From NCBI GenBank assembly GCA_002394535.1, contig DGUG01000108.1, positions 4,955-15,719 of the forward strand: a DNA stretch of 10,765 nt. The letters run 5' to 3'. This DNA comes from Lachnospiraceae bacterium UBA4316 (GTDB lineage: Bacteria > Bacillota > Clostridia > Lachnospirales > Lachnospiraceae). Both the position numbers and the translations under genes were made by a program. The notes under the pieces were generated by a model that worked only from the letters and a program-made list of their open reading frames with translations, was not told the DNA's origin and did not search any database. Positions 1-10,765 of the stretch are shown here, piece by piece (position 1 is the stretch's first letter; every line of letters starts with the position of its first letter).

Positions 1-7
1 TAAGCAT
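1..7 (-). CDS. Start of a gene that leaves the window (5' end only)
   Basis: Only the first codons (ATG CTT, then one base) lie in the window, so the product cannot be named. The start is supported by a strong ribosome binding site, AAAGGAG on the minus strand at 15-21, spaced 7 bases from the ATG. It continues the run of minus-strand genes at 148-807 and probably belongs to the same transcript, although about 140 bases separate it from the last HTH gene. Confidence 0.6.
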
Positions 8-89
8 CTTGTTACTCCTTTCTGATCAGGGACGGACAGACAACAACAGAACACACTTGCAAGAACGATAGAAAGAAGGTTCCTCCTTT

Positions 90-127
90 CTCATAATGAG
101 GTTAATAAATGCAATAAATAATTTATT
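90..127. repeat. Two small AT-rich palindromes in the 8-147 intergenic gap
   Basis: CTCATAATGAG (90-100) and AATAAATAATTTATT (113-127) are both perfect around a single central base. They lie between the HTH gene ending at 148 and the gene starting at 7. Neither is followed by a U-tract in the leftward direction, so a terminator is unlikely. A binding site for one of the neighbouring HTH proteins is possible but is inference. An orphan AAAGGAGG sits nearby at 82-89 on the minus strand, without a start codon at normal distance. Confidence 0.35.
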
Positions 128-147
128 CTGTCCGCCCCTGGGGTCAG

Positions 148-372
148 CTACTTGTGATACTGCGCCTTCTTGTACACCTCGTACTTCGGCTTCACTATTA
201 TCTCGAACCCTGTCGCATTGATTACAGCGAGAAGACTGTCAACCTTCGGGCATACCTGCCCGGTCTCCCACAGCCATATGTGGTTGTACGAGAGCCCGCA
301 CTTGTCTGCGAGCTGCTGCCTTGTCAGTCCTGCGCGCTTACGGCAGGCCCTTACTATTTCGGCTGAGTTCAT
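148..372 (-). CDS. Small XRE-family HTH protein
   Basis: A 74-residue protein that is almost entirely a Cro/C1-type helix-turn-helix domain. Residues 5-40 match the family pattern: IVRACRKRAGLTRQQLADKCGLS, then the recognition region and the WETGQ turn. Such proteins bind DNA as dimers and usually regulate phage transcription. Residues 44-62 (DSLLAVINATGFEIIVKP) close the domain, and a short basic tail follows. The start has GGGAGG 5-6 bases upstream, and its ATG overlaps the stop of the preceding gene as ATGA. It is clearly related in layout to the HTH protein at 607-807, including the CPK-V and the G-EI-(V/I) ending, so the two look like paralogs. The target site is unknown; palindromes at 90-127 and 827-895 are candidates. 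Confidence 0.85.
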   Translation of the reverse strand: MNSAEIVRACRKRAGLTRQQLADKCGLSYNHIWLWETGQVCPKVDSLLAVINATGFEIIVKPKYEVYKKAQYHK

Positions 373-596
373 GGGGTGCCTCCCTTCTCGTACAGACAGT
401 TACCGAACCAGGTGCAATCTTCATAACAGAACCTCGTTCCTCTGTCCCTGCATTCATCAAGGACCACTTCTGTTCCTTTGTTGATGCACACAGCCTTATA
501 AACCTCATACGGGAAGATGTTTTCGAAATGCTTCAACCAGTGATCAAACAATTCTGCGTCAGTGCAGCGTATGATCTTTCCGTTTTCTACAATCAT
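369..596 (-). CDS. Cys-rich small phage protein, function unknown
   Basis: A 75-residue protein I do not recognise. It has six cysteines (positions 11, 37, 49, 57, 61, 67); the last three, in the FCYEDC-x5-C region, are closely spaced and could bind a metal such as zinc together with C49. There is no membrane segment or signal peptide. The start is set by AAAGGAG six bases upstream; that site overlaps the stop codon of the HTH gene at 607-807. Its own stop overlaps the start of the HTH gene at 372. It is thus sandwiched in a three-gene co-translated unit with two paralogous HTH proteins, which suggests, without proving, a regulatory or accessory role. Confidence 0.75.
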   Translation of the reverse strand: MIVENGKIIRCTDAELFDHWLKHFENIFPYEVYKAVCINKGTEVVLDECRDRGTRFCYEDCTWFGNCLYEKGGTP

Positions 597-606
597 TTGA
601 TCTCCT

Positions 607-807
607 TTAACGTATCTTCTGAATTACGATCTCATATCCGCAAGCGTTCAGGATGTCCTCAAACATATAAACCTTCGGACAGATGCCTTTGTGTTCGTAC
701 TGGGAAATAGTGTTCGCATAAGTACCGATCTCTTTTCCCAGTGCTCTCTGCGACAGACCGGCAGCTGTCCGGCACTCAAAAATGATTTTTCCTACGTCTC
801 CGATCAT
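607..807 (-). CDS. Small XRE-family HTH protein (paralog of 148-372)
   Basis: A 66-residue HTH_3-type DNA-binding protein. Residues 7-40 form the domain: KIIFECRTAAGLSQRALGKE, then GTYANTISQYE. The C-terminal part GICPKV...ILNACGYEIVI parallels the protein at 148-372. AGGAGG lies four bases before the ATG. It is the first gene left of the origin-like region 808-1202, and its leader contains the 12-bp-arm inverted repeat 827-895. Inference: a transcriptional regulator acting on its own promoter region or on the repeat region. It is shorter than classic C1-type repressors and lacks a protease or dimerisation domain, so it is more Cro-like in size. Confidence 0.85.
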   Translation of the reverse strand: MIGDVGKIIFECRTAAGLSQRALGKEIGTYANTISQYEHKGICPKVYMFEDILNACGYEIVIQKIR

Positions 808-826
808 GATTCCTCCTCTATTACCA

Positions 827-895
827 CCGGAGCAGGTCGTTAGCTGTGATGTTTGTGCCTTATCAAGTTATATTAAATTGTGTGACCTGCTCCGG
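827..895. repeat. Inverted repeat, 12-bp perfect arms, 45-base spacer
   Basis: The arms CCGGAGCAGGTC (827-838) and GACCTGCTCCGG (884-895) are exact reverse complements. They are GC-rich in an otherwise AT-rich leader. The repeat lies just upstream of the HTH gene at 807, and the left arm is 19 bases from its start codon, so in the leftward transcript it would form a long-range stem directly before the ribosome binding site. It could instead be a split DNA-binding site with looping between the arms. No U-tract follows, so it is not a terminator. Confidence 0.7.
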
Positions 896-939
896 GAGTA
901 AACTGATTAGTTCTGACTATATTTTACAATAAAATGTTA

Positions 940-967
940 TTTGTATACTACGACCTTCCATTCTCAA
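940..967 (-). promoter_or_regulatory. Possible leftward promoter for the HTH cluster
   Basis: On the minus strand TTGAGA (962-967) and TACAAA (940-945) are separated by 16 bases, giving 5/6 and 4/6 matches to a sigma-A promoter. It would drive the HTH genes at 807-148. The match is modest and the surrounding sequence is AT-rich, so chance is a real possibility; readthrough from the replication operon could also supply transcription. Confidence 0.3.
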
Positions 968-1053
968 TTTCTGTCCACCAAGAACCCCCATTTTTCAAGG
1001 GTTTCAGCGATTTTTGCGGTGGACAAAACGATTTGAACTTTTTTTTACGTTTT

Positions 1054-1078
1054 TTTAACATCTTACTAAGATGTTAAA
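1054..1078. repeat. Perfect AT-rich hairpin, 11-bp arms, 3-base centre
   Basis: TTTAACATCTT, ACT, AAGATGTTAAA. The arms are exact reverse complements. Runs of T precede it on the plus strand (1039-1056) and another T-run follows after a short gap (1088-1096). Read leftward, the stem is followed by A residues, and read rightward by AAATTCGG, so neither direction has the U-tract of a terminator. Within the GGTGGACA cluster it could be an unwinding element, a cruciform or a regulator binding site. Confidence 0.7.
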
Positions 1079-1136
1079 TTCGGAAAGTTTTTTTTTCTTG
1101 TCCACCTGTCAACTTGTCCACCACTCTTAAAGAAAA

Positions 1137-1152
1137 CGTTGAAATTTCAACG
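1137..1152. repeat. 16-bp perfect palindrome in the repeat cluster
   Basis: CGTTGAAATTTCAACG is self-complementary over its whole length. It lies between the two minus-strand GGTGGACA copies and the three tandem plus-strand copies. A continuous palindrome of this size without a loop fits a dimeric protein-binding site better than an RNA hairpin. Confidence 0.6.
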
Positions 1153-1202
1153 GTTACAGAGAATTATACGGTGGACAAAAGGTGGACAGCGGTGGACAAA
1201 AA

Positions 1203-3065
1203 TCAGTGGTCCAGTGTCTGAGTTGTGTCCGACTGCTTCATAAACACTCTCGCGGTTTTGCCGTTGATCTTACTCTTACCGACTCCGATCCGGTACAGAT
1301 CCCAAGTCGCTGCCTTGAACAGCTTCGGTGAAAACTTGCGCCCCTCGGTGTCCCATCGGAAGAAGTCTTCTCTCATATCAGAGATGGTCTTACCGATGAT
1401 CTCATTGTCGGGATCGAGGTCCTTCGCAAACTGCAGCGCGATGTTGTTACCTTCGTGATACTGATCGTTGTAGTCCTTGACGACTTTACACGGTGACCAT
1501 TTACCGTTTGTGAATAATCTCATATATCCCTGAACGATAAGTGATATCCAGTATTCAAGAGCGTGCTGTGTCGTCATTTTGGTTATGAATGACTCATCAG
1601 GTTTGTCGATTTTATTGAACATCGGCATCCAGAGGACACGACGCTTATAGGCGTAACCCTTTTCGAATGAATGTATGTCCGAGTTAGTTGTGAAATAAAG
1701 CTTTGTGATAAAGATTGTAGTTTCTGACTCGGAATACATATGTCTTGTTGTGACCGCGTCTGCTGTGCTGATATTCTTGATGATCTTCAGCTGATCGTTG
1801 TTTATGGCTTCAGCTTCGATATCGTCCCCCAGGTTCGCCAGCTTGCCGACCATCGTTACCTTGTAACGTTCATCAACAAGCTGCTTGATCGACAGGTTTG
1901 TGCAGTTCTTCGGATTGTAGATCCTCCGCATTATTTCGAGCAGAGTTCCTTTTCCGTTGGCTCCGTCTCCTCTGAACATAAAGAACTTACCGAGTGAACG
2001 TATTTTTTCGGGATCCGTGATGAGAACGTATCCGATTACCTCCATTAGGAGTTTTTTGTAATCCTCATCCCCTCCGGTCAGATTGTTGATGTATTTATCG
2101 ACTTTCTCATCGGGATCCGCATCGGGTTTGTAGTCTATATCAATGAAATACGGAGTGAATTCTCTGAAGTCCGTCATCGGTATGAATTCGCCTTTTGTGA
2201 GTATCCCGTTCCTGAAGCGGACCGGGAAGACGGTTTCCGGTGGGATCAGCGGGGATTTATATTCGATCTGCTTGATGACCTCATCAACAAATCGCGTTGT
2301 TTCGTTCTCGCACATAGCGTAGATTCTGCGCTTCAGACGTTCGTTTTTCGGATCTGTCTGATATTCACCTTCCGGTGTATACCACCAGAGCGAACCTGAA
2401 TATTTAACAACGCGCCCCTCATTCATGATTTGATTGACGATTACCGCATACTTACTGTCCTTATCGTCTGTCTCCACTTCTTCTCTGAGGATGTAATTCA
2501 GTTCGGACGCTTCCAGAGGTTCCCCGAATACGTGATAATTAATGAATGTGATTATCTGCGTATCATCGGCAGCATTATGACTCAGCAAGGCCCTTCTGTG
2601 GGCGTACAGCTTGTTGTTCCTACCTTCGCCTTCCTGGAGACCGGTGAGGTCGTGATAGCTGCCTTTTTTATCGATGCTGAAGATCCTCGGGAGCGGTTGT
2701 CTTACTCCGAAGTTATCGATCTGTCTTTCCTTGCCGTTGCGCTTGACGGTCATTCCGTTCGGGTTCCCGTTCTGATTGTGCTGCTCTATCTCGAATCCGA
2801 GACGACAGACACCGTCTGCACGCTTCTTGAACCACAGTGGTTTACTGAACCACAGATGTGCTCCTCTTTCGGTCCACACGACCTGTGTTTTGATGTTGAA
2901 ATCTTTTATCAGTGCTTTTATTGATTCTTTCGGAAGATGGTCGATGTCGATGACAATGTCCTGATCAGAGAGCAGGAGTCCGCAGTCTGTGAACGAGTCC
3001 ATAGACTCGGAACGTTCTGCATTTTTAGGTGCGTGCTTTTCGCCTGGCAGGTACTCTATGAACAT
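1203..3065 (-). CDS. Primase-polymerase / superfamily 3 (D5-type) DNA helicase
   Basis: A 620-residue replication protein that should make primers and unwind the template for the polymerase encoded just upstream. The N-terminal part has archaeo-eukaryotic primase features: DIVIDID with Asp 40 and 42, and GAHLWF with His 70. The C-terminal half is a D5-like SF3 helicase: Walker A GDGANGKGT (366-374, Lys 372), Walker B LGDDIE (Asp 414/415), motif C FTTNSD (Asn 461), and an arginine-finger region YKRRV (474-478). I choose the ATG at 3065 because it overlaps the polymerase stop as TGATG and has AAAGG about 12 bases upstream; an ATG at 3077 would add four residues but has AAAGG directly against it. 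The 3' end abuts the GGTGGACA cluster, so this protein or DnaA is a natural candidate to act there. Primase assignment is less certain than helicase. Confidence 0.9.
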   Translation of the reverse strand: MFIEYLPGEKHAPKNAERSESMDSFTDCGLLLSDQDIVIDIDHLPKESIKALIKDFNIKTQVVWTERGAHLWFSKPLWFKKRADGVCRLGFEIEQHNQNGNPNGMTVKRNGKERQIDNFGVRQPLPRIFSIDKKGSYHDLTGLQEGEGRNNKLYAHRRALLSHNAADDTQIITFINYHVFGEPLEASELNYILREEVETDDKDSKYAVIVNQIMNEGRVVKYSGSLWWYTPEGEYQTDPKNERLKRRIYAMCENETTRFVDEVIKQIEYKSPLIPPETVFPVRFRNGILTKGEFIPMTDFREFTPYFIDIDYKPDADPDEKVDKYINNLTGGDEDYKKLLMEVIGYVLITDPEKIRSLGKFFMFRGDGANGKGTLLEIMRRIYNPKNCTNLSIKQLVDERYKVTMVGKLANLGDDIEAEAINNDQLKIIKNISTADAVTTRHMYSESETTIFITKLYFTTNSDIHSFEKGYAYKRRVLWMPMFNKIDKPDESFITKMTTQHALEYWISLIVQGYMRLFTNGKWSPCKVVKDYNDQYHEGNNIALQFAKDLDPDNEIIGKTISDMREDFFRWDTEGRKFSPKLFKAATWDLYRIGVGKSKINGKTARVFMKQSDTTQTLDH

Positions 3066-4837
3066 CACGCACACCATCCTTTCAGCTTGTTTTCAACGAG
3101 TGTCATATAATAGCCGACATCGATTATCTTTTCGAAGTCGGAGATATCGTCGACCGATTCGTTCCATATCAGCATACGTTCGGGCACATCGGGGAAATTT
3201 ACCCGTCCTCCGTCCTGTCTTATCTTGTACAACTTTGTCACACCTTCTACGTTCGGCATCGCAGCAAACACTCTGTTAACCTTGTTCTGTTCAGTGCCTG
3301 ACGCATCCTCCACACGGAGGTATGTGCTCCCGGCTTTCAGAACGAACTGCCACAGGAGCGGTTTATCACGGTTTTCGAGTAAGGTATCGAGTATCGGTTT
3401 GTTGTAAACGAGATAATCAACAAGTGCAATCTGTACGATTCTCGCGTTATTGTTGGAGAACCATTTATTGACGTGGTACTTGTTAACGTCTCCGCCCTTG
3501 ACCTCGATGCCACCGTCCTCTGTTACTGCGATATAGTTGTTTACGTCGCGCTGGATCCATTGCTTATAGGCGTCTGTTTCCAGCTTGAATCCGTCAAACT
3601 CCTGCTCCCACTTTGTTGATATCTGCTCATCGACTCCTCCGAGACTCGGATCGTCAACATATACAACACCGTCGGTGTTTGCGTTAATGACTTTGTAACC
3701 GGCTTCGTGGAGTCTCATGCAGAGCGAGAACAGAGCTATCTGTCCGTATACGCACACGGTCCCTGATGCGAGTTCGTTCTGCAGAGGTGAGTACTGATTT
3801 CTGAAGTTTCCGTACACAGAGTTGAGTATCAGTTTCAGAGCACCGGCCTTGACGGGATCGGTGTGTTTGATAGCGATACGTTCCTTCCGCATACCATCGT
3901 ACTTATCAGTAGCGTCTCCGAGCGCGTTGAGGTGTACGATTGCGGACGGATACATACTCGCAACATCCTTATGTTTGCATCTGCCGTATCTGCATGGTTT
4001 GGACGGAGCTGCGTGAAGACCGCCCATACCGAACACGACTTTACAGTCGAACGCTTTGATTGTTTTGCTTTTCTTGGTGGCAGCTGACATATCTGCAAAG
4101 ATGTCTTCCCACATCGCCCATACATCCGACGGAATACCCGGAACATTTCGCCAGTACTTTTTTGGTACCTTGTGAGTCGTCCACGGCTTTGACTGTCCTT
4201 TTCCGAGAAGGACCCGTGCCGCCAGTGTGGTCGTGTTCCATCGGTAAGCACGATCCCTGTCGGATCCGTCAAGCATCGCAAGCAGTCCCTGCTTGACCTC
4301 AAAATAGGACTTTTCTCTCAGTTTGTAGATCTCGACGGTCGCCCTTACGTCGTTACGGCAATACTCAAGCACCTCGTTCCTCTGATCAGCTGTGAGCGGT
4401 CCCCTTATGTCGAACGGTACGGACGACTCGACAATTGATATTCCGAGATTACCCTCTATTTGCTTCAGGGAAGGTTTGCTGACATCGATCTGCTGCATTG
4501 TATCCAGCGAATGGATAGCTGCATTGATGTCTCTCCCGCTCCCCTGACCTCTGATTATTGTGTCGTTTTCGAGTTTGATGTACTCGGGAAGATTGGCCCC
4601 CTGATTGAGCATTCTCGACAGGATATAATCGTCGTAATGGTAGTTATTGAATCCGACGAGGGTTTTCCCCTTGATGAGACTCGGGATCCCTTCGAACCCC
4701 GAGTCGTCGTCAATGTTCTTTCTCTTCGGATTGTTCCAGAAGTGTGCCACTTCGTTTCCGTTTATGTCCATGAATACGACAAGTGCATCTCTCTCGAAAA
4801 CTTCGATATCGTAGAATAATAACTTGTCTCTTTTCAT
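3065..4837 (-). CDS. B-family DNA polymerase with 3'-5' exonuclease
   Basis: A 590-residue replicative polymerase. Exonuclease motifs: Exo I YDIEVF (Asp 10, Glu 12), Exo II GFNNYHYDDY (62-71), Exo III YCRNDV (Asp 163). Polymerase motifs: motif A DVASMYPS (291-298), motif B KLILNSVYG (335-343), motif C NANTDG (385-390). Motif C has NTD where most family B enzymes have DTD; the second, metal-binding Asp (389) is kept. Motifs A and B are only about 40 residues apart, much closer than in phi29 polymerase, so the TPR1 insertion of protein-primed enzymes seems absent, which fits use of the primase encoded next. The start is fixed by Exo I lying at residue 10. No Shine-Dalgarno is visible; the ATG follows the previous stop by two bases, so translation probably depends on coupling. 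All catalytic motifs are intact. Confidence 0.95.
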   Translation of the reverse strand: MKRDKLLFYDIEVFERDALVVFMDINGNEVAHFWNNPKRKNIDDDSGFEGIPSLIKGKTLVGFNNYHYDDYILSRMLNQGANLPEYIKLENDTIIRGQGSGRDINAAIHSLDTMQQIDVSKPSLKQIEGNLGISIVESSVPFDIRGPLTADQRNEVLEYCRNDVRATVEIYKLREKSYFEVKQGLLAMLDGSDRDRAYRWNTTTLAARVLLGKGQSKPWTTHKVPKKYWRNVPGIPSDVWAMWEDIFADMSAATKKSKTIKAFDCKVVFGMGGLHAAPSKPCRYGRCKHKDVASMYPSAIVHLNALGDATDKYDGMRKERIAIKHTDPVKAGALKLILNSVYGNFRNQYSPLQNELASGTVCVYGQIALFSLCMRLHEAGYKVINANTDGVVYVDDPSLGGVDEQISTKWEQEFDGFKLETDAYKQWIQRDVNNYIAVTEDGGIEVKGGDVNKYHVNKWFSNNNARIVQIALVDYLVYNKPILDTLLENRDKPLLWQFVLKAGSTYLRVEDASGTEQNKVNRVFAAMPNVEGVTKLYKIRQDGGRVNFPDVPERMLIWNESVDDISDFEKIIDVGYYMTLVENKLKGWCA

Positions 4838-4839
4838 AA

Positions 4840-5460
4840 TTAGTTTTTAGGCAGCGCCTTAATGTCTCCGTAATAGAATTTTCCGAATGCTGATTTGACC
4901 TCGATAATAATGTGCGTTCCGACGAGTTCGCTCGCTCTCTCGACAGGTACGTGGAATTTTTCCTCGAAGTCTGCGTACTTCTTTTCCTTCTTGATAGGGT
5001 CCTGGAACCATTCCTTAGTGTCCTCGAGGTATATCGAGTAACTCATCTTTGACTCGTACAGCTTGCCGTCGATCTGATAACGGATTCTGATAGCGTAATC
5101 ATCGACTGTGATCTCGCTGATCTCCGTCTGATAGATCTGTTTGTTCATGTCAGCTGTGAATTTGCTGATCGTCTGCGATTCCCACAGACTGTTGAATGTG
5201 TCATAACAGTACACATCCTTTGCTACACCGACGCAGTCCTTGAGACCCGCGAAGTCAACATCGAAGTATTCCTTGCACCACTCCTCGACCTTTTCGGCCT
5301 TCTCGGGATCATCAACGAACTTTCCGTTCTGATATGACTGCTTGTTGAAGTTCACGACTCTGACCTGCTTGCGCTCCTTATCGAGGAAGGTCATTACTGC
5401 TTTGTTATCGTTGTTTTCATACTCAACGCTTACGAGAATAAGATCTTTTCTGATTTCCAT
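4840..5460 (-). CDS. Phage replication-module protein, function unknown
   Basis: A 206-residue soluble protein I do not recognise by sequence. It is rich in charged and aromatic residues, with predicted beta-rich stretches (VVNFNKQSY, YAIRIRYQIDGKLYESKMSY, HIIIEVKSAFGKFYYGDI) and no membrane segment or catalytic motif that I can identify. AAAGGA lies eight bases before the ATG. It is directly upstream of the polymerase (stop and start two bases apart) and follows the DUF1351 gene by three bases. A single-stranded DNA-binding or polymerase accessory role would fit the position and the beta-rich look, but this is inference from context only; there is no acidic SSB-type C-terminal tail (it ends KALPKN). 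Confidence 0.8.
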   Translation of the reverse strand: MEIRKDLILVSVEYENNDNKAVMTFLDKERKQVRVVNFNKQSYQNGKFVDDPEKAEKVEEWCKEYFDVDFAGLKDCVGVAKDVYCYDTFNSLWESQTISKFTADMNKQIYQTEISEITVDDYAIRIRYQIDGKLYESKMSYSIYLEDTKEWFQDPIKKEKKYADFEEKFHVPVERASELVGTHIIIEVKSAFGKFYYGDIKALPKN

Positions 5461-5463
5461 GCT

Positions 5464-6216
5464 TTATTTCCTTTCGTAATTGATATTGTTGGTCTTAAGT
5501 AATGTTTCTGCGAATGATATGTCCTTTGTCCCGGTTACGATGAACACAGCCTTTTCTTCATCTTCCTCCTTGTCGGCATCCATAATCAGATCTGCGAGTT
5601 CCTGCTTCTCCTTGACGTTTTCTATCGCAAGAGCGAGATCGTCCGTCTGAACGTATTCGGCAAGGTATTCGACACCCATGCTGTTGGCTGTAGCGACGTT
5701 CTTTTCGTGTTCCTGCATCCAGTACGTCATATCCTTTTCAACTGACTTCATTGAATTGCTCTTGTTCAGATGCTGTCTCGTGAGGAATCTGTAAAAAGGA
5801 TCATCAGGGTAAAACTGCTGGAAGCTGTAGTTCTGGATTCGCTTATCCCATATCTCCCTGATGGCTGCCTTTTTCGCTTCTCTCTCCTTGTCATCGAGGA
5901 TCCTGACCTTTGACCTCAGCTGTGCATCGGCTTCGTCAATTACCTTGCACAGGTCCTTGACCTGTGATTCGAAGGTTGTGTAGTCGCTGAGGATCTCTTT
6001 CTTGATGTCGATTCTGATTCTGTTAAGGCCGTCCGTTACCTTCCTTGCGTCCGCCAGCAGTCCCTTCGCTTCCTGGATGTTGTCCTGGGATACTTCCATT
6101 GCTGTTATCTGTGCTGCGATGTCGTTCGCTCTTGCGAGATATTTTTCGTAGGACGGAAAGCTTACTTTCGGAACTTCATATTTAACATCTTGATTGTTCA
6201 GTGTAATTTCGTTCAT
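5464..6216 (-). CDS. DUF1351-family phage protein
   Basis: A 250-residue protein resembling the DUF1351 family, found in Firmicutes phages mostly beside recombination and replication genes; its biochemical role is not established. Residues 25-120 are strongly helical and charged and probably form a coiled coil (the region with DARKVTDGLNRIRIDIKKEI). The middle has an aromatic-rich segment (FQQFYPDDPFYRFL). The end returns to a small alpha/beta piece (KAVFIVTGTKDISFAETLL). The ribosome binding site is weak (AAGAGGT, six bases before the ATG). Spacing to neighbours is short on both sides (10 and 3 bases). Family recognition is from overall pattern, not a search. Confidence 0.7.
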   Translation of the reverse strand: MNEITLNNQDVKYEVPKVSFPSYEKYLARANDIAAQITAMEVSQDNIQEAKGLLADARKVTDGLNRIRIDIKKEILSDYTTFESQVKDLCKVIDEADAQLRSKVRILDDKEREAKKAAIREIWDKRIQNYSFQQFYPDDPFYRFLTRQHLNKSNSMKSVEKDMTYWMQEHEKNVATANSMGVEYLAEYVQTDDLALAIENVKEKQELADLIMDADKEEDEEKAVFIVTGTKDISFAETLLKTNNINYERK

Positions 6217-6226
6217 GTTTTACCTC

Positions 6227-6850
6227 TTAATAAAATCTGCTTGATTGATGTAATTCGATTAATTTGCTTTCTTCTGATTTTCTGTTTACGTAATAGAATT
6301 CTTTGCATTTCTGTGTCGACAGATGTCTTACGACGGAATTGGTATATGGATCGTAACCTTTTCGTCTGTATTGCTTGCTGAGTTCTTTGAGCTTCCGCTC
6401 ATCGTAGTTACTCTCAAGGAAGACATAATCAAAAGTCATTCCTTCCGGCGGACTCACCTTTGACGTATCCGTCATGTAAAGTATGTCGTTGCCCTTCATT
6501 CTGATCACGAAGCCTGTTACCGGCACATCGTGCACACCCGGAAACGGGATCACGATTCTTTTCTTCTTCAACGCAAAGGGTTCGGTTGAAATGACTTTGT
6601 CTATGTCGTATCTGTAAGCAACGTCGTAATTTGCATATGTCTTTATGTTTGGAAATTCTTCTCTGATCCTGTTGTACGTGGCTTCTTTTACGTGGTCAGA
6701 ATGCGAGTGAGTTATGAGCAGTGTATCGACCTTATACAGTTCTTCATGCATTTTCGAGAACGGGATCCCGCAGTCTATCATGATATTTTCAATCCTTACT
6801 GCGTTCCCCTTCGAACCTGTTGCAATGATCTTGTAGTCGAGTTCAGTCAT
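6227..6850 (-). CDS. MBL-fold metallohydrolase (YycJ-like)
   Basis: A 207-residue metallo-beta-lactamase-fold hydrolase. It carries the metal-binding signature THSHSDH (47-53), a later histidine in PGVHDVP (His 107), the bridging Asp in YMTDTS (Asp 128), and a RHLSTQ segment (His 176) like the C-terminal histidine region of YycJ-type proteins. The N-terminal YKIIATGSKGN also fits that group. These enzymes hydrolyse phosphodiester or related bonds with two metal ions; relatives act on nucleic acids, so a nuclease role in replication or recombination is plausible but unproven. I choose the ATG at 6850: family proteins begin just before this KIIA-GS-GN strand, and the ATG overlaps the stop of the 35-residue gene. 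Upstream in-frame GTG at 6895 has no ribosome binding site and would add 15 residues. GGAGG lies too far (15 bases) to be ideal, so coupling is likely. Confidence 0.88.
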   Translation of the reverse strand: MTELDYKIIATGSKGNAVRIENIMIDCGIPFSKMHEELYKVDTLLITHSHSDHVKEATYNRIREEFPNIKTYANYDVAYRYDIDKVISTEPFALKKKRIVIPFPGVHDVPVTGFVIRMKGNDILYMTDTSKVSPPEGMTFDYVFLESNYDERKLKELSKQYRRKGYDPYTNSVVRHLSTQKCKEFYYVNRKSEESKLIELHQSSRFY

Positions 6851-6950
6851 TTTCTCTTTCGCAATCCTCCACATATTTTCTGTTGTCACCCTCACGGATC
6901 AATTCTTCGTCTCTCCATTCGCTCCAGGAGCGGTCTTCTGTGTTATTCAT
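6843..6950 (-). CDS. 35-residue charged microprotein overlapping the MBL gene
   Basis: ATG at 6950 opens a 35-codon frame ending with TGA at 6843, so its last eight bases overlap the MBL start (AATGACTGA). AAAGG sits eight bases upstream. The product (begins MNNTEDRSWSEWRDEE, ends ERENDE-type acidic residues ...CEREND) is highly charged, with Trp 9 and 12 and no hydrophobic segment. I do not recognise it. Its existence explains why the MBL gene lacks a well-placed ribosome binding site: ribosomes finishing this frame could restart on the overlapping ATG. It may be a functional peptide or mainly a coupling leader. Confidence 0.55.
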   Translation of the reverse strand: MNNTEDRSWSEWRDEELIREGDNRKYVEDCEREND

Positions 6951-7003
6951 TGGATTGACCTTTCCGCAAATATTGCTTATAATAAAAATAATTCTTGAAG
7001 TTT

Positions 7004-7048
7004 TTCGGAATTTTTCCGAAGATCGGGCGCACTGGCAGGTGCGCTTTT
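7004..7048 (+). terminator. Two hairpins in the 6951-7049 gap; rho-independent shape only on plus strand
   Basis: GCGCAC (7027-7032) and GTGCGC (7039-7044) form a stem with a six-base loop followed on the plus strand by TTTTCTT, the form of a rho-independent terminator. Just left of it TTCGGAA-TTT-TTCCGAA (7004-7020) forms a second stem. In the leftward (operon) direction the GC stem has no U-tract. The first would therefore stop plus-strand antisense transcripts, or in the operon direction serve as an RNA structure between genes. No plus-strand gene precedes it. Confidence 0.45.
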
Positions 7049-7049
7049 C

Positions 7050-7247
7050 TTATGCCTTTTTTCCGAGCGCCTTTTCCATGTACATGGCTCCGTACCGGAA
7101 ACACCATTCCATGAACTCATAACAGTCTTCGGGAATCTTGCAGCCGCTTGCGCTCTCGATCTGTTTGATCAGTTTGTATCTGTTCAGCTGCCAGAGCGTG
7201 TCTGTGATGTTGACTACGTTCTCGACCCTTCTGTCGTCTGTCATCAT
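7050..7247 (-). CDS. Small phage protein, function unknown
   Basis: A 65-residue soluble protein with no family that I recognise. It is predicted mostly helical, with two cysteines (in ASGCKIPEDCYEF) and an aromatic-rich C-terminal half (EFMEWCFRYGAMYMEKAL). I choose the first of two adjacent ATGs at 7247 because TAGGAGGA lies six bases upstream; a longer frame from 7271 would bypass that site. The ribosome binding site overlaps the stop of the 31-residue membrane peptide gene, so the two are probably co-translated. Confidence 0.75.
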   Translation of the reverse strand: MMTDDRRVENVVNITDTLWQLNRYKLIKQIESASGCKIPEDCYEFMEWCFRYGAMYMEKALGKKA

Positions 7248-7257
7248 GTCGGTCCTC

Positions 7258-7353
7258 CTAACTTGCTGCAACGGCGATTACAATGCCGAGAAATATTGCG
7301 GTCATGAGGATCTCAACAAGGATCACTCCTGCGATTCTTCCAATCTTTGCCAT
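7258..7353 (-). CDS. 31-residue single-pass membrane peptide
   Basis: A very small gene with strong signals: AAGGAGGA six bases before an ATG whose first base pair overlaps the previous stop (TAATG), and a TAG stop lying inside the ribosome binding site of the next gene. The peptide has a short basic N-terminus (MAKIGRIAG) and then an almost unbroken hydrophobic run (VILVEILMTAIFLGIVIAVA) with one internal glutamate at position 14, so a single membrane helix with the basic end in the cytoplasm is expected. Holins are usually longer and sit with lysis genes; here it is inside an early replication operon, so a membrane-active regulator, superinfection factor or toxin-like peptide is possible. 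Function is unknown. Confidence 0.65.
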   Translation of the reverse strand: MAKIGRIAGVILVEILMTAIFLGIVIAVAAS

Positions 7354-7547
7354 TACTGGTCCTCCTTTTCTGTTCTCAGTTCGAACTTGATTGATTCTTC
7401 AGTTCCGTGTGTCATGTAACCGATCAGGTTCATGATGTCGTCGAAATCTCTGAATTCGAATTTTCTCGAGACCTCAATCTTTCGCAGCTCGTTGTCGACT
7501 TTCGCGTAATCATTCGTGTAGACTCTTAAAGTGTATTTCAGATTCAT
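7353..7547 (-). CDS. Small phage protein, function unknown
   Basis: A 64-residue soluble protein starting MNLKYTLRVY. Beta-strands at both ends (LKYTLRVYT, IKFELRTEK) flank a helical middle (FRDFDDIMNLIGYM); the layout suggests a small alpha/beta fold. I do not recognise a family. AAAGGAG lies five bases upstream of the ATG at 7547, which I prefer to the in-frame ATG at 7592 because the latter lies inside the preceding gene and lacks such a site. Its TAA overlaps the membrane-peptide start. Confidence 0.75.
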   Translation of the reverse strand: MNLKYTLRVYTNDYAKVDNELRKIEVSRKFEFRDFDDIMNLIGYMTHGTEESIKFELRTEKEDQ

Positions 7548-7548
7548 T

Positions 7549-7761
7549 TCATCTCCTTTCTGCCGGCCATATGTTTTCCAGCACTGCATCAAAATCTTCT
7601 GTCAGCTGTACGTACTTGCCTTCCTTGTAGGCGTTATCGAGCTTCTGATCCACCTCTTCCAGTGCATCAATCGCATCTGACACGTAATCAGCAAGCTCCT
7701 TGTCTTCGCAGTGTCTCAGGACAGCCCTCCTGAGACCATCGATGATTCCGTCAATGGGCAT
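7549..7761 (-). CDS. Small acidic helical phage protein, function unknown
   Basis: A 70-residue, acidic, mainly helical protein. Residues 8-45 carry a heptad-like pattern (ELADYVSDAIDALEEVDQKL) suggesting a helical bundle or dimer. No motif or family is recognised. AAAGGAGG lies nine bases before the ATG and overlaps the end of the HTH gene at 7768-7962. Its stop is one base from the next ATG, so translation is likely coupled. Confidence 0.75.
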   Translation of the reverse strand: MPIDGIIDGLRRAVLRHCEDKELADYVSDAIDALEEVDQKLDNAYKEGKYVQLTEDFDAVLENIWPAERR

Positions 7762-7767
7762 ATTGAT

Positions 7768-7962
7768 TTACCTCCTTTCTGTAATTGCGTTATCTCTGAT
7801 CAGCTGGACTGTCTCGTTTCTTTCCTTTGCGGACCACTCAACGTTGTTGAGCATTATCGACAGCTCCTGCTTACTGATGCCTTTAAGCTCTGCGAGTCTT
7901 GTCATACTCATCCCGCACCGGGCAAGTTCCGACTTGACTGCAGCGTTCTTCACATATGTCAC
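7768..7962 (-). CDS. Small HTH DNA-binding protein (GTG start)
   Basis: A 64-residue protein whose middle, residues 19-40 (SMTRLAELKGISKQELSIML), fits an XRE/Cro-like helix-turn-helix, followed by a helical tail. It starts with GTG at 7962, seven bases after GGAGG; the GTG overlaps the TAG stop of the upstream gene (TAGTG), and no better start exists nearby. As the second gene after the leftward promoter it is well placed to be an early regulator, perhaps acting on the palindrome at 8508-8527, though that link is inference. It is shorter than the HTH proteins at 148-372 and 607-807 and does not share their C-terminal pattern. Confidence 0.8.
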   Translation of the reverse strand: MTYVKNAAVKSELARCGMSMTRLAELKGISKQELSIMLNNVEWSAKERNETVQLIRDNAITERR

Positions 7963-8348
7963 TATTTCGCCTCCTTTCTTTGATCCTGCTGTTCAATGTA
8001 GAAAATGTCACAGACAGCACCGTCAAGGCTGACCTTCACCTTATCGCCCGCTCTTGTGCAGTAACCGTATTTCTTTCGCTTGTCAGCGACACCGAAGCGG
8101 TTCATTTCACGTTTGCAGTAATCGCACTCTTTGCAGGTGTGTCCGCACCCTTCGATGTGCTTTGCTTCTGCAATGGTCTCAGGAGCGAGATCTACCATCT
8201 TGATATAGATCAGGAATTTTTCTCCTGCTCTCTCAAACCAAGGATTGAACGGCTTGTGTCTCTGCATCTCATAATTGAACTTGTCAACTGCTTCCTGGAA
8301 CGTGTCTCCTTCACAGAGGATGCACTGTACATACTTTTGTTCTTTCAT
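7962..8348 (-). CDS. Cys-rich probable zinc-binding phage protein
   Basis: A 128-residue protein, first gene of the leftward operon. A cluster of potential metal ligands, CGHTCKECDYC (residues 68-78) with Cys 97 in the KYGYC segment, resembles zinc-ribbon-like modules seen in small phage proteins. The N-terminal part (IYIKMVDLAPETIAEAKHIE region and before) is alpha/beta; the C-terminus (VKVSLDGAVCDIFYIE) is beta-rich and ends in a charged tail. GGAGG lies six bases before the ATG. No enzymatic motif is visible. Being first in the operon, its expression would depend directly on the hairpin in the leader at 8361-8395. Exact family and function are unknown. Confidence 0.8.
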   Translation of the reverse strand: MKEQKYVQCILCEGDTFQEAVDKFNYEMQRHKPFNPWFERAGEKFLIYIKMVDLAPETIAEAKHIEGCGHTCKECDYCKREMNRFGVADKRKKYGYCTRAGDKVKVSLDGAVCDIFYIEQQDQRKEAK

Positions 8349-8360
8349 AGGGGACCTCCG

Positions 8361-8395
8361 AAAATAAAAAAATGGACCTACCTATTGTAAGTCCA
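8361..8395 (-). terminator. Terminator-like hairpin in the leader of the leftward operon
   Basis: On the minus strand TGGACTTAC, loop AATAG, GTAGGTCCA forms a nine-pair stem with one G-U pair (8373-8395), followed by seven U, one A and four U (8361-8372). This is a good rho-independent shape, but it lies only 13 bases before the first start codon of the operon and downstream of the predicted promoter. It therefore looks like an attenuator in the leader rather than an end-of-gene terminator; no minus-strand gene lies upstream within 850 bases. AGGTCC occurs both in the 3' arm and again overlapping the GGAGG ribosome binding site, so the 5' arm could pair with either. Confidence 0.6.
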
Positions 8396-8406
8396 ATAAA
8401 TTCCTT

Positions 8407-8435
8407 TTGATAGTGCTCAACCGCAGTCATTGCAA
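8407..8435 (-). promoter_or_regulatory. Predicted leftward promoter of the replication operon
   Basis: On the minus strand TTGCAA (8430-8435) and TATCAA (8407-8412) are 17 bases apart, with 4/6 matches at each box. Transcription would begin near 8400, at the base of the leader hairpin and about 50 bases before the first ATG. The -35 region carries TTGCAAC, the core of the operator-like palindrome at 8508-8527. The match is moderate; an activator may be needed. Confidence 0.4.
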
Positions 8436-8505
8436 CGGTTTCGCAACTATACCGCCTCTTATGATTTTAGGAATAGTTGGCTTACACCCTTATAGTAGCA
8501 CTGTC

Positions 8506-8534
8506 TTGACATTGTTGCAACAGTGTCATAACAT
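8506..8534 (+). promoter_or_regulatory. Predicted rightward promoter
   Basis: TTGACA (8506-8511) is a perfect -35 box; 17 bases on is TAACAT (8529-8534), a 4/6 -10 box. It precedes the plus-strand gene at 8571 by a short leader with GGAGG. The -35 box and spacer are overlapped by the palindrome at 8508-8527. Confidence 0.5.
8508..8527. promoter_or_regulatory. Operator-like near-perfect palindrome
   Basis: GACATTGTTG and CAACAGTGTC are reverse complements except at one position, giving a 20-bp dyad centred on GTTGCAAC. It covers most of the -35 box and the spacer of the rightward promoter, the usual position for a repressor site. TTGCAAC recurs at 8430-8436 in the leftward -35 region and GCAAC again at 8445-8449, which may be weaker half-sites for the same protein. 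A repressor is not identified; HTH proteins in the window are candidates. Confidence 0.65.
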
Positions 8535-8570
8535 TTATATTGTACTAAAATCAATACGGAGGTAAATGAT

Positions 8571-9095
8571 ATGTCATTATTCAGCAAATTGTTCAAGCAG
8601 ACCGCTGACCCAGCACCGGAACCAGTCGCACCAGCGCCGGAACCGGTCCAGAAAAAGCAATACTATGATTTCATTATAAAAAGCGCAGACGAAACCACCG
8701 ACAAAGCACTCCAGAAATATCAGAAGTTCTGGACAGATCCTGAAGACAAATACGACGGCATGAAGCTGATGGAATTCAAAGAAGAAGGTTCTCCCGGAGA
8801 CAAGGTGTATCAGTATCCCCCACTCGATGTTGATGTGAAGCTCGAAGCGTTCATCGCTGATGAAGACGGTGCCGTCACAATAAAAGGATTTATCCTCGAC
8901 GGAGCAGATAAAGAAATCTATGTCGGTACTGCAGCCAAAACGAAGGCAAAGAAGATCCTCAGGATCCTGCAGAAGGAAGACCCGAGGATCACCGGTGAAC
9001 TGTACGGCGGTAAGTACTGGAAGATGGAAGATAGCGGTTATGTCGATAACCGATGGGAAGAAGATCTCACGGTTCGTGTATATTTTGAATGGTGA
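8571..9095 (+). CDS. Pro-rich-linker protein with HIRAN-like C-terminal part
   Basis: A 174-residue protein, the only sizeable gene on the plus strand. GGAGG lies eight bases before the ATG. Residues 1-10 (MSLFSKLFKQ) could form a short amphipathic helix; residues 12-26 contain a tandem PAPEPV linker encoded by two near-identical 18-base units (8610-8627, 8631-8648). Residues 75-150 (DKVYQYPPLDVDVKLEAF..., then DGADKEIYVGTAAKTKAKKIL and ITGELYGGKY) resemble the small HIRAN-type domains of Firmicutes proteins, where the VG-I and GGKY segments recur; HIRAN domains bind DNA ends in known cases. This resemblance is from memory and moderate. No HTH is present. Its own promoter, operator-like site and terminator make it an independent unit, like a moron or lysogeny gene. 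Alternative: an unrelated phage protein of unknown fold. Confidence 0.7.
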   Translation: MSLFSKLFKQTADPAPEPVAPAPEPVQKKQYYDFIIKSADETTDKALQKYQKFWTDPEDKYDGMKLMEFKEEGSPGDKVYQYPPLDVDVKLEAFIADEDGAVTIKGFILDGADKEIYVGTAAKTKAKKILRILQKEDPRITGELYGGKYWKMEDSGYVDNRWEEDLTVRVYFEW

Positions 9096-9129
9096 AATTA
9101 GTCTAGCAAACTCACAATTTCCACCACGC

Positions 9130-9160
9130 AAAAAGACCCGAGGTTTTATCCCCGGGCCTT
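9130..9160. terminator. Bidirectional terminator between convergent genes
   Basis: AAGACCCGAGG (9133-9143), loop TTTTAT, CCCCGGGCCTT (9150-9160) form an 11-position stem with two mismatches. Leftward, it is followed by TTTTT (9134-9130 on the minus strand), a proper U-tract that would end the tail gene transcript. Rightward, it is followed by the weaker CTTGTTAT and would end the 8571-9095 transcript. It sits between the two convergent stops. Confidence 0.75.
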
Positions 9161-9186
9161 CTTGTTATGTAAGAGGAGGTGATCCT

Positions 9187-9258
9187 ATGCAGACCGTCTC
9201 CGACCTGCCTATTCCGTTTAGCTTTACTGACTTAAAGGTCTATTTTAGTTGTTGCTGA
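9187..9258 (+). CDS. Possible 23-residue mini-ORF behind a perfect Shine-Dalgarno
   Basis: AAGAGGAGGTGATCC directly precedes ATG at 9187; GAGGAGGTGATCC matches the end of 16S rRNA almost completely, far stronger than any other site here. The frame encodes 23 residues (begins MQTVSDLPIPFSF, ends YFSCC) and stops inside the 3' end of the tail gene on the other strand. Short holin-like toxin genes in Firmicutes often carry such sites, but this product has no clear membrane helix, so it may be a truncated remnant at a recombination junction. No promoter is obvious, and the terminator just upstream would block readthrough from 8571-9095. Confidence 0.3.
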   Translation: MQTVSDLPIPFSFTDLKVYFSCC

Positions 9259-10765
9259 TGACTTCTTTGGTGCTGTAGTTTATACAAAGTGTTTCACGCT
9301 TACGCATGAATTTATCCATTGTTGCACCGACACGAATCAGTTTAATTAGTTTTGCAGTACCGTCTACAGTAAACACATTGAATAGGTCTTGCGTTTTAGT
9401 AAGGTTGGTTCTTGCGCAATCGCTGAATGTATTGCTTGTATTTGCACAGCTTATGATTATCTGAATCTGATTGGTGTGTTCTTTGACTACACCAATGAAA
9501 TCCTCGTGGGTGTGTCCACTTAACCAGCATACAAATTCGCCACCATTATTAATGAAAGTATCAACCGCAGTAAAGGCTGACTCTGGCATCCTCTCAAACT
9601 GTTCCCCTACTGGTGGAGTTTCAGCAGAATTGATGGTCGCTGTCAAACTGTTGAATGTGCAGTTAATGCCAGTAAGTCCAGTCTGTGCAGGATAATGTGT
9701 AACCGCTACTACTCTATATCCTGCTGTTTTCGCTCCGCTTAATACGCTTGCAAACCAATCTTCTTGCGTAGAATCATAATGAAGCGCATCAAGAACAATT
9801 AGTCTTACATTTGCTGTTGAATAATCCTTGTAGTAATAGCAAAGATTTGTTCCTGCCGATGTGACATCCCATTCCGATATATATGGAGCGAAGAACTTTT
9901 CATATACTTGCTGTGCTGTCGCATTGTATGGATGAGGCCAAGTGTCACCCTGAATCCAGCAATCGTGATTACCAATAACATTTAGTATTTCATCCCCACC
10001 AATAGCTGCGAATGGATTGTCCTGTCCAAAATAAGTTGAAGGCGAATCGCCAGTATGAAGAATGTCATGGATGTAGTTGGAATACCTATTATAAAAGTCA
10101 AGGACTCTTTGTATATTAGCGATGCTCCCATGTATGTCGGAGAAATGGATCAAATTAAGAAGATTTGTTCTGTTTTTTACAGATGTACTTGTATCGCCCT
10201 TGCTGACATTACTGGCGTTATCAAGCTTTTCCGTCATTTCAGTTATGTCGTTTAGTTCATTAATTCCCAACCGCTTGCCGAAAGACAGATAATTTAAACT
10301 CGCTTGCCGAATGATATACGCAGTAGAATAATATGCGCTACCACATTGTATTATTAAATATTTTGCATCTAATGGAGCTTTGATAACAACATTTTGAGCA
10401 TAGGCATCACACGCTCTGCTTAACAGTTTATAGTCAGCATCCAAGAATGCCCACGGGAGTGAATTGTACCCATCAGCAACATTGATGGTAAACTGTTCAT
10501 TTCCGTTTATGTCATTTAGCAGGATTGTATAGTGCGTTCCCACCACATTTAAAGGGGATACATCTATAACATCTCCTATAGATGGAGAAGCTAAATTAAT
10601 TGAGTTTGATAGCTTGAAACAATCTGTATAATCTCCGAGATATATCCGATTATTTATATCATTTTGAGTTGCAAGAGCCAGTTCAATATCTATAATCCCA
10701 ACGTATTCAACACTTACAGTTGACCCAAACGAAAGAATGGTGTTGTATGCGCCTGCTTTTATAAT
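9245..10765 (-). CDS. Tail-associated protein with metallophosphoesterase domain (5' end missing)
   Basis: An open frame of 506 codons plus stop that runs to the right edge without a start, so the gene is partial; the GTG at 10546 is internal. Residues 1-165 of the visible part are beta-rich and Asn/Ser-rich, as in phage tail or baseplate attachment proteins. A short helical linker follows (NELNDITEMTEKLDNASNVS). Residues 200-430 form a calcineurin-like phosphoesterase with all motifs: SDIHG (Asp 210, His 212), HTGD (Asp 240), GNHD (266-267), VTHYP (His 357) and GHTH (418-420). Such domains use two metals to cleave phosphomonoesters or diesters. On a tail it could act on teichoic acid, lipid or other surface phosphodiesters; this is inference. 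Single 60-base lines here have 30-40% GC against about 50% in the replication genes, suggesting separate origin. It ends at the bidirectional terminator. Confidence 0.85.
   Translation of the reverse strand: MIKAGAYNTILSFGSTVSVEYVGIIDIELALATQNDINNRIYLGDYTDCFKLSNSINLASPSIGDVIDVSPLNVVGTHYTILLNDINGNEQFTINVADGYNSLPWAFLDADYKLLSRACDAYAQNVVIKAPLDAKYLIIQCGSAYYSTAYIIRQASLNYLSFGKRLGINELNDITEMTEKLDNASNVSKGDTSTSVKNRTNLLNLIHFSDIHGSIANIQRVLDFYNRYSNYIHDILHTGDSPSTYFGQDNPFAAIGGDEILNVIGNHDCWIQGDTWPHPYNATAQQVYEKFFAPYISEWDVTSAGTNLCYYYKDYSTANVRLIVLDALHYDSTQEDWFASVLSGAKTAGYRVVAVTHYPAQTGLTGINCTFNSLTATINSAETPPVGEQFERMPESAFTAVDTFINNGGEFVCWLSGHTHEDFIGVVKEHTNQIQIIISCANTSNTFSDCARTNLTKTQDLFNVFTVDGTAKLIKLIRVGATMDKFMRKRETLCINYSTKEVISNN

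What the first reader, a model, noticed from the sequence alone, without database searches (positions are those of the whole stretch)
972..1201. Seven GGTGGACA repeats with DnaA-box resemblance next to the primase-helicase gene
Seven copies in 230 bases on both strands, three of them helically phased in tandem, in the only long gene-free gap. The complement TTGTCCACC is two changes from the DnaA box TTATCCACA. With A/T tracts and palindromes, this looks like a phage replication origin using either host DnaA or the phage initiator. I do not know a described phage origin with this exact unit.
Basis: partly seen in the sequence, partly recalled or inferred. Interest (0 to 1): 0.75.

Follow-up and report, generated by a model that had tools for sequence, protein, structure and literature searches.

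The report
Iteron origin beside phage primase-helicase gene
A phage carries seven copies of an eight-letter DNA word right after its helicase-primase gene, very probably its replication origin; related phages keep the layout but spell the word differently, and the spelling tracks one amino acid in the protein that probably reads it.

Summary
The array is real: seven exact GGTGGACA at 972-1198, 0.26 expected. It starts 4 bp after the stop codon of a DUF5906-type primase-helicase gene (1203-3077, minus) in a tailed-phage contig. In relatives an array often follows the same gene (automatic detection in 43 of 66 loci, against 2 of 66 upstream), but the word differs: GGTGGACA, GGTGAACA, GGTAGACA, GGTTACCA, GGTTACAA, GCGGAACA and others. 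The word tracks residue 601 in the wing of the protein's predicted C-terminal winged helix. Lys goes with words holding GACA/GATA (9 of 9 Lys loci; 0 of 52 others; one remote locus left out of that set, L039, goes against); Arg goes with GAAC (10 of 11). Column 601 is the best of 475 variable columns; the polymerase shows nothing similar. Two primases 98% identical (L056, L022) sit beside arrays respelled on a similar scaffold. Best reading: an iteron origin bound by the neighbouring primase-helicase, working like P4 alpha/crr and SaPI/PICI rep-ori, here in a phage with its own polymerase and terminase. Host DnaA is not supported. Binding and origin activity are inferred, not shown.

The parts
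972..1198 (.). iteron array: 7 exact GGTGGACA (972-, 1018+, 1099-, 1115-, 1170+, 1181+, 1191+) plus one degenerate copy AGTTGACA at 1107-1114 (-)
   Evidence: arrays of similar layout in relatives
1026..1098 (.). longest iteron-free stretch inside the array, 73 bp, 78% A+T; candidate DNA-unwinding element
   Evidence: median A+T of the longest gap over 45 arrays 0.77
1054..1078 (.). perfect inverted repeat, 12-bp arms, 1-bp loop, inside the A+T-rich stretch
   Evidence: p 0.01 against shuffles here; not general: 6 of 45 arrays below 0.05
993..1028 (+). composite module: CAAGGGTTT box (996-1004), spacer, GCGGTGGACAAAA iteron; second copy at 1145-1180 is 83% identical
   Evidence: family D1
997..1004 (+). 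AAGGGTTT box, the most shared non-iteron 8-mer between arrays whose iterons differ
1145..1180 (+). second copy of the box-plus-iteron module, box degenerate (CAACGGTTA)
1137..1152 (-). terminator-like hairpin after the primase gene (CGTTGAAATTTCAACG then TTTTCTTT)
   Evidence: 1 found, 0.3 expected
1203..3077 (-). primase-helicase gene (phrog_864 'DNA primase'; DUF5906 domain), proposed origin-binding initiator
1236..1487 (-). part coding the predicted C-terminal winged-helix domain (residues about 531-614)
   Evidence: Pox_D5 (PF03288) match at the C-terminus of the relative L028
1275..1277 (-). codon of Lys601 in the first wing strand, the residue that tracks the iteron word
3065..4837 (-). 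phage DNA polymerase gene (phrog_1252), next to the primase gene; control protein in the covariation scan

Best explanation
The array is the phage's replication origin, and its repeats are iterons read by the C-terminal winged-helix domain of the primase-helicase whose gene ends just before it. Proposed order of events: several copies of the protein bind the phased iterons on both sides of the A+T-rich stretch; the helicase part melts that stretch and loads; the protein's primase part or a partner primes; the phage's own polymerase extends. Shown by sequence: array, position, layout shared with relatives, respelling of the word, tracking of the word by residue 601. Predicted: the winged-helix fold. 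Inferred: binding, melting, priming and origin activity.
For: Array directly 3' of the gene in the window and in L001 (97% identical protein, 7 exact copies). Arrays 3' of the gene in 43 of 66 non-redundant family loci by automatic detection, against 2 of 66 upstream controls. Residue-word covariation: column 601 scores 0.73, next column 0.32, of 475 variable columns over 19 loci. Lys with GACA/GATA in 9 of 9 loci and 0 of 52 others; 6 of 6 independent pairs on a tree built without the C-terminus, p 0.031; polymerase control maximum 0.256 of 449 columns. The same Lys rule with automatically found words: 8 of 8 and 0 of 25. Near pair L056/L022: 12 differences in about 616 residues, 10 in the last 95, with the array respelled on a similar scaffold. 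Winged-helix model of the domain, mean pLDDT 91. In P4, crr lies directly 3' of alpha, and 11 of the 16 annotated type 1 repeats of crr and ori read GGTGAACA, one letter from the window's word.
Against: About a third of the family loci (23 of 66) have no array detected within 1.1 kb of the gene, so the arrangement is not universal or lies elsewhere there. Residue 601's codon is about 75 bp from the array, so recombination could carry both together; repeated independent switches and distant cases (L123, L167, L203) argue against that as the whole cause. L039, a remote relative left out of the 61, has a GGATACA array and, in an uncertain alignment with a longer wing, Gly at 601, against the Lys rule; the still more remote L063 (GATATAGT) has no reliable residue 601. 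The Arg rule has one exception (L035, TTTGCATA). Over all 61 loci the single-column score for GAAC does not single out 601 (column 112 scores 0.249, 601 scores 0.245). The units of the tree test were assigned by eye. I know of no binding or replication data for this phage.
Confidence: 0.84

Rival explanations
1. Origin opened by host DnaA: the repeats are degenerate DnaA boxes.
For: TTGTCCACC is two changes from TTATCCACA; A+T-rich stretch present.
Against: Respelling in relatives to words unlike a DnaA box, while DnaA's box is conserved between bacteria (recalled); DnaA-box-like matches at chance level in the window and none in the array; the word tracks a phage residue.
Confidence: 0.03
2. 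Operators of a phage repressor: the small HTH proteins encoded at 148-372 or 607-807 bind the repeats.
For: Two HTH_3 genes lie just beyond the array.
Against: The units are non-palindromic, in both orientations, on a layout with an A+T-rich core; the first coding sequence beyond the array in some relatives (for example L012, L016) does not look like these HTH genes by eye, though that was not counted or searched; the word tracks the primase residue.
Confidence: 0.05
3. Iterons for partition, incompatibility or copy control rather than initiation (phage-plasmid style), perhaps still bound by the primase-helicase.
For: Iteron arrays serve such roles in plasmids (recalled); P4 crr, a cis-required region, carries the same type 1 repeat as P4 ori.
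Against: No second cluster of this word is on the 15.7-kb contig (one further single copy, at C1:2032), though the contig is incomplete; the phage would still need an origin.
Confidence: 0.08

Closest known systems
SaPI / PICI rep-ori (pri-rep-ori) modules of phage satellites
   Same: Origin immediately 3' of the initiator gene; two sets of iterons flank an A+T-rich region (PMC6092414, passages); a C-terminal domain recognises the iterons (PMC7581432, passages).
   Different: Found here in a phage contig with its own polymerase and large terminase subunit, apparently not a satellite. [quoted passage not shown]
Phage P4 alpha / ori / crr
   Same: Primase-helicase initiator; crr lies directly 3' of alpha; type 1 repeat GGTGAACA (11 of 16 annotated copies exact) is one letter from GGTGGACA and identical to the word of L012, L056 and others; the helicase parts match.
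   Different: P4 ori proper lies 2.1 kb away on the other side of alpha; the P4 C-terminal domain is not matched by the profile of this domain (E 0.13); the P4 primase part is described as Toprim type (PMC4234260, passages).
Vibrio cholerae PLE RepA / ori
   Same: Origin and the initiator's DNA-binding domain covary and are functionally matched (PMC8263062, passages).
   Different: RepA_N initiator, three iterons of about 30 bp, exchange of whole modules between two types, not many respellings tracked by one residue.
SCCmec Cch2 helicase and its putative origin
   Same: Helicase whose isolated C-terminal domain binds direct repeats downstream of the operon (PMC7581432, passages).
   Different: Separate primase-polymerase; AAGTG iterons; chromosomal cassette.

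Membership tests
SaPI/PICI-type rep-ori module | Origin lies immediately 3' of the initiator gene | tested here: met
   Array starts 4 bp after the primase stop; that it is the origin is inferred
SaPI/PICI-type rep-ori module | Two sets of iterons flank an A+T-rich region | tested here: met
   Iterons on both sides of a 73-bp stretch with 78% A+T
SaPI/PICI-type rep-ori module | C-terminal domain of the initiator binds the iterons | not testable with these tools
   Only covariation and a predicted winged helix
SaPI/PICI-type rep-ori module | Initiator plus ori support autonomous replication | not testable with these tools
   Needs a plasmid test
SaPI/PICI element (as a satellite) | Satellite depending on a helper phage | tested here: inconclusive
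   Contig has a large terminase subunit and a DNA polymerase, which speaks against a satellite, but it is an incomplete 15.7-kb contig
Phage P4 alpha/ori system | Type 1 repeat GGTGAACA | tested here: not met
   Window unit differs by one letter; relatives L012, L055, L056 and others have it exactly
Phage P4 alpha/ori system | Helicase domain homologous to alpha | tested here: met
   Family profile matches alpha residues 394-636, E 1.4e-9 for a one-sequence database
Phage P4 alpha/ori system | Origin-binding domain homologous to that of alpha | tested here: inconclusive
   Sequence profile not significant (E 0.13); P4 domain structure not among the VIA rows shown
DnaA-dependent origin | DnaA boxes in the origin | tested here: not met
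   None in 972-1201 with up to 1 mismatch

The most novel reading that the evidence does not exclude
Probability: 0.37. Interest if true: 0.78.

Novelty: new variant of a known kind. Interest (0 to 1): 0.65.

Why it matters
How an initiator and its many origin copies change specificity together is an open question, because a change on one side alone should break the match. This family offers repeated natural switches (the hand-assigned words need at least 29 changes on the tree), one of them between proteins 98% identical, so the question becomes directly testable with natural proteins. It also extends an origin layout reported as peculiar to phage satellites to a phage that carries its own polymerase and terminase, and gives candidate origins for many uncultured phages and for some named for Listeria and Staphylococcus.

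Tried and rejected

Loci dropped before counts: of 103 non-redundant primases, the automatic array count used the 66 with family score of at least 600 and 1,000 bases on both sides; 33 of the 35 loci scoring at least 8.5 had a residue 601 in the alignment used. The tree test used the 61 loci with an assigned unit; 12 listed with '?' and 39 more loci were left out, among them remote loci with arrays such as L039, L063, L196-L200, L218, L220 and L223. Of these, L039 goes against the Lys rule. Lys is also aligned at 601 in three very remote hits without a clear array (L065, L068, L070). The 19-locus scan kept one of each near-identical pair. One search ended with an error when saving, after its results had been printed.

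Full report
What is there. The window holds seven exact GGTGGACA between 972 and 1198, on both strands, where 0.26 are expected, and an eighth degenerate copy at 1107-1114. The three tandem copies are 11 and 10 bp apart. The whole assembly has 34 copies in 2.12 Mb against 49 of a reversed control, so the word is not otherwise frequent. The array fills part of the longest gap between genes (808-1202) and begins 4 bp after the stop codon of a 624-codon ORF (1203-3077, minus) that matches phrog_864 'DNA primase' (E 5.6e-126) and the DUF5906 family (E 1.9e-15). The next gene is a phage DNA polymerase (phrog_1252, E 2.1e-133). The same 15.7-kb contig carries a large terminase subunit. It is thus a piece of a tailed-phage genome, not a host origin.

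The array in relatives. I collected loci coding for relatives of the primase or polymerase and reduced them to 103 distinct primases. L001, 97% identical in protein, has the same word seven times in the same place. Beyond it, arrays stay but the word changes: GGTGGACA (L013, L021), GGTGAACA (L002, L012, L055-L058, L091), GGTGAACG (L019), GGTAGACA (L022, L023), TATGGACA (L024), GGTTACCA (L014-L018), AGTCTCAT (L020), and further out GGTTACAA/T (among them records named for Listeria and Staphylococcus phages, L005, L006), GGTAACAA, AAAGGACA, GCGGAACA and more. An automatic detector that knows no motif finds an array within 1.1 kb downstream in 43 of 66 loci (score of at least 7) and within 1.1 kb upstream in 2 of 66; at a score of at least 9, 32 and 0. 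In the other 23 loci none was detected.

Fixed frame, variable word. With the iterons masked, the 8-mer most shared between arrays is AAACCCTT/AAGGGTTT: in 18 of 41 arrays against 0.3 expected from within-segment shuffles, and 19 times in 12,076 bp of arrays against 12 times in 409,808 bp of the rest of the loci. The window has it at 997-1004, as part of a 36-bp module (box, spacer, iteron) present twice (993-1028, 1145-1180). The longest iteron-free stretch in the arrays is A+T-rich (median 0.77 over 45 arrays; 0.78 here). The 12-bp-arm palindrome at 1054-1078 is significant here but not general. A terminator-like hairpin at 1152-1137 may end the primase transcript inside the array.

Who reads the word. 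Over 19 loci, each variable column of the primase was scored against the word. Column 601 (Lys in the window, motif IGVGK) scores 0.73 and the next 0.32, of 475 columns. In the 17 of these loci with a polymerase, the best of 449 polymerase columns scores 0.256, against 0.684 for column 601. Over 61 loci with a hand-assigned word, Lys601 goes with GACA/GATA in 9 of 9, and none of the 52 others has such a word. On a tree built without the C-terminal part, six independent pairs all agree (two-sided sign test p 0.031), and both traits need 7 changes. With words found automatically the result is the same: 8 of 8 Lys loci, 0 of 25 others. Arg601 goes with GAAC in 10 of 11; the exception is L035 (TTTGCATA). 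The distant L123 (Lys, AAAGGACA), L167 (Arg, GCGGAACA) and L203 (Arg, CGTGAACA) follow the rule. Against it: L039, a remote relative outside the 61, has a GGATACA array with Gly aligned at 601, though its wing is longer and the alignment uncertain. Over all 61 loci the single-column score singles out 601 for GACA/GATA (0.272, next 0.212) but not for GAAC.

A natural experiment. L056 and L022 have primases that differ at 12 positions, 10 of them in the last 95 residues, including Arg to Lys at 601. Their arrays lie on a similar scaffold with long identical blocks. In the columns marked as unit, 30 of 76 differ; outside, 45 of 283. Sites that read GGTGAACA or GGTGTACA in L056 mostly read GGTAGACA or AGTAGACA in L022, and one L022 site (GGTAGCAA) fits neither. 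L022 and L023, both Lys with the same word, differ at 13 residues but at 1 of 76 unit columns. L034 and L035 (Lys to Arg, TGGATA to TGCATA) may be a second such pair, but with 35 differences and few unit sites.

Comparison with the known. SaPI Rep helicases recognise iterons directly downstream of their gene with the C-terminal domain (PMC7581432, passages). PICI origins lie immediately 3' of the initiator gene, with two sets of iterons around an A+T-rich region, and the authors write that no other known bacterial replicon shares this (PMC6092414, passages). P4 alpha binds origin repeats with a winged helix (PMC4234260, passages). In the P4 record the crr element lies directly 3' of alpha, and 11 of 16 annotated type 1 repeats read GGTGAACA exactly; the family profile matches alpha's helicase part but not its C-terminal domain. 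PLE RepA and its origin covary as matched modules (PMC8263062, passages). The window's system therefore looks to work like these. It differs in its carrier, a phage with polymerase and terminase, and in the many respellings tracked by one wing residue.

Limits. Loci were collected through the replication genes, so 'array next to primase' is partly built in; the upstream control and the residue scan are not. Residue 601's codon is about 75 bp from the array, so joint transfer by recombination may contribute to the linkage, though it would not explain the repeated match of Lys with GACA/GATA. Unit register and orientation were set by eye for the tree test. Nothing here shows binding or replication.

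Noticed in passing
L024, first 90 bases after the primase stop: A second, different array of tandem 11-bp repeats (ATTCAACATT-like) precedes the TATGGACA array about 290 bp downstream.
   Followed up: no
L086-L088, from about 940 bases after the primase stop: Arrays of 16-18 copies of an AAAAGTTTTCC-like word (L088 read), unlike the iteron arrays; function unknown.
   Followed up: no
L226 2827-3180: A Streptococcus satellite phage has a comparable repeat and A+T-rich layout with an AAGGGTTT box directly after its VirE gene (by eye).
   Followed up: partly
L019 and L055 downstream arrays: A further near pair: GGTGAACG against GGTGAACA on similar scaffolds, primases differing at 31 positions.
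   Followed up: partly
L039, L062 and L063: Remote relatives have other dense repeats near the gene (GGATACA-like 11 copies, GATAAAAC-like 17, ACTGTATC-like 11).
   Followed up: partly
window 4840-5460: Gene of a family of unknown function (phrog_6479) with a sub-threshold match to ThermoDBP-RP; possibly a phage single-strand DNA-binding protein (inference).
   Followed up: no
window 8571-9095: The 174-codon ORF here runs on the plus strand, opposite to the replication genes.
   Followed up: no
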